From the NCBI RefSeq assembly GCF_964355755.1, contig NC_092680.1, forward strand, positions 6,983,001 through 7,047,000: 64,000 bases of DNA. The letters are read 5' to 3'. The DNA is from Antedon mediterranea (Eukaryota > Echinodermata > Crinoidea > Comatulida > Antedonidae). The notes beneath the pieces are model-generated. The model was not told the origin of the DNA. It searched no databases and saw only the letters and a program-made list of their open reading frames with translations. Made by a program: the position numbers and the translations under genes. Positions 1 through 64,000 of this stretch are shown in pieces (positions within the stretch are counted from its first letter, which is position 1; every line of letters begins with the position of its first letter).

Positions 1-26
1 CAAATAAAGTTTGATAGTGTGGACAG
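1..26. mobile_element. MITE right end (partial)
   Basis: The sequence at 9-26 is the right terminal inverted repeat (GTTTGATAGTGTGGACAG) of the MITE family that occurs complete at 17,000-17,150 and 63,433-63,571. The rest of this copy lies outside the window. Confidence 0.6.
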
Positions 27-943
27 AGCTGTAGAGTCAACAATGTACAGTACAGTAGTAGCATGAACTGTACGACGTTATAAATGTACTAGAGTACAGA
101 ATACTATTATATCAAATTACGTATTATATCAAATTACGATGATAACATTTATCATGAACCAAAGATCATTTAATTAAAATTAATTAAGATGCATGATAAA
201 GTTGATTAATCCTTCCCTTCATTAGTTGATTCAGAAATACATGATGACGAGATAAAGACTTTGGTTTCTTTTTAAATAATTCCCCGATCATTCATCGCTG
301 TCGCGGACAGTAAACAAGTTATTATTAGATCCAATAATGTATACATATAGTACATTCTGTCGATTAATCAATTAATTAGGACACATTACAAACAATACAT
401 TATTATGGGATGGCCATTATTTGTAGTTTCATTTCTTTCCTTTTTGTGTTGTAATAGAAAAAAACTTATTTTTACATAAACTGTAATCAATATACTGTAC
501 AGTAATTGCATTTATAAAAATATTAGAAGATCTATTTTTTTTACTCCAATAATTACAAATCTTTTATCAACTACAAGAATTAAAGTTTGTCAGAAGCTAT
601 ATCTTTATTTAATTTATGTTTTTTGCTTGAATCTTGAAGATTTCATTGATCCGTCAGTATTTATTAAGTTTCATTTTATCACAGTTTGTCAATCATGTAT
701 TTTTTTCTATTATTGTACGAAGTTCTTTGTCTCCTATCGGTGAGAATAGGCCAATGTTGGGTTATCCAGGTAAGATTAGCACGAAATAGATTTAAAGACA
801 CTTTTTGGAGAGGCCTTGATGCTACAAATGCTAATCATTGTGAGTAGCATTTGTTTTATTTATTCATACTAAAAATACTGAAAAATCTATAGGCTACTGA
901 AGATTAAGAAAAGGTATTATTTGCTTTGTAATTTCATACTTAC

Positions 944-1072
944 AATTTAACCATACAGAATCTGATTGTTTAGTAACAAGTTCTGGGTACAACTCTGCAT
1001 TGCCCAAAGATCTAGTCAAGACTGACTCTCTTTCATTGAAGTCGGCAACTGTACCGGCATACAAGCTTCCAT
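944..1072 (-). CDS. Semaphorin, coding exon 4 (sema domain)
   Basis: This 129-bp exon is the last one of the semaphorin gene visible before the left edge. It is bounded by an AG acceptor (plus-strand CT at 1,073-1,074) and a GTAAGT donor just below 944. Spliced to exon 3 in phase 1 it reads DGSLYAGTVADF and ends in SDSVWLN. This matches the conserved sema-domain stretch (consensus near DG.LY.GTVADF...dskWLN), which forms blades of the seven-bladed propeller that binds plexin outside the cell. The exon ends one base into a codon, so the next exon, left of the window, must start in phase 1. I see the exon and its phase directly. The family call rests on remembered consensus motifs, and the semaphorin class is not decided. 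Confidence 0.85.
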
Positions 1073-3587
1073 CTGAAATAATTTATAAATAAGGTATTAT
1101 TATATGTATACACAAATTATAGTACAGGTAAATGCATCAGTGCCGTTTCAACGAGAAAGTCGTGCGGTGGTCACAAGAAAAGGGAACAATCTCTCTGCAG
1201 GCTATAGGGTTGTTAAATGCCTCTATGAAAAAGTGGTCAGGTTGAAACATTCAACTATATTGGTGGCTACAGCCCTGTGCATAATATTTATTAAATTTTT
1301 TAAAGATTGTAAAAATTGTACTGTATTTGAATTCGAATTTGAATCGTGCGTGTCCAGGAATAAACATGAGATGATCTTGGTCTATAAATAAAGTTGAATC
1401 GTATTATAATTGGGTATCAGAAATACTGTATATATAACAGGTATATATCCTGAAAACACTAGGTTATATTATGTTTGAATGATTATTATAATATAGTGCA
1501 AAAGATATAAAAGTACAAAATTATCATATAAAGTCATTAATAGTATTATTAGGCTTCTGAAGATGTTGGACTATTCAAGGTGTATTACCATAGATACAAA
1601 TGAATTGAAACACTGTTGGCAAGGTAATGCCAAAATATCACACAATTTACATACAGCATTCATCTATATTATTATGATGAGAGACAATATGTCATTTTAT
1701 TGTAAATAGTCTAATTTGCAAGATTATGCAATGAATATAAATCGAGATATGTAGTGGAATTTGTCACTTTAATAAATATTCCATTTCACTGATGCATCCT
1801 TCAAAATACCTTTGTCCATCATGAACAAAACATTAACATTTAAATGCAATGTGCATAAATTATACGACTACCATTTTCCATTTTAAATTTTTAAGTATTT
1901 TATTGTTAAATTTTAATATCAACTTGGGCGTCATTTGAACATATTTCAACAGAATTTGCGCAATATAAATGCATAAATTATAATTATTTCTAACTAATCA
2001 TTATTTTGGCAAATGGTCACAAGCGGGCAAGCTGTTTGTCTGGTTTTCGATTTAAAAATAAGCCTTTTAAGATTTAGCTGGAACCAAGAATATTGATCTA
2101 CAGTATGTAGAATATATATATAATTATGTCACATTATTACTAGGAACCGTGCAAAAATGGAGAAGATAATCATTATTACATGCGCAAGAACATGTTAGTT
2201 AATACGGCCATATAATATTTCCATCTGAAATGAATCTCTTAAACAAGCCCCTTTCTGTAATGGATGTGATAGCTGAAATGCATGTAATACCTATTGATTT
2301 TAAGCGAGTGTAGAAAGAAATAAATTAGATTTAGCAGCTAAGTTATAGTGGTTTTTAGACAAAGACTCATAAATTTAGTCGATGACAATTATTTAAGTAA
2401 AAACAGAATGTACTGCATTGGTGTTAAAAATGGTCCAATGAGAATTTTCATGCACCAAATAATTTATTATCATAAAAATGAAAAATTACACCAATTTCAT
2501 GACTGTATTACTACATATTATGGTATATTTAAATATTATAATTATTATTAAGTATTTTATTTTATCTTTAGTCCATCTTGCTAATTAATAGGATACTCAT
2601 CATATCTTCATTTAATAAATATTATTTGAGTTTGATATATATATATTGTAATTGATCTTTACTTAACATTTTGGATTCCTCACTATCTTTACACTGAGTA
2701 TTTATAATAATAGAGTTTTCTATCTACTGTACAGGTATTTATATTCATGCTTACAACTATGGATTCCTCATATCTTTACACCTTTACTGTAAGATATTTC
2801 TATCACTTCTTTCATTATGTCAATGATGTGTACATGAAAGTATCAATCAATGACTCATATAGAGTGTGTAGAGCTGTCCCTATAGTCTTGACATTTGATA
2901 ACAAGAAATCAATATAATTGTGGACACTCTCATTCACAAAATCTCAACACAAACATTTACGAGGATTTTCCAACATTTTCATTAAGTGCTTGATAAATTA
3001 ACCTAATAAACAGTCGATGAATTACTAGTGAGAAAAATGTGGAATTAATTTCACTTCAATGTTAAAATACTGCACCTGTATTTTAATTGCATCAATAACA
3101 GCTAGACAAATTAAAATTTCTCATAAATATTCACAATCGATAATGTAGTGTTCCTAGGCTGGTAGCGTTCCCTAGTAACCAACAACAAATGGGAAACTGT
3201 TCGCACTGCGAACCAGACTATCCGGGGTTGATTTCATGGTGAATGAATTCCACATCACTCACTCGGTTATTTAGCAGACACGTTCATTTTTACATGTACA
3301 CCATTGACATTTGACAGCAGTTCAACATTTGTGAATTCTATATAACCCTGGGTAAGACACTGTACTCCCCCAGGTCCTGGTTACTGTACCCCAGGTATGA
3401 TCTTGAGTAGTGTATGACCTATGTGTCAATTACAGGCCTTCTGTATAATTGTTTTGTTTCATCAATCTTGTATACTCCTAGCAAATCATGCAGTAGTACA
3501 AAATGATATGACTGATAAAGATATTATACAACATATAGTTAACATAACTAGAAACATATATATATATATTAATCAATATAAACTTAC
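1073..3587 (-). other. Semaphorin intron 3
   Basis: This is about 2.5 kb of AT-rich sequence between exons 3 and 4 with GT-AG borders. It contains short open frames with no recognisable domain, the longest at 1,104-1,391 on the plus strand. It has many TACTGTA/TACAGTA-type words and no repeat that I can name. Confidence 0.75.
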
Positions 3588-3699
3588 CTGCAAACAAAGC
3601 AGTATTTTTCTGATCTTTATTAAAAGGACACTTTAACAATCCGTCTGAAACATTAGATTCTTTTCTTTCCCATTGACTTTCTATATTTGACATATCAAC
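3588..3699 (-). CDS. Semaphorin, coding exon 3 (sema domain)
   Basis: This 112-bp exon lies between a TAG acceptor (plus-strand CT at 3,700-3,701) and a GTAAGT donor next to 3,588. It starts in phase 0, as exon 2 requires, and encodes 37 residues plus one base. The translation starts VDMSNIESQW and ends LLKCPFNKDQKNTALFA. The CPF cysteine-proline motif followed by N(T)A-F-ADG is typical of the sema domain just before the DG.LY.GTVADF stretch, which is what exon 4 supplies. The two exons splice to give a GAT codon (Asp) across the junction. The match of phase and of domain order supports the call strongly although the exon is short. Confidence 0.85.
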
Positions 3700-4824
3700 C
3701 TATAAAAGTAAATAAAACTATTTTCACCTGTTTCGTGCAAATAAATCGTTTAGTACAATCGTTTTGTAAAATTCAATGCTACTGCAGTATAAATGTAAAA
3801 GGTGAGACTTATTACTGAATTAGACAAATGGGTCTATTGGTTTCTATTTTGATTGTTACCCAGACAAACGCCTCAATAAGGTAATAATGTCAAGTACAGT
3901 ACTACTGTAGTATGTTTGAATTTTGACAGCGAAGATGTATTACCAGTAGTGGAAAGGTCGCCTTAGTAGCTAGTCTATCTTACAGATGGCTTAATAATTA
4001 TGTACCATTTAGCCTTTGTTTCCACAGTAGTACATAGAAATGCATTGATGTGCTACAGTAAGTATGTGTATAAAATAATAGTGTGGAGTATATAGACCAT
4101 AATGATGTGTTTATAATAAATTCCATTGCTGGTTTTAACAAACGCCTACAGAACTGTACACCCTCAAACTTTGGGGGAAGGGGGAGGGGAAACAGCCATT
4201 GTGTGGTTTTTATCACTGCTCATAAAACGCTTAATTTATTTAAAACAGTAAGTAATTTCCACACATCTTTATGTAATTAAAAAAATTAAAAACACTGTTT
4301 TAAAATTTGTAATTCATTAAATAAACACTAGGTCTATTGATATGCAACAAGTGACTGGCTTAATACTTGGCCCTGCCATATTCCATAATAAGGAGGTATA
4401 ATAGGTCAAACATATGGTACGAGTTATATTTATGCTAGTCTATAAATGCTCAAGAATAGGTTCAATAAAACAAAAACAGGTGTACTGTTGATGGAGGGTT
4501 TATAAAACCAACATCAAGGAAATTGGAAGGTACACCTAATATGAATCAAGATTAAGAAAATTTAAACACCCTTGAAAAAAATATAAAGCAATTATGTGCA
4601 AATGTTTATGCAATTTAAACAACATAAATAATGATTTGGATCAAGGACAATCAATTAATTCATTACTGTAAAGTACTGTTTGTTGTTGCTGAGATATGCA
4701 AATAATTGTCATGACATCACAACAACGCATATATCACTGAGTAGTACTGTATGCTTCTAACAAAGGCTTTGTATTATCAGTGGGTGTGTTCCTCCTGCAT
4801 ACAGTAATCAGCATTATAGATTAA

Positions 4825-4836
4825 GGGGGGGGGGGG
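4825..4836. repeat. Homopolymer G tract
   Basis: Twelve consecutive G residues interrupt AT-rich intronic sequence. This is simple sequence that is length-unstable and prone to sequencing error. Confidence 0.9.
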
Positions 4837-5035
4837 CTAAATATTTCATAAACGATAAAAACTATCCGTCGGGTTACAGAAAAAATAGTCAAAAGACATG
4901 GCTGTTTGGATAAAACCTGTTTAGCCCCGACATAACTCCGCGTCTGATAATCACACATGTAGGCCAAACCCTTAGTAAGTTAGTATAAAATAAATTTAAT
5001 TAATAAACAGCACTGTACAAACCGCTGTTTGTGCT

Positions 5036-5061
5036 CCCCCCCCCCCCCCCCCCAAAAAAAA
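5036..5061. repeat. Homopolymer C18 followed by A8
   Basis: A run of 18 C residues is followed directly by 8 A residues inside the semaphorin intron. This is simple sequence without a further assignable role. Confidence 0.9.
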
Positions 5062-8000
5062 TAAAAATCAGTGGGAGGATTTTGCTTTAAACGTCATCAT
5101 TACGCAAAACGTGACGTTCTCGGACGGATGTTTGATTTAACTAATCGAATGTTATTGTCTAGCATACACGTAGGCCTAAATAAGTAAATTGTTTATTTCT
5201 CTGGTTAAAAGCTTAAATTCTAAAATAACTAGATTTCATGGAATACTGTAACACTTATATTATGAATTATAGATGATTGACGTTCAAACATTACAATATG
5301 TTTTACACTTTATTTTTAGACTGCCACATGGGTTGAAATTTGTTCAGTTTCCGTTACCAAGAAAACGTATGATGGGTAATTTATTCACATCCTGTATCTC
5401 AATACAGTAGAAACAGACTCCATAATACTATTAATATTTAATAGTACTATACTACAGCATCACATGATAAGCTGCTGGCCCAAATGAATGTTAACTGTAC
5501 CCTTGATAAAATAACCCTGACCTACAGTATACCTATACAAGTACACCTGAACTACCTGGTAACTAAATACAATTAAATCTTGATAGATTATCAATAGTAG
5601 GTCTGTTTGCTTCTTAATGTCCATGAATAGGTTTAAGATGTAGTGACTGGTCATGATCACTGTGGCCTGTATGTCAATGACCAGTTTTGGCCAAAGGATA
5701 TTTCAGATATGAATCGGAAAATTGTATTGAATTCTCTAAAGTAGTAAATAAGAACCATTATGAAACTCGTTTAGTGTTTGTGTTCACGTATGATAAAATA
5801 TGGTGGCCTTCTATTTTAAATTGAATTATATTTTTTTTCCTAATTTAGATCTTTTTGTATTTTTCACAAATATTGGACAAGTTCAAGAAGCCAGAAGCAA
5901 TTAAATTTAATTGAACACAGAGCCTATGAATATTCATTAGGATATACCGAATATGAAATAGCAGGCTCATGAACATCATGATTAACAATGTTGGATGTTC
6001 ACACAATAAAACTGTTATCATGATCAACTCTGAATTTAATGACGATTGAGGTTTTTAAACAGAAAATGGACAATAGAAATGTTTGTGAATACAATTTAGA
6101 TTTTCATTTTTGACACGCAATTGTGGTTTTAACTGACACTTCTCCTTTCAGAATATGAAATTTAGTTACTGCATGTTTTATTCAAATGCTTTATTACAAA
6201 AACCAATTATGATTTCATTCTGCAAAAGAGAAATAAACAATTTTGGTGTTTTTAACAGTCTTACAATAACCAGTATTTTGTAAGTTAGTCATGTTTCTAA
6301 GAAATTGGAAGACATTTATTTACACAATTTATTTACTAAAGCCTGTTTCATTCTTGTAAAACAGTATGCAATTGTGGACATTTATTTTCACTTTAAACCA
6401 GTTACCAGAAGTTGGTCACGATTCTGAAGAATTTATTCACACTTTATACTTAAACTAATTATTTTCCCACATCATAAACAGGTTCATAGATACAGTACAA
6501 TATAGCAAAATAAATCATAAATAACATATTTTCACGCCGAGAATATGAACCCGTCTTGCGGAATACGAAACAAATTTGTAGTGAATATGTTTGTTTTTCA
6601 AAGGTATTGGTCAATTTTATTTGTATACTGTACCATAATACACATCTACTAAGTTTAATCAAAATGGAAAAAATAAAATTAAGAATATTACAAGTTACAA
6701 TTAATAATTCACAACAGTTAAATCTTTGTAGTATTTTAATTTCCAGTTAATTAATAGAATGACTAACACATCTTACGAAACAGGATGTGGGATCAAATAA
6801 GGACACAGTGAACCCTAAAACAGACAATCCATCACCAAAATGTGACCAAGCAGCACAGTAAACTAATCTGATTGCTGGCATGGTGCCTGTTGACGTAGTC
6901 GCTCCTTGTGGTATCAATTGTAGAACGTGATTGGTGCAAAGTTGCACCCATTACATGGATATCCAGGAAGTCAGCTGACATTCCCAATGGGAGCCTATTT
7001 ATTTCATTGAAACCACAAGGTGTGCTCATCGGTGTCCTGTTGCTAAAACCTAACACCAGGTCATTTGGTTACCATGGAAATGATGACATAAAATCATCAG
7101 AGAGTAGTTTTTTGAAATGGAACCTTATACAACACAATAATAATACACTACAGATGGGTTTTTATGGAGCTTTTTGTTATCATACTTGGAAAGCTCTGAC
7201 GATAAAAGTTTTTCTTTTGAGAATTGAATAACCGTTTTTCCAGTAAAATAATTATTTTATGAATATGTCTAAATTATGACACTGTATGAACTTCAGATTT
7301 AGCCAACTGTATGTTGAACTACAATTATGAAATAGTTGTTTATTTAGGTTATTACAGGTCATATTTACTCTCAAAATGAACTACTAACAGGACCCAACAT
7401 TCACCCTAGCAAACTAACAATTTGCTACAGTAGTACTTACACTGCAGATTTTTTGAATGATAATACAGTAGTACTGTATAAAGTACAACTGAAAATTAAT
7501 CAATGTCATATTATTATTGAAAAACAAAGGCAAATAAATCATAACTGATGGCTAGTCAAATTCAAGGTAAAATCCCTCTACTATATTCCTTCTACATAAT
7601 TCATTGATTTTCGCATTAATAATATCGTGCTGTAGTTTAGCGATAGCATACTGAATACCGAATAAATAAACATATATATTTTTAAACAAATTGTATCCAG
7701 TGTTTTTGAATATTTTAGAAATTATCAGGAAAACTGTATTTCTTACTGCAAGATTCCAGAAATATTATGACAAATTTTTTTTTTAAAGTTACTAATTACA
7801 GTACACTTACATTTTGAACAGTGCATTAGGTTGTTCAGATATAATTTATCAAGGAAAGGAGAAGGTACTGTAAAGGGTTAAATGTCCCCAAGGATTTAGA
7901 AATTTATGTGGTATTGTATCAATATTATAATGGATAAAAAACAATTAAATTATACTCTATATTTGTATTTATTTTTTTGGTGTTTTTTTTTGGGCAAGAA

Positions 8001-8070
8001 ATATCATAAAATGATGATACATTGATACCAATAAATCAAAATATAATAAAAAAAAACAATTCATCCTTAC

Positions 8071-8387
8071 CTGAAGATTAAGACAAGTTGGTTTTTGTGC
8101 ATAGGTTCCACAAATAAGTAACCTTCCGTTAACTTTATCTGGTGCTATCACTTTAATATAATTCTGGCAATCATCCTCACTTTTCCCTTTTATAAGACAC
8201 ATTGTTTTTGACCGAGAATCTGGTACCCATTCTAATTTTTTAGATGATGCTATATCTAGTTCATGATTTAAATTGAAAATGTACAGAGAGTTATTTGCCC
8301 CAATCAACATGGCTGGCCAATCAGGCAGTATTTGTATTTGAGTAATGTGTGTAAGATTAGTGTTTCTAACAGTACTGCTGGTTAAAT
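8071..8387 (-). CDS. Semaphorin, coding exon 2 (start of sema domain)
   Basis: This 317-bp exon has a CAG acceptor at its high end (plus-strand CT at 8,388-8,389) and a CAG/GTAAGG donor at its low end. It enters in phase 1 and leaves in phase 0 (2 bases plus 105 codons). The translation includes MLIGANNSLYIFNL, then W at the usual place, then KGKSEDDCQNYIKV and LLICGTYAQKPTC. The family consensus is the order GA.N.LY, W.p, C..KGK...DC.NyI.v, and CGTnAf.P.C, so this is the N-terminal part of a sema domain, with the expected cysteines. Semaphorins are secreted or membrane guidance ligands for plexins. The open frame continues past both splice sites into intron, which makes the apparent 171-codon frame misleading. 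Confidence 0.92.
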
Positions 8388-9290
8388 CTGAAAGACAAAA
8401 GATATTAAGAATAAATAATTGATGATCTTTTCCAATCAATATGAACTTGAATACAATGTCTTTAAACCCACTAAAGCTGACCATATCAGTATCACTTCTT
8501 TAACAAATAATTAAAAAGAACAAATGCTTGATAGTGCAAAACATTATATGGGGAAATGCGTGTGAATTATTTAAAAAAAAATGATAATTAAAAAAAACAA
8601 TACTGTACTAACTTAAAAATACTAATATCAAAAGTCCACAATTTAAAAATACTAATGTCAAAAGTCCACCATATGTTATCGTCAAAAGCACTAAAAATAA
8701 TATATAAGTATGTGTAAAATGTAATCATAAAGTTAAACAGGAAGGGTCAATATTTTGTATTCATTGTTCGTTAATCTATGCTTTAATTGTTTTGTATCTC
8801 TTGCCTCTCATTAGAATTCTCTACCTGGAAAGAAGAACTTATTAAACACATGTTTGTAACAATGTATTATGTAAAGTGATTAAAATACTTTTGCTGCTGT
8901 ACAAAGTGACAAGTACTCAACTGCCCTGTAGTGCACTTACAACATGTTGTTGATTTGATTAGAGTAGGTAACAAATTATAGAAAAACTCTTAAATTCTTG
9001 TATTAGAAACAATATATATCGAAAGTGAACTAAAATAAAACAAATTTATACAAAACAAATTTTAATTACCGTACAAATTAAAGGTTTGAAAGTAAAACAA
9101 AAACAATGAAATTAGTTTCAACTACAGTAATTGCATTTTAAATCCACTTTCTACTACTGTAGAGTATAGTAGTTAGAAATAAATAATGAAAATTAATACT
9201 GTATAATTTTATGGAATTTAGTCTGTACTCATTGGAAGAAATGAACATATAGATTGATACTTCATTATTAAATGTCCAAAATCATGAAAA

Positions 9291-9770
9291 TAGTGGCCTA
9301 GCTGAAACAGTGGCTTAGCTGATCTTAAAGCCTACTTGCCTGACCCCCACCTCCTCCACAAAAACCCCAAATAGTGGCCTAACTGAAACAGTGGCTTACA
9401 GTAGCTGATCTTAAAGCCTACTTGCCTGATCCCAACCTCCTCCACAAAAACCCCAAATAATGGCCTAAATCAAACAGTGGCTTAGCTGATCTTAATACCG
9501 GGATGGTGTCCGGCGGGGGATAGTTTTACCTTAGTTAAGCATAGTTAAGCTTAGTTACATTTTTTTTTCACATTATTGATTGTCTCCATCCCCGAAACCT
9601 CGACTAAGAAATACCAGAATGGTGTCCGGCGGGGGATAGTTTATTACCATTAGTTAAGGTCTAATGTAAAGCACCTAGAGGGGTCAGTGATCCATTAGGC
9701 GCGATATAAATACTGTTTATTATTATTATTACTTGCCTGACCCCCACCTCCTCCACAAAACCCCAAACAA
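9291..9770. repeat. 81-bp tandem repeat, about 3 copies
   Basis: The phrase GTGGCCTA...CAGTGGCTTA...CCTCCTCCAC recurs from about 9,292, 9,374 and 9,460. Unit length is about 81 bp, and 86 bp where a 6-bp insertion is present. The third copy is split by the insertion at 9,495-9,730 and resumes with CTTGCCTGACCCCCACC. Confidence 0.8.
9495..9730 (+). mobile_element. Short retroelement with a CR1/L2-type 3' tail
   Basis: This segment interrupts a tandem repeat copy. It contains the phrase ATGGTGTCCGGCGGGGGATA twice and ends with GTAAAGCACCTAGAGG, then GCGCGATATAAATACTG and (TTA)n. A tail of the form AAGCRCCT.GAG...GGCGC.ATATAAAT plus TTA repeats is typical of CR1/L2-group LINEs and the SINEs that use them. 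No coding part is present, so it is a SINE or a heavily 5'-truncated LINE. Confidence 0.6.
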
Positions 9771-11526
9771 TCCACCACACACACTCTTAAGTTTAGACAA
9801 TTCCACTGGCTATAATACCATATAGGAATTGCAGTAGTACTAATTACTTCATGCCATCACGATCAAATAAAAAAGAGGTACATGTATTTCCTTAAAAGGG
9901 CCCCTATAGGTTATTTACACACTAGTATAGCAGGATTAATGATTGTTAGTTCAATTCTCTGTTTGCTGATTTAGCCACCAGTTGATATAATTTGGTACCA
10001 TTGTTTACCCCTTAACGGGTTTTATAACAATGGCCCTAATTTGAATAAGAATGAACGCTTCCAATTGTTGTAAATATTTGTAAAACTAGTGTAACACACG
10101 ATCGCACCGGTACCAGTGCATGACAGCGAAAAAAACCAATGAATGGAGAAAAAAATTATGAAAATTTATAGGGTTGGAATACAACCTACAGTACACTTGC
10201 GATTATATTATTGCTATACATAAACCCAAGCCATTAATATTGTATATTGATAGATATGACTTAATAATCCTATATTAATATGATGCAAACTTTCATTTCC
10301 TGAGCTTAAGGCCTGCTTATAATTCTATATTAATATGCTATATACAGTACTAAGACGATAACCAACGATGATCAATTGAAAATAAAGAGATTTCATTCTA
10401 AGAACTACAGTATAACCATTTTACTGTCATTCTATGAAAATTATATATTATACAGTACAATCAAATGATATCATGATGAATAAGAACAATAAATGTATAC
10501 TTTTTATATCTACAGTATTTGTATCATTGTCCGTTATCGTGTAAACTGGTCTTTATTCTGCAATTATCTTTTTAAATTCCATTACAGGATAGTATACTGT
10601 GTACTCAAATTAAACACTACATTTTTAAATTATCAATTTTTACTATGTTTATTGTTACTATCCAACTTCTTTCTATTAAATAAAAAGACTTTTAGTTAAA
10701 TGTTCCAATTGTAAATTATTGTATATTTGACGTTTCTTTTTTCTATACATTTATAATTATTTATTTTATAACGTCATAATAAATAGAATTAGAAATTTGA
10801 TTGTTTTGTGGTTTTTTTGATGACAAGCTTCTTTGAACCAATATCTAATGCGTCATATCATACATTATTGACACTGTATATGGTCTTATAGGTTTAAAAA
10901 ATACTATTTAGCAGGCATTGATATGCAAATTACAAACTCAGAAACTAAGTCAATAAACCTTTTTTTCCAATTTGAATATAAAGGGAACAATAATGAAGGC
11001 CAGAGTTAAACAAGTTTGTCATTTAAGGAAAGTTAACGTTCAAAATAATGATTGGGAATATCCATCAACTGTCAACTAATAAAAAATATATATTATTGTA
11101 TAAGGTTTGATGAACTCAAAAGAATAAACAAAATTGTAAAAAACATCTGACAGATAAAATGTTAAAGTATCCTTATTATATTACTGTAGTAAGCCAACAT
11201 TAAAGCTACAGTACGTTTACACCATCTTTCCTCTAGTTATCAGTTAAATGGCGGTCAGTCAGAGTTACATTGAGGTTTTTTCTGTGTTCAAACACAAACA
11301 TTAACACTGGTTAAACATCCAATATCCCCCGAGAAGAAGCGCACGTTTAATGCTAAAGTACATTTTAAAAACAATCAAAATTAAAGTTTTCAGGTACTTT
11401 TAAATCAAAGTTATATTCCTGGTTAACTGGTTAATAGAGCATGGGATTTAACTTTATAGATAGAATTTGGATCAGCTTAAGCAAACAACTCAAGTACATG
11501 TAAACACAGCTAATACTATATGTGAC

Positions 11527-11561
11527 CATAGAGATATTATGTTCAGTATAATATCTCTATG
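11527..11561. repeat. Perfect 14-bp hairpin
   Basis: The arms CATAGAGATATTAT and ATAATATCTCTATG are exact reverse complements separated by 7 nt (GTTCAGT). The hairpin sits in intron 1 close to exon 1. No function can be inferred. Confidence 0.8.
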
Positions 11562-11705
11562 ATGTGACAAACTAAAGATTTACGAACTAGGACGGGAAGT
11601 CACAAAAGAAAAACAAAAACCTGGAAAAAACATGACAGACAAAATATTATTGTATTAAAGTATTAAATTGTATTAAATTTAAAACCTCCAAGATACTGTA
11701 CTTAC

Positions 11706-11865
11706 TTTTAAAATATTTTTTACCAAATCCTGATGCTGACGGCGTTTGGTCTTTCATTGTCATGGAAGATACAACATTCAAACAATTTGACATAATTATC
11801 CAAAGTGTTGATAATATTAATAACCGCATGGAAAAAATACTTGATATCCTTTCTATCGTATCCAT
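11706..11865 (-). CDS. Semaphorin, coding exon 1 (start codon and signal peptide)
   Basis: The start ATG is at 11,865 and the exon gives 53 codons plus one base before a GTAAGT donor just below 11,706. The protein begins MDTIERISSIFSMRLLI. Residues about 11-35 form a hydrophobic segment (LLILSTLWII) that fits a signal peptide, as expected for a secreted or type I membrane semaphorin. The exon begins upstream at 11,893, after a long pyrimidine tract and TAG (plus-strand CT at 11,894-11,895), so a separate 5' untranslated exon must lie further right. The phase-1 end joins exon 2 to read YFK-N-LTSSTV. A frame continuing upstream of the ATG lacks another ATG. The start is well supported by the splice signals and the signal peptide but has no direct homology evidence. 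Confidence 0.8.
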
Positions 11866-11895
11866 GTTGAAACAATGATTCAAAAAGTTTAACCT

Positions 11896-14800
11896 AAAAA
11901 AAAAGAATAAAAGAAGAAAGAAACAGGATTTAATAAGTTATCAAAGTATTATTATTTATATCAAATATAAATTTATATGTGGTAAACACTTTATCTGAAG
12001 GATTTGGTAGAAAGCAAAGTTCAAAAGTTACAAAGAAATAAGTCATCTAGTTTCTGTGAAAAAAAGTTTTTAATATTCTTCTGTTAGCACTGGCAGTAAG
12101 TACAGTAGCTATAAAAAAGTATGTGTTAAACAAATCTCTGCTAACTACTGTAGTATTCTGTCAGTATGTCCATCATAGCTATAAGTAAGATGTTTGATAA
12201 CAACGCCAAACAAAGCTACAGATAACACATTGACAAGCTCCTGCTGACTTCAGGTCAGATGGTACCAATCTTCAAGAGGAGACATGATGTCATTAACTAG
12301 CCTAAGGTACCAATGAAATTGAAGCAAGAAATCATCTCATTACCTATAATCAAATAAGGTTGTAACACTGATATCATGTAAATCACGATACTGATGACAA
12401 TTGTGACGGAAAATGTATCATTATTTATAACCACAATAGACAACTCATCTATTACTAATCCAACAAATGAACTGGCCTTGTTTTTAAATTTACTGTCAAC
12501 TATTCAACTGATGAACACTCATTCACACATTAAATACACGTTAAATTTAGAATACATTACATGATTTTGTTTATTCTTCATTCATTTTTTTTACTAATTT
12601 ACCAATCTAGTATTCAACATTCAACTATACAGTAGGCAAGTAGGCAGATACAAAAAAGAGGTTCCTGCCAGCAAAGACAACACCTAACTACAAATTACAA
12701 TGAAAAAAGATAAGACAATTTTATGGTTTTGGGCTCACAGTATTTAATAATTCTGGTTCCACCATTTGGTTCAGAAAAACTCAATAGACTACAGTACTAA
12801 TACTAGAATACTAAACTGACTGTAGAAGTAGAAAATCTTAGTAAATACAGAAATTATCAGCCAAATGTATTCATAATAATATTGCAATATCATTTTAAAT
12901 TTTAACAATTCAACCTATTGTTTGGTTCAAGATTTGCTACGATTATATATATTATTCTTAAATACAAAAAAAGTATTGTTCAGTCACACTATATTTGGAA
13001 TAACAACAACATTTTAAAGTGTTCTCTGGAGTGAATTAATTTCATATACAGCTTAGCAAGCACCACAGACTGGTAATCAATCGTAGAACAATATACACCC
13101 TATTGATGTTTACAAAGCATTACAAATATGGTTTTGTTTTGCGTTAAATTAAGTCTGCCTGTTTCATTAGTCGTACAGTACAAAGCAAAGGCGACTAGTG
13201 TACCCTCAGGGAGTCCGGCCTCAAACCCTCACATGTGTTGGCAGCTATTGGGCTCAAACTCAGCAGGAGTTAAGAAAGCGTTGGCATAGCACCACCAATC
13301 GTAGGACTTCGTTTAGCATCTAAAGATTATACCATATTAATTCACCAACCTAGATAACGTAATTTGAGGCGCTACACACAGTGCCAGGTTTTCAAAATAA
13401 AGATTGGCCAAAAAGCTTGATTCGTGATCCTAAATCAAACAAAATATGCTTTTCTGTTTATTACCATTAATAAAAAACAAATTTGTTTATTTAATTTACT
13501 AATAAATATTCGCTTAGAAAAAGGCTTTTTTTTCTCTTTATTCCTTTTCATATTTCATTTGTACACTTACTGTAAAGTACGACACAAAGTAAACATGAAT
13601 TTTAGCAGGTAAACTACAGTACCTTTACAAAAAGGGGGTTGGGGTGGTGGAGCAGGTAAACAGAGAATTTGTGTTCATCGGAGCATAATAATATGTTATT
13701 TCTTCGTACCTAGTGATTGGCAAATAACCATCCTACTAAGAGTTGTTTATTTATAAAAACACAATATTAAGACATTGTATAATTTCAATTCAAATTTGTA
13801 TTGTGGTACAGTACGTATTTAAGAATGTTTTTTGGGAATCTTGATGTTTTAAGACGACGCCAAATACTGTAATTATATGGGGAGATTAACACATGAGCAG
13901 TCTAAAAAATAGCTGTCATCGACCATCTTGGAGCGAAAAGACACCCAACATCCTGGTGCATATACACCGTATTTATTAATAAGTTTTATCAAATATTGAA
14001 AATTACATAACACTGTAGCTTAAAAATCATTTTAAAAAGTAAAAACGGTACTAGGGTATAATTTGAGATTGATGAGATTTGATATTATTTACATACAATT
14101 ACAACTGATACTGTACTATTGCTGAATGTACAATACTATGGTAACAACAACAAAATATTTCTTAAATCCTGTAAATTCAAACACTTCCTTAATGCATCAA
14201 GTAGACAGAACATAATAACAAAATATAGTATTAGTATATATATATAATACATAAATAAAATAATAGTTGACAATCAAAAATATGGTATTGATTATGATAA
14301 TATATCCAAATACTTGATTTACTCTGATTAGTCATTTTCCTCAATAAATATAGGCATTAAAACTATAATGAGGTTATTGAATAGGTCATTGAATAGAATT
14401 TACCCTATTGTAGGTCCTCAATCACTTCCTTCTCACTGTACAGTACCTCCTGGAAATTATAATTCAGTTTTCCCTTTTAATACCATTACATCAGGTACAG
14501 TGCTGTTATTATCATACAGTGAGTAGGCCTATATACTGTAATAGTGTTCCATCATGAAAAACAGATATTATCAGTCACGAAATTAAACATAATAACAGCA
14601 GTAAAGATAATTTGCCATACAACTAGGATAATAGGTTAGTAGTATGTTTAACCCTTTCAGACGAGAGAAAAAACATACAGAAAATCGACAAGCGTGGGCC
14701 ATCAACATGACTAATTTGGGCAAAAACATTCATTCACACTGAATCACTCACATCATGCACCACTACTCACTGTCGGCACAGAACAAACGGGCTAACTCAA

Positions 14801-16407
14801 TAAAAACAAAACAATAAACCTTATGAACTACAATTCATTTAATTTATCCATCTAGTTTACTCACCTAAAGATATGTATTTTATATGCCCCGTAAATTATA
14901 CCATTTCCTCAGTAACAATATCCAAGAAAACACATCGCGACTGAGCCTACCTTTATACGGAACAACGGTCAGGTGTATTTAAGCTCAACTCCTTTTCTTT
15001 CTGTGCTGTCACACTTATGATGTTATGCAAATATAAACATATAATGCAAACGATAGCCAATCAAATTTAAAGGAATGCTCCATTAAATAATAGGTAAACT
15101 GGGGACGGAATGAAATTATTAATAATGTTTGATTACAAATGGCCAATAAAATAGTAACTACAACGATATATATGACGATTTATTTTCAAATTTACTAAAT
15201 ATGAACTGTAACTATGTGATGTCAAGCAGTGAACATATTTAAATAAGCAATAAATGCTAATATGTTTGTAATGACTTCACCCTACTTTGAAGCTTGTCTA
15301 TTTTGTTTATTGTTAGTGGTTTTTTTGTTGACATAAGTATAAGACCATAAATTATCAATGGGTTTCAATGGATAAATCTCATGAGATACCCTAGCATTGT
15401 AGTTCTATACCAAGATTAAAATCAGACTTACAACCCTTGAACAATATAAGCCTACAACAATCTTTTCTATAGATTCAAGAGAAAATAACTTGGTGGGGGA
15501 GGGGATCTTCACTTCTCTGATGGTTTAAAAAAATATTCAGTGCCATGTGAACTTCTCTATCCAGTAGTGCCTCTAACCAAATGTGGGAGGCAAGTTGGAT
15601 AATTCTGAAGATATTAACTGGACATGGAAATTTAAATACATCATGAGAAGAGCTTTAGATGAAGGCTCTTGGGCATTGCCATTAGAGAGTCTGCTTGATT
15701 AGGGACCAGCTCAGCTGGGTAGAAATTTAAAAAATCAAGGCTTGTTTTTTTTTAAATTTAAAGCAAGTTCTTTTTTTTTAACTTATAAATTCCTAATGTT
15801 AAAGAGAGATGCATTTATGAAATGATCAATATTTTTTTTAATAAGATGAAATTTATTTTTAAGTTAAAATTGCAATGAATACTGTACTGTACCTATATAC
15901 AGGTTTATTTCATTAGATCTCAATGTCAACATATGCAAAACATCAGCTCCCAATGGAATTGATTGTATATCATGAATCATGTTTATCTGTCTTGTAATGT
16001 ACCAGTAACAAGATATTGTTGTATGCAACATGATAAAGGTGTGCTAATAGATAGAAACATACCATTTGTCTTCTTTTAAGTGTTGAACTCAACTTCAGGA
16101 TTAAAGTTTAATTACTCCCGTAAGGACTGCTGCTGCACCACAATATTGCTACTGTTGACTTTTATGTATACTGTACAGTACTAGTAATAAGTATCACAAG
16201 TTTTCAGAGAAATCTATTGTGTGGCATGGACAAGAAAGGCGAGTTACATCAAAATAATGAAAATGTAAATTCAGTTTTTAAGTTTCATAGTTTTAAGGTG
16301 TGTATAACAATACAATAGTTTGGGTCATAACATTGTTCACTTATACAGTATTTTTATCAGAAACTTTGCATCAAAATCAATTCTTTATTCTATTTGTGCA
16401 TTCATCC
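11896..16407. other. AT-rich upstream or 5' intronic region, no gene identified
   Basis: This stretch should contain the 5' untranslated exon(s) and promoter of the semaphorin gene, but I cannot place them. It holds many homopolymer runs and short open frames without domains. A somewhat GC-richer part at about 14,650-15,010 could be promoter-proximal, which is only a guess. Confidence 0.5.
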
Positions 16408-16460
16408 ATGGTTAAACCAGGGAGATGTAAAATTACTTCACATCTCCCTGGTTAAACCAT
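16408..16460. repeat. Perfect 21-bp hairpin
   Basis: The arm at 16,408-16,428 (containing TTAAACCAGGGAGATG) is repeated in exact reverse complement at 16,440-16,460, with an 11-nt loop. Pairing does not extend beyond 21 bp. It is the longest perfect short-range inverted repeat seen in the otherwise unique 12-28 kb region. Confidence 0.85.
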
Positions 16461-16999
16461 TTTTAAATCAGCTTCATTAAATGTTGCAGCAACCTGGCTC
16501 TGCTGCAGCACAACACTGCATTGCTGCAGTAACAATCATGATAAGCATACCTGAAGAATTAATATCACCTTCTTCTGTCAACGATTTGCATACAGTAGTT
16601 CATGCAAATGTGTACCATCTTGGCCTCCTGCTTTAAATGATTTACATACAGTATTTGTTCATCCTGTAAATGTGCATTCATGTACCAAGTCCTACTTTAC
16701 ATTCCATCCAAAGGATGAAGCAATCAATTAGAGTATCAAAAGCAGATTGCTTTAAAAAAAAGAATGCAGAGAAAGGTCTTCCTACTATCCCAGTCTAATG
16801 CTTTAATTCTAATAATAGAACTTACAACAAAAATAAAAGTCTTATAACTAAAATATTCAAATATAAAATATACACAGGAAAATTATATTCTTATGTAAAT
16901 TTTAAATTTTCTTTTATATTCATTTAATAAATGTTTCTTTTAAACTTGCCTCAAATTTGCATATTTCATCATGCATACTGACATAATGTTGCTGAAGCC

Positions 17000-17150
17000 C
17001 TGTCTACAATATCAAACTTTATGCAACACAAAAAGTGTGATGTGTCCTATGGTGGTGATGCACCCAAATATGGTAGTGATATGAAATCATCATGCCCATA
17101 TATGGGCACATCACATTTTTTTGTCACATAATGTTTGATAGTGTAGACAG
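17000..17150. mobile_element. MITE, 151 bp, complete
   Basis: The element has 18-bp terminal inverted repeats, CTGTCTACAATATCAAAC on the left and the reverse complement of CTGTCTACACTATCAAAC on the right, with one mismatch. The interior contains the 16-bp palindrome TGCCCATATATGGGCA. A related copy is at 63,433-63,571 and a right end at 1-26. No target duplication is clear and the superfamily is not assigned. Confidence 0.75.
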
Positions 17151-18039
17151 AGGTGTAGAAAGTGGTTTTTCATTAGAGGTAGCTTTATATGGACATACAG
17201 TACTAATATATAACATTTTAATATTTCTTCCTTGTTGCACAAAAAATTATAAATACTGTATATTATATTCTTCAAAATTTACATATGTTTATTTACACAT
17301 TATTCTATCAAATATGATGCACTTTCAATACCATCATTAAACTTGTTTTCACACTTTCACTTATTAGATTAACTGTACATAATAATAGAAACAGAGATTA
17401 TGCCTGGTGCATCAATCGGCAAGCCCCTAAATATGTTTTCACTTTACAAAAATACATTTCTTCAGTCAATCAATATACTTTCGATTTCAATGGAACTTGT
17501 TCATAAAACTCAAATGTTTCCTTATTTGTTTAAATTGTAAATACTCTCAATTTATTTCTTCCGGATCTAAACTTTTGAGCACTTTCAATTACACTACAAT
17601 AATTAATTCATTATTTCCTCTAAAAAAAAATTTTTTATGACCATTTAAAGATATAATATCGATCTGAAAAAGGTACTTGAATATGCCATTTTTTAATTTA
17701 AGTGTTAATTTCACATTTTTTTTTTTCGCTTCGATCTAAAATTGGATTTAAACAAATTATTACCTGACAAACTGTAATTTAAAGAAAAAAATGTTTTAAT
17801 TGTTTTTTTTCTGCCTCTTTAATAAGCGAAATCATTATTTTTGTTCATTTGTTTAGTGGAAAAAGTGAATATATAAAAAATTACAAAGTAATAACTAAAA
17901 TAACTTTATTTAAAACAAAAAATGCTAATGCCCATTTAGTTATTTTTCATGTTTTGAGAATAACAATACAGCAGGTAATATATTTTATTGTAATTTTTGT
18001 TTGCTTTTATTGTTTGGATATGTAAATTTGAAATAAAGT

Positions 18040-18080
18040 GATCAATCAATCATTCAATCAATAATCAATAATCTTAATGT
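18040..18080 (+). repeat. AATC-rich microsatellite, possible LINE tail
   Basis: ATCAATCAATCATTCAATCA follows an AAATAAA signal-like word. The same arrangement ends the LINE at 53,084-53,915, so this may be the tail of an older LINE copy. No coding sequence was recognised upstream. Confidence 0.4.
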
Positions 18081-19197
18081 TATTTATTTGCCAAGCTCTT
18101 TTTTACAGTATACATTGTCATGTAGGACTACTGTATTTGATTGCATTCCATTCATGTTTAGAGAAAGTAGATTTTTACTACTACAGTACTGTACTGACTG
18201 AATGAATGTACTCTGATGATTATCTGCCTCCCAAGTAGGATTTGCAATGGATATATGTATAATGCAGGGCTCTCAATCTGTCAAAATACATTACACTTAT
18301 AATTTCTCAAAGTTTCAGAGGTCAAATGATATTTACCAGGGTATAACCATTGTGTCATCAATCAACATATACTAGTTTGTTATATAAAAACCCATTATTG
18401 GTTCCTTTTTTGTGTTTTTATAACCCCCTATGGTTATGAGAAAATATCTGTAATACTACTTATTTGCAAAATAATAATTTATATAGATTACCAATATGTA
18501 GGGTTTGCCTCAACAACACATATTCAGATAAAACAATAATATAGATAATAATAAAACAGATTTGAAAATATATTTCTATACTGTATACATTTTTTATTTA
18601 TTTAATATTTCAATTTAACAATATGACTAGACCATTTTTTAAATTTGATTAGACTTAAAGAATTTATATAAATTACCAAAAAGTAGAGTTTGTCTAGTCA
18701 ACAACAATAGATATGAAAATATATTTAATTATATACATTTTCTTTTTATTTAATTAATTAAAAAAATATGAGTAGGCAAAATTATTTGTTGAGTGACTTT
18801 CAAAGTCTCAAAAGATTTGTTTACTTAAATAACATGATTGGTAGCCTAAAGCGTACTATAATGGTAGATCGGCAAATTGCCTTCAGCTTCTGATCAATTA
18901 GTGATGAAAAACAACAACAGAAATCTGTAACTAGAGGCCACTTGTCTAAAAATAAATACCTGTACACACACTACAGAGACTCAGGAGAGTGCGGAGATCC
19001 GTTGACCTGTATTAATGAGGAAATCAGGAAGGCTGGCGCTGAAAACCACAAAATTTGATAATATTTCATAGCGGATGACGTTGGTAATTCATAAACTGTT
19101 AAGAATCTTATAAATGACACAAGCCAGATTATTTTTTTTAAATATGTATAAACTTCTAACATTTATGATAAATTCACAGGCATAGAGAAAATGTAAA

Positions 19198-19266
19198 CTA
19201 CAAATAATTTATACATCCTGTGTAATTGGCGAGTTGCTCACTTTTGGATGCATATGAAAAAAAAAA
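19198..19266 (+). mobile_element. SINE 3' tail fragment
   Basis: The phrase CATCCTGTGTAATTGGCGAG and a following GGATGCATATGAAAAA match the 3' part of the tRNA-headed SINE at 22,819-23,009 (CATCCTGTAATTGGCGAG, GAATGCGTATGAAATAAA). The tRNA-like head is missing here. Confidence 0.6.
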
Positions 19267-20576
19267 TGCCCAGTAATAATGATTAATATTAAAAAACATT
19301 TTATCCAACAATGAAAAAGAGTGCCCTAGAAAACCTGAAATTAATTTATTTTTATAGCGCTATTTACATGATGGAATACCGTAAACATTATCTTTAATAA
19401 TTCTACATTATGCAAACCTTTTATTCAACCAATGACATCTTGGGCGCAATATTTCATCAGTGCAAACATTCACTAATTTCTCCTTAAATGTATGATTTAC
19501 TGCAGACGCCATAATCTTTGCACTATTGAGAAAAGAAGAAATATTAGTAAGCTTCAATTAAAAATACTAATACGAATCCGACAACTATGTCATCGAATGC
19601 TCTTTTAATATTTCTAAATCTTGTGGAGTCAAGAAGTTCCATCAATTTTATGTCAAATGATATAGGCCGACATAATAGTAATTATAGTAATGCATCACGA
19701 ACAAATAAGAAACTATAAAAACAGTTAAAGACAAACATGCGTATATTTTGAATTAAGATACGGTCAGTGACGTACTTGGGATTTGGATAAGTTTAAAGTA
19801 GGAAAATTTAACAAAGCACTTTGAAAAAAGTTTCTATGAATTTATGGAGCTGAGCCATAGAAGTGCATCATTCTAATCTCTTGACATTTAAACCTGTATA
19901 GAAAGGTTTTTTAAAACTTACAGTGAAACAATAGAGTATTCTTTGAAAGTCCTTCAAGTGAAGTCTTTATACTAAAGAGAAATGACACTTACTGATTAAT
20001 ACAAAAAGGTAATGACACACACTTGAACACAAAGAAAATCTTATTCTCTGTTTGTTTTGTCATTAGAATAAGGGTGTGATTTTCTGTATATTTAGGCTTA
20101 TGTTGCAAAAAGTTGGAAAAAGATAAGACATTTTCATCACCTAATTTCCCAGTTTTTAGGCACTCCTATTTATACATCTTCGATCTGCCACTGGTACACA
20201 TTTACTTCACACTAAAATGGCAAAGAATATCACTAGGCCACCATTCATATACCCATAATATTTGAGCTAAAAAGCACACAAATTGAACACATTTAGGTTA
20301 TGCCTTCAAAGATTGCAAATTAGTTTTCGTATCTTGATATCATGTTATTAACAATTATCATGACTCACCTTAACTGTTAATTAGCAACTAATTACAAAGA
20401 AAAGAATAGGGATAATTGGCCAATTCATTATCAATAGAAACGATAATTATGTAACCCGATATGAATGTACAGTAGAGTGTCATCATTTATGTAATTTTGT
20501 TTCAATTTAGGCTTTTGAAACTAAATATGGAAAATGGTACTATTGTTTTTCAGCTCCTACATAAAAACAGTAGAAT

Positions 20577-20915
20577 CCTATTAGGGGACAACTTCTGGAC
20601 CCCCAAACAAGTGTCCTCATTACTAAAAGTGTACCCTGAACAAAGGTGTTCCCAAAGAAGAAGTTCTACCATAAAAACAGTTTATATCAGTGTGATTATG
20701 ACCAAAATAAGTTATGAAGTTAAGAGATCTTTTACCTCCAGTTCAGGGCAAATAAAATATCATAGTAAATTCACTTTTTTAACACCTATTCATGGGACAC
20801 CTTTATTAGGAGGAAAACTTTAAAAGTGAACGGGGCAAAAACCTATCAAGGGACACCCCTATTAAGGGGACATTTTGTTTTGTCCCGAAGGTGTCCCCTT
20901 ATAGGACTACTACTG
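20577..20915. mobile_element. Mariner/pogo-like MITE, about 340 bp
   Basis: Imperfect terminal inverted repeats of about 24 bp begin ACAGTAGAATCCTATTAGGG on the left, and the right end reads ACAGTAGTAGTCCTATAAGG in reverse complement. The right flank begins with TA. The CAGTAG... terminus with a TA target is typical of pogo/Tigger-type mariner elements. There is no transposase, so it is non-autonomous. An open frame of 108 codons inside is not conserved coding sequence. Confidence 0.6.
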
Positions 20916-22061
20916 TATCAAATACAGAAGCAATTAATTGGTGTATTTAAAATTGAACTAGTTAATTGAAATCAGTAATATGGAGGTAATTTATTCATAC
21001 AATAATAAACCAGTTACTTCCTTCGGTTAGTCATCTAACAATAATTTCATCAACATTTGTAGCTCTGTCTAATCAGTCATAGGTGCACTAGTTATGCCAC
21101 ATTACCTAATAACTCATTGTCAATTCACACATGTTTGCATTTTTTTTAATTGATCCTTCTTTCCTTCTTTCTTTATTAGTTCTTCCTGTGTTTTTTTCTT
21201 TCTTTCTTCTATTTTTCTCTATTTCCTCCTTCTTTCATTTCTTGCCAATTTTACATACCATATATTTATACCATGTTTGGACATACAATATTTTAATTTT
21301 TTAAATGTTCTAAATGTCTCTAAATAGATAATAGACTTATTCTAATTAAGTTATTTACCAAGTGAAAATAAGTTTTATTGATTCGTTTCTCTGTTTTAGC
21401 AGTTTGAATTGCATATTGTTCATTTTTATTTTACGTTTTTCAATTTATATCTACTGTATTTATAAATAAGTCATGTTTTTAATTTTTACATGATAGATTT
21501 AATAATTGGAATAAAAATACAAAAACAGATTAGATTGTAATAAAAATATTGTGTATTGTGAGGTAATAGTTTCAACTTGATTATTTAAGATTCAGAAATT
21601 CATATCAGGCTTTTCATACTCATACAAAAGGACATTGTTGGTTTAATATAAATTTCTTATTCTAAATTCTAATCGTACATCTGCCAAAATTGTGCTTAAT
21701 TGTACCTCATTTTATAAACTTCCTTTCATCTTCGTAAATCAACTGAAAAGTTATTAGAAAATAAAGAAAAAAAATGAATTATTAATGATAAACACAACAA
21801 TAGAACTTAAAAACTGTTATTTGTGTCTTTTGCCTGATTATATTCAAGATTAAATAAGGTGAACATTTTGTTTTAATCTTTCAAATGCCAGGTGTTGATG
21901 ATGATTTTTTGAGTATAGTACTGTTACAGCTATTACAGCTCAATGACTATAACACTGTACACATCTAAATTCATACAACTTTAGGAAAGAGCTGAGCATC
22001 TAACAAACATAACCTTTAACAATCAGTAAATTTTGCTTATACTTTGTAAACCTTGTTTTAT
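20916..22061. other. AT-rich intergenic sequence
   Basis: No gene or named repeat was recognised. There is a pyrimidine-rich patch (TTCTTTC words) at about 21,150-21,240. Confidence 0.6.
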
Positions 22062-22153
22062 CATGGAGCTGTTTACCTCGCTGGCATGGAGCTGTCTACC
22101 TCGCTTGCATGGAGCTGTTTACCTCGCTTGCATGGAGCTGTTTACCTCGCTGG
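22062..22153. repeat. 23-bp tandem repeat, 4 copies
   Basis: The unit CATGGAGCTGTTTACCTCGC plus 3 bases starts at 22,062, 22,085, 22,108 and 22,131, an exact 23-bp period with few substitutions. Confidence 0.9.
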
Positions 22154-22818
22154 TTTAATACATTATATAAGGCACCCAATGAAGCGTTCCAACGGATTGT
22201 CAATCACGCTGTACTTAACATTCAAGCAATGATGCATAAGTTCCTTCATTAGGTGAATGTGCAGGCAGGTGTAACAGACAGCCATTACTTATCAAGTGTA
22301 TTATATTGAGATAGGCACTGATTTATAGTTTGGTCAGCCTATAGGGAAGAACAATCTAATAACAAGACACTTTAAAGATAAACTCAAGAATAATATTAAT
22401 TTGTAGCACTCATTTTAATTTGGGTTGCCACAAGAGGGCGCATTACACTCATTTTTAATTGTCCACACCAATAAACACAATTAATTAACTTCATACAAAA
22501 ATGAACTTCCATCTGCGATGGGGTTTGGTTAAATTATAGACCTACCAGACATAACATATAGAATAAGAACCCCTTTATTTTGTCATTTTGTCATCAGTCA
22601 ACGGTTCAATATTATTATCATTTGGCCGAGAAAATTTTTAGACTGATCCCGAAACCGGGATGTTTGTTTTTATAAAATATCAAAGTTATTTTTCAGATTA
22701 TATGTTAATCTATGAACTTTATAGGTTGGTAGGTCATGTATTTGCATTGTGTTCACCAAAATAAACATCATTTATACATAGTTTATATGCAAGTCATTTA
22801 CTTATTTGTGCTATGAGT

Positions 22819-23009
22819 CAGTGGAGCTGTAGCTTGGTGGTTAATAATGCTTGCCTTCCAATGCTAAGGTCCAGGGTACAATCCTCTTTCAACTCCACTA
22901 CTAAAGACTCAAATGAGATTTATAAGCACGATAAATTATAAAATAGTTTATCCATCCTGTAATTGGCGAGTTTGTACTCGCTGTTGAATGCGTATGAAAT
23001 AAAAAAAAC
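22819..23009 (+). mobile_element. tRNA-Gly-like SINE
   Basis: The head resembles a tRNA. It has an A box (GTAGCTTGGTGG), an anticodon-region phrase TTGCCTTCCAATG like tRNA-Gly(TCC), and a B box (GGTCCAGGGTACAATCC). The GTGGAG...CTCCAC ends can pair. A body with ATTGGCGAG and an A-rich end (AAATAAAAAAAA) follows. Degenerate stems and the extra body make it a SINE rather than a tRNA gene. It shares its tail with 19,198-19,266. Confidence 0.7.
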
Positions 23010-26000
23010 TATTTGCTATGAATATCAATAATTAATCCTCTTCTACTGAAAACAGTAATCCAGGAGGTAGAAAAATAAAGCAGAGAACATGAAGTTCAAA
23101 CTAAGGATACCTGCAGTGAATCAATTACCAAAGCCATGTATACTATGGGTTGAAGTTGGAAGTTCACTCTCACCTAATCCCCACAGGCTATATGAAGGTT
23201 GTTTGCATTAGTGTTTTGAGATACCTTGTTATCCACTGTAACAACTCAGCCCTCTATATATTTTTCAGATATATAATTACATATATTCTTCTATTCACAA
23301 GTATTGGTGTTGTTTATGTTCACACAGCAAACTCTTGTAAAAAATATACCCCCCAAAAAAATACCATAAAAACGGTAACACACTTTTGAATCTGCAGAAA
23401 AGCAATGACTGGAGTTATCGTTCATTTAACTTAATTAGACGGATGCTTAATTTATAAGATGAAAAAGATATGCCAAAGAGCTTTGTAAAGTGTGCCAATT
23501 TTTTCCCATACTTCAAGTCAAGTACCTATTCGACTCTTTATTGGTAATATTTTTCATGAGCAATACACTAATTTTGACGATTTGGGTACACATTTGAGGT
23601 AGGGTTTGTTATCTCTGTTAAAAAGGTAAAAATCATCAAATCTGGTTTTCACATTGTCATTGTTTATTGTTGCTGCAATCGCTATTCTCAGTGGTTAAAA
23701 AACCTAATTGGTACTGCACCTTTATGAGTCACACATGTGATTCGCTCTTTGGTTTTAAAGGGGTTTATTGTGCACATGTGAATGTTGTGTACTAGGACTT
23801 ATGACTTAAATCCCATCCAGTGGCTATTATTGCTTTACCATTAAATTACACTACATTGCTCTACAAGCCATTAATAGCTTGATAGACTATATGTTCTCAA
23901 AGATTCTACAAGACAGAAAAAAGTAAACATATAAAATATTACTCTATTTAAGTCTATTTTCTTTTTTTTCTTGCATACATTTAATAAACACATTAAAAAA
24001 AACTAATAAAATTTCTGTTGAAAAAAAATGAAATGACAATAAAAAATGTCAGAGTGGATAAAAGATAATCAGTTCTCATCTCCCTGTGGTACAGATTCAT
24101 TGCATGGTACTGCAAGATGGACACAGATTTACTGCAGTAATCACAGTAAACAATACACAGGATCTGTTATTTAAACATTTTTTTTGTAAACAAATCTTTG
24201 GAGACATCACTTACAAAGCTCCTTTATTGAGAAGATCCCCTTGAGCATTGTGATGCAGATATTTTAACTCAGCTGAAGTGTGCTGTAAGAATACACCAAT
24301 GGAACATCTAATGACTTCAAGGTCTTGTTATTTATCATGAATTATGACATCTTTTATGTGTTTATCTCTCTCTCTCTCAAAGATTAATCATTTTCCATGG
24401 TTTTCCTCAGAACTAGAAAAGAATGTTATTTTACATTTAAAGGAGACTCTGACTTAGCAATCTAAATAAAATACATGACATGACATGACAGAGGCCAGTA
24501 TAACAATAAATGAATGTTTACTAGTTGAATGTGGAGATTATTTCATTTCTTTTTGTGCACTTAAAAATTTACTGTTCCATTCAATGAAGCAGAGATCAGA
24601 TTCCTTCCAACAGGGAACGGCGCAATTACAGTAAGCACACGTTATACATTGGTTTTCGTTGTCGTCCTATACTACTATTGTATATTATTTTTACTCTGGA
24701 ATCAACTGGCAAGGCTACTAGGTGTGTCATATAAGCAATAATAATAACAAGGTCTCTCTAGTAATTTTTAAAAAGATGAAATTCAAGATTAAGTCTTATC
24801 ATCTTATTAAAGATTAAGACATTAATCTCATCCTGACATCAACCACAAACTTTTCATATCATATAATCCTTGAATACAAATAATTTCTGGCACACACAAG
24901 GCCTAACATACAATTAAATGTGCCACACCTATACTAAAACATAATCATGTATGTAATCGTGCAATCAGTAAGATGGAAAACATCTCAAAGGTGTGATGTA
25001 AAAAAACAAGAAAATAAATGGCTGAACTGTAAAATGTTTGTTTTGCCAATGTAACCAATTGTTACATTTATCAAATGGCATAGCATTAAACAATATGCCT
25101 GTAAATGACTTTTTATTAACCATTTTTGTTTGTATCATCACTATTTCAACATTTTATCATTTAGTTTATTGAAATCAGTTTTTTCATGACTTTCTTGAAA
25201 AATTTATTAAAAAAGATTCGAAATTTTGTAATTATTTTATTATGTTGTTGTCTTTATAAATATCTATGATTGTTTAAAAACATACAATACATTAAAATGT
25301 AATAATACTTTATAAATATACCTATGTAGGGTCAGGGAGAGATGGCCCTACTGTAATAACCAATTATTTCTAGATGTACTACAGTAGCTACTAAATCATG
25401 GAGGTATTATACCTCAATATAACTTGAAAACGTCAAAGTTCAAAATGAAAATAGTAATTTTACAGACATTAGCAGAATGCCTAACATAAATCACTGTAAT
25501 GGCTTTCATACTGCATAAATCTGCCACCCATTGTCAGAATTATCTTACAAAGCTCTGCTGGGCCTAGGACTAACCTAGCTCAGGCCTCTCTAGAAAGAAG
25601 TAACTCACATCACACTTGACCTTGTAAATGTAATTGACCTTGCCTTGATTACCGCTTAATATCACTGAAGCAGTCCATACACCTACATTTGTTGTTCATA
25701 TTGTGTTTGTAATTATTCTAGAACCCTAATGTTATCAGAATCAGAAACGATGCATGCACGATACTGTACTTTACTTTGACATATTTATAGTAATAAATTA
25801 TTTACACGTGTATTCTGTTTACATTACTATTCCCGTCTCTGATTGGACAAGAGGACATGAATTATTTACATAACAGTACCATATAGTTTAATAGCCGAAT
25901 ATGGTAGGGTGTTTAGAATGGTATACTTGGACAATATGTTGTACAGTAGTGCAAAGGAGGGAATACTGTATGTATACATTTAATGCACATTTTTCAAAAG

Positions 26001-27900
26001 GAGGTAGGCCTATATAATTGTAGCTATCGGATATTCGAAATTGGATTTAAGCTTAACTAGCTACAGGCATGAATTTCATATTTTAGTGTACACAAAAAAA
26101 TAAAATTCTGTAGCATAAATCACGACAAAAAATCATGAATTTCTTTTCAGTCAGAAGATATACACATCATGCCAAAGAAAATAGAAAAACAGTCGTCCAA
26201 TACAGATAGGCCTAAACAATGTAAAAGAAATACTAAAAATAACTCCTTCCTTCCATTGGCAATTTTCTTCTTTCAAAGTGCGTCAATCTCTACATCATAT
26301 CAGCTCAAGTTAAAAAATCTCTGTCTTCTTTCGATGCTGTAGGCGTTCATTTTCAATGCGTATTGTATCGAATCACTTGCAGTTGTTTATGTCAAAGTTA
26401 ATATGAAGTGTATTGTTTTCTTATCAATGCCCTCAAACCAGTTAGAAGCTGAGAAAAGAACAATACAGCTTGTGTGAGTTCAAATACTGTCCAAGTTTTC
26501 TAAATGACAGACTGAAGATTGAATGACAAAATAAGAAGAAATGGCAATTATGTAAACAAACTTTCATGTTGAATTACATATACGATTATAAAAAGATGTA
26601 ATATAATCAATGCTTCATCTTTGTACAATTATACCATTCATAAATCAGCTTTTATTCCGTAATAGGTGATATGCAGAAGTCACATTTAAACAAAATCAAA
26701 ATCAAGAGTTTTTTCATGTTTTTAAAGTATCTCTTTCCAATTATCTTGTTTTGATTTTAGTAGATTTTCCTGCAATATGAATTTAAAATTTCTTTTATGT
26801 CATCTTAAAGTATTCAGGCATATTCTTCGTTCATATTTCATGACTTGCATTTTTGTGTTTATATTCATAAATACCTGTTTCCTAATTTCTTTCTTCAGAT
26901 ATCCTTATGTGTTTCTCAGAAACCAGGGAAGAAAACGAATTAAATCTATGACAGGAAGATAGCTGGCAATTAATAGCAGATGACACTCATCTCTCTGTTG
27001 ATGTCAATCATCACAGACAGGCTATATAGTTGAATTACACATATAGTTGAAACACCCAATAAGGGGAAATACTCCCAAGAGAGAAGACTTGGGTGGTAAT
27101 TGGGGTTTTGTGTATAAAGAGGGTAGATGTCCAGTGGTTGTCTGGCGAGGGGTAATTTCCAGTGTTGTCCAGATACAAACAAGTAATCAAAAAGGAGTAA
27201 TTCTTTATCAAAGGTTTTAATTACAATGCAAAAGCTCCATACATAAATATAATAGTACAGTAATACATGAGATCTGAGTCATATTGGAAGTCTTTAGCAT
27301 TGATACAACCACTTATGAAAGGCGGTACCGGTTTTGATCTATCTAGTGATTCTTACTTAAGTAATGTTTATTTTACCACAACAATCTGTTTTATCACCTT
27401 TTCGTTACATAATACATATGTCGGTTTGACAAGGACTGAGCTTCAGCAGCTGACTAATTGAATAATAAATATAAATCCTGGGGCAAAACCCGGATTTTCA
27501 AATCGGGGTGAGAGAGAGTCTGGTTGCACTTTTTTAACTTTACAATCATATACCGATTGGCCCATGGAGTAATACTCTCAGTACAACATTAATGAATTAA
27601 ACATTGTCCAGACTTTTGTGTACGACTGAATGATAATAATTATAATCATTATTTAACATGCAATATTGGGATAATTTATACTTGCTCCCCAACATTTGTA
27701 ATATATTATTTAGGGATGCAATCGTAAGTACATTTCTTTTTATTCACCCTGCATCCGCCCAAGAAAATCAAAGATCATGATCTCAAAAAAAGCAGAAGGG
27801 AAAACAAAACAATAAATATTATGTTTATATATATTAAATATAAATCCAAAGTCAAATCACTAAAAAAAAAAAAAGCTAAATCTAAACGAGAAGTAAAACA
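23010..27900. other. AT-rich intergenic sequence
   Basis: Several kilobases have no gene that I can support. Open frames at 23,150-23,389, 26,777-26,962 and 27,267-27,461 show no recognisable domain. Simple sequence includes a short (TC)n at about 24,367-24,379. Confidence 0.55.
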
Positions 27901-27904
27901 TCCA

Positions 27905-27955
27905 GAAAAGTTAGCAGAGCTTTCGGGCAACACTAGCCCTTCATCAGTGCAAGTG
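27905..27955 (-). ncRNA. Hammerhead-ribozyme-like motif, probably from a Penelope-like element
   Basis: On the minus strand the sequence reads CTGATGA, then GGGC-TAGTGTT-GCCC (a 4-bp stem II with a 7-nt loop), then GAAA. Next comes AGC-TCT-GCT (a 3-bp stem III) and an A in the position of the cleavage base. This is the order of conserved boxes in a type I hammerhead. One extra A lies before stem II, and stem I is not convincing with the flanking bases. Hammerheads of this kind are known from the terminal repeats of Penelope-like retroelements. No Penelope coding sequence is present, so this is probably a relic. Confidence 0.45.
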
Positions 27956-28267
27956 TAATATCATTGTGTAATATCATATCAGTGCAATATAAATATATAT
28001 ATATAAAACATATTTTAATGAATATAACAAAACAAATCGTCATTTATGGTGAGTTGACTCCAATGATGAAATAAAAAAAATGCAATAAATTGTAAACTTT
28101 TTATTTGATAGAAACAAAAACATATGGTATCAATAAATAGCGTAGCAAACACAGGTTTACCTCCGCATATAGGCCCTAAACATTCACCACATTTCTGAAC
28201 TTTGTTCTTGTATAACATTGAAAACATTTGGCAGATTAACTATATAATTAAACTGTTTTTTCATAAT

Positions 28268-31200
28268 AATATGCTGGTTGCATAGTAGACCACAGTGGTA
28301 AACTAAATCTTATTATTTTCACTGTGCTCAACTACAACCAAAGGGTATAGTAGCGCACAGAGCTAAACTAAATCCTATTTATTATCACTGTGCGCGAGTG
28401 CAACCAAAATGGGTATAGTAGCGCACAGTGCTAAAACTAAATCCTATTTATTATCACTGTGCGCGAGTGCAACCAAAATGGGTATAGTAGCGCACAGTGC
28501 TAAAACTAAATCCTATTTATTATCACTGTGCGCGAGTGCAACCAAAATGGGTATGGTAGCGCACAGTGCTAAACTAAATCCTATTTATTATCACTGTGCG
28601 CGAGTGCAACCAAAATGGGTATGGTAGCGCACAGTGCTAAACTAAATCCTATTTATTATCACTGTGCGCGAGTGCAACCAAAATGGGTATAGTAGCGCAC
28701 AGTGCTAAAAAAAATCCTATTTATTATCACTGTGCTCGAATGCAACCAAAATGGGTATGGTAGCGCACAGTGCTAAACTAAATCCTAGTTATTACCACTG
28801 TTCGGGAGTGCATCCAAAATGGATATGCTAGCGCACAGTGCTAAACTAATTCCTATTTATTATCACTGTGCGCGAGTACAACAAAAATGGGTATGGTAGC
28901 GCACAGTGTTAAACTAAATTCTATTTAGTATCACTGTGCGCGAGTGCAACCAATGAGTATGGTAGCGCACAGTGCTAAACTAAATCATATTTATTATCAC
29001 TGTGCGCGAGTGCAACTAAAATGGGTATATAAGCGCACAGTGCTAAACTATAGGCCTATCCTATTTATTATCACTGTGCGTTAGTTCAATCAAGATGGAT
29101 ATGGTAGCGAACAGTGTTAAACTAAATCCTATTATTATCAGTGTGCGCGCGCGAAAGCAACCAAAATGGGTATGGTAGCGCACAATGCTAAAATAAATCC
29201 TATTTATTATCACTGTGCGCGAGTGCAACCAAAATGGGTATGGTAGCGCACAGTGCTAAAAAATTCCTATTTATTATCACTGTGCTCGAATGCAACCAAA
29301 ATGGGTATGGTAGCGCACAGTGCTAAACTAAATCCTAGTTGTTACTACTGTTCGGGAGTGCATCCAAAATGGATATGGTAGCGCACAGTGCTAAACTAAT
29401 TCCTATTTATTATCACTGTGCGCGAGTACAACAAAAATGGGTATGGTAGGGCACAGTGTTAAACTAAATCCTATTTAGTATCACTGTGCGCGAGTGCAAC
29501 CAATGAGTATGGTAGCGCACAGTGCTAAACTAAATCATATTTATTATCACTGTGCGCGAGTGCAACTAAAATGGGTATAATAGCGCACAGTGCTAAACTA
29601 TATCCTATTTATTATCACTGTGCGTTAGTTCAATCAAGGTGGATATGGTAGCGAACAGTGTTAAACTAAATCCTATTTATTATCACTGTGCGCGAGTGCA
29701 ACCAAAATGGGTATGGTAGCGCACAGTGCTAAAAAATTCCTATTTATTATCACTGTGCTCGAATGCAACCAAAATGGGTATGGTAGCGCACAGTGCTAAA
29801 CTAAATCCTAGTTGTTACTACTGTTCGGGAGTGCATCCAAAATGGATATGGTAGCGCACAGTGCTAAACTAATTCCTATTTATTATCACTGTGCGCGAGT
29901 ACAACAAAAATGGGTATGGTAGGGCACAGTGTTAAACTAAATCCTATTTAGTATCACTGTGCGCGAGTGCAACCAATGAGTATGGTAGCGCACAGTGCTA
30001 AACTAAATCATATTTATTATCACTGTGCGCGAGTGCAACTAAAATGGGTATAATAGCGCACAGTGCTAAACTATATCCTATTTATTATCACTGTGCGTTA
30101 GTTCAATCAAGGTGGATATGGTAGCGAACAGTGTTAAACTAAATCCTATTTATTATCACTGTGCGCGAGTGCAACCAAAATGGGTATGGTAGCGCACAGT
30201 GCTAAACTAAATCCTATTTATTATCACTGTGCGCGAGTGCAACCAAAATGGGTATAGTAGCGCACAGTGCTAAAAAAAATCCTATTTATTATCACTGTGC
30301 TCGAATGCAACCAAAATGGGTATGGTAGCGCACAGTGCTAAACTAAATCCTAGTTATTACCACTGTTCGGGAGTGCATCCAAAATGGATATGCTAGCGCA
30401 CAGTGCTAAACTAATTCCTATTTATTATCACTGTGCGCGAGTACAACAAAAATGGGTATGGTAGCGCACAGTGTTAAACTAAATTCTATTTAGTATCACT
30501 GTGCGCGAGTGCAACCAATGAGTATGGTAGCGCACAGTGCTAAACTAAATCATATTTATTATCACTGTGCGCGAGTGCAACTAAAATGGGTATATAAGCG
30601 CACAGTGCTAAACTATAGGCCTATCCTATTTATTATCACTGTGCGTTAGTTCAATCAAGATGGATATGGTAGCGAACAGTGTTAAACTAAATCCTATTAT
30701 TATCAGTGTGCGCGCGCGAAAGCAACCAAAATGGGTATGGTAGCGCACAATGCTAAAATAAATCCTATTTATTATCACTGTGCGCGAGTGCAACCAAAAT
30801 GGGTATGGTAGCGCACAGTGCTAAAAAATTCCTATTTATTATCACTGTGCTCGAATGCAACCAAAATGGGTATGGTAGCGCACAGTGCTAAACTAAATCC
30901 TAGTTGTTACTACTGTTCGGGAGTGCATCCAAAATGGATATGGTAGCGCACAGTGCTAAACTAATTCCTATTTATTATCACTGTGCGCGAGTACAACAAA
31001 AATGGGTATGGTAGGGCACAGTGTTAAACTAAATCCTATTTAGTATCACTGTGCGCGAGTGCAACCAATGAGTATGGTAGCGCACAGTGCTAAACTAAAT
31101 CATATTTATTATCACTGTGCGCGAGTGCAACTAAAATGGGTATAATAGCGCACAGTGCTAAACTATATCCTATTTATTATCACTGTGCGTTAGTTCAATC

Positions 31201-31826
31201 AAGGTGGATATGGTAGCGAACAGTGTTAAACTAAATCCTATTTATTATCACTGTGCGCGAGTGCAACCAAAATGGGTATGGTAGCGCACAGTGCTAAACT
31301 AAATCATATTTATTATCACTGTGCGCGAGTGCAACTAAAATGGGTATAATAGCGCACAGTGCTAAACTATATCCTATTTATTATCACTGTGCGTTAGTTC
31401 AATCAAGGTGGATATGGTAGCGAACAGTGTTAAACTAAATCCTATTATTATCAGTGTGCGCGCGCGAGAGCAACCAAAATGGGTATGGTAGCGCACAGTG
31501 CTAAACTAAATCCTATTTATTATCACTGTGCGCGAGTGCAACCAAAATGGGTATGGTAGCGCACAGTGCTAAACTAAATCCTATTTATTATTACTGTGCG
31601 CGAGTGCAACCAAAATGGGTATGGTAGCGCACAGTGCTAAACTAAATCCTATTTTGTTATCACTGTGCGCGAGTACAACAAAAACGGGAATGGTAGCGCA
31701 CAGTGCTAAACTAAATCCTATTTATTATCACTGTGCGCGAGTGCAACAAAAATGGGTATGGTAGCGCACAGTGCTAAAATAAATCCTATTTATTATCACT
31801 GTGCGCGAGTGCAACCAAAATGGGTT
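28268..31826. repeat. 68-bp satellite array, about 52 monomers
   Basis: The consensus monomer contains GGTATGGTAGCGCACAGTGC, then an AT-rich stretch, then CACTGTGCGCGAGTGCAACC and AAAATG. Period is 68 bp, and 69 bp where one A is added. GCGCACAGTG and CACTGTGCGC are exact reverse complements with a 23-nt loop, so each monomer can form a 10-bp hairpin. Diagnostic variants recur at about 472 bp (7 monomers) and about 1.56 kb (23 monomers), which shows higher-order duplication. Shorter arrays lie at 45.2, 46.1-46.7, 56.9-57.7, 60.6 and 62.0 kb. Open frames through the array are chance products of the period. Confidence 0.95.
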
Positions 31827-33349
31827 TTTTGGGTGGACTGGAACAAAGTAACCCAGATTCCAAAACAGCATGTTGAAAATTTCAAACAAGCCAAAACACT
31901 GATAAGATCCAATAGTGAACTGTCTGATCAACACAAAGATTCTATGGCAACGATAGCGGATCATGCTATATCTGTGTCACTGAGAGATCCCTCTGTGTCT
32001 GAAATAGTGAAAGAAGTTCATCACCATACTAATAAAGCCTGCCGGAAGTATGGAACAACTTGCAGATTCAACTTTCCTAAGTTTCCAACAAGAAAAACTT
32101 TGATAAGTTCACCCTCTAATTATGCTTTTAACAGTGAAGAAAAGAAAAACTCAAAAATGACAAGGTACAAAACAGTCTTGGATGCCGTAAAAGAGATCCT
32201 AGAGGATGATGATAAGATGAAAAAAGTGTGTTCACACAAACAGAAAGAACTACACACAAATGGAGAATAAGCCAGATTATTCAAAATGCAGAATATAACA
32301 ACAAACACTGTTCTGTTCCAGCTAATTTACATCATCATTTTCAAGGAAAAATCAAAGAAAATGGCATGGCAGATGTTATTCAAATCAAAGTTGTACATGA
32401 TGCAATGGCAAACAACAAAATTAAAATTGATGAGCTGTTAGAAAAGAGAATTGAATTCATGCTTGAACAAGCTAACTTTTCAATTGAAAAGTTTTCTGAT
32501 GTATGCTCCAAATTGGAAGAATATGAAAATGGTTTATCTGTCAACAATCGTGGATACATGTTTTTCTATAAAAGAGATGTTGCTGAAATTATGGTCAACA
32601 GCTACAATGCTGAATGGATATCTACATGGAATGGAAACATGGACATTCAGTTGTGCCTTGACTTTTATGCTATCATTACATACATAAGTGACTACTATTC
32701 CAAGAATGACTCTGGAACCATGGATATGCTCATTAATGCTCTAAAAGATGCAGAAAATGAGGATTTAAGGACCAAATTGAAAACGGTTGCTTCAGTGTTT
32801 CTTACACACAGACAAATGGGGGGAAGTGAAGCTTACTACAGACTTCTCCCACACATGCATCTGAAGGACTCAAATATTGAGGCAGTCTTTGCCCCTACTG
32901 GATTTAATCCTAGTCATTTTCTGAAAAGAATTGATGATGATGCTCAAGTTGATGGTAAAAATCTCATTGAAGTAGAAGGTCGTGAAGGAAAATATCAAGA
33001 AAAGGCTTCAATGTATGAAAAGTATCAAAGAAGAGATTGTAATTTGCAGCCTGAGATCAAAGACCTATGCTATGCTCAATTTGTTAAGCGATACAAGTCC
33101 GTTAGGACTGTCCCAAAATCCTTCAACTACAAGCAATTGGAGTCCTCAAAGATGTATGACATAAATGAAAATTTAATCATAAACAGCATCATCATCACTG
33201 AAAGAATAGAAGAGAATGAGAAAGTCAATAACCTTCCTATGTACATCAGGATCAAAAACACTCAACATGATGAGCCATCTTTTGTCAAGTTAAGAAGAGA
33301 GCTTGTCCTTCGTTGTCACAAATTCAAGAAAAGCAAAAACCTCCATTAA
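31827..33349 (+). pseudogene. Helentron Rep-region remnant (5'-truncated, frameshifted)
   Basis: This is the N-terminal part of a RepHel-type transposon protein. The frame open from 31,752 enters from the satellite and continues as WVFWVDWNKV..., which resembles the stretch just after the HUH motif of Helitron Rep proteins. It then gives H-H-H...C...C-RFNFPKFP, the usual cysteine/histidine segment. A frameshift at about 32,230-32,270 moves to the frame 32,228-33,349. That frame contains ITYISDYYSK with Tyr152 and Tyr156 (Y-x3-Y, the two-tyrosine motif) and then GGSEAYYRLLPHMHLKDS, typical of the Helitron-like N-terminal family. The histidines of the HUH motif are not present: the satellite replaces them. 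A stop at 33,347 interrupts the protein. Confidence 0.85.
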
Positions 33350-33964
33350 CATCTTTTCTCTGAACTTCAGTTATTCCATCCACATACAAACAATCCCATG
33401 GATGGTCCAAACTACACTCTTGAACAAGAAAAAGAGGACCTAAATGCCTGTCAAAAAACATTTAGTCAATCAGAATTTTACAAGGTGAAAACATGTTAAT
33501 GCCATACTTAGAAAATGTTGAAAAAGGTATGGAATCAGCGCAAGAAATGAGGAATGACATTGGGGATGTCCTTGATCCCCAAAATGAGCAAGATAAAGCT
33601 GAATGTGAGGAAATTGGACTTGAAGATAATCATGAGTATGCAGCAAAAGATTTTGAAGGCCTTTTTTTAAACTGAGGACCCCACTCCATCAACTGGATTA
33701 TTCAAGAGAGTTACACCAAGCTCAGATAACACTCTCTTTCCACTCATTCGAAAAATGGATGATGCACAAAGACTAGTGGTTAATAATAAAGTAATGCAAT
33801 ATATCAAAGAAACAATTATCTCCAGAAAAGAACCAGCAACAATCTCTGTTCCAAGGTTTATAATCCAAGGTGAAGCTGTTGCTGAAAAAGCTCTGTCATT
33901 CATGTGGTAGTGCAGTTAATGGAGAAACTCTTAAGACAATCTGGAGATAATACTGACAATCCTT
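33350..33964 (+). pseudogene. Helentron linker and decayed helicase Walker A region
   Basis: Protein similarity continues past the stop (HLFSELQLFHP...) and then through a frameshift to the frame at 33,493-33,675. From about 33,750 another frame reads RKMDDAQRLVVNN, the usual start of a PIF1-like helicase. This is followed by IIQGEAVAEKALSF where the family has a GGAG.GKS Walker A loop. The lysine is kept, but the glycines and the Ser/Thr context are lost. A stop codon follows in the next few residues. So the ATP-binding loop is not functional in this copy. Confidence 0.75.
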
Positions 33965-35230
33965 ATGTTCTTCTCATTTACTGGAACAGCGGCAGCAAAC
34001 ATTGATGAAATGACACTGCATAGTGCCTTCAATTTCCCATTCAACAATCAGTTTTTATCTTTACCAGACAAATTACGAGACAAAAAGAGAGATCAGCTGA
34101 AACTTCTGAAAATGATCATCATTGATGAATTCAGTATGTTGAAGGCCGACATGCTCTACCAAATTGACCTTCGTCTACGCGAATTGATGGAAGCTTCAAA
34201 AGAGGCTTTTGGAGGATGTGCAGTCCTATTGTTTGGTGATATTCTGCAGTTGAAGCCTGTAATGGGAAAATATGTGTTTGATTTGCCTATATCATCAGAC
34301 TACCATGCCTCTTTCTACATAGAATCACTATGGAATACCTTCAGAGTCATTCATCTGTTAACTAATCACAGGCAAGGTGAAGACCATGTCTATGCTGATA
34401 TGTTAAACAGAGTAAGGACTGGAAGTCAGAATGAAAGTGATATCACCTTACTGCAAGAAAGGGTAAGACCTTTAAACCACCCTGACATTCCAAAAGATGC
34501 CCTTTTTGTAACATGTACAAACAAAGATGTAAATACTATAAGCAACACCAAATTGGAAGAAGTGCAAGAGCAGTTAATAGAGATTCCTGCACAAATCTAC
34601 AGTACGGCTAAAAAAGAACCAAAAACCAAAACATCCAATGATGGTTCTATTTTCAACACTCCTCTTCAAAAGCATCTAAAACTCAAAAAAGGGGCAAAGG
34701 TTATGTTGACATATAATGTCGATGTAATTGATTGTTTAACAAATGGAGCAATGGGGGAAGTTGTTAGTTTTATTTTTGACCAGAAGGGCAGAGTCAAAAC
34801 AATTCTAGTTCATTTCAATGATGAAAAAGTTGGAAAAGAAAAACGCCTTAAATATGGTAGTTTGCAACAACAGTATCCTGGTATTCATGTTACCCCTATT
34901 GAGAAAATCGAGTTTAAATTTTGTTTATCAAAAAAACAAACTGGTAATCAGATGTTAGCTGCTGTACAGTTTCCCCTCAAACTTTCCTTTGCCTGCACTG
35001 CTCATAATATGCAAGGAGCAACCGTGGCCAAGCCTAACTCTCTTATCCTTGATTTAAGAGGTGTTAGAGAGCCAGCCCAAGCTTATGTCGTGCTTAGTCG
35101 TGTACAGGCAATTAGTAAACTGTATATAATTGAAAAAATTCCATCTGATAAACTATATCCATCTAAATTACCAATGACAGAGCTTAAAAGGCTTTCTGAT
35201 ATCTCCATGAACAAAATTGAATCACTTATC
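33965..35230 (+). pseudogene. Helentron PIF1-like helicase domain
   Basis: In the 578-codon frame, residues 6-20 (TGTAAANIDEMTLHS) form motif Ia, 51-58 (IIIDEFSM) Walker B, and 91-98 (GDILQLKP) motif III. The C-terminal part has LSFACTAHNMQGATV and AYVVLSRV (motifs V and VI). This is the SF1B helicase of rolling-circle Helitron transposons, which unwinds DNA for strand transfer. The Walker A motif lies upstream in another frame and is damaged. The domain runs without a stop straight into the endonuclease domain, as in Helentrons. Confidence 0.9.
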
Positions 35231-35818
35231 AGGAAGAGTATTGGCATTTCAAGCTTAAATATTTGGTCTTTACCTGATAAAATCTATGATCTTAAAGTAG
35301 ACTATACATTGAATGTGTCTATGGTTGTCTGTCTACAAGAAACATGGTGTGAAGATGACTACTCAAACGACCACCTAAATATTGATGGATATTATCTGCA
35401 CTTAACCAATCGTGGAAAAGGAAAAGGAATTGCTACCTATTTCAAAAAAGGTTTTTATCTTTCTGAAGAAGTAAACAAAGAATTATTTCAAATGACCAAA
35501 TGTTCAAGTAGATATCTGCATGTGATAAACGTGTACAGGTCTCAAAATGCTTCCTCTGTTGAGTTTTTACAGCATTTAGACTCACTCATTGTAGATTGTG
35601 AACAGTGTTATATTGTAGGTGATTTCAACATTGATATCTTACGTACTGTACACCCCATTGTAACCTGGATCCTCTCTGTCTGTGCAATATCCAACCCATG
35701 AAAAAGGGGGACTTATTGATCATGTTTACATCAGATCAGAGAGAGGTTTTGAACTCTTTACACAATGGCCTTACTACTCTGACCATGCTGCAAACTGTCT
35801 TGTTTTGCATGAATAAAA
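35231..35818 (+). pseudogene. Helentron C-terminal apurinic-type endonuclease domain
   Basis: After the helicase the frame continues as SSLNIWSLPDKI, CLQETWCEDD (catalytic Glu of QETW) and VGDFNIDIL (the GDFN motif). A frameshift at about 35,650-35,690 moves to a frame reading YPTHEKGGLIDHVYI and then YYSDHAANCLVLHE before a stop at about 35,818. The SDH histidine completes the endonuclease/exonuclease/phosphatase fold. An AP-like endonuclease fused behind the helicase is the feature that separates Helentrons (Helitron2) from canonical Helitrons. All active-site boxes are present apart from the frameshift. Confidence 0.88.
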
Positions 35819-36065
35819 TATGTTATATAATATATAAATTTTGCTCTTGCTGTTTCTTGCTGTTGTCCTTGCTCTTTTAATAAACAAGCACAGTGAACTC
35901 TTTTCTGTTAGGAAGCTTAGATAGAATATTAAATGACACAACAGCCCGTATATAATAACTTAAAGTGACAGAACAACTTAGAAATGTAATGCCTTAGAAA
36001 AAGTATCAGAAATGTACATAAGTCTTATAAATGTACAGAAGTCTCAGAAATGTACAGAAGTCTCA

Positions 36066-36497
36066 GAAAAGTACTTTAAAACTTGTCTGTACATGAAAAC
36101 AGTTCAAAAAGTACAGAAAAGGCGATAAAACGCAAAGTGATACCGGACCGACCGACCGACCGACCGACCGACCGACAGACCGACCGACCGACCGACCGAC
36201 CGACATAGTTAAAACTTGTCTGTACATCAAAACAGTTCAAAAAGTACAGAAAAGGCAATAAAACGCAAAGTGATAACCGACCAACCGACAGACCGACAGA
36301 CAGACCGACAGACCGACCAACCGACATAGTGAACTATAGAGTCGCGTCCACGCGACTAAAACTTGTCTGTACATCAAAACCGTTAAAAAAAGCGATAAAA
36401 CGCATAGTGATACCGGACCGACAGACAGACCGACAGACCGACAAACCGACATACATACCGACATAGTAAACTATAGAGTCGCGTCCACGCGACTAAA
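36066..36497 (+). repeat. Three tandem copies of the Helentron 3' end
   Basis: The phrase ACTTGTCTGTACAT...CAAAAAGTACAGAAAA...ATAAAACGC...GTGATACCGGACCGAC followed by a CCGA/CAGA microsatellite occurs three times (from about 36,080, 36,213 and 36,359). The second and third copies end with TATAGAGTCGCGT-CC-ACGCGACTAAAA (36,339-36,362 and 36,475-36,498). The first lacks the hairpin. Confidence 0.85.
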
Positions 36498-37160
36498 AAG
36501 ACATAGTTTTGACGAATTTTTGAACTTTTTCATCAAAAACGTGCGCAAATTATCCAATTTGACGTGCTCGTATGACGTAATTTTAAGTCGAAATTGTTTA
36601 AAAGTTGGTAAAATTATTAGAAAAGGCTGCAAAAACATAAATCACAAAAAAGTATGTATTTAACGCTACGTGCGCACCGCGCGCGTAAAAATTTGCGCGC
36701 GTATGGGAATTTTTTACATGCTCAAAATGACAAGAAACGCGTAGAAAGTTGATTAAAAATTAATTTTGCGCATTTTAAAATTTTAAATGCGCGTGCGCGC
36801 GTAACTTCGTGTAAAACACATTTTTTTTTCAACAGAAAGTTAGCGCCTGATATAAATTAAACTTTTGCAAAGTTTCAATTTAAAATGTTATTTGGTGTTT
36901 GACCTATGTTGAATACGAGAAAATCGTTAAATCGCGCGTAAATCACGTTGCGCAACTCTAACGTCATTCACAATAGGAGGTGCACAATTTCACGTAAATG
37001 CCCACATGTTGACATCAAAACAGTTCAAAAAGTACAGAAAAACGATAAAACTCATAGTGATACCGGACCGACAGACAGACCGACAGGCCGACAGACCGAC
37101 AGACCGACAGACCGACCGACCGACCGACATAGTGAACTATAGAGTCGCGTCCACGCGACT
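36498..37160 (+). mobile_element. HINE-like element, diverged internal region
   Basis: The segment has the internal GACGTGCTCGTATGACGTAA phrase shared with other copies, a CpG-rich patch (GCGCGCGTAAAAATTTGCGC) and then the common 3' end at 37,017-37,160 with microsatellite and GTCGCGT hairpin. The 5' terminal phrase CAAGGCCAACAGCC is absent. Confidence 0.7.
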
Positions 37161-38281
37161 AAAAATGCTACCCTTTAAGTAACAAAACTTAATAGCATCA
37201 GCTCTTCAGATTAAAATTAACACTGATGAATTTAGAAAAGGAAAGTAGCAATAAAAGAGAAAGAATTTGTTACAAATGGGTTAAAAAATATACTATAAAA
37301 ATGTATTTCTTATTTTATTAAAAAAATCATGAGTCTCCTCTCCTTAATTGCCTAAGTCACACAGCTGACTTAGGCAGAAACACAAAAAACGATCTGAGCA
37401 TGTGCAAATGTATATTTATTTATTTTTATTTTATGTCTTTAGGCACTGTGGCCAAGGATTACCAATAGTGAATTAATCACTGTCCTATCAGATAGGTGGT
37501 AATCCCCCTGATACAGAGGCTATTGTGTGAACCAGTTCACCGGGGTAACCCCCTACTCTTTTTCGAATAATGAACTGGGTTCTTTAAAGTACACACATGT
37601 TATAACTGTGTACACTGGACCTACGGTTTATAGTCCTTATCCGAGAAGACTTGTTCCACCACCAGAACTAGGAGCGAGTCGGCCTCGAACCCTTGCCGAT
37701 GTTGTTGTTGGCTCTTTAGGTACGATAAACGGCGCCCCTGCCTTAACCGCTCGGCCATATGACTCGCACTCAGATAATGTACAGAGGGCAGTATAATGAT
37801 ATAAGCAGTGAGTTAGGCAGATCATAAGTCAGCTCTCCTTAATTGCCTAAGTCACACGTCAGCTGACTTAGGCAGAAACACAAAAAATATATTATATTGA
37901 TATAAGCAGTGAGTTAGGCAGAAAAACAACAACAAAATTATGTCTTAGACACTTTTGTTATGAGGCTGTCGATATCATCTATATACAAAAAATGCTACCC
38001 TTTAAGTAACAAAACTTAATAGCATCAGCTCTTCAGATTAAAATTAACACTGATGAATTTAGAAAAGGAAAGTAGCAATAAAAGAGAAAGAATTAAAAAA
38101 TCATGAGTCTCCTCTTTTTAATTGCCTAAGTCACACAGCTGACTTAGGCAGAAACACAAAAAACGATCTGAGCATGTGCAAATGTATATACAAGCACTCA
38201 GACAATGTACAGAGGGCAGTATAATGATATAAGCAGTGAGTTAGGCAGATCATATGTCAGCTCTCCTTAATTGCCTAAGTC
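37161..38281. repeat. Composite tandem repeat with CTGACTTAGGCAG hairpins (block A)
   Basis: Units begin ATGCTACCCTTTAAGTAACA and run through ATCATGAGTCTCCTCT to GCCTAAGTCA-CACAGC-TGACTTAGGC, a perfect 10-bp hairpin, then GATCTGAGCATGTGC and CAGTGAGTTAGGCAG. Two full units start at about 37,165 and 37,992. A SINE interrupts the first. The same units form the block B array at 46,959-48,570. Confidence 0.85.
37415..37767 (-). mobile_element. tRNA-Leu/Ser-like SINE, about 350 bp
   Basis: On the minus strand the head has GGCCGAGCGGTTAAGGC (A box of type II tRNAs) and GGGTTCGAGGCC (B box). A long body follows and a tail of TGCCTAAAGACATAAAATAA with AAATA repeats. A second copy, over 90% similar by eye, is at 62,338-62,690. 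The flanking unit of the tandem repeat is known without this insertion (38,180; 47,060), which shows where it entered. An 89-codon frame inside is not a gene. Confidence 0.85.
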
Positions 38282-38289
38282 ACACAGCT
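38282..38289. repeat. 8-bp target site duplication, left (ACACAGCT)
   Basis: ACACAGCT stands directly before the left terminus of the foldback element and again directly after its right terminus at 39,200-39,207. The base before and the base after differ between the two sides, so the direct repeat is exactly 8 bp. Confidence 0.85.
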
Positions 38290-39199
38290 ATGGAACGCCT
38301 CCTCTGCCTTCAGTTCACATTTATCATGCAGTACACACCAATGGTCATGCAGTACACACCAATGGTCATGCAGTACACACCAATGGTCATGCAGTACACA
38401 CCAATCGTCATGCAGTACACACCAATCGTCATGCAGTACACACCAATTGTCATGCAGTACACACCAATGGTCATGCAGTACGTACCAATCGTCATGCAGT
38501 ACACACCAATCGTCATGCAGTCAAATATTGCGTAATTTATACCGCCACCTATCGACAAAATCGAATATCACGTGACTTTTATTAGACGGCTGTAAAACTA
38601 AGGCTATATACAAACTTTATACTACAGCAACTCACGCTGTCTACTACTACACCGCACGTGCTTTACGTCCTAAAGATTCCAAGATTTATTTAATAGTTTT
38701 TCCAGCCATTTTAGTCATAAAGCACGTGCGGTGTAGTAGTAGACATGCGTGAGTTGCTGTAGTATAATGTTTGAATAGCTAGTTTTACAGCCGTCTAATA
38801 AACGTCACGTGATATTCGATTTTGTCGATAGGTGGCGGTATAAATTACGCAATATTTGACTGCATGACGATTGGTGTGTACTGCATGACGATTGGTGTGT
38901 ACTGCATGACGATTGGTGTGTACTGCATGACGATTGGTGTGTACTGCATGACCATTGGTGTGTACTGCATGACGATTGCTGTGTACTGCATGACGATTGG
39001 TGTGTACTGCATGACGATTGGTGTGTACTGCATGATGTTTGGTGTGTACTGCATGACGATTGGTGTGTACTGCATGATGTTTGGTGTGTACTGCATGACG
39101 ATTGGTGTGTACTGCATGACCATTGGTGTGTACTGCATGACGATTGGTGTGTACTGCATGACAAATGTGAACTGAATGAAGGCAGAGGAGGCGTTCCAT
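38290..39199. mobile_element. Foldback transposon, 910 bp, with 21-bp repeats in its arms
   Basis: The ends are ATGGAACGCCTCCTCTGCCT and its reverse complement. Each arm continues with an array of a 21-bp unit (ATGCAGTACACACCAATGGTC): about 9 units at 38,326-38,520 and about 14 inverted units at 38,860-39,163. Inner arms follow (TTGTCGATAGGTGGCGGTAT and its complement) and a short centre around a GCACGTGCGGTGTAGTAGTAG inverted repeat. There is no transposase. Long inverted repeats built of short tandem repeats are the hallmark of foldback-type DNA elements, and the 8-bp duplication fits an hAT-like transposase, which is inference. Open frames of MQYTPMV or HAVHTNR repeats are products of the 21-bp unit. 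Confidence 0.9.
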
Positions 39200-39207
39200 A
39201 CACAGCT

Positions 39208-40119
39208 GACTTAGGCAGAAACACAAACAATATAGTCTTAAAAACATTGACGCTGTCATTTGGCGTCCAAGTAATGATTATTGTTTAAACGTTTGTATTA
39301 TAGCATGCCTAACAATGATTCGCGCTGTTATATCCTTGGATTGAATGAATATGGTATTTGAAAATAAATAATATGTGCAGTTTAAATATGTATTTTTTTT
39401 TTTTATTTCTCTGTCTTGCATTTTGTATGATCCCGGTATTTTGAACACGCATTGTGATTGTAAGACGACGCTGTTCTCTCTTTGGTTGTAAACTGAAAAC
39501 ATTGACGCACACTGTCATTAGGCGTCGAAGTAAAGATTTTGGGTTTATTTTCTAAAGAATTATCGAACGAATGCTAGATGACCATGTTGAATTATTTTAC
39601 AATAAGACACGCACTGTCCTTGGTGCGGTGGTCTTGAAGAATAGGTTTGTCATAAAAAGTTTACGGTCATTTCATACATCGAACGAATGCAATTGTCTTA
39701 AACGGCAAGGTAGGTATTATACCGCGCCTATATGCGCGCCTTTGCCAGCTGTATTGGTATTGAAGATGTTTGACATCGTCAACGTTTGCCATCGTATGGA
39801 CCTTGGTATCAAGTCTAAATCAATACGAATGCTATTGTGTTAAACGGCAAGTTAGATATTATACCGCGCCTACATGCGCGCCTTTGCCACTCGGTATTGA
39901 AGAAACATTCCAAAAGTATGCTTAGAAATTGTAATACCAATATAGTAAGAAGTATCATCTAGAAGATTACGAACATATCGTATACAAGAAGAGGGAACGG
40001 GTAGTGTTCTCTCTCGGTTTAGGTGAACTGAATGCTTAAAAACATTGACGCGCGCTGCCATTAGGCGTCGAAGTAATGATATGGTTTAAACGTTTTGTAT
40101 TATAGCATGCCTAACAATG
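39208..40119. repeat. Duplicated unique block (block A copy)
   Basis: This non-coding block is shared with block B (48,546-48,927 plus 51,982-52,540) at high identity. It includes CTGTCATTTGGCGTCCAAG, and a phrase TTAAACGGCAAG...CCGCGCC...GCGCGCCTTTGCCA that is itself present twice (about 39,697 and 39,841). No product is recognised in its short open frames. Confidence 0.8.
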
Positions 40120-41115
40120 CTGGATTCAACGATTTGTACAGGGATTTTGTCGAAAAACGGATAATAATTGAATTTTAAAAACTTGATATTTTGGCCATTT
40201 AAAAAAAATCCCTGTACGCCTACAGGGATTTTGTCGAAAAATAGCAATTTTTCGACCTTTTTATTTTTTGACATAATTGTGTTCTATGGTACTATAAGAT
40301 GATCAAAAGGCAATTATGATCATATACAGCAATATAAAAGCACAATAATTGAATTTTAAAAACTTTAAATTTTTGCCATATTTTGAAAAAATCCCTGTAG
40401 GCTTTGTCGAAAAATTGCCAATTTTCGACCTTTTTTGGGTTCTATGGTACTATAAGATGATCAGAAAGCAATATATGATCATATACAGCAATAAAAACGC
40501 ATAATACTAGAATTTTAAAAACTTGAAATTTTTGCCATTTTTCTAAAAAATCCCTGTACTTATAGTACAGGGAGTTTTTCGAAAAATGGCCAATTTTCGA
40601 CCTTTTATTTTTTTGGCAAAACTGGGTTCTATGGAACTATAAGATGATCATAAAGCAATATATTATCATATACAGCAATAAAAACGCATAATAATTGAAT
40701 TTTAAAAACTTGACATTTTGGCCATATTTTTTTTTTTAATCCCTGTACTATAGGCCTAGGTAGTACAGATATTTTTTCGAAAAATTGCCAATTTTCGACA
40801 TTTTTATTTTTCGACATAACTGGGTTCTATGGTACTATAAGATGATCATAAAGCAATATATGATCATATACAGCAATAAAAACGTACAATAATTGAATTT
40901 TAAAAACTTGAAATTTTGGCCATTTTTTCGAAAAATTGCCAATTTTCGACCTTTTATTTTTCGGCATAACTGGGTTCTATGCTACTATAAGATGATCATA
41001 AAGCAATATATGACATATACAGCAATAAAAACGCATAATACTAGAATTTTAAAAACTTGAAATTTTTGCCATTTAAAAAAAAATCCCTGTACTATATAGT
41101 ACTGGGAGTTTTTCG
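40120..41115. repeat. Tandem repeat of 150-200 bp, about 5 units (block A)
   Basis: GGTTCTATGG.ACTATAAGATG recurs at about 40,274, 40,439, 40,627, 40,825 and 40,974. Each unit has TCGAAAAATTGCCAATTTTCGA-type imperfect palindromes, and several have a CCCTGTACT...AGTACAGGG palindrome. It is non-coding and shared with block B (52,546-53,080). Confidence 0.85.
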
Positions 41116-41450
41116 ATGTACGCACGTAATTGTATTGCCATATGATGATTTATGCCCTGAAATTTATGAGTACCAAATTTTATTTAATTGTGATTCATGG
41201 TTGTGAAGATATGATTACAAACGTGATTTCGTTAAATCGTGCGTAGACCGCGTAATTTTTTATTGCGCACCGTGAAAACATAACCACATCGATTCCTGGC
41301 CATAAGGAATATACTGTGAAAAATTGACTTAGCTAGATTAAACTGATATCAAGATAAGGTCAGAAAGCGATAAATCGCATAGTGATACCGGACCGACAGA
41401 CAGACCGACAGACAGACCGACAGACAGACAGACCGACAGACCGACAGACC

Positions 41451-41481
<31 letters not shown>

Positions 41482-41525
41482 CGACCGACCGACATAGTGA
41501 ACTATAGAGTCGCGTCCACGCGACT
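41116..41525 (+). mobile_element. 5'-truncated HINE (block A)
   Basis: From GTACGCACGTAATTGTATTGCC onwards this matches the 3' half of the full HINEs (45,338-46,140), including GATACCGGACCGACAG, the microsatellite at 41,387-41,492 and the terminal hairpin with TAAAAA. The same truncation point is seen in block B at 54,856, so truncation came before the block duplication. Confidence 0.85.
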
Positions 41526-44500
41526 AAAAATGGTTGTGTCATCAGCATAAAGATAAAAAGAAAGGATGTCAGATGCATTTGGCAAATCATTGATATACAA
41601 TAAAAAAAAAAGAAGAGGGCCTAATAGAGACCCTTGTGGAACACCACAAACAATAGGTTTAAAATAGGAAGAAACATTGTTGATATAGGTGCATTGAAGT
41701 CGATTGGACAGATAATCTTTAAAAAGGTCAAGAGTAATGCCACGGATACCATAGTTAAAGAGTTAACTGGGTAAAAGTATTATACAATAACGTTGAATGT
41801 GTCACAGTTAACAATGGTTGGGTTTCAAACAATTTTAAAATGGAAAGAGGTATTAGACAAGGTTGTCCTCTATCTGCTCTGTTATTCATTTTAGTGGTTG
41901 AAGTAATGGCATCTAGAATAAGAAACAAAGATGACTATAAGGGTATTAAACTTCCAAATAATGAAAATAACATAGAAGCTAGAATAAGCCAATTAGCAGA
42001 TGATACTGTTTTGTATGTTGGTAATGACAAAAGTATTAAGTCAGCAGTCAGTGTAATTGAACGTTTTTGTGAAGTATCTGGAATGACACTAAATAAAAAA
42101 AAAACAATGCTTTTTGGATTGGTAAATGGAAGAACAGAATAGATAGACCTTTAGAATTAAATTGGGTAAAACACCCGATCAAAATTTTAGGCATATATGT
42201 AGGGTATAATACAGAAGAATGTACCAGAAAAAACTGGGATGTTAAATTAATAGAGCTAGAAAAGACTTTAAAACAATGGAATGCTAGAAATCTCTCAATT
42301 TTTGGTAGAGTAATAATCCTGAAAAGTCTTGCACTATCTAAATTAACATATGCTGCAAATATCACTGATGTTCCAAAATATGTATATACACAAGTTACAA
42401 ATCTAATATATAATTTTATTTGGAACAATAAAAGGGAAAAGATAAAAAGAAAAACTCTAATTGGTGAAGTTGAGATGGGAGGCATTAAAATGCCTGATTT
42501 TACTCTTCATGTTAACGCACTCATGTGTGGCTGGTTAAAAAGAATTATGAATGATGGGATGGTGCTAAATGGAAAAATATTCCAATGTATTATATAAAAA
42601 AAATATGTGATGTTAATGTTTTACTTAATATGTCATGTTATAACATTATTGATGTTAATTCTGATAAAATTCCACTGTTTTACAAAAATATGATAAAAGC
42701 CAACATAAATTATAACAGAATCTCAAAAAAAAAACCTGAAACTTATAACGATATAATGAATGAGCAACTGTGGGGAAACCACTACGTTAAACTTTAAAAA
42801 AAATCGCTTTTCTACAAGCATTGGATTGACAGTGGCATTATCAGTATTAAAGACATTGTTAATAAGAACGCTTTTTTAACATCAAACGAAATACTGGTGA
42901 AACTAAAATGTAAAACAAACTGGTTAAATGAGTATTTGTGCATTATTAAAGCAATACCAATTCAATGGAAACGTATTATTAAGGAGGTAGATATTTTCAA
43001 TTGTGATGATAATGATGAATTAGTTGGGACCAAGTATGAGATTAATACTACCAAACTAATATACTCATGGTTTGTGAAAGAATATTTCATTATTCCAATG
43101 TCACAACTAAAATGGAAAGAGTACTTCAATGATAACAACATTGATTGGAAAACTTCTTGGTTACGGAAAGTATGTAAAATGAAGGATAAGAAACTAGCAC
43201 AATTCAATTATAAGATGTTACATAGAATACTGCCTACCAACAAACGGCTGTATCAGTGGAAAGTTAATGAAACACAAACGTGTGACAAATGTGGAGAAAT
43301 TGAAAATGAAAATCATTTGTTTTTTAGTTGTAGATTTATTCAGAAATATAGGAGGAAAATGCTTAGTATCTTTGTAAGTTGAAATCACAATAATATATCA
43401 TTTAAACAATTAATACTAGGAACGGAAGATAAGCTAATAGATTATATTTACACTTTTGCAGCATTTACTATTTATAGAATAAAAATGTTATCTGCACTAA
43501 ATAAGCCAGTGGGTAAATCTTTATGGAATTCATTTAAAAGCAATATGTTATATAACATTGAATGTGAAACATATAACAATAAAGAATACAAGTATAGAAA
43601 AATGGGTAGCTTTAAGAAATACGATTATGATAATATAATTTCTAATTTGATACGATTAACAGAAAAAGAATTACAGTGATACGGGTTACTTGTGGTACTG
43701 AGCTATTATTGTTTTTTTTATCATGTATATAAATATATTGTATAATCCGGGTTGTAAAATAAAAACAAACAAATGAAAATGTGTGAACTATTTTAAAACG
43801 GGATAGATGATAATGATGATCCTGTCAAGTGTATAACAAAATATAAGAAAATTAATGAAAAAAGGAGAAATACAGAATTCATATATGTAAAAATGTTACT
43901 TATGAACTGTAACGACATTTACAAGTTAAATAATACTGTACTGTACTGATTTTATGTAATATGAGATAATATGAATGTGAATAAAAGTGGTGTTTGCGCC
44001 ACAAAAGAGAAAAAAAAAGTTAAAGAGTTTTGAAAGTAAAATAGTGTGATCAATGGTATCGAATGTCTTAGACAGATCTATGAATAGGCCAGACGAAAAC
44101 AATTTATTATGAATAGCATCCACAATGTTGTTGGTAAGATCAATTAAAGCAAAAGAAGTGGAATAGTTTTGTCTGAAACCGTATTGTTTATTGTAGAGAA
44201 TGTTGTGTCGGTTAATGAAATCATACGTACGGTCATAGATAAGTTTTTCAAGAATTTTTGAAAAGAAAGTAAGAACAGAAATTGGTCGATAATTGTTGGG
44301 ATCAGATTTGTTACCTTTTTTTGTATATAGGAGTGACCTTTGCTGTTTTCATGCTTTTAGGGAAAGATCCTGTGGATAAAGATAAGTTGCAAATATGAGT
44401 AAGTGGAGAAAGAATAAGGTCTATTAATTTTTTAACAACATTTCCACATATATCGTCAATTCCAGCAGCCTTGTTGTTTTTGAAAGAGTTGACAATTTTA

Positions 44501-45211
44501 AGAACCTCATGTTCCGAAACTGGAGATAAAAAAAGGGAATTTGGAGTAGAAGGACTAATATAAGATAGTGACGGAAACTATTGACAGAACTAGTGTCGAT
44601 TTCTTTTGCTAATTCAGGCCCTATATTGGTAAAATGTTTATTTAATAAGTTGGACACCATTTTCGGGTCTTTTGTTAGATTTCCATTACTCATTATCTCA
44701 ATGTTAGAAATTGTGTTGTTTGATGGTTTAAGTATAGAGTTTATAGTACGCCAAGTAGCTTTGATATTGGATTTGTTTTCATTAAAGGGTGCCATGGAAG
44801 GGTGCCGAATGCTCTTGAGATAAAGTTTTTGTTTGTATGAGATGGAGGTTAAAAGCCCGTTTGTCATCCAAGGTTTTAATTTCTTTTTAGTTTTAGGTGG
44901 ATCTAACAAAGGGAAGTTCCTATCATATAGGGCTTTGTACTTTACGAAAAAAATATCATACGCTTCGTCAGGGTCTAATTTATCTAAGACATCATTCCAC
45001 GATGTTATTGACAGATCATTTCGAAAATGATGAATATTGTTTTCATTAAATTTTCTAAATTTATGCTTCACTTTGTCTGTAGACTTACTTGAATTAGTAA
45101 TGTTCACAGTGAAAACGGGAAGTTGATCAGTTGCATCACTAATGACAATGCCGCTCATTGAAGAGTCTAGACTGTTTGAGAAAATGTTATCAAGAAGTGT
45201 GGCAGATAACA
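41526..45211 (-). pseudogene. CR1/Jockey-group LINE fragment, interrupted (block A)
   Basis: On the minus strand this fragment starts near 45,211 inside the C-terminal endonuclease region (LLDNIFSNSL, then SDATDQLPVF) and continues through the linker to the reverse transcriptase. The RT contains LSKTFDTIDH, CGVPQGSLLGPL and, in another frame, YADDTTIF, where it stops at the HINE end. It is 5' truncated into the 68-bp satellite, has frameshifts, and is split by a Tx1-like LINE at 41,765-44,017. A near-identical uninterrupted copy is at 55,500-56,915. Confidence 0.85.
41765..44017 (+). pseudogene. Tx1/L1-like LINE, 5'-truncated
   Basis: Frame 41,840-42,142 has GIRQGCPLSALLF and LADDTVLYV (reverse transcriptase blocks with the catalytic Asp pair). 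Other frames then give WVKHPIKILGIYVG and FGRVIILKSLALSKL, and the frame 42,897-43,382 ends in CDKCGEIENENHLFFSC, a zinc-knuckle-like motif of the LINE C-terminus. A final piece at 43,485-43,679 ends the protein. The order fits the Tx1/L1 group of LINEs. The insertion ends in A-rich sequence at about 44,017 and is flanked by 12-bp direct repeats AGTTAAAGAGTT (41,753-41,764 and 44,018-44,029). Confidence 0.85.
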
Positions 45212-45337
45212 TGGTAGCGCACAGTATTAAACTAAATCCTATTTATTATCACTGTGCGCGAGTGCAACCAAAATGGGTATGGTAGCGCACAGTGCTAAAC
45301 TAAATTCTATCTATTATCACTGTGCGCGAGTACAAAA
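45212..45337. repeat. 68-bp satellite, about 2 monomers
   Basis: Two monomers with the standard GCGCACAGT and CACTGTGCGC arms follow the LINE's truncated end and are then interrupted by the HINE at 45,338. Confidence 0.9.
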
Positions 45338-46140
45338 CAAGGCCAACAGCCATTAAGTCGCGTGCTACAATGCATAGTGATACCGGACCGACAGACAAAC
45401 AGACCGACAGACAGACAGACCGACAGACAGACGGACCGACCGACATAGTGAACTATACTGACCGAAATTACTGAACATGTTTAAAAATGTTGAAATGTTT
45501 AAAAACATTTATATTTTTTTAATTTACACGTGCGTAGCCTGTCACTTTTGACGTGCTCGTATAACGTAATTTCGAGTTGAAAAGTAAGTAAAGAAAACAG
45601 AAATCGGGCAAAAAGAGTGCGCAATAACATTTAACGCGCAGTGCGCGCGCAAAAATCTGCGCACTCATGGCAATTTTGTAAACGCTTAAAATTGCCTGAA
45701 ACGTACTCTTATTTCATCGAAAATAAATTTTGAAAATTTTAGGCACGCGTACGCATGCGTTACATGCGCTACGCACGTAATTGTATTGCCATATGATGAT
45801 TTATGCCCTGAAATTTATGAGTACCAAATTTTATTTAATTGTGATTCATGGTTGTTAAGATATGATTACAAACGTGATTTCGTTAAATCGTGCGTAGACC
45901 GCGTAATTTTTTATTGCGCACCGTGAAATCATAACCACATCGATTCCTGGCCATAAGGAATATTCTGTGAAAAATTGATTTAGCTAGATTAAACTGATAT
46001 CAAGATAAGGTCATAAAGCGATAAAACGCATAGTGATACCGGACCGACAGACAGACAGACAGACCGACAGACCGACAGACAGACAGACAGACCGACCGAC
46101 CGACCGACATAGTGAACTATAGAGTCGCTTCCACGCGACT
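45338..46140 (+). mobile_element. HINE, full length, 803 bp
   Basis: It starts CAAGGCCAACAGCCATTAAG-TCGCGTGCT, has a first microsatellite after GATACCGGACCGACAG, and then an internal region with GACGTGCTCGTATAACGTAA and ATGATTTATGCCCTGAAATT. A second GATACCGGACCGACAG microsatellite follows, and the element ends GTCGCTTCCACGCGACT before an A run. It lies in the A run of a satellite monomer whose sequence resumes at 46,141 (AACGGGAATGG). The subterminal AGTCGCGTG near the 5' end is inverted relative to the 3' hairpin, as in Helentron-derived elements. Confidence 0.85.
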
Positions 46141-46682
46141 AAAAAACGGGAATGGTAGCGCACAGTGCTAAACTAAATCCTATTTATTATCACTGTGCGC
46201 GAATACAACCCCAATGGGTATGGTAGCGCACGTGTTAAACTAAATCCTATTTATTATCACTGTGCGCGACTACAACAAAAATGGGTAGGGTAGCGCACAG
46301 TGCTAAACTAAATCCTATTTATTATCGCTGTGCGCGTGAGCAACTAAAATGGGTATAGAAAGCAAACGTTGCCAAAAAACCTATTTATTATCACTGTGCG
46401 TGAGTGCAACCAAGATGAGTATGATAGGGCACAGTGCTAAACTAAATCATATTTATTATCACTGTGTGCGAGTGCAACCAAAATGAGTATAGTAGCGCAC
46501 AGTGCTAAGCTAAATCCTACTTATTATCACTCTGCGCGAGTGCATCCAAAATGGGTATGGTAGCGCACAGTGCTAATATCGTATTTATTATCACTGTGCG
46601 CGAGAGCAACCAACATGGGTATGGTAGCGCACAGTGCTAAACTAATTCCTATTTATTATCACTGTGCGTTAGTGCAATCAAG
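46141..46682. repeat. 68-bp satellite, about 8 monomers
   Basis: Diverged monomers continue after the HINE, ending within a monomer at TGCAATCAAG. About 65 bp of unassigned sequence follow up to 46,749. Confidence 0.9.
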
Positions 46683-46749
46683 AAGTTCACGTTCTTCAAT
46701 TCCCTATTAAAAGTACTGCAAATGAAATCAAAATTAGTGTGTGAATAAA

Positions 46750-46958
46750 CAAGGCCAACAGCCATAAGTCGCGTGCTCTCAGAAAAAAAATGAACTTTCA
46801 AAAAGTAATGTACTTTAAAACTTTTCTGTACATCAAAACAGTTCAAAAAGTACAGAAAAGCGATAAAACGCATAGTGATACCGGACCGAAAGACAGACTG
46901 ACAGACCGACAGACGGACCGACCGACATAGTGAACTATAGAGTCGCGTCCACGCGACT
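46750..46958 (+). mobile_element. Short HINE, 209 bp
   Basis: It has the 5' terminus CAAGGCCAACAGCCATAAGT, then only the stretch AAAACTTTTCTGTACATCAA to ATAAAACGC that also occurs next to the Helentron's 3' end. A short CCGA/CAGA microsatellite follows, then the GTCGCGT hairpin with TAAAAA. It links the HINE 5' end with the 3' region of the autonomous element. Confidence 0.85.
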
Positions 46959-48570
46959 AAAAATATACTATAAAAATGTATTTCTTATTTTATTAAAAAA
47001 ATCATGAGTCTCCTCTCCTTAATTGCAAACACAAAAAACGATCTGAGCATGTGCAAATGTATATAAAAGCGCTCAGAGATAATGTACAGAGGGCAGTATA
47101 ATGATATAAGCAGTGAGTTAGGCAGATCATAAGTCAGCTCTCCTTAATTGCCTAAGTCACACAGCTGACTTAGGCAGAAACACAAAAAATAAAGTATATT
47201 GATATAAGCAGTGAGTTAGGCAGAAAAACAAAACAAAAATTATGACTTATACACTTTTGTTATGAGGCTGTCGATATCATCTATATACAAAAAATGCTAC
47301 CTTTAAGTAACAAAATTTAATAGAATCAGCTCTTCAGATTAAAATTTACACTGATGATTTTAGAAAAGGAAAGTAGCAATAAAAGAGAAAGAATTTGTAA
47401 CAAATGGGTTAAAAAATATACTATAAAAATGTATTTCTTATTTTATTTAAAAAATCATGAGTCTCCTCTCCTTAATTGCCCGGAGCCACACAGTTGACTT
47501 AGGCAGAAACACAAAAAAACGATCTGAGCATGTGCAAATGTATATAAAAGCACTCAGATAATGTAGAGAGGGCAGTATAAATTTATAAGCAATGAGTTAG
47601 GCAGATCATAAGTCAGCTCTCCTTAATTGCCTAAGTCACACAGCTGACTTAGGCAGAAACACAACAAATATAGTATATTTATATAAGCAGTGAGTTAGGC
47701 AGAGCATAAGTCAGCTCTCTTTAATTGCCTAAGTCAAACAGCTGACTTGGGCAGAAACACAACAAATATATTATATTGATATAAGCAGTGAGTTAGGCAG
47801 AAAAACAACAAAAAAATATGTCTTAGACACTTTTGTTATGAGGCTGTCGATATCATCTACATACAAAAAATGCTACCTTTTAAGTAACAAAACTTAATAG
47901 CATCAGCTCTTCAGATTAAAATTAACACTGATGCTTTTAGAAAAGGAAAGTAGCAATAAAAGAGAAAGAATTTGTAACAAATGAGTTAAAAAATATACTA
48001 TAAAAATTTATTTCTTATTTTATTTAAAAAATCATGAGTCTCCTCTCCTTAATTGCCTAAGTCACACAGCTGACTTAGGCAGAAACACAAAGCATGTATT
48101 ATATTGATATAAGCAGTGAGTTAGGCAGAAAAATAACAAAAAAAAATTATGTCTTAGACACTTTTGTTATGAGGCTGTCGATATTATCTATATACAAAAA
48201 ATGCTACCCTTTAAGTAACAAAACTTAATAGCATCAGCTCTTCAGATTAAAATTAACACTGATGAATTTAGAAAAGGAGAGTAGCAATAAAAGAGAAGAA
48301 TTTGTAACAAATGGGTTAAAAAATATACTATAAAAATGTATTTCTTATTTTATTACAAAAATCATGAGTTTCCTCTCCTTAATTGCCTAAGTCACACAGC
48401 TGACTTGGGCAGAAACACAAAAAACGATCTGAGCATGTGCAAATGTATATAAAAGCACTCAGATAATGTACAGAGGGCAGTATATTGATATAAGCAGTGA
48501 GTTAGGCAGATCATAAGTCAGCTCTCCTTAATTGCCTAAGTCACACAGCTGACTTAGGCAGAAACACACA
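46959..48570. repeat. Composite tandem repeat with CTGACTTAGGCAG hairpins (block B)
   Basis: Three further unit starts (ATGCTACC.TTTAAGTAACA at about 47,294, 47,870 and 48,201) and seven CAGTGAGTTAGGCAG-type boxes occur. The GCCTAAGTCA/TGACTTAGGC hairpin is mostly conserved. The last hairpin at about 48,532-48,560 is the empty site for the foldback element of block A. Confidence 0.85.
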
Positions 48571-48927
48571 AAATATAGTCTTAAAAACATTGACGCTGTC
48601 ATTTGGCGTCCAAGTAATGATTATTGTTTAAACGTTTGTATTATAGCATGTCTAACAATGATTCGCGCTGTTATATCCTTGGATTGAATGAATATGGTAT
48701 TTGAAAATAAATAATATGTGCAGTTTAAATATGTATTTTTTTTATTTCTCTGTCTTGCATTTTGTATGATCCCGGTATTTTGAACACGCATTGTGATTGT
48801 AAGACGACGCTGTTTTCTCTTTGGCTGTAAACTGAAAACATTGACGCACACTGTCATTAGGCGTCGAAGTAAAGATTTTGGGTTTATTTTCTAAAGAATT
48901 ATTGAACGAATGCTAGATGACCATGTT
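48571..48927. repeat. Duplicated unique block, left part (block B copy)
   Basis: This matches 39,230-39,597 nearly base for base, apart from small indels in a T run. It is cut after CATGTT by a LINE and resumes at 51,982. It is non-coding. Confidence 0.8.
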
Positions 48928-51900
48928 AATAATAATAATAATAAGATTTTCATAGCGCACATACGTACCACTCCAGAGTGCTCAAGGCGCATTTAAAAAT
49001 AAAAAAGAAATAAATCATACAAATTCCTGACAAATAAAATGCAATTTCTTTGGAGGGTCCCCATCCGTTGTCGTTCTGTCGCGGTCCCGAACCCCTACCT
49101 AGGTGACCAAACAAAGGAACAGGATACACATTTGCCTTGCCACAGACGACCGGGTGCTCAGAGACAACAACTAAGACAGAGGCACCCCAAAGATAATGCT
49201 GGCCAGGAAAAGGTATACAAAACAATTCTAAGTCTAAACAACTTTAAGAAACCTCATGATTTCCATATGCCTTAATGAATAAATGTGTTTTTAATAATTT
49301 TTTAAAAGTATCAACAGTTTTGCAAAATCTTATAGAGCTCGGTAGAGCATTCCACAGACGAGGAGCAGTAACGGAGAATGCTCTGTCACCCCATGAGTGG
49401 TGAGACTTAGGCTGATGTAGAAGCAGCGAGTCACTAGAGCGCAGATTACGTCCGGGAACATACAGCCTAAGCATGTCAGAAATATATTCAGGAGCCATGC
49501 CATTTATAGACTTAAAAACAAAGAGTAATATTTCAAAAACAATGCGGTACCTAACAGGGAGCCAATGCAATATTTCCAAAGTATTTGATATGTGTCCATA
49601 TCTTGGTAATTTTTTAACAACTCGTGCCGCTGTATTTTGAATCAGTTGGAGCCTGTGGAGTTGTTTTTGTGGTAGCCCGTATAGCAAAGAGTTTCCCATA
49701 TCTAGTCGTGAAGTGACAAAAGCATGAACAAGTTGTTTAGCTGCTGTCTCATTTATAAACTTACGAATCCTTCGAATGTTTCGCAAGTGAAAAGACAACG
49801 CAGAAATAGTTTTTGAGATATGAGAAATCATAGTCATACCCACATCCATTTCAACCCCAAGATTTCTAACCTGCCTAGCCGGGTCAATTTGGGTTTCACC
49901 AATGTGAATAAAGCTTGGTGGCAGTTTTTCCAACTGCTGTTTTGATCCAAAGAGAACAAATTCTGTTTTTTATCATTTAATTTAAGAAAGTTGTTTTTCA
50001 TCCAGACACGCAATTCATAGATACAATGTTGGAGCAATTCCAAAGAAATGTCACTGTGTTTCATAGTAGGTTTAAAAGAAATATAAATCTGAGTATCATC
50101 AGCATAAACATGATAGCACAGATCATGTTTACTTATGATATCCCGTATCGGGTGTAAATAAACAGTAAACCATTGCGGCCCAAGAACAGATCCTTGTGGT
50201 ACCTGTCACGAACTCCTCTCACGTATGTTTCCGAGCGGTTGAAAATACTTTAGGAACTCCCTTGTGACATAAAAGTATACACTCAAAATCCACAAAGTTG
50301 TAAAATAACTCAAAACAAAGCTTTAATTTCAATCAACTTCAACTTTTAACAATCCAGTAAGCACTTTAAATAACAGCTTCACAATGACTTTACAATATAA
50401 TATCCAACCTTTAATCCAACCTCTAATCCAACAACCTTACAATAGTTTACAACCCTTTATATACAAGATGCTCCTATCCTTCTAGATCATTCTTTATACT
50501 TCTCATTATTACATGATTACAGTTTCTATTAATAGCACTTCTGGAATGTTCTTGATTGTTCTTATTAATTATACATGGTTTATTAAATCAAAACATCTTA
50601 TTCTAGAATGTTCATGTAAATACTATGTTACTCTATATGTTAGGGAATGGTAATTTATTACAGTACCGAAAAGTTTAGAAAAGAAGCTTTTGAAATAGCA
50701 TCACCAATACATACGTGTTGAGGTCGTTTTTCCAAATATGACCGACACCAATCAAGTGCATTTCCTTCAATACCAATATAAGTACTGAGTCTATTTAGCA
50801 ACACAGAATGATCAATCGTATCAAATGCTGCACTTAAATCTAATAATACTAGAGCAGTTAGCTTTCCATCATCCATCCCACGTAGGATGTCATTATTTAC
50901 ACGAAGTAATGCCGTTTCAGTACTGTGATGCGCTTTGTAGGCAGATTGATACGGATCAAGTAGGCCATGTTTTTGTACATGCGACAAAATCCGTTTAGAA
51001 ACAACCTTCTCAATTATTTTTTCTAAAAAACTAAGATTCGAGATAGGTCTGTAGTTTTTCAGAATCTCGGGATCTAGACCTGTTTTTTTCAATGTGGGTC
51101 GAACATGGGTGACACCATGTGTGATTAATGGAATAAATGCAGAAGTACATTTCTTAATCAGTGAAGTTGGTACCGGGTCAAGTGCACACGATTTAGAGGG
51201 AGAATTTTTGACAATTTTTAAAATTTCCTCATCACTTGCAGGTTCGAACTGAGAAAACCGTATAGACCTAGTTAAACCATAAGATATATTACATTTATCA
51301 GAAGCAGTTATAACTTCGCCAGTATTTTCATTTTCTAGTGAATCACGAATTGATTTAATTTTATTTACAAAAAACACAGAAAATCTTTCAGCAAGAGCTT
51401 CATCGGAGACAGACGAAGGAAGGACCGATGACTTGGAGTGATGTAAAAGTTTATTTACTATATTGAAAAGTTTCTTTTGATCACCTGTGCAGTCACTAAC
51501 CAGACTAGAGTAATACCGCGTCTTAGCCTTTTCAATCAGTCCATTTACAACGCATCTTTGAACACAGTATTCCTGTCTATCCTTAGGAAGCTTTGATTTC
51601 ATCCATTTACATTCAAGTTGACGACGTACTTTCCTTTCAGATCGAATTTCATCGGTATACCACGGTTTAGCTTCCTTTTGCCTAATTGTTTTGTTCTGAA
51701 CTGGCGCATGTAAATCAAGTACAGCTCTGAGATCAGAATAGCTTTCTACACTGTCTTCAAGAATTACACTTACATCGGTTATATTAGACACACAGGCTTT
51801 AATGTCATTTGTGAATTTCTTAATATCAATTTGTTTTAGGTTGCGACTTTTTCTTACAGTTTTGTGTGTTGTGGGCCGTTTAAGATCAAACTTGCAAAAT

Positions 51901-51981
51901 GATCTGACAGGCCAGGGTGTATCTTTACATCCGAGAGAAGTAGATCATCTCTAGTGATGATAAGGTCGAGGCAGTCGTCAT
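48928..51981 (-). pseudogene. CR1/L2-like LINE, 5'-truncated, with solo LTR inside
   Basis: The element lies on the minus strand and ends at its 3' side with GCGCCTTGAGC...GTGCGCTATGAAAA and (TTA)n. It begins at about 51,981 in the endonuclease C-terminus (CLDLIITRDDLLLS, then LSDHFAS). The frame 50,658-51,791 then holds the linker and RT start (NYRPISNLSFLEKIIEK, LLDLSAAFDTIDHSVL). After the solo LTR the RT resumes with VPQGSVLGPQ and YADDTQIYI. The frame 49,244-49,933 is the C-terminal part (ILHWLPVRYRI, GDRAFSVTAPRLWNALPSSI). Frameshifts are present. Flanking CATGTT (48,922-48,927; 51,982-51,987) is a 6-bp duplication, and block A has the empty site. Confidence 0.9.
50204..50662 (-). mobile_element. 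Solo LTR, 459 bp
   Basis: The segment begins TGTCACGAACTCC and ends TTATTACA (TG...CA), flanked by the 5-bp direct repeat GTACC at 50,199-50,203 and 50,663-50,667. Removing it with one repeat restores the LINE frame FLNFS-VPQGSVLGP. On the minus strand it has TATATAAAGGG as a possible TATA box and ATTAAAGC as a possible polyadenylation signal, which favours minus orientation. The features fit a Ty3/Gypsy-like or related LTR. No internal coding region is present. Confidence 0.85.
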
Positions 51982-52545
51982 CATGTTGAATGATTTTACA
52001 ATAAGACACGCACTGTCCTTGGTGCGGGGGTCTTGAAGAATAGGTTTGTCATAAAAAGTTTTAGGTCATTTCATACATCGAACAAATGCAATTGTCTTAA
52101 ACGGCAAGTTAGGTATTATACCGCGCCTATATGCGCGCCTTTGCCAGCTGTATCGGTATTGAAGATGTTTGGCATCGTCAACGTTTGCCATCGTATGGAC
52201 CTTGGTATCAAGTCTAAATCAATACGAATGCTATTGTGTTAAACGGCAAGTTAGATATTATACCGCGCCTATATGCGCGCCTTTGCCACTCGGTATTGAA
52301 GAAACATTCCAAAAGTATGCTTAGAAATTGTAATACCAATAGAGTAAGAAGTATCATCTAGAAGATTACGAACATATCGTATACAAGAAGAGGGAACGGG
52401 TAGTGTTCTCTCTCGGTTGAGGTGAACTAAATGCTTAAAAACATTGACGCGCGCTGCCATTAGGCGTCGAAGTAATGATATGGTTTAAACGTTTTGTATT
52501 ATAGCATGCCTAACAATGATTCGCGCTGGATTCAACGATTTGTAC
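51982..52545. repeat. Duplicated unique block, right part (block B copy)
   Basis: This matches 39,592-40,130 of block A, including both CCGCGCC...GCGCGCC phrases. It is non-coding. Confidence 0.8.
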
Positions 52546-53083
52546 ACGGATTTTGTCGAAAAACGGATAATAATTGAATTTTAAAAACTTGATATTTTGG
52601 CCATTTAAAAAAAAATCTCTGTACAGGGATTTTGTCGAAAAATAGCAATTTTTCGACCTTTTTATTTTTCGACATAATTGTGTTCTATGGTACTATAAGA
52701 TGATCAAAAAACAATTATTATCATATACACCAATATAAAAGCACAATAATTGAATTTTAAAAACTTTAAATTTTGGAAATATTTTGAAAAAATCCCTGTA
52801 CTTTGTCGAAAAATTGCCAATTTTTGACCTTTTTATTTTTCGGCATAACTGGGTTCTATGATACTATAAGATGATCATAAAGCAATATATGATCATATAC
52901 AGCAATAAAAACGCATAATACTAGAATTTTAAAAACTTGAAATTTTTGCAATTTTTCTAAAAAATCCCTGTACTTATAGTACAGGGAGTTTTTCGAAAAA
53001 TGGCCAATTTTCGACCTTTTATTTTTTGGCATAACTGGGTTCTATGGAACTATAAGATGATCATAAAGCAATATATGATCATA
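52546..53083. repeat. Tandem repeat of 150-200 bp, about 3 units (block B)
   Basis: The units are the same as at 40,120-41,115, with fewer copies than block A. It is cut by a LINE at 53,084 and resumes for about 60 bp at 53,916. Confidence 0.85.
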
Positions 53084-53915
53084 AAAAAATTAGTATCTAC
53101 TGAAGTGTTACTTACCATATACAAGACACTTATATTACCAGTGTTGACATATGGTATTATTGTATGGGGTGCGGGGAACAAAGACAATTTGGATCGCCTT
53201 CTATTGCTTCAGAAAAAAGCTCTTAGGATCATTTGTAAGGTAGACTTTCATCATCCCTCTTCTCAGCTCTTTGTGAAAACGGGCACACTTAATATATTTG
53301 ATTTGTATAAAAACAGTGTTTTAAATTTTATGTTTAAATACCAAAAAGGACAACTTCCAAAATGTTTTAATTCTTTATTCAGTTTATTTGATAATTATCA
53401 TACATATAACACTCGAAATAAAGACAATTATTGTATAAAATTAAAATCAACTAATATGGGTCAGCAAAGTATAGCATATAGAGGACCTAAGCTATGGAAT
53501 CAACTTATAAGAAATATAAGAGAGAGTGAAAATATATCAATATTTAAAAAACTATTACTAAATAAATGCATTAATAGTTATAAAGAAACAATATATCTAT
53601 GCGAAAACAACATTTGTAAAATATGTCTAACTTTAACTTAATTAATTACATTCTCGTATATATTCTGAGACTGATGTATATATATATGTTATATTATAGT
53701 ACGTTGTATTTTCCTTCATTTATTTACTACATGAAAACATTTTTTTGTAATATATTTGTAAATTTATATTTTAAGTTAGGGTGCCACAGATTAAAAGCTT
53801 TGCTTGCTTGTGGTTATCCCGTTTTTCACACTTTATTGTACTTAATCTTTTATTTATATTTTTAAGAATGTTGTGTGAAAAATAAAAGAATCAATCAATC
53901 AATCAATCAATCAAT
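53084..53915 (+). pseudogene. CR1/Jockey-group LINE 3' end, 832 bp
   Basis: The plus-strand frame reads LISTYKTLILPVLTYGIIVWG-like sequence, precisely TLILPVLTYGIIVWGAGNKD, then YNTRNKDNY and IAYRGPKLWNQLIRNI, ending at 53,641. This is the conserved C-terminal part behind the RT of CR1/Jockey-group LINEs. A 3' untranslated region and (CAAT)n follow. The matching repeat unit without insertion exists at 40,860-40,880, which fixes the ends. A 3-bp ATA duplication is possible. Confidence 0.85.
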
Positions 53916-53982
53916 ATACAGCAATAAAAACGCATAATACTAGAATTTTAAAAACTTGAAATTTTTGCCATTTAAAAAAAAA

Positions 53983-54808
53983 CAAGGCCAACAGCCATTA
54001 AGTCGCGTGCTACAATGCATAGTGATACCGGACCGACAGACAGACCGACAGACCGACAGACAGATCGACAGACAGACAGACAGACAGAGAGACCGACCGA
54101 CCGACATAGTGAACTATACTGACCGAAATTACTGAACATGTTTAAAAATGTTGAAATGTTTAAAAACATTGATTTTTTTAAATTTACACGTGCGTAGCCT
54201 GTCACTTTCGACGTGCTCGTATAACGTAATTTCGAGTTGAAAAGTAAGTCAAGAAAACAGAAATCGGGCAAAAAGAGTGCGCAATAACATTTAACGCGCA
54301 GTGCGCGCGCAAAAATATGCACACTCATGGCAATTTTGTAAACGCTTAAAATTGCCTGAAATGTACTTTTTATTCATCGAAAATAAATTTTGAAAATGTT
54401 AAGCGCGCGTACGCATGCGTTACATGCGTTACGCACGTAATTGTTTTGCCATATGATGATTTATGCCCTGAAGTTTATGAGTACCAAATTTTATTTAATT
54501 GTGATTCATGGTTGTGAAGATATGATTACAAACGTGATTTCGTTAAATCGTGCGTAGACCGCGTACTTTTTTATTGCGCACCGTGAAAACATAACCATAT
54601 TGATTCCTGGCCATAAGGAATATACTGTGAAAAATTGACCTAGCTAGATTAAACTGATATCAAGATAAGGTCAGAAAGCGATAAAACGCATAGTGATACC
54701 GGACCGACAGACAGACAGACAGACAGACCGACAGACAGACAGACCGACAGACAGACAGACAGACAGACCGACCGACCTAGTGAACTATAGAGTCACTTCC
54801 ACGCGACT
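53983..54808 (+). mobile_element. HINE, full length, 826 bp
   Basis: It has the same termini and order as 45,338-46,140, with two microsatellite tracts. It sits in the A run of TTTAAAAAAAAATCCCTG, and block A keeps that site uninterrupted at 41,081-41,097. There is therefore an independent empty site, no target duplication beyond A residues, and clean element ends. Confidence 0.9.
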
Positions 54809-54849
54809 AAAAATCCCTGTACTATATAGTACTGGGAGTTTTTCGATGT

Positions 54850-55499
54850 ACGCACGTAATTGTATTGCCATATGATGATTTATGCCCTGAAATTTATGAG
54901 TACCAAATTTTATTTAATTGTGATTCATGGTTGTGAAGATATGATTACAAACGTGATTTCGTTAAATCGTGCGTAGACCGCGTAATTTTTTATTGCGCAC
55001 CGTGAAAACATAACCACATCGATTCCTGGCCATAAGGAATATACTGTGAAAAATTGACTTAGCTAGATTAAACTGATATCAAGATAAGGTCAGAAAGCGA
55101 TAAATCGCATAGTGATACCGGACCGACAGACAGACCGACAGACCGACAGACAGACCGACAGACCGACAGACCGACAGACAGACAGACAGACACAGACCGA
55201 CCGACTACGTGCACTTAATACCAAAACAAAACGGTTTAGGTGCTCGTTTGTACCTAATGCTATACACTTATATAACTCCAGAGTACAAAGGTAAAATGTA
55301 ACCGATAATTTTTATCTAATTTTAACAATTTTTAGCCTCTTAACTTTTTGTGTGTGTTTTTGTAAATTGTATTTTATATTTTTGTATTTTGCCAGTTTTC
55401 AAATCACATTTCTGTTTTTTAAATGGACAATAAAGTATATATGACTATGACTATGACTATGACATAGTGAACTATAGAGTCGCGTCCACGCGACTAAAA
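54850..55499 (+). mobile_element. 5'-truncated HINE with a LINE tail inside (block B)
   Basis: This is the counterpart of 41,116-41,525. Its microsatellite is interrupted at about 55,203-55,466 by a LINE 3' end. The terminal TATAGAGTCGCGT hairpin and TAAAAA follow. Confidence 0.85.
55203..55466 (+). mobile_element. LINE 3' tail fragment, about 264 bp
   Basis: The frame TKTKRFRCSFVPNAIHLYNS resembles the last residues of many LINE proteins. An untranslated tail follows with a polyadenylation-like AATAAAG and (ATGACT)n. It sits inside the HINE microsatellite. The block A copy lacks it. Confidence 0.65.
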
Positions 55500-56915
55500 A
55501 TGGTTTTGTCATCAGCATAAAGATAAAAAGAAAGGATGTCAGATGCATTTGGCAAATCATTGATATACAATAAAAAAAAAGAAGAGGGCCTAATAGAGAC
55601 CCTTGAGGAACACCACAAACAATAGGTTTAAAATAGGAAGAAACATTGTTGATATAGGTGCATTGAAGTCGATTGGACAGATAATCTTTAAAAAGGTCAA
55701 GAGTAATGCCACGGATACCATAGTTAAAGAGTTTTGAAAGTAAAATAGTGTGATCAATGGTATCGAATGTCTTAGACAGATCTATGAATAGGCCAGACGA
55801 AAACAACTTATTATGATTAGCATCCACAATGTTGTTGGTAAGATCAATTAAAGCAAAAGAAGTGGAATAGTTTTGTCTGAAACCGTATTGTTTATTGTAG
55901 AGAATGTTGTGTCGGTTAATGAAATCATACGTACGGTCATAGATAAGTTTTTCAAGAATTTTTGAAAAGAAAGTAAGAACAGAAATTGGTCGATAATTGT
56001 TGGGATCAGATTTGTTACCTTTTTTTGTATATAGGAGTGACCTTTGCTGTTTTTATGCTTTTAGGGAAAGATCCTGTGGATAAAGATAAGTTGCAAATAT
56101 GAGTAAGTGGAGAAAGAATAAGGTCTATTAATTTTTTAACAACATTTCCACGATATATTATATCGTCAATTCCAGCAGCCTTGTTGTTTTTTAAAGAGTT
56201 GACAATTTTAAGAACCTCATGTTCCGAAACTGGAGATAAAAAAAGGGAATTTGGAGTAGAAGGACTAATATAAGATAGTGACGGAAACTATTGACAGAAC
56301 TAGTGTCGATTTCTTTTGCTAATTCAGGCCCTATATTGGTAAAATGTTTATTTAATAAATTGGACACCATTTTCGGGTCTTTTGTTAGATTTCCATTACT
56401 CATTATCTCAATGTTAGAAATTGTGTTGTTTGATGGTTTAAGTATAGAGTTTATAGTACGCCAAGTAGCTTTAATATTGGATTTGTTTTCATTAAAGGGT
56501 GCCATGGAAGGGTGCCGAATGCTCTTGAGATAAAGTTTTTGTTTGTATGAGATGGAGGTTAAAAGCCCGTTTGTCATCCAAGGTTTTAATTTCTTTTTAG
56601 TTTTAGGTGGATCTAACAAAGGGAAGTTCCTATCATATAGGGCTTTGTACTTTACGAAAAAAATATCATACGCTTCGTCAGGGTCTAATTTATCTAAGAC
56701 ATCATTCCACGATGTTATTGACAGATCATTTCGAAAATGATGAATATTGTTTTCATTAAATTTTCTAAATTTATGCATCACTTTGTCTGTAGACTTACTT
56801 GAATTAGTAATGTTCACAGTGAAAACGGGAAGTTGATCAGTTGCATCACTAATGACAATGCCGCTCATTGAAGAGTCTAGACTGTTTGAGAAAATGTTAT
56901 CAAGAAGAGTGGCAG
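55500..56915 (-). pseudogene. CR1/Jockey-group LINE fragment (block B)
   Basis: This is the uninterrupted paralogue of the LINE at 41,526-45,211. The frame 56,191-56,973 covers the endonuclease end and linker. The frame 55,399-55,827 covers RT with DLSKTFDTIDHTILLSKLF and CGVPQGSLLGPLL. It ends at YADDT next to the HINE hairpin, and starts in the 68-bp satellite at about 56,915. It is frameshifted and non-functional. Confidence 0.88.
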
Positions 56916-57703
56916 ATATGGTAGCGAACAGTATTAAACTAAATCCTATTATTATCACTGTTCGCGAGTGCAACCAAAATGGGTATAGTAGAGCACAATG
57001 CTAAACTAAATCCTACTTATTATCACTGTGCGCGAGTGCAACCAAAATGGGTATATTAGCGCACAGTGCTAAACCAAATCCTATTTATTATCACTGTGCG
57101 CGAGTTCTACCAAAATGGGTATAGTAGCGCACAGTGCTAAACAACTAAATCCTATTTATTATCACTATGCGCCAGTGCAACCAAAATGGGTATATTAGCG
57201 CACAGTGCTAAACCAAATCCTATTAATATTATTGTGCGAGAGTACAACCAAAATGGGTATAGTAGCGCACAGTGCTAAACTAAATCCTATTTATTATCAC
57301 TGTGCGCGAGTTCTACCAAAATGGGTATAGTAGCGCACAGTGCTAAACAACTAAATCCTATTTATTATCACTATGCGCCAGTGCAACCAAAATGGGTATG
57401 GTAGCGCACAGTGCTAAACTGAATCCTATTTATTATCACTGTGCGCGAGTTTTACCAAAATGGGTATAGTAGCGCACAGTGCTAAACAACTAAATCCTAT
57501 TTATTATCACTGTGCGCCAGTGCAACCAAAATGGGTATGGTAGCGCACAGTGCTAAACTAAATCCTATTTATTATCACTGTGCGCGAGTGCAACCAAAAT
57601 GGGTATAGTAGCGCACAGTGCTAAACTGAATCTTGTTTATTATCACTGTACTCAAAAGTACAATCAAAATGGGTGTAGTAGAGCATAGTGCAAAACTAAT
57701 TAT
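56916..57703. repeat. 68-bp satellite, about 11 monomers
   Basis: Monomers include a variant with an extra CAACTAAA phrase (GCTAAACAACTAAATCC) that recurs with every second or third monomer. It ends in a diverged monomer broken by the DNA element at about 57,704. Confidence 0.9.
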
Positions 57704-60588
57704 TTACCTCCACCAAGGAGGTATATGTAGTCGATCGCGTGTTTGTTTGTTTTAAAATGTTGCCCATTGTAGTACTTGCTTTGTTTGTATTTATGGTTGT
57801 TTGTTTCTTGGGACGATAGCGACTACAATGTTCAAGTTATTATTTTTCGGTGTAGGTAGGTATATAGTTTGAGACCATGAAATTCAAGAAACTTGGTATT
57901 AACTTCACAAATAACAAACATGATATTGTGTTCATACCGGCTAGTGTTAAAATAGTCCAGATCCCTATGTATTTTCGTGTGCAGATCATGGGGAAAGTGT
58001 AAACATTGTGTTTTATGAATATTTGAATCATGCTGGTTATAAAAACCCATGTTGTCAAATTTCTAAAATTCATCTTTGACCTCTGACCTCAATTTGAATG
58101 TTTTGACCCATTGAAAACAAAATGATCATATCTTTGCAACGCTTAGATTAAATGAAATAATTTTAGTGTCAAATTATTTGGGAGATGCATATTAATATTC
58201 GTTCTAATGAAAAAGTTTGTCCAAAAATGGCTGGAAGTATGATTTTTGGCATATTTGACCTTTGACCTACATATCATATAACTCCGTAACTAATAGTTGG
58301 ACAAACTTTAAATAGGGCTCAAATTAATCTGAAGGTATATGTTTCTATTCAGTCTAATAAGAACTTTTACAAGAAAATGACCCGAAATATTTTTATTGAC
58401 CTTTGACCTGTACTGGTAGTACATATTTCTATAATCTCAAAAACTATTGGCCGTAAAATGGTTGTTTTTGTGAAATGGTTCGAACAATTTACATTTATAT
58501 GTTGTATAATAACAACATTTTATAGAAATGTAAAAGAATTCTATTTATGATCACTAACTTTATAATTTATTAACATCACTAGCATTTGTTATAATATTAA
58601 AATGTGTTATATTTGCTGATTTTAAGCACTTCACATGAATTTATCAGAATTATGTGTATTTAATATAAAGTTTATTTTTTTTTTTATATAAAGAAAATGT
58701 AATTGTCTATCAAATAAGACTATTTTCAAATTATTATGGCTAAAACTTAATTAGATACAGGCAAAAAAGTGTATTTTTACTTGTGTGAACAGCGCCCTCA
58801 ATCTTCATTTTTTCCCAAAAAATTTCACATTTTTATGTGTTTTCCTGAACTAAACAGGTTATAACTTTGTTTTAAAGACTTTTTACAGTAACCTGTAATT
58901 TACATACCTCTTTTATAACGTACTAGGTCAGTTTCTGAAAAAAATTGAGAAAAATATTCCGATAGCTTGATATTTTTGTTGAGGTTATTACATGATACAC
59001 ACAAAAAAAAAAATTTAATTTTGAGCTAAAAGTCCATCTTTTTGGTTTAATAAAAGCTATCTAGCAGATATTAATACACAAAATTCATATTTTATTGGAT
59101 AGATATTATGATTATCTTTCCAATAAAATATGCTGTTTGTGTAAGAATGGCTGTACAAGATGGTTTGTACTGGACCAAAAAGATGGATTTTTAGCACAAA
59201 ATCAAAATATTTTTAGCATGCACCATGTAATAACCTCAGGAAAAATATCAAGCTATAAAAATATTGTTTTCATTTTATCTCAGAAACTTACTTAGTATAT
59301 GGTAGAAGGTGTATGTAAGTTACACGTCACTGACAACAAATATTTTAAAAAGTTACAACCAGCTAAGTTTATGAAACCACATAAAAATGTGGTATTTTTT
59401 GGGAAAAAATGAAGATTGAGGGCGCTGTTCGCATAAGTAAAAATACACTTTTTTGCCTGTATCTAATTAAGTTTTAGCCATAATAATTTGAAAATAGTCT
59501 TATTTGATAGATAATTAAATTGTCTTTATATAAAAAAAAAACAACATTATATTAAATACACATATTTTCTGATAAATTCATGTGAAGTGCGTAAAATCAG
59601 CAAATATAACACATTTTAATATTATAACAAATGCTAGTGATGTTAATAAATTATAAAGTTAGTGATCATAAATAGAATTCTTTTACATTTCTATAAAATA
59701 TTGTTATTATACAACATATAAATGTAAATTGTTCGAACCATTTCACAAAAACAACCATTTTAAAATATTTCGGGTCATTTTCTTGTAAAAGTTCTTATTA
59801 GACTGAATAGAAACTTATACCTTCAGATTAATTTGAGCCCTATTTAAAGTTTGTCCAACTATTAGTTACGGAGTTATATGATATGTAAGTCAAAGGTCAA
59901 ATATGCCAAAAATCATACTTCCAGCCATTTTTGGACAAACTTTTCCATTAGAACGAATATTAATATGCATCTCCCAAATAATTTGACACTAAAATTATTT
60001 CATTTAATCTAAGCGTTGCAAAGATATGATCATTTTGTTTTCAATGGGTCAAAACATTCAAATTGAGGTCAGAGGTCAAAGATGAATTTTAGAAATTTGA
60101 CAACATGGGTTTTTATAACCAGCATGATTCAAATATTCATAAAACACAATGTTTACACTTTCCCCATGATCTGCACACGAAGGCACTTTTTTTGACATAG
60201 GGATGGACTAAAATACACGAGCCAATTTTCAAAAGACGGTGAGCAGTCTTAAAGTAACAAGTAAACTGAAATTGCATTTTCTAGAGAACTACTTTTCCAA
60301 AAACGGTTTTGTACAAGAGACAAAAGCTATAACTTGTGATTTGTAATTTTAAAACACAATTTGATTTAATTTACAGGTTTTTTGATATGTTTAGTTTTTA
60401 AAAACCTCTTTGTTAGTCAACTGAAACTATTGTTAGTTGAAAGGCTGGTTACATAACCATTACACCAAATTCGCATACACATATGCTTTAATGAAATCAC
60501 CCTAAATCACACACAGCATTTCACGGAGAAATCTTATGTAGGAGAAATTTACAGTAGGCGGAGGTATGCACTCTCGGAATGGCTTTCT
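57704..60588. mobile_element. DNA element with CCTCCACC...GGCGGAGG ends, copy 1
   Basis: It begins TTACCTCCACCAAGGAGGTA and ends AGTAGGCGGAGGTATGCACT-CTCGGAATGG, inside a satellite monomer that resumes with TTATCACTGTGC. The 3' half (about 60,225-60,588) is similar to that of the element at 60,652-61,993. No transposase is present. Its interior is the large palindrome described separately. The superfamily is not assigned. Confidence 0.65.
57938..60222. repeat. Large palindrome, arms of about 1.1 kb
   Basis: Sequence from about 57,938 to 59,100 is repeated in reverse complement from about 59,110 to 60,222, with a centre near 59,106 at ATTTTATTGGA...TCCAATAAAAT. Matching landmarks include GCAGATCATGGGGAAAGTG with its complement at 60,156-60,174, and CAGCGCCCTCAATCTTC with its complement at 59,410. 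The right arm lacks about 60-75 bp of the left arm near 58,400. It contains repeated GACCTTTGACCT words. No coding sequence was recognised. Confidence 0.9.
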
Positions 60589-60651
60589 TCTTATCACTGT
60601 GCTCAAGTACAACCAAAATTGGTATAGTAGCGCACAGTGCTAAATCCTATT
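60589..60651. repeat. Single 68-bp satellite monomer between two elements
   Basis: TTATCACTGTGCTCAAGTAC...GTAGCGCACAGTGCTAAATC is one monomer, measured from one insertion point to the next. Confidence 0.85.
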
Positions 60652-61993
60652 ATTTACCTCTGCCCCACAGGTATATGTAATCGACCACGTGTGTCTGTCT
60701 GCTTGTTAGCAGGATTACTCAAAAAGTTATCAAAAAAATAAAATACAAATAGATATCTGGTCAAGGACAACTCCATTAAAATTTTGAAGCAATCCAGACC
60801 ACGATCCTAATTGTGGAGCACTTTTTAGTCGCGTGGAGGACGCGACTCTATAGTTCACGTCGGTCGGTCGGTCTGTCTGTCGGTCCGGTATCACTATGCG
60901 TTTTATCGCTTTCTGACCTTATCTTAATATCAGTTTAATCTAGATAAGTCAATTTTTCACAGTATATTCCTTATGGCCAGGAATCGATGTGGTTATGTTT
61001 TCACGGTGCGCAATAAAAAATTACGCGGTGTACGCACGATTTAACGAAATCACGTTTGTAATCATATCTTCACAACCATGAATCACAATTAAATAAAATT
61101 TGGTACTCATAAATTTCAGGGCATAAATCATCATATGCAATACAATTACGTGCGTAGCGCATGTAACGCATACGTACGCGCGCTTAAAATTTTCAAAATT
61201 TATTTTCGATGAAATAAGAGTACGTTTCAGGCAATTTTAAGCGTTTACAAAATTGCCATGAGTGCGCAGATTAAATGTTATTGCGCACTCTTTTTGCCCG
61301 ATTTCTGTTTTCTTGACTTACTTTTCAACTCGAAATTACGTTATACGAGCACGTCAAAAGTGACAGGCTACGCACGTGTAAATTAAAAAAATATAAATGT
61401 TTTTAAACATTTCAACATTTTTAAACATGTTCAGTAATTTCGGTCAGTTGGTAGGTTGGTCGGTCGGTCGGTAAACACTAATGAGCACGCGACTGCAGCC
61501 ATCTATATGGCCTTGTTAATATTACTTTCAGACCTGCTAGTGTTAAAAGATAACAGACAATTTCTCAAAAGCCGGTGAGCCACAAGTAAACTGAAATTGC
61601 ATTTTGTACAAGAGGCAAGAGTTATAATTTGTGGTTTGTAATTTGATTAATTTCTATTTCTATTTTCTAATTCTATTGTTAGTCAACTGAAACTATTGTA
61701 GTTGAAAGGCTGGTTACATAACCTTTACGCCAAACTCGCATATACATCTTGTAGTGAAATTAGCCTAAATCACACACAGCATTAAGACACACACAGTGCT
61801 GTTCCGCCGAGAATATGTTAAAGAGTCGCTATCCAATCGAGTTTGAACTATACCATTAAGGCCCCAGTGTTTTAATAGTTAGGACATCTGTAATTTTCTA
61901 TGCCTAATGTATTTATACATATTTCCGTAGAAATCTTATGTAGGATAATTTTACAGTTGGCGGAGGTATGTACTCTCGGAGTCCCTTTCTAGT
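60652..61993. mobile_element. DNA element with CCTCTGCC...GGCGGAGG ends, copy 2
   Basis: It begins TTACCTCTGCCCCACAGGTA, includes TTAGCAGGATTACTCAAAAA, and ends GGCGGAGGTATGTACTCTCG-GAGTCCC, followed by TTATCACTGTGCTC of the satellite. It shares the phrases CAACTGAAACTATTG and GGCTGGTTACATAACC with copy 1. A HINE interrupts it. Confidence 0.65.
60826..61515 (-). mobile_element. HINE on the minus strand, about 690 bp
   Basis: It reads in reverse complement from the 3' end (TTTTTAGTCGCGTGGAGGAC) through one short GGTC/TGTC microsatellite, the shared internal region and a second GGTCGGTCGGTCGG tract, to GGCCTTG at 61,515. It is nested inside DNA element copy 2. Confidence 0.85.
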
Positions 61994-62337
61994 TATCACT
62001 GTGCTCAAGTACAAACAACAGGGTAAAGTAGCGAAAAGTGGTAAACTAAAGTCTATCTATCTTGTAAACCTGGTTGAAAGATGATAATTCATTAACTTAT
62101 CATGATATGAAATTATATGAAACAAACTATATAAGACTCACCAGGATCTTAGCCTCAACAACCAGAGAAAATTTGAAAAATAGAGCTGCTAGGTCAGTAG
62201 GCAAACTATCACTGCCATGGTGAGTATTACCAAAGTTCGAGCCAGCGAGGCATGCAATTCATACGACCCTTGACATTAAATAAACAGAACAAAATGAACA
62301 AAAAACTACCTACGATAAATAATTATGAAACATGGTA
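61994..62337. other. Satellite remnant, then unassigned sequence
   Basis: About 70 bp of degenerate 68-bp satellite (TATCACTGTGCTCAAGTACA, GTAGCGAAAAGTGGTAAAC) are followed by some 270 bp in which I see no gene or known repeat. Confidence 0.65.
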
Positions 62338-62690
62338 ATTTATTTATTTATTTTATGTCTTTAGGCAATGTGGCCAAGGATTACCGATAGTGAATTAATC
62401 ACTGTCCTATCAGATAGGTGGTAATCCCCCTGATACAGGGGCTATTGTGTGAACCAGTTCACCGGGGTAACCCCCTACTCTTTTTCGAATAATGAACTGG
62501 GTTTCTTTAAAGTACACACAGGTTATAACTGTGTACACTGGAACTACGGTTTATAGTCCTTATCCGAGAAGACTTGTTCCACCACCAGAACTAGGAGCGA
62601 GTCGGCCTCGAACCCTTGCCGATGTTGTTGTTGGCTCTTTAGGTACGGTAAACGGCGCCCCTGCCTTAACCGCTCGGCCATATGACTCAC
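62338..62690 (-). mobile_element. tRNA-Leu/Ser-like SINE, second copy
   Basis: This copy is nearly identical to 37,415-37,767, with the same A box, B box and AAATA tail, so this family has been active relatively recently. Confidence 0.85.
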
Positions 62691-62852
62691 TCACATTTTA
62701 ATGTTAAAATGTCAACAATCCAGATGCGACTTCAAAGTTTTAGGTGGGGTTTTCTCTACTTAAAAGTCGGCTTTATATGCCTAAAATCGTTGATGTTGGT
62801 CTAGACATTGACATCTATGTTATATTTGTTCCAAATTTTTTGATTTTATAAA

Positions 62853-63121
62853 ATTGAGAGTGCTAAACTTAACATTTACGAGATCGAAACAGGGTAAGCC
62901 GCAGGAGGAAAAAGATGTTCTGTTGTGCTCTCCCTGCCTGTTACCGCCTCAAGATTTGGTGGAAAAAGGAGCGTGTAATTCTGTGAGCCCCAAAAACAGT
63001 GGTTCGCATAGCTTTAACTCTATTCCACCACGGAAAGTTCCAAACAGCATAGTGTTCGAACCCATGTCATCCGTGTTATCAACACGACGCTCAGTCGACT
63101 GAGCTAACCGGTCGTCGTGTT
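62853..63121 (-). mobile_element. tRNA-Ile-like SINE
   Basis: The head on the minus strand has GACCGGTTAGCTCAG (A box), an anticodon stem-loop TCGTG-TTGATAA-CACGG with anticodon GAT, and a GGGTTCGAAC B box. The T stem is imperfect and no matching 3' acceptor strand is present. Instead about 180 bp of unrelated body follow. It is therefore a SINE rather than a tRNA gene. Confidence 0.65.
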
Positions 63122-63432
63122 TATGACTCGGTTAATACAGTACTAGTATCGTACCCTCACGATGACGTCATGAGTATGCATACCTATGACGTAACAAAGA
63201 ATTATTAAATATGAAGCACGTACTAATAGACATTACCAGCAGTTTAGTCATGTGTACATGTGGCGTAACAGGTAATGCTTTATTTTTTAGTAATCTCCGC
63301 CCTATTTTTCTGGGTAAAATTTGAAAAATTAATTAGTTTTTTCTTTTATTATGAAAGAGGCTTAGGTTAATTTAGGAAATAGTTTCCTTCATTGTAGAGA
63401 GGGCGCGTTTCATATCTTGTCAGAGTAAAGCT
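63122..63432. other. Unassigned sequence
   Basis: AT-rich sequence without a recognised gene or repeat. Confidence 0.6.
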
Positions 63433-63571
63433 CTGTCTACAATATCAAAATAGTTTGATAAAAAAAGTGTGATGTGCCCAAATAAGGTAGTGATATGCCA
63501 AAATATGTAGTGATATTATATCATCATGTCCATATATGGGCACATCACATAATGTTTGATAGTCTAGACAG
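63433..63571. mobile_element. MITE, 139 bp
   Basis: This is the same family as 17,000-17,150. The left end is CTGTCTACAATATCAAAA, the right end is GTTTGATAGTCTAGACAG, and the interior includes a CCATATATGGGCACATCAC phrase. Confidence 0.75.
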
Positions 63572-64000
63572 GCTGAGGTTAAGATTGTTTTGTAATGCGT
63601 AGCTTTTTACAAAATATCTTTGGGAAAAAATCTGTGTTTTCTATCTGTCAAATAAGCTTTTCGCGCCGAGCATTTAGGCAGTTACATCGAAGAGGACGGG
63701 GGCATTAGGACATTGTATTACGCGGAAGCTTGTGACTTATTACGGCTGAAAAAATGTGAATTTCCCAAAGCACGTCTGGGAGAAGAGAATCTATGAGATG
63801 TATGCAGACAGTAAGTCCTGTTCAATAAACAATATTTTCGTTTTTACTTTCTATTTATCTTTGTCAAAACACAATCCTTCCTCTATGGTTAACATTATTG
63901 GCGAATGTGTGTATGTACGTTTGTCGGCGGCTGGGAACTGTTTGTTTACTGGAATGTTGGGGTATGTGGGTCACACAGCCTTAGGGAGTAACGCCTCTAC
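63572..64000. other. CpG-richer sequence, possible start of another gene
   Basis: This stretch has more CpG than its surroundings (CGCGCCGAGC, TTACGCGGAAG) and a donor-like CAGACA/GTAAGT at 63,811. It could be an untranslated first exon, but there is no coding evidence. Confidence 0.25.

Follow-up and report, generated by a model that had tools for sequence, protein, structure and literature searches.

The window analysed here, a 64,000-nt stretch of contig NC_092680.1 of Antedon mediterranea, contains a palindromic insertion flanked on both sides by ACACAGCT, and the two halves of a hairpin sit one on each side of it. What kind of transposon is this, and are hairpins its chosen targets? An earlier note on this DNA described a palindromic foldback transposon of 910 bp with an exact 8-bp target duplication and proposed that the hairpin had directed the insertion. 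Our revised features of the locus are:

38273..38282, + strand: left arm GCCTAAGTCA of the split target hairpin
38283..38288, + strand: left copy of the 6-bp target duplication CACAGC (hairpin loop)
38289..39200, no strand: foldback element, TATGGAACGCC...GGCGTTCCATA, 912 bp; limits from the T/A in 46 of 46 simple two-ended copies and from the 6-bp duplications
38289..38323, + strand: left terminal segment
38324..38521, + strand: left tandem array with a 21-bp unit (self-match 0.95 at that period)
38522..38600, + strand: inner non-repeated part of the left arm, from the arm pair 38324-38600 / 38780-39056
38601..38779, no strand: palindrome centre, with the extra inverted pairs 38607-38637/38747-38777 and 38638-38674/38709-38745
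38780..38858, - strand: inner non-repeated part of the right arm
38859..39165, - strand: right tandem array with a 21-bp unit (self-match 0.94 at that period)
39166..39200, - strand: right terminal segment
39201..39206, + strand: right copy of the target duplication CACAGC
39207..39216, + strand: right arm TGACTTAGGC of the split target hairpin
48534..48559, + strand: whole hairpin in a paralogous block (empty site), with a single CACAGC at 48544-48549

Structure of the element and its empty site

The inverted arms (38324-38600 / 38780-39056) form a 277-nt pair that is 96% complementary, and the outer ends of the element also pair, inside a 41-nt inverted pair. Each arm is built of a terminal segment, then the 21-bp tandem array and then the inner part; long inverted arms made mostly of short tandem repeats are the structural mark of a foldback element. 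The arm pair and the paired outer ends bear out the earlier description of a palindromic foldback transposon, with the limits moved to 38289-39200, a length of 912 bp and a start of TATGGAACGCC.

The paralogous empty site was also correctly recognised. When the flanks of the element are joined, they align with the paralogous block at 90% identity over 924 columns, the alignment spans the junction, and the block holds the hairpin whole. It carries a single ACACAGCT as described, at 48543-48550 instead of 48541-48548. The 6-nt loop of the target hairpin coincides exactly with CACAGC, and the claim that the insertion split a hairpin in its loop is right for the window copy alone. The hairpin GCCTAAGTCACACAGCTGACTTAGGC is itself repeated: eight uninterrupted copies, six of them exact, lie in two paralogous blocks (window 37350-38149 and 47150-48559), and none of the eight has received an insertion, versus the one occupied copy. 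In block A, at 37845-37873, the same hairpin has a loop 3 bp longer, with CACGTCAGC in place of CACAGC, which could reflect slippage or an old excision scar.

The element belongs to a large family

Searches of the genome (354 Mb, 18 contigs) with a 23-base end of the element, which the earlier note had proposed as a check, returned 224 matches at up to 3 mismatches, versus none for a reversed control pattern. The family is thus far above chance, and it is a real foldback transposon family. Exact 17-mer ends number 198 (32, 76, 59 and 31 when divided by preceding base), and 80 stretches, a few of them overlapping, were fetched around a subset of these. At least two 21-bp units follow within the next 300 bp at 165 of 187 end matches, a few of the 187 being spurious. 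Of the 32 copies of 800-1250 bp, 15 leave an identical remainder when their length is divided by 21, which indicates that whole 21-bp units are gained and lost.

Some copies share flanks. L014 and L016 (C2, 11.84 and 11.89 Mb) have the right flank in common and different left flanks, and L017 and L049 have both flanks in common, which suggests segmental duplication or recombination between copies. In L038 and L039 (C5:28664450-28677000), nested and adjacent copies, many one inside another, occupy about 12 kb.

The target duplication is 6 bp long

Duplication length was determined on the 46 loci with exactly one left and one right end (simple two-ended copies), which are not all independent, as flanks are shared, for example between L033 and L034 and between L017 and L049. 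The left ATGG has a T immediately in front of it, and the right CCAT an A immediately behind it, in all 46. When this T and A are counted as element, a 6-bp duplication is exact in 35 of the 46 copies and present with at most one mismatch in 42, whereas an exact 8-bp duplication around ATGG..CCAT occurs in 6. The exact 8-bp duplication reported earlier is therefore replaced by one of 6 bp. In the window, an A precedes CACAGC and a T follows it, a context found at 11 of 54 target sites; the first and eighth letters of ACACAGCT are the target's own bases, identical to the element-terminal A and T, which gives six bases the appearance of eight. In L016, L020, L052 and L055, no duplication was found even when one mismatch was allowed; the right flank of L016 equals that of L014, which suggests a rearrangement.

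Hairpins are not the rule at target sites

We wondered whether the hairpin at the window site reflects a general mode of target choice. Target sites were chosen for exact 6-bp duplications, copies with no matching duplication being excluded: 59 were found and 5 near-duplicates dropped, leaving 54, of which two (L038 1916 and 5096) look like one target in opposite orientations. As controls, we took 3000 places from window positions 1-28000 and four transposase loci, with base composition matched only roughly.

Full pairing of the ten flanking base pairs occurs in one of 40 distinct empty sites, that of the window. Stems of at least 8 bp near the cut are found at 4 of 54 targets versus 156 of 3000 controls (Fisher p 0.53), and stems of at least 6 bp are rarer at targets (8 of 54 versus 873 of 3000). 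Stems of at least 10 bp show a weak excess at targets, 3 of 54 versus 40 of 3000 (Fisher p 0.039, uncorrected and one of several thresholds). These three targets are the window, L056 and L066/L065, and in the latter two the duplicated bases are part of a stem arm, next to the loop instead of at its centre. Pairing of the ten flanking base pairs about the duplication centre is 0.291 versus 0.280 in controls, and 0.277 versus 0.279 when the window site is omitted. The inner six pairs show a symmetry of 0.315 versus 0.275, a value reached by 53 of 1000 control samples (62 of 1000 for the comparison omitting the window site). The base preference at targets is mainly for G/C at either end of the duplication and for G or C three bases outside.

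Hairpin-directed targeting as a general rule finds no support at the 40 and 54 reconstructed sites; among the 54, stems of at least 8 bp are not enriched. Given the single case of full pairing, the weak excess of long stems and the eight uninterrupted copies with no insertion, the window insertion met its hairpin by chance or through a weak preference. The earlier note had itself named a different duplication length, or no preference for hairpins, in other copies as telling against its reading, and other copies show both.

The family resembles IS3EU/GingerRoot transposons

TA..TA termini, usually accompanied by 6-bp duplications, are described for IS3EU families and likewise for GingerRoot elements (PMC10045372, in the part available), and fungal IS3EU elements are described with TAYGG..CCRTA ends and 6-bp duplications (PMC12730594, in the part available). 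The window family has the outer T and A in every simple two-ended copy, 6-bp duplications in the proportions given above, and ends TATGG..CCATA that match the fungal motif; integrase-core transposases are present in the same genome. We therefore favour the reading, at a probability of about 0.75, that the family derives from an IS3EU/GingerRoot-type DNA transposon and is a non-autonomous form of it reduced to the arms. It differs from these in that the window copy has no transposase, and in its long arms of 21-bp repeats, a feature not mentioned for IS3EU/GingerRoot in the portions of the sources at hand. A narrow literature search, covering parts of the papers, found no foldback IS3EU family with 21-bp arrays.

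The earlier proposal of an 8-bp-duplication foldback (hAT, P/Galileo-like or MULE) inserting by way of hairpins now appears highly improbable. The window copy does present eight identical letters around ATGG..CCAT and a hairpin with 10-bp arms split in its loop, and the excess of stems of at least 10 bp (p 0.039) points the same way. hAT, P, MULE and Merlin elements make 8-bp target duplications, whereas in this family 6-bp duplications outnumber 8-bp ones by 35 to 6 among the 46 copies; shorter stems are not enriched at 8 bp and are rarer than in controls at 6 bp, the duplications of L056 and L066/L065 lie off the loop centre, and flank pairing is not above controls. Polinton/Maverick elements are large, encode polymerase B and an integrase and make 6-bp duplications, and a foldback derivative of these or of another large integrase-bearing element would account for the duplication length and for two giant copies whose flanking duplications match (28.2 kb on C3, TAAAAT; 23.6 kb on C6, CTTTGA). 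Against this, the extra length is LTR-retrotransposon-like in the parts read (the end pieces, along with 8 kb on C3 and 3.5 kb on C6): in the C3 copy, a near-identical 567-bp direct repeat, its copies 6.5 kb apart, abuts the right end, with retroelement-like ORFs, judged by eye, next to it. A Polinton identity of the two giant copies was dropped, as the parts read look like nested LTR retrotransposons, and we consider this origin of the family very remote. Dada elements insert into multicopy small RNA genes. A foldback of Dada, hAT6 or some other superfamily that makes 6-bp duplications, with no relation to the PF24764 elements described below, would fit with the finding of no transposase-bearing copy among the window-family ends, and hAT families with 6-bp duplications exist (PMC12730594, in the part available). 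The targets are varied genomic sequences and copies of the family itself, with no recurrent RNA-gene target noticed in an informal look, and the TA..TA and TATGG..CCATA termini fit the IS3EU description in the available part of the literature, which makes this alternative unlikely.

Foldback (FB) of Drosophila and TU of sea urchin likewise have long inverted arms of short tandem repeats and are mostly non-autonomous, but their duplications are 9 and 8 bp instead of 6, and their transposases belong to other classes. Galileo, of the P superfamily in Drosophila, shares long arms, many arm-only copies, tandem repeats in some arms and a symmetric target motif (PMC4168063, in the part available). 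It differs in its P-type transposase and in its mostly 7-bp, rarely 8-bp target duplications, a pattern not seen in the 6-bp duplications here (PMC4168063, same part). Correcting the duplication from 8 to 6 bp thus takes the element out of the hAT/P/MULE-like group and places it in an integrase-related class whose foldback forms are not described in the parts of the literature examined, and it is accompanied by the removal of a claimed hairpin-targeting mechanism. The window family is probably a known type of transposon with an interesting repeat architecture.

Transposase-bearing relatives in the same genome

A scan for PF13683, in which 150 of 534 candidates were scored, gave 80 matches, most of them to retroelement-sized ORFs. 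The first transposase was found beside a PF13683 match and has a PF24764 integrase core (E 1.3e-28); tblastn with the transposase gave 96 genome matches. Five proteins of this genome, representing five lineages, match PF24764 (E 5e-11 to 7.4e-57), and in their alignment D132, D191 and E225 are among the invariant residues. Against the PDB, one lineage weakly matches retroviral integrase (E 0.0012). PF24764 appears to correspond to IS3EU, an equation drawn from the Pfam matches.

One lineage has element ends TACGAAAGCC..GGCTTTCGTA; its end TACGAAAGCCTATTAGGGCC has 48 genome matches at up to 2 mismatches, versus none for the control. Exact 6-bp duplications flank 9 of 12 end pairs checked, 7 of the 8 transposase-bearing pairs and 2 of the 4 short ones. 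The arms of L096 exceed 1 kb, are in the part read 95% to 94% alike across 1040 columns, and include a 21-bp array (self-match 0.75) and part of the transposase gene; the array of L097 has a self-match of 0.80. In both L096 (C1:26564745-26570321) and L097, part of the transposase gene lies in each inverted arm and a retroelement-like piece lies between the arms; other members of this family are 12.7 to 22 kb long. In a related lineage, that of L102, which is 71% identical to the TACGAAAGCC lineage over the aligned protein, a 21-bp array (0.85) comes next to the end TACGAAAGCCCATTAATGCC. The TACGAAAGCC family also has short derivatives: L114, a foldback of 556 bp, consists of arms only and retains the arrays, and others measure 300 bp (L116), 113 bp (L119) and 72 bp (L115). 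By analogy with these arm-only derivatives, the window family would arise by the same route.

The two families are alike in TA..TA ends, 6-bp duplications, a subterminal 21-bp array and arm-only derivatives, and unlike in that the TACGAAAGCC family carries a transposase and has a different repeat unit and different ends: TATGGAACGCC and TACGAAAGCC, like the 21-bp units, show no resemblance beyond the first letters. A 21-bp array was not seen in L100, L101, L121, L124 or L125 in the stretches read, which may stop short of the ends. On C3, a 21-bp array of different sequence (L120:4880-5300) lies about 1 kb upstream of a fourth transposase lineage; it was not counted as proof, as its sister L121 loses homology before the array.

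The earlier note had suggested looking for a related transposase with the same ends. Among the pairs of the 198 exact 17-mer ends, judged by eye, no transposase-bearing copy with TATGGAACGCC ends was found; elements with other TA..TA ends do carry PF24764 transposases. Inspection by eye likewise found no long transposase-like ORF in L033 (5.06 kb), L034 (9.62 kb), L048, L049, L054 or L058; L033 and L034 have the same flanks and the duplication AATTAT. The parent of the window family may have been lost from the assembly, may have diverged in its ends, or may survive among the transposase lineages and work in trans. Compared by eye, two transposase matches lie within about 12 kb of element ends (C6:14563201 and C3:15894894), and the stretch read around the former, L099, has no match to the window element. 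L099:852-2107 (C6) contains an intact 349-aa PF24764 integrase-core ORF, with an upstream exon and intron apparent by eye, and may represent a transposase-derived host gene.

A proposed mechanism and a possible role for the 21-bp arrays

In the mechanism that we propose, an integrase-like DDE transposase, probably of the PF24764 type and supplied in trans, would recognise the TATGGAACGCC ends and excise or copy the element, by cut-and-paste or otherwise. The ends would then be joined to target DNA with a 6-bp stagger, and gap repair would yield the 6-bp duplication, as expected of integrase-type strand transfer. Target choice would be loose, with a weak and symmetric preference for certain bases about the staggered cut and many insertions into family copies, and the hairpin at the window site would be an incidental target.

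The 21-bp repeats adjacent to the ends probably help recognition by the transposase. A unit of 21 bp corresponds to two helical turns, which places all units on one face of the helix. Binding of the transposase to the arrays is suggested by analogy with Galileo, for which multiple transposase binding sites in the arms are reported (PMC3688188, in the part available). The recurrence of the 21-bp period in unlike sequences leads to a testable idea of why such arms exist. In a sublineage of IS3EU type, the ends might consist of 21-bp units whose sequence is free and whose period is kept, forming a phased docking platform for the transposase; resident arrays would capture incoming complexes, and a platform made of arms only would be a fit parasite. 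We put this forward tentatively, as possible but on balance doubtful. Resident-array capture, if true, would explain about a fifth of datable insertions lying in the family itself and the growth of nested clusters.

Targets inside the family's own sequence make up 11 of the 54 sites, versus none of 2000 control pieces. Seven of the 11 lie in two clusters (L038 on C5 and L041 on C6), and two of these seven look like one site in opposite orientations. Such a pattern might arise because insertions elsewhere are selected against, because movement is local or because resident copies capture the element. Several one-ended copies also lie within 21-bp repeats, with GTACAC or AGTACA adjoining the end.
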